NCBI GenBank assembly: GCA_021161545.1
Contig: JAGHAJ010000225.1
Coordinates: 1-10,326 of the forward strand
Source of the DNA: Synergistota bacterium
GTDB taxonomy: Bacteria; Synergistota; JAGHAJ01
Length of the DNA: 10,326 nt
Direction of reading: 5' to 3'
Part shown: piece by piece, positions 1-10,326 of the stretch
Position numbering within the stretch: position 1 is the first letter of the stretch
How the letters are laid out: the number at the start of each line of letters is the position of its first letter
Notes under the pieces: generated by a model
Told to the model about the DNA's origin: nothing
Databases searched by the model: none
What the model saw: only the letters and a program-made list of their open reading frames with translations
Position numbers and translations under genes: made by a program

Positions 1-1
1 C

Positions 2-340
2 CCGGAGGAGAGAAATTACGAAAAAATGAAGTCATTTATATCTTTGGCAGGGGTGGTAAAGTTTTTAGTTATCATGGTGGTAAACTTTTTGGTTGACGTT
101 AACAAGGATACATGGAATCTCGCAAGACCACACTTCGGAATAGATATGAATGGATTAACACCCTTTGAGAAACTCAAAGAGTGTAATACCATGATATCAA
201 ATAACATCATGAAATTCCCCGTCCTTCTCTTAGATCACTTCCTAAGCATCGTGTCATACCCAATGGAATGGCTGAAAAAGTATCTCAATCTTCACATACT
301 CTCAAAAGGTGGTAAGTATGTCTATGCTCAGTACCCATAG
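2..340 (+). pseudogene. C-terminal remnant of a DDE/integrase-type transposase
   Basis: The frame is open from the window edge, with an ATG at 26, and stops at 338-340. Seen: a WNLARPHFGIDMNGLTPFEKL stretch at residues 31-51 counted from the ATG. It matches the YNxxRPHxxLxxxTPxE pattern that closes the catalytic core of rve-type transposases (IS3/IS481-like). A following KFPVLLLD segment also recalls transposase tails. The DDE catalytic residues would lie upstream and are absent. The residues just before the motif look degenerate and include a VVKFLV/VVNFLV duplication. It could be the 3' end of an intact gene cut by the window edge, but the repeated and hydrophobic N-terminal part, together with a second transposase fragment at 624, suggests a decayed element. 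The family level is uncertain. Confidence 0.5.
52..90. repeat. Imperfect 15-base direct repeat
   Basis: GGTGGTAAAGTTTTT (52-66) recurs as GGTGGTAAACTTTTT (76-90), with one mismatch and an offset of 24 bases. The offset is in frame with the transposase remnant, so it encodes VVKFLV and VVNFLV. It is probably a slippage duplication in decaying sequence. No function is implied. Confidence 0.6.
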
Positions 341-623
341 TCAGATAACTGCAAATTGCAGGTCAGCCATGAGGCAATTTATATTGATTCTCTAATCATT
401 ATATGAAGTATAAAGGTAGAAGGCAGTCTTATTAGACAATACGTTACTACCAAAACACATATTCATACTCAGAAAGTGCAAGGTAGGACCATTCGAAAAA
501 GAGGTAAAACGGAGAAGTTAGCTATAATCTTTTAACCAGTGATGCCTTATAATTCCTGTAAAAAAGGTGACCTGAGTTATAATTGTAAAGTCAACAAAAC
601 TAATAAAAGAAAGGAGGCCACCC
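341..623. other. Non-coding stretch between two transposase remnants
   Basis: No convincing gene is seen on either strand. It contains a small palindrome, CTGCAAATTGCAG (349-361), and three TATAAT hexamers (523-528, 548-553, 578-583), none with a good -35 at the right distance. It ends in the AAAGGAGG ribosome binding site of the short frame starting at 624. Element termini may lie here, but I could not pair any inverted repeats. Confidence 0.5.
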
Positions 624-731
624 ATGAAAAGGATACCACCAAGTCGAAAAATGCGCAAGAGATTAGAAGAATTGCTAAAGGAAGCTAATGCTAAGGAATT
701 TCTTTTAAGCAAAAATTTCCATGTTTTTTGA
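624..731 (+). pseudogene. N-terminal fragment of an IS256-family (mutator) transposase
   Basis: This is a 35-codon frame. An AAGGAGG ribosome binding site (611-617) lies 6 bases before the ATG at 624, and TGA is at 729-731. The product begins MKRIPPSRKMRKRLEELLKE. That recalls the N-terminus of IS256-family transposases, which often start with an R(I/L)PPSRK(L/M)R-type stretch followed by a short helix. From about residue 23 (EFLLSKNFHVF) similarity fades and the frame stops, about 350 residues short of a full transposase. I saw no continuation in the other plus-strand frames up to 959, so the rest was probably deleted or replaced. It could instead be a real small basic protein that has kept its translation signals, but I think this less likely. 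Confidence 0.45.
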
Positions 732-959
732 CAGAGAAGTCAGCCTTGAAGTTAAGTTTTTTCGGTACTCATTGGGGCTGCTGAAAGATGGCAATAGGTA
801 AACTTCACGAATCTGTAGCTTGACCAAACAAAATATCCTGAATTATAGAAACAATCGTAATACACAGCATATATAGATAACAGATAGGAAAAAGACAAGT
901 TTTAAGGCATAAATGTGCCATTTTGCGAAATAAACTCTCCTGATCAGCTTAAAGCATAA
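732..959. other. Non-coding stretch upstream of the ROK promoter
   Basis: No supported gene, RNA or strong hairpin is seen. All frames carry frequent stops. Given the transposase fragments to its left, it is probably decayed mobile-element sequence that merges into the upstream region of the promoter at 960. Confidence 0.5.
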
Positions 960-989
960 TTGACACATCTTGAAGAGTTATTTTATACT
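960..989 (+). promoter_or_regulatory. Sigma-70/SigA-type promoter of the ROK-ABC-GH38-GT cluster
   Basis: A perfect TTGACA -35 box (960-965) is followed, after 18 bases, by TATACT (984-989), five of six matches to TATAAT. Transcription would start near 995-997, giving a leader of about 30 bases before the ATG at 1025. It is the only convincing promoter I found upstream of the seven-gene cluster. Confidence 0.75.
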
Positions 990-1016
990 TTAATTAAGTT
1001 AATTACCTAATTAAAG
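988..1016. promoter_or_regulatory. 29-base palindromic operator, probably bound by the ROK regulator
   Basis: The perfect 9-base arms CTTTAATTA (988-996) and TAATTAAAG (1008-1016) flank an 11-base spacer that is itself partly symmetric about position 1002. Equivalently, three TAATTA hexamers occur at 991-996, 1000-1005 and 1008-1013. The palindrome overlaps the end of the -10 box, the expected start site and the first bases of the AAAGGAG ribosome binding site. Repressor operators are often placed this way. AT-rich palindromes are known for ROK regulators such as NagC and Mlc. That the adjacent regulator binds here is inference. Confidence 0.7.
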
Positions 1017-1024
1017 GAGTTGCT

Positions 1025-2209
1025 ATGTACAAGACATCATTCACAAGCAGTAAAGAAGAGTTATTCTCCTTGATATGCAGATACCAACCTATCGCAAGGA
1101 GTGACATCGCAGAAATAGTTGGGCTTACACGTGCATCAGTATCAAACATGACAAAAGAGCTCATTGCACTGCACCTGATAAGAGAGAGTAAAAAGGTAGG
1201 CAATGGCATAGGGAGAAAGAAAGTGCTATTAGAAGTAAAAGATAATGGTATTCACACGATAGGGATAAATATTGGAAGAAGAAGCATATTTGTCGGGCTC
1301 TACGATGCTGCCGGTAGAAATCTATGGAAAAGAGTGCGCTCCTACACAATGATACATACACTCCAAGAGTATCTATCAGAAGTGAAAGAACTCACAACAG
1401 AGCTCATTAACTGGGCACAGGATAGAGAAATAAACATCGATGCCATAGGTGTAGGCATTCCTGGACCTGTAGACAGTGAAAGTGGCATTTATAGAGCGTC
1501 TCATTTCCTGAAATACGAAATAGTGAATATAAAAAAGATAATGGAAGATGAATTCAGCATACCTACTTATGTTGAGAGAGATGTCAATGCAGCAGTGCTG
1601 GGAGAAAGATTCTTCGGAGCTGGCAGAAGATGTGAAACATTCGCATACCTGCTTATAGTAGAAGGTATAGGAGCCGGCACCGTACTGGATGGACACCTCT
1701 ATAGAGGGGCACATGGACTTGCAGGCAAGATAGGTAGACTTATATTTCCAAAAGAACAGAGTAAAGAATCCACACTATCACTTGAGGAGATGGGAAGCGA
1801 GCTCTCTGCCCTAAAAGTAGCTGAAGAATACGCACAAAAGGACAAAAATGGATATCTATACAAGGTGTTACAGCAAAGACCACTACACATAGATGACATA
1901 CTACAGGCAGTGAGAGAAGGAGACCTCACTGCCATGCAAGTGGTAGATGTAATGGTGCATTATGCCTCAATTGCTGTAGCAAACCTTGTCTTTTTGTTAG
2001 ACCCAAAGCTTATCATCATAAGTGGTGACTTTATAGGAATACCAACCAATTTCGTAGGAAAGCTCAGTGAAAAGGTGAAAAAGATGTTACCTGATCGTCC
2101 TCTACCAAAACTTATAGGCTCACACCTCTACGACCTATCAATATCCCTCGGTGCAGCCACACGAGCCCTATCAGAAACAGTATCAACAAAGATTAGAAAT
2201 ATCTCGTGA
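1025..2209 (+). CDS. ROK-family transcriptional regulator (NagC/XylR/Mlc type)
   Basis: This 394-residue protein has the usual length for ROK repressors. An N-terminal winged helix-turn-helix (about residues 10-70; helix-turn-helix core RSDIAEIVGLTRASVSN, 25-41) precedes a ROK sugar-kinase-like domain (about 77-390). Recognisable ROK elements are IGVGIPGPVD (141-150), ERDVNAAVLGE (184-194) and a GIGAGTVLDGHLYRG glycine-rich segment (214-228). Odd points: the phosphate-1 motif is degenerate (GINIGRRS, with Asn82 in place of Asp). The usual GE(I/L)GH reads GKIGR (234-238), so the sugar-contacting Glu and His are replaced. The CxCGxxGC zinc motif is absent. It should therefore be a regulator without kinase activity, and its effector site looks unusual. 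The ATG follows AAAGGAG with suitable spacing. No terminator separates it from the ABC genes 69 bases downstream, so it is probably a local regulator of this cluster and of itself. Confidence 0.88.
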   Translation: MYKTSFTSSKEELFSLICRYQPIARSDIAEIVGLTRASVSNMTKELIALHLIRESKKVGNGIGRKKVLLEVKDNGIHTIGINIGRRSIFVGLYDAAGRNLWKRVRSYTMIHTLQEYLSEVKELTTELINWAQDREINIDAIGVGIPGPVDSESGIYRASHFLKYEIVNIKKIMEDEFSIPTYVERDVNAAVLGERFFGAGRRCETFAYLLIVEGIGAGTVLDGHLYRGAHGLAGKIGRLIFPKEQSKESTLSLEEMGSELSALKVAEEYAQKDKNGYLYKVLQQRPLHIDDILQAVREGDLTAMQVVDVMVHYASIAVANLVFLLDPKLIIISGDFIGIPTNFVGKLSEKVKKMLPDRPLPKLIGSHLYDLSISLGAATRALSETVSTKIRNIS

Positions 2210-2278
2210 AGGGGGTGGTAAACTCATAGCGAAATTTCTTAAATCCACAACCAAAACTACAAATAAGGAGGGATAGTC

Positions 2279-3544
2279 ATGAAGAAGTTTGCTGTTATTG
2301 GGTTGATGGTACTGCTGGTTTTTGTAGTTTCGGCATACGCAGTTAGTGCCCCTAAGATATACTTTGTGTCTACCCAGATGCACCCAGCAGGTGAAAGGGA
2401 ATTCATGGTAGGTACACTACTTAAGAGCTTTGCAAAGGAAAGTGGCATAAACGTAGAGTTTCTTGCACTTACATATAATGAGATGCTTTCAAGAGTATCA
2501 GCAGAGGAAAAGACTGGGAAAGTAACTATTTCTGTAATAGGGGATTTACATGGTGGACTGGATGTAATGGCATCCCGTAACCTGTTGCAAGAGGTCAAAG
2601 GAATACCCCTACCCAATAGAACATTCATATCAACATTAGAGAAGTACTCCGTCATAAAAGGCAAAAAAGTCTATGTGCCCTGGATGCAGGCAACATATGT
2701 AATGGTAGTGAATAAAGAGGCTTACAAATATCTACCAAACGGCCTCACAAAAGAAGACGTAAGAAAACCAACCGAAAAATGGACCTATGAAGCATTGCTG
2801 CAATGGGCAAAGAACATGAAAGAAAAGACAGGAACACCAAAGTTCGGCTTACCCATGGCACCAAAGGGACTATTCCACAGGTTCTTGCATGGATATCTAC
2901 TCCCTTCATTTACAGGATACGAAGCAAAGGAGTTTGATTCTCCAAACGGCATCAAGGCATGGGAATACATGAGAAAACTGGTAAACTATATACACCCAGC
3001 AAGTTCTACGTGGGCAGCAATGAGTGAACCACTATTAAAGGGAGAGGTACTACTTGCATGGGATCACACAGCAAGGATAAAACCAGCCATAGTACAGCAA
3101 CCAGACAAATTCGAAGTAATACCGGTTCCAAGGGGTCCTGCAGGTAGAGGATACATTGTTGTAGCTGTGGGACTTGCAGTGCCAAAGAAGGCACCGCAAA
3201 AAGAAGCTGCATACAAACTCATAGATTACCTGACAAGGCCATCTACACAGGTTCTTGTACTACAGCACGTAGGGTTCTTCCCAACAGTAAAGGAGGCAAC
3301 AGGCAAGATACCAACTGGTGCACTCAGAATACTAGCAAGGGGCGTTACAGCACAGTCCTCTTCACCAGACTCTGTCATAGCTATGATACCAAATCTTGGA
3401 AAATATGGTGGAGAATTTACCAATACATACAGAAAGGTGTTCAAGAAGGTAGTTCTGCAAAAGGCGAGCCTGCAAAAAGAGGTATCTGCAGCTGCAAAAC
3501 TGCTGAAGAGCCTATTCGAGAAGGCTGGAACACCAATACAGTAA
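2279..3544 (+). CDS. Extracellular solute-binding protein of a carbohydrate ABC importer
   Basis: This 421-residue protein looks like a family 1 (CUT1, MalE-like) binding protein. It captures the substrate outside the membrane and delivers it to the permease pair encoded next. A signal peptide is clear: MKK, a hydrophobic core (about 4-18), then AYA and VSA sites that would allow cleavage after residue 21 or 24. There is no lipobox cysteine, so the mature protein should be soluble. Family-typical elements include the VPWMQATYVMVVNKEAY strand region, the (T)EKWTYEALLQWAKNMKEKTG helix and a C-terminal part with AAYKLIDYLTRPSTQ. The start ATG is supported by AAGGAGGG seven to eight bases upstream. 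The ligand cannot be read from the sequence. The neighbouring GH38 and glycosyltransferase genes suggest a mannoside or glycosyl-glycerate. Confidence 0.87.
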   Translation: MKKFAVIGLMVLLVFVVSAYAVSAPKIYFVSTQMHPAGEREFMVGTLLKSFAKESGINVEFLALTYNEMLSRVSAEEKTGKVTISVIGDLHGGLDVMASRNLLQEVKGIPLPNRTFISTLEKYSVIKGKKVYVPWMQATYVMVVNKEAYKYLPNGLTKEDVRKPTEKWTYEALLQWAKNMKEKTGTPKFGLPMAPKGLFHRFLHGYLLPSFTGYEAKEFDSPNGIKAWEYMRKLVNYIHPASSTWAAMSEPLLKGEVLLAWDHTARIKPAIVQQPDKFEVIPVPRGPAGRGYIVVAVGLAVPKKAPQKEAAYKLIDYLTRPSTQVLVLQHVGFFPTVKEATGKIPTGALRILARGVTAQSSSPDSVIAMIPNLGKYGGEFTNTYRKVFKKVVLQKASLQKEVSAAAKLLKSLFEKAGTPIQ

Positions 3545-3546
3545 AG

Positions 3547-3574
3547 TAAGTGGGAGGGGTATCCCTCCCACTTA
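3547..3574 (+). promoter_or_regulatory. Intercistronic hairpin after the binding-protein gene
   Basis: A perfect 12-base-pair stem (3547-3558 with 3563-3574, GC-rich TGGGAGGG/CCCTCCCA core) closes a GTAT loop two bases after the stop codon. No T-tract follows, so full termination is unlikely. In MalE/MalF-type operons, hairpins at this junction protect the 3' end of the binding-protein message or partly stop transcription, so that binding protein exceeds permease. I infer the same role here. Confidence 0.75.
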
Positions 3575-3594
3575 TCAGATAGGAGTGAGTCAAC

Positions 3595-4446
3595 TTGCGT
3601 AGTGAAAGGTCATTAGCACCGTATCTTCTGTTTATGCCAACCTTGATATACTTAGCAGTATTTCTCGTATATCCTCTACTAAAGGCTTTATTCATGGTAA
3701 TTACACCAGAAGAAGGCACTGGATATACACTTGCAAATATATATGCCGTTTTAAGCGACAGCACTTTCTGGGAAGCACTGAAAAACACCATTCTACTGGC
3801 AGCTGTTATAATCCCCCTACAGGTGTTTCTCGCACTGATGCTTGCACTCTTTGTAAACACAAAATTCAGAGGCTACATGACCATAGTCTATCTCATAACG
3901 ATACCATTGGCCCTCAGTGATGTCTCTGCTGCCTTGATGAGCTACAACATATTCTCACCAAGTGGCTACATAAACAAGATATTGCTTAATCTCAACTTGA
4001 TAAAACACCCTATATACTTCTTCGGATTCAATGCCACAACGAGTGAATTTTGGGTTATAGTGATAACAGAGGTGTGGAGAGCTACCCCACTTGTATTTAT
4101 AATTCTGCTTGCAGGATTACAAATGATAGGAAGGGAATATTTCGAGGCAGCAGATGTATTCGGATTCACCAAATTTCAGAAGTTCATATACATTACTCTT
4201 CCTCTACTAAAACCCAGTCTTCAATCCGCACTATTACTTAGAACACTCTTTGCCTTTCAGATATTTGGTGTAGTCTGGTTGCTCGCGGGAAGGGACATTC
4301 CTATTTTGGCAGGAGAGACTTTCTACCAGCAAACAGAGTTGCAACAGTACCACATAGCAGCCGTATATGGGTTTGTAATTGCGCTTATATCCATCCTGAT
4401 CAGCTGGGTTTATTTAACATTCTTGAAAAGCGCAAAGGAAGTGTAA
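3595..4446 (+). CDS. Carbohydrate ABC transporter permease, MalF/UgpA-like (CUT1)
   Basis: This 283-residue integral membrane protein has about six helices (roughly 7-35, 63-87, 93-118, 150-175, 212-232, 255-277). The cytoplasmic EAA loop that docks on the ATPase is clear: EAADVFG (184-190) followed by ITLP (200-203). The start is TTG at 3595, with AGGAG (3581-3585) nine bases upstream. It gives a short charged MRSERS head before the first helix, and no ATG or GTG fits better. It lies 50 bases after the binding-protein gene, across the hairpin, and three bases before the second permease. It should pair with that permease to form the membrane channel. Confidence 0.88.
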   Translation: MRSERSLAPYLLFMPTLIYLAVFLVYPLLKALFMVITPEEGTGYTLANIYAVLSDSTFWEALKNTILLAAVIIPLQVFLALMLALFVNTKFRGYMTIVYLITIPLALSDVSAALMSYNIFSPSGYINKILLNLNLIKHPIYFFGFNATTSEFWVIVITEVWRATPLVFIILLAGLQMIGREYFEAADVFGFTKFQKFIYITLPLLKPSLQSALLLRTLFAFQIFGVVWLLAGRDIPILAGETFYQQTELQQYHIAAVYGFVIALISILISWVYLTFLKSAKEV

Positions 4447-4449
4447 AAA

Positions 4450-5259
4450 ATGGATAAGGAGAAAATCAAGTCACTTTTGACATTTCTGATAGCAGGGATG
4501 ATAAGTCTATGGTTTCTAACACCCATAATATTCATAACACTATCCGCATTTGCCACATCAAAAGACTACTACAACCCGAACTACATAATTCCCAGACATT
4601 ATACGTTTTCTCACTTCTACAAGCTATTCTTTACACTTAGTGCTGGTCATGCCACATTGATAAGCCTCTCCGTAGCAGCCCTAACCATACTTTTGAGCTT
4701 CCTGTTGGGTGTACCAGCGGGCTACGCACTTTCAAGATACAAATTCAAAGGTAAAAATACTTTAAAACTCACAGTTCTGTCAACAAGGATGTTCCCTCTC
4801 ATGATACTTGCAATACCCCTATTGATAATATTCATGCAGATTGGAATAAGTGATACACTATGGGGAATAGTCCTCGCACATACTACAATGGTACTCCCAT
4901 TTGTCATACTTATAACAAGTTCTATATTTGCAGGTGTAGATATTGCATTTGAGGAAGCTGCCTTAATATTTGGACTTTCAAGGTCCAAAGCATTTTTTAA
5001 GATAACCCTACCATTAGCACTCCCGGGCCTTGCTGCGTCAGCCATCTTTGCATTCATTATGTCATGGAATGAAGTCTTTGTTGCATCTATCCTAACCCTG
5101 CAGAACAGAACTTTACCAGCACAGATCCTAAGCACTGCCATGGATTCACCAGACTACTACAAGTTCACAGCCGGATTTATTATGGCAGTCCCAGCGCTCG
5201 TGTTCATATTCTTTGCCAGAAGATACTTAGTTTCCCTATGGGGTATATCTCTAAAATAA
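4450..5259 (+). CDS. Carbohydrate ABC transporter permease, MalG/UgpE-like (CUT1)
   Basis: This 269-residue membrane protein has about six hydrophobic helices. It has the N-terminal pattern of MalG-type subunits: a first helix, then an external segment with YNPNYIIPRHYTFSHFYKLF. The EAA loop reads EAALIFG (169-175), then KITLP (184-188), and is followed by the SWNEVF motif common in this subunit. The ATG sits three bases after the preceding stop and uses AAGGAA inside the upstream gene, so translation is probably coupled. It forms the second half of the importer channel. Confidence 0.88.
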   Translation: MDKEKIKSLLTFLIAGMISLWFLTPIIFITLSAFATSKDYYNPNYIIPRHYTFSHFYKLFFTLSAGHATLISLSVAALTILLSFLLGVPAGYALSRYKFKGKNTLKLTVLSTRMFPLMILAIPLLIIFMQIGISDTLWGIVLAHTTMVLPFVILITSSIFAGVDIAFEEAALIFGLSRSKAFFKITLPLALPGLAASAIFAFIMSWNEVFVASILTLQNRTLPAQILSTAMDSPDYYKFTAGFIMAVPALVFIFFARRYLVSLWGISLK

Positions 5260-5274
5260 GGTGGGAGGAAAGCA

Positions 5275-6348
5275 ATGGTAAAGGTAACCTTGCAGGAAGT
5301 AACCAAACGGTTTGGAAAGACAACAGCAGTCAATAGAATAAGCGTTGAAATAGAAAAAGGCGAGTTCATAGTACTACTTGGACCATCTGGCTGCGGAAAG
5401 ACCACGCTATTAAGATGTATATCGGGCCTCGAAAAAGTAACAGAAGGAAGAATATTATTCAACGAAGGAGATGTCACAAATCTACCACCAAAAGATAGAA
5501 ATATATCAATGGTATTTCAAAATTATGCAGTCTGGCCACATTTAAAGGTAAAGGACAACATTGGGTTTCCCCTAAAAATAAAGAAAAAACCCACACAAGA
5601 AATAGAAACAAAGGTAAAGTGGGCTTCAGAGATGCTTGGAATAACAGAGCTACTTGACAGATATCCACATCAACTATCAGGTGGACAAAGGCAAAGGGTA
5701 GCAGTTGCAAGGGCTATCGTTATGGAACCTGAAGTACTTTTAATGGATGAACCCCTTTCTAACCTTGACGCATTATTAAGGGTGAAGATGCGCAGTGAAA
5801 TCAAAAAACTTCAGGAGAGCTTGAAGGTTACGACAATATACGTAACACATGACCAGGTAGAAGCCATGACAATGGGAGACAGAATAGCAGTCCTAAAAGA
5901 TGGGAAACTTCAACAGATTGGCGGTTCCAACGAGATATACCACAAACCAACAAATCTGTTCGTTGCCGGTTTCATAGGTTCACCTCAGATGAACTTTATC
6001 AACGTAGAAGTCAAAGAGGAGGAGAACATACTGATTGTTGCAACAAGCGGGCTTGAGATACCACTTCCACCTGCAATACCCATCAAAAAGTCTGAATACA
6101 TACTTGGTATAAGGCCAGAAGACATACACATCAAAGAACTTCCCAATAGCACACGAGTAACTGGGGAAATATACTTCGTTGAAGCCCTTAGGTCAGATAC
6201 CGTACTACACGTTAACACAGATTTTGGAAAGCTTGTAGTAAAGATACCTGGAGATTTTGATGCAAAAGAAGGCGAAAACATAAGCCTGTATATAGACAAC
6301 AGCAAGATACATTTGTTCGAAAAGGAGAGTGAACTATCAATACTATGA
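5275..6348 (+). CDS. Carbohydrate ABC transporter ATPase, MalK/UgpC/MsmK-like
   Basis: This 357-residue ATPase powers the importer. All nucleotide-site motifs are intact: Walker A GPSGCGKTT (36-44), Q-loop Gln82, signature LSGGQ (134-138), Walker B with Asp158-Glu159, D-loop SNLD (162-165) and the switch His192. A C-terminal part (about 235-357) matches the TOBE/OB regulatory domain of MalK-type proteins, including a GIRPEDIHI segment. GGGAGGAA precedes the ATG by a few bases. The last four bases (ATGA, 6345-6348) overlap the start of the GH38 gene. A dedicated ATPase makes the importer complete within the cluster. Confidence 0.93.
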   Translation: MVKVTLQEVTKRFGKTTAVNRISVEIEKGEFIVLLGPSGCGKTTLLRCISGLEKVTEGRILFNEGDVTNLPPKDRNISMVFQNYAVWPHLKVKDNIGFPLKIKKKPTQEIETKVKWASEMLGITELLDRYPHQLSGGQRQRVAVARAIVMEPEVLLMDEPLSNLDALLRVKMRSEIKKLQESLKVTTIYVTHDQVEAMTMGDRIAVLKDGKLQQIGGSNEIYHKPTNLFVAGFIGSPQMNFINVEVKEEENILIVATSGLEIPLPPAIPIKKSEYILGIRPEDIHIKELPNSTRVTGEIYFVEALRSDTVLHVNTDFGKLVVKIPGDFDAKEGENISLYIDNSKIHLFEKESELSIL

Positions 6349-8993
6349 AATACAGAGGCTTTGTAATATCACATACGCATTGGGATAGAGAATGGTATCT
6401 ACCCTTCGAGCAATACAGAATCAGACTCCAAAGGCTCGTAGAAGAATTAACAGAGTTGATGGAAGAAGACAGTTCTTACAAATACTTCATGTTAGACGGT
6501 CAGACCGTTATTATGGAAGATATACAAGAGACATTTCCTGAATATGCAGAGAAACTGAAGAAACTCATGAAAAAGGGTAGAATACTTGCGGGACCATGGT
6601 ATACACTCCCCGATGAGTTCCTCATATCAGGAGAGTCTTTGATCAGGAACTATCTCTATGGGTTATCTGTACTAAACCGTCTAAGTATAACTCCGATGAA
6701 TATAGCCTACTTACCAGACATGTTTGGCCATTCCGCATATATACCAACAGTAATTGCATCCCTGGGCATGAAAGAGGCTGTAATATGGAGAGGTATAGGA
6801 GATAAATCAAGAGAAACTGAGTTTATATGGAAAGGTCCCGATGGCTCAGAAGTTCTGACAGAATCCCTTATAGCCACATACTCCAACTTAAAGAGACTAC
6901 CAGAGGACTATAAAGGGTTCAAGGAATGTGTGTTGGCCACAGCAAAGAGCCTTATCCCACATCTAACCACCACCAATATTCTCTTCATGAACGGCACAGA
7001 CCATGAATTCCCATATAAAAACCTCTCTAACTATCTAAAGATGTTCAACGAGGAGTCGAATGAGCTTGAACTTTTGCATTCTAACCTGCCGCAATTTTTC
7101 AAGGAGATTCAAGCATCCACCACTAACCTAAAGATAGTAGAAGGAGAATTCAGGTGTCCCAAATATGAGCACATTTTGAAAGACATAACATCTTCGAGGA
7201 TATACTTAAAGCAATCCAACCGTCTTGCAGAAAGTTTATTGACAAGGTATCTTGAACCACTATTGGCATACTCACTTATAGGCAAAGCCTGCCATACAGA
7301 CGATTTAAATTACTTAGACTACCTCTGGAAAGTTTTATTAAAAAACCACGCCCACGACAGCATAGGGGGGTGCAGCATAGACAGAGTGCATCAAGAAGTG
7401 GAAACAAGATTCTCAAAAGTCATAGATGGAGCCCGGATGCACATTGCACGCATTTTATCACAATTGATCAAAGAAACCGACGGGGAAAGACTATCACTGC
7501 TGGTATATAATCCAACAGAGAAAAGGGCTGAAACAATAGAAAAAGAGGTAATCATGCCGCCAGATTTTAGCGGCCTCTTCAAAGTATTCTCTGAAGACGG
7601 AGAAGAAATAGATTCAGAAACAGAATTTCTGTGCACCGTATCTGCACAGAAAAAAGGGGGGATTTTGTTCCAGAGGGAAAGTTTAGAATACCTTAAACAC
7701 TTCTCAACTACATACACACAGTATCTTAAAGATTTAGCCGCATCCAGATATAAGATTACATTCAGGGATACACTGGAACCATTTGGATTCAAAAAATATG
7801 TTATAAAACCTATAAGAGGTAAAAACACTATACCACACACCCTATCTACCAATGAGATAGAGACAAAAACATTAAAGATAAGGATAAATGAAGATGGAAG
7901 CTTATTCATAAAAGACAAGAGAACCAACATCACATATCCACGCATTCACTTTTTCGAAGATGAAGGAGACGCAGGAGATGGGTATAACTTCTCTCCACCA
8001 AAGAATCAAAAAATCGTATCAACGACGGGAAGAAAAGCTGAAGTAACAAACATAAAAGAGGGTAAGTATCACATAATAGCCAACATATCCTATAATTTGT
8101 TGCTCCCTAAATCCCTATCCCCAAATAGAACTGCAAGGAGCAAAGAACTCATAAGAAGCCAAATAACTTCCACAATAAAGATACACAAAAACTCACCAAG
8201 AATAGACTTTCTCACATCATATCGTAACGAAGCTCTTGATCATAGACTAAGGGTATGGTTTCAAACACCAATAGTAACAGATGAAAATCATGCAGCTGAC
8301 TATTTTGGACACGTAACAAGGGAAAACCAAATCAAGGGAGATTTCAATATGTGGACAGAAACACCATCAGAAACATACCCAATGCATGGTCATGCGTTCA
8401 TTACTGACGTAAAAAATACCTTTATCCTTTTATCCAAAGGGCTACCAGAATACGCAACAAGGCTGAATGAAAGAAAAGAAATAGCACTTGGTTTAACACT
8501 ACTAAGGGCTGTTGGATGGCTCTCGAGAGACGATTTACTAACGAGAAAAGAGCACGCAGGCCCACCTATTGCAACACCAGAAGCACAATGCTTAAGAAAG
8601 TTTCACTATGAATACTCAATATACATAGGCAATGAAATGTCACCAGTTGAGATATACAAAGAAGCAAATAGATATATATATTCCCCATTGTGCATGCTTG
8701 ATACAGATTTCATCTTCGCCACGAAAAGAAAAATATTCGAAATAAACGGTAACTGCCTCGTATCATCCATAAAGGTCGACACCAAGAAAACAGGCATCAT
8801 AATAAGAATCTTCAATCCCCACAAATCTCTGGAAGATGTCTGTCTAAAACCGTTATTCCAGTTTAAGCAACTGAATATATTAAATTCTGCCGAAGTTTGC
8901 ACAAACCCAAAAGAAAGAACAAGCTTGAAAAATGGAACTTTATCTATTAAACTCAAGCCACATGAGATAAAAACGATAGGATTTACACTATAA
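6345..8993 (+). CDS. GH38 alpha-mannosidase, MngB-like (candidate mannosylglycerate hydrolase)
   Basis: This 882-residue protein is similar in length to E. coli MngB (about 877) and aligns with it by eye over its full length: HTHWDREW, LDGQT, GPWYT, YLPDMFG, WRG, KNHAHDSIG, the DEGDAGDGYNFSP region, DHRLRV and TLLRAVGWLSRDDL. GH38 enzymes are retaining, zinc-dependent alpha-mannosidases. By family analogy, the zinc ligands are His12, Asp14, Asp125 and His337, the nucleophile is Asp125, and Asp219 (NGTDHEF) is the likely acid/base. Domains run in family order: N-terminal catalytic barrel, helical bundle, then beta-rich C-terminal domains. There is no signal peptide, so it acts in the cytoplasm on imported substrate. 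It overlaps the ATPase gene by four bases, with AAAGGAGAG upstream. E. coli MngB acts on 6-phosphomannosyl-glycerate delivered by a PTS. With ABC uptake, the substrate here would be unphosphorylated. Other alpha-mannosides remain possible. Confidence 0.9.
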   Translation: MKYRGFVISHTHWDREWYLPFEQYRIRLQRLVEELTELMEEDSSYKYFMLDGQTVIMEDIQETFPEYAEKLKKLMKKGRILAGPWYTLPDEFLISGESLIRNYLYGLSVLNRLSITPMNIAYLPDMFGHSAYIPTVIASLGMKEAVIWRGIGDKSRETEFIWKGPDGSEVLTESLIATYSNLKRLPEDYKGFKECVLATAKSLIPHLTTTNILFMNGTDHEFPYKNLSNYLKMFNEESNELELLHSNLPQFFKEIQASTTNLKIVEGEFRCPKYEHILKDITSSRIYLKQSNRLAESLLTRYLEPLLAYSLIGKACHTDDLNYLDYLWKVLLKNHAHDSIGGCSIDRVHQEVETRFSKVIDGARMHIARILSQLIKETDGERLSLLVYNPTEKRAETIEKEVIMPPDFSGLFKVFSEDGEEIDSETEFLCTVSAQKKGGILFQRESLEYLKHFSTTYTQYLKDLAASRYKITFRDTLEPFGFKKYVIKPIRGKNTIPHTLSTNEIETKTLKIRINEDGSLFIKDKRTNITYPRIHFFEDEGDAGDGYNFSPPKNQKIVSTTGRKAEVTNIKEGKYHIIANISYNLLLPKSLSPNRTARSKELIRSQITSTIKIHKNSPRIDFLTSYRNEALDHRLRVWFQTPIVTDENHAADYFGHVTRENQIKGDFNMWTETPSETYPMHGHAFITDVKNTFILLSKGLPEYATRLNERKEIALGLTLLRAVGWLSRDDLLTRKEHAGPPIATPEAQCLRKFHYEYSIYIGNEMSPVEIYKEANRYIYSPLCMLDTDFIFATKRKIFEINGNCLVSSIKVDTKKTGIIIRIFNPHKSLEDVCLKPLFQFKQLNILNSAEVCTNPKERTSLKNGTLSIKLKPHEIKTIGFTL

Positions 8994-9006
8994 AGGGAGG
9001 ATACCA

Positions 9007-10185
9007 ATGTCACTTGACGAAGACATCAAAATCAAACTCAAAAAACTGGGTAAATTAGAGGTAATTATCGGCATACCCAGCTATAACAACTGTTCCACCA
9101 TAGGAAATGTTATAAAGCAAGCTGCAAAAGGTATAAAAGGCAAAAAAGGAGCTATTTTGAATTCAGATGGTAGCTCAAGCGATGGAACACCCCAGGAAGT
9201 TAATAGAATAGCCAAAGAGTGCGAAATGCCAGTGATGTCCTTCCAATACAGGGGGATTTCAGGAAAGGGAAGCTCCATAAAGGCAATATTAGAAGCTGCC
9301 AGCACAACCGGAGCAGACGCCATAATACTGCTCGACAGTGACTTAAGAAACATCAAACCTTCATGGTCTAACGGTTTCTACAAAGCCATAGAGAGCGGTT
9401 ATGATCTCATTACACCTTACTATATAAGACACAAATATGATGGCACTATAACCAATCACCTTGTATACCCATTGGTAAAAGGGATATACGGAATAGATAT
9501 ACGGCAGCCTATAGGTGGGGATTTTGGCATATCTGGTAGACTTGCAGAAAAACTTCTGGAAGTGCTGAATAGTAGTAGTAATGAGAGCATTCTAAGATTT
9601 GGCATAGATATATTCATCACACTCAGCGCAGTTGCAAACAGGTTCAAAGTTGCACAGCTGTCGCTTGGTGCAAAAATACACGACCCAAAAGACCCAGCAC
9701 ATTCACTCAAACCAATGTTCATACAGGTAGTACACACACTCTTCTCACTTATAGAAAAAGATACTCACTACTGGAAAAGTGTAAAAGAGCTCACCACCCC
9801 GCCTATACTTGGTAATAGCAAATATGAAGAACCTCCAGAAGTAAAAATAGATAGAGATGCTTTATTTAATGGTTTCTACGAAGGACTCAACAAATTTAAA
9901 GGATTCTACAACACCATTCTGGCAAAGGAATCCTCTGCAGGTCTATTCAGTCCTGAAATCACATCCGAAGCATGGGCAAATGTCTTATACGACTTTCTCC
10001 TATACTTCAAGAGGACAAAGGACAAACAAAAAGTTGTAGAGAGGCTACTACCTCTATACCTCGGAAGGACTCTCGCATTCGTCACAAACACAGAAAAACT
10101 ATCAAATCTGGAAGCAGAAAATATCATACAGAGACAGGCAGAGATATTCTGGGAGAGAAGACAGAGATTCATCGAAAAGACATAA
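9007..10185 (+). CDS. GT-A glycosyltransferase, GT78/GT81-like (mannosylglycerate or glucosylglycerate synthase type)
   Basis: This 392-residue soluble glycosyltransferase has a single GT-A fold. Motifs in order: IGIPSYNNCSTIGNVI (21-36, nucleotide-binding start), NSDGSSSDGT (52-61), the GKG loop (86-88), the DSD metal motif (110-112), QPIGGDFGIS (167-176, like QPLGGE/QPLSGE in the two families), and LGAKIH with His225, the likely third metal ligand. After the core comes a long helical tail (about 230-392), as in Rhodothermus mannosylglycerate synthase, which has a similar length. Such enzymes join a sugar from GDP-mannose, UDP-glucose or similar to glycerate or 3-phosphoglycerate. No phosphatase that would be needed for the two-step route is visible. 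AGGGAGG sits six bases before the ATG, and the gene starts 13 bases after the GH38 stop. The donor and acceptor are not known, and another polar acceptor is possible. Confidence 0.78.
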   Translation: MSLDEDIKIKLKKLGKLEVIIGIPSYNNCSTIGNVIKQAAKGIKGKKGAILNSDGSSSDGTPQEVNRIAKECEMPVMSFQYRGISGKGSSIKAILEAASTTGADAIILLDSDLRNIKPSWSNGFYKAIESGYDLITPYYIRHKYDGTITNHLVYPLVKGIYGIDIRQPIGGDFGISGRLAEKLLEVLNSSSNESILRFGIDIFITLSAVANRFKVAQLSLGAKIHDPKDPAHSLKPMFIQVVHTLFSLIEKDTHYWKSVKELTTPPILGNSKYEEPPEVKIDRDALFNGFYEGLNKFKGFYNTILAKESSAGLFSPEITSEAWANVLYDFLLYFKRTKDKQKVVERLLPLYLGRTLAFVTNTEKLSNLEAENIIQRQAEIFWERRQRFIEKT

Positions 10186-10215
10186 AAAAACGGGCACCAG
10201 AAAGTGGTACCCGTT
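10184..10215 (-). terminator. Intrinsic terminator, minus-strand orientation, at the cluster's 3' end
   Basis: Arms at 10189-10198 and 10206-10215 form a ten-pair stem with one mismatch (10195/10209) around a seven-base loop. Read on the minus strand, the stem is followed by seven T's (complement of 10184-10190), a classic Rho-independent terminator. On the plus strand there is no T-tract after the stem, so for the glycosyltransferase transcript it may act only weakly or as a 3' stabiliser. Its orientation implies a convergent gene entering from the right. Confidence 0.65.
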
Positions 10216-10229
10216 GAAATCTATGTAAA

Positions 10230-10262
10230 GCCTACCTCCCGATGAAGTATCAAGAGGTAGGC
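10230..10262. repeat. Perfect inverted repeat with 9-base arms
   Basis: GCCTACCTC (10230-10238) pairs with GAGGTAGGC (10254-10262) around a 15-base loop that contains a small inner GAT/ATC pairing. No clean T-tract follows on either strand. It may be a transcript-end hairpin for the plus-strand cluster. It also overlaps the stop codon of the putative convergent gene. Confidence 0.55.
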
Positions 10263-10324
10263 ACAAGCTTTCTTCGTTCAAGTTTGGGAGAGAGGTTCCC
10301 TCTTTGCACCTCCATAGTGGTATA
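10250..10324 (-). CDS. Possible C-terminus of a convergent gene (partial)
   Basis: On the minus strand a frame enters from the window's right edge and stops with TGA at 10252-10250. It encodes about 24 residues, with a basic end (PKLERRKLVPTS). The minus-strand terminator lies 35 bases beyond the stop, which is what a real convergent gene would show. Another minus-strand frame (stop near 10281-10279) is also open at the edge. The stretch is too short to identify a family, and chance is a serious alternative. Confidence 0.3.
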   Translation of the reverse strand, partial: YTTMEVQRGNLSPKLERRKLVPTS

Positions 10325-10326
10325 AC

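Follow-up and report, generated by a model that had tools for sequence, protein, structure and literature searches.

The window analysed here (the whole stretch of 10,326 nucleotides) appears, on balance, to contain a ROK-controlled operon for taking up, turning over and making compatible solutes of the glycosylglycerate class, more precisely of the mannosyl(glucosyl)glycerate type. This reading builds on protein families, a modelled fold, catalytic residues and gene order, all documented below, while the substrates are throughout those that we infer. The seven co-oriented genes follow the order ROK-SBP-permease-permease-ATPase-GH38-GT, and the features of the window are as follows.

960..989, + strand: promoter-like site (TTGACA-18-TATACT, 11/12, the single best in the scan; a consensus match, not functional evidence)
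988..1016, no strand: AT-rich inverted repeat CTTTAATTAAGT/ACCTAATTAAAG, candidate operator (consensus match only)
1025..2209, + strand: ROK-family transcriptional regulator, 394 aa (PF00480, 125 bits; NagC-like, 147.9 bits)
2279..3544, + strand: extracellular solute-binding protein (SBP), 421 aa (PF13416, 103 bits)
3547..3574, no strand: strong 12-bp hairpin between the SBP and permease A genes (hairpin scan)
3595..4446, + strand: ABC permease A, 283 aa (PF00528)
4450..5259, + strand: ABC permease B, 269 aa (PF00528)
5275..6348, + strand: ABC ATPase of the UgpC/MalK type, 357 aa (NF008653, 432.9 bits, cut-off 432)
6345..8993, + strand: GH38 alpha-mannosidase of the MngB clade, 882 aa, predicted to be cytosolic (domains, tree, active-site residues)
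9007..10185, + strand: glycosyltransferase (GT), a GT-A protein resembling single-step glycosylglycerate synthases, 392 aa, probably of the Ggs type (profile, model fold, conserved residues)
10189..10215, no strand: hairpin at the end of the operon, resembling a terminator for the convergent polyamine gene present on contig C219

A preliminary description had placed the alpha-mannosidase and transferase genes 13 nt apart, which the ORF coordinates confirm. The short gaps between the genes, including this one, together with the 4-nt overlap of the 3' end of the ATPase gene with the start of the GH38 gene (6345-6348), make a single transcript likely. An ORF at 26-340 gave no significant family match, and other small ORFs, on either strand, overlap with the seven genes.

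Only 141 nt remain between the end of the GT gene and the end of the contig. Contig C219 of the same assembly (G000:C219:1-5452, L040) starts inside a 97%-identical copy of this gene, which was rejected as a paralogue since its 3' flank matches the end of the window; C219 most probably carries the continuation of the locus in a strain variant. The GT copy is followed there by convergent genes for AdoMet decarboxylase, agmatinase, spermidine synthase and pyruvoyl arginine decarboxylase, beyond which lie a mannose-1-phosphate guanylyltransferase-like gene and then a sugar-nucleotide dehydratase-like gene. The shared 3' flank and the convergent polyamine genes thus indicate that the GT gene is the last of the operon.

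The ROK protein is the probable autoregulating repressor of the operon, and the candidate operator overlaps the promoter-like site and sits just before the ROK start. The hairpin at 3547-3574 is possibly an element of mRNA stability or attenuation, or one that raises expression of the SBP. A ROK protein that is 54% identical to the one in the window comes from another locus (L070:758-10211), whose other genes include those for a GH130 mannoside phosphorylase, a GH38 and an ABC transporter as well as a GT2-like gene.

All domains of the 6345-8993 product are those of GH38 (PF01074, 139.7 bits; PF09261; PF07748; PF17677). Among NCBIfam models it matches mannosylglycerate hydrolase PRK09819 best, with a score (546.9 bits) below the equivalog cut-off of 1138. 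The active site is complete when compared with the S. pyogenes structure (Zn ligands, nucleophile and acid/base: H12, D14, D125, H337, D219), residues H12, D14, D125, D219, H337 and D338 being equivalent to H13, D15, D125, D232, H351 and D352 of SpGH38. With its first catalytic motif beginning as early as residue 10, the enzyme is predicted to be cytosolic and to have no signal peptide. Phylogenetically it falls within a supported five-sequence clade (UFBoot 99, SH-aLRT 98) that includes E. coli MngB, an enzyme of the mannosylglycerate pathway (PMC2815779). A split of 9 versus 25 sequences (100/100) parts it from the GH38s of Thermotogota operons, to which it is only about 30% identical, and a Thermococcus GH38 (L076) represents a third lineage. 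Given this low identity and the score below the MngB equivalog cut-off, its substrate could differ.

Conservation of the locus was surveyed in 103 Thermotogota genomes searched with the window SBP; the counts come from loci chosen by the SBP alone, an earlier set of loci having been chosen by the GT. SBP orthologues (47-63% identical to the window SBP in Thermotogota and Thermococcaceae) were found in 32 of the 103 genomes, mannosylglucosylglycerate synthase (MggS) in 76 and the GT in 65. The GT was present in 30 of the 32 SBP genomes (Fisher 5e-6) and MggS in 60 of the 65 GT genomes (Fisher 4e-8), both p-values ignoring shared ancestry, which inflates them. In 24 of the 32 SBP genomes the GT and/or MggS lay no more than 12 kb from the SBP, and in 7 of the remaining 8 the SBP was located on a short contig or near a contig end.

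The GH38 gene followed the ATPase gene in 27 of 33 retrieved loci, 26 of which share the 4-nt overlap seen in the window. GH38 and GT occurred in one operon at 21 Thermotogota loci (13 times adjacent, 7 times separated by MggS alone), so that the condition under which the preliminary description would have been refuted, a pair not kept as neighbours in related genomes, does not hold. The commonest orders were SBP-PermA-PermB-ATP-GH38-GT-RpiR-MggS and the same with GH38-MggS-GT-RpiR at its end. The window reproduces the SBP-PermA-PermB-ATP-GH38-GT order, including the overlap. The Thermotogota operons usually also carry RpiR and MggS, both of which are absent from the window operon. A second, different type of ABC transporter is linked to the GT and RpiR in Kosmotogaceae, Thermosipho and another Thermotogota genome (L014, L018, L021, L024), and disrupted copies of MggS (a frame with seven stops) and of the GT (frames with one internal TAA) were seen in G127:C9, G179:C34 and G180:C65.

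One of the surveyed genomes, with the order SBP-PermA-PermB-ATP-GH38-MggS-GT-RpiR, we take to be that of T. maritima MSB8. Its gene order fits TM1235 down to TM1228 (UgtR), its ABC proteins are about 54-64% identical to those of the window, and among the control genomes only T. maritima gave MggS above the cut-off. The Thermotogota operon therefore appears to be the T. maritima UgtR (TM1228) regulon, which, with its UgtEFGK transporter, has been listed as a sugar catabolic pathway still to be characterised (PMC3750489). The crystallised T. maritima GH38, TM1851, was set aside as the operon homologue, since TM1228 matches the gene order and TM1851 is numbered near UgpR/TM1856; this is reasoning from locus numbers, not from sequence.

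The window GT has a GT2-like fold and matches glucosyl-3-phosphoglycerate synthase (GpgS) in NCBIfam with 41.7 bits against a cut-off of 262; with Pfam MGS_GT it scores 26.3 bits, just below the gathering score of 27, and its relative in L006 reaches 42 bits. A single-sequence phmmer search of the PDB gave no match, and a profile of 24 relatives matched GpgS and mannosylglycerate synthase (MGS) exclusively. These matches and the PRK09819 score of the hydrolase bear out the earlier claim that both enzymes have glycosyl-glycerate relatives. For the AlphaFold2 model (pLDDT 93.5, pTM 0.91), the nearest solved fold to the full-length protein is MGS, with Z 36.5 over 350 of 392 residues (model 19-390 to chain 2-381); the alignment takes in the C-terminal helical domain, which is absent from GpgS (Z 22.4, 225 residues). 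Membership of GpgS was rejected on both score and fold.

In MGS the donor network comprises K76, D100 and D192, and the glycerate carboxylate is held by I138 and T139, an Ile-Thr pair that has the same role in GpgS (PMC2581804). The counterparts in the window GT, obtained from a profile alignment with GpgS and the correspondences in that paper, are K87, D110, D201, I148 and T149. K87, D110-S-D112 (the DXD motif), I148-T149, D201 and H225 are conserved, and in the 24 relatives almost all of the catalytic Lys/Asp/Asp residues and of the Ile-Thr pair are invariant. The MGS fold and the matching donor and acceptor residues thus suggest that the GT acts like a single-step glycosylglycerate synthase. 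From its operon context and the studies of Fernandes et al. in 2007 and 2010, which reportedly described glucosylglycerate synthase (Ggs) from Petrotoga mobilis and Persephonella marina, it is probably of the Ggs type, and would then most likely transfer glucose to glycerate. Ggs is classified as GT81 in CAZy.

The same structural evidence lends some weight to a different assignment, in which the GT is a mannosylglycerate synthase using GDP-mannose and D-glycerate, and its product is what the GH38 hydrolyses, so that the two enzymes would truly oppose each other and between them determine how much solute is present. The best structural match is indeed a GDP-mannose enzyme, a mannose-1-phosphate guanylyltransferase-like gene lies downstream on C219, and a convincing MggS was not found in the host genome (82% complete), which gave sub-cut-off matches only. 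Nevertheless, we consider this assignment unlikely, since the GT of the relatives repeatedly shares an operon with MggS, and the window GT has its catalytic and acceptor motifs in common with these MggS-operon GTs. The acceptor of MggS is, according to its NCBIfam name and reportedly also to Fernandes 2010, glucosylglycerate.

The association extends to archaea and to a further bacterial phylum. An SBP orthologue was found in 49 of 94 Thermococcaceae genomes, and at 19 of 25 loci of this family the GT is divergent and adjacent to two Gfo/Idh oxidoreductase genes that lead the ABC genes, which are usually followed by TrmB. About half of those loci carry one further gene after these; the three of its proteins that were scanned had glycerate 2-kinase as their best NCBIfam model (297-323 bits, under the cut-off of 550), and the remaining ones are 69-86% identical to one of the three. 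In two Thermococcaceae loci a GH38 follows TrmB. The presence of two Gfo/Idh oxidoreductases alongside transporter and GT (L159-L183) is as in 3-keto-glycoside chemistry, and these oxidoreductases are a possible non-hydrolytic route for glycosylglycerates. A Chloroflexota locus has the order SBP-PermA-PermB-ATP-Gfo/Idh-Gfo/Idh-MggS-like-GT. What these settings share is the transporter, the GT and glycerate-linked enzymes; it is the catabolic enzyme that varies.

This distribution bears on another explanation, that the operon scavenges environmental alpha-mannosides (manno-oligosaccharides or glycoprotein glycans), with the ROK protein sensing mannose and the GT being a bystander or making an unrelated glucosylated product. 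ROK, ABC and glycosidase genes together are a common layout for sugar use, the 54%-identical ROK relative is encoded beside a GH130 mannoside phosphorylase and a GH38, and the Thermotoga ROK protein ManR is mannose-responsive (PMC3750489). Yet the linkage of the GT to the ABC genes is kept in bacteria and archaea even where GH38 is missing, and its linked partners, MggS and glycerate 2-kinase, are not mannan enzymes, which makes such a role distinctly improbable.

Within the phylum of the window, the closest relative of the transporter is encoded in genome G006 (L158, G006:C10, SBP at 9431-10696; 70-81% identity, 76% for the SBP), with no GH38, GT or ROK gene beside it. The GT of G006 lies on another contig, together with an MPGP phosphatase and GpgS. 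This arrangement, GT-MPGP phosphatase-GpgS, occurs in two genomes of the phylum and is another glycosylglycerate setting; the Persephonella Ggs operon is said to be similar. The host genome contains two genes of the glycerate-2-kinase family. That the window GT itself uses 3-phosphoglycerate in the manner of GpgS and supplies the synthesis of a polysaccharide with a glycerate cap, on the model of the methylglucose lipopolysaccharide pathway of mycobacteria, is very improbable: GpgS is its best NCBIfam match, though far under the cut-off, and is among the PDB profile matches, but fold and length fit MGS instead, no MPGP-type phosphatase scored above the cut-off in the 82% complete host genome (HAD match of 23 bits versus 164.75), and no polysaccharide genes adjoin.

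In the favoured pathway of uptake, turnover and synthesis, the importer would bring in mannosylglycerate or mannosylglucosylglycerate (MGG) that other thermophiles nearby have released, and the GH38 would cut off the terminal alpha-mannose, yielding mannose and either glycerate or glucosylglycerate. Glycerate could then enter metabolism via glycerate kinase, or glucosylglycerate could be retained. The GT, for its part, would make glucosylglycerate de novo in a single step, with a nucleotide sugar as the glucose donor and D-glycerate as the acceptor. Import and synthesis may thus serve one solute pool under different conditions (scavenging or recovery as opposed to stress). In most sister operons MggS is expected to add the very mannose that the GH38 would remove, and the bond formed by the GT is most likely that between glucose and glycerate. 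Acting on different bonds and under different conditions, GH38 and GT would be partners around one pool, with no obligatory futile cycle. Since the whole operon is apparently under one ROK protein, post-translational control or growth phase must set the direction of this pool.

Hence, of the preliminary interpretation, the compatible-solute idea gains from the linked MggS and, in archaea, the linked glycerate 2-kinase, and it stands together with the glycosyl-glycerate relatives and the conserved pair. The framing of the two enzymes as a futile cycle is not supported, and synthesis of a glycan precursor finds no backing at this locus. That cassettes of this kind recur in thermophilic bacteria and archaea suggests that the seemingly opposing enzymes belong to a single pathway. 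A more specific version, remodelling, is possible but rather doubtful: foreign mannosyl(glucosyl)glycerate would be imported and stripped of mannose by the GH38 for energy, and the glycerate core would be kept or re-capped with glucose by the GT as the cell's own protectant. If true, nutrition and protection from stress would be coupled within a single operon.

The slot beside the transporter and synthase appears to have been filled from differing GH38 clades in different lineages. The presence of different GH38 lineages in the same position, next to the same type of transporter, points to selection for the ability to cleave alpha-mannose from a substrate that they have in common, and we take the displacement to reflect this. 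The transporter-mannosidase-synthase cassette recurs in Thermotogota, and transporter and synthase recur jointly in Thermococcaceae, which suggests that the heat and salt protectants of one thermophile are recycled or scavenged by others. As far as can be read from the genome (82% complete), the window holds a distinct variant of the cassette: predicted to be ROK-controlled, with no MggS or MPGP phosphatase found, and with a GH38 of a clade unlike that of the Thermotogota operons.

Four known systems offer points of comparison. The GH38 belongs to the same clade as E. coli MngB (99/98), with 30% identity over 854 aligned columns and a complete active site. MngB, a 2-O-(6-phospho-mannosyl)-glycerate hydrolase, acts behind a PTS on a phosphorylated substrate, whereas the ABC importer of the window would deliver an unphosphorylated solute, and the window enzyme scores under the equivalog cut-off. 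The GT shares with the mannosylglycerate synthase of Rhodothermus marinus (GT78; PDB 2bo4, 2y4m) the full-length fold, the catalytic residues, the Ile-Thr pair and the lack of a phosphate step. It differs in being only about 19% identical to that enzyme, and in having relatives that are tied genomically to the use of glucosylglycerate, not to mannosylglycerate synthesis. The Ggs enzymes of Petrotoga and Persephonella are said to be single-step GTs encoded with MggS or beside GpgP-GpgS, and relatives of the window GT are found in like contexts, MggS not having been found in the 82% complete host genome. Finally, the UgtR regulon of T. maritima (SBP-PermA-PermB-ATP-GH38-MggS-GT-RpiR) has the transporter, GH38 and GT in common with the window, which in turn has ROK in place of RpiR, no MggS, and a GH38 of another clade; the link to glycosylglycerate solutes gives this regulon a direct, testable function.
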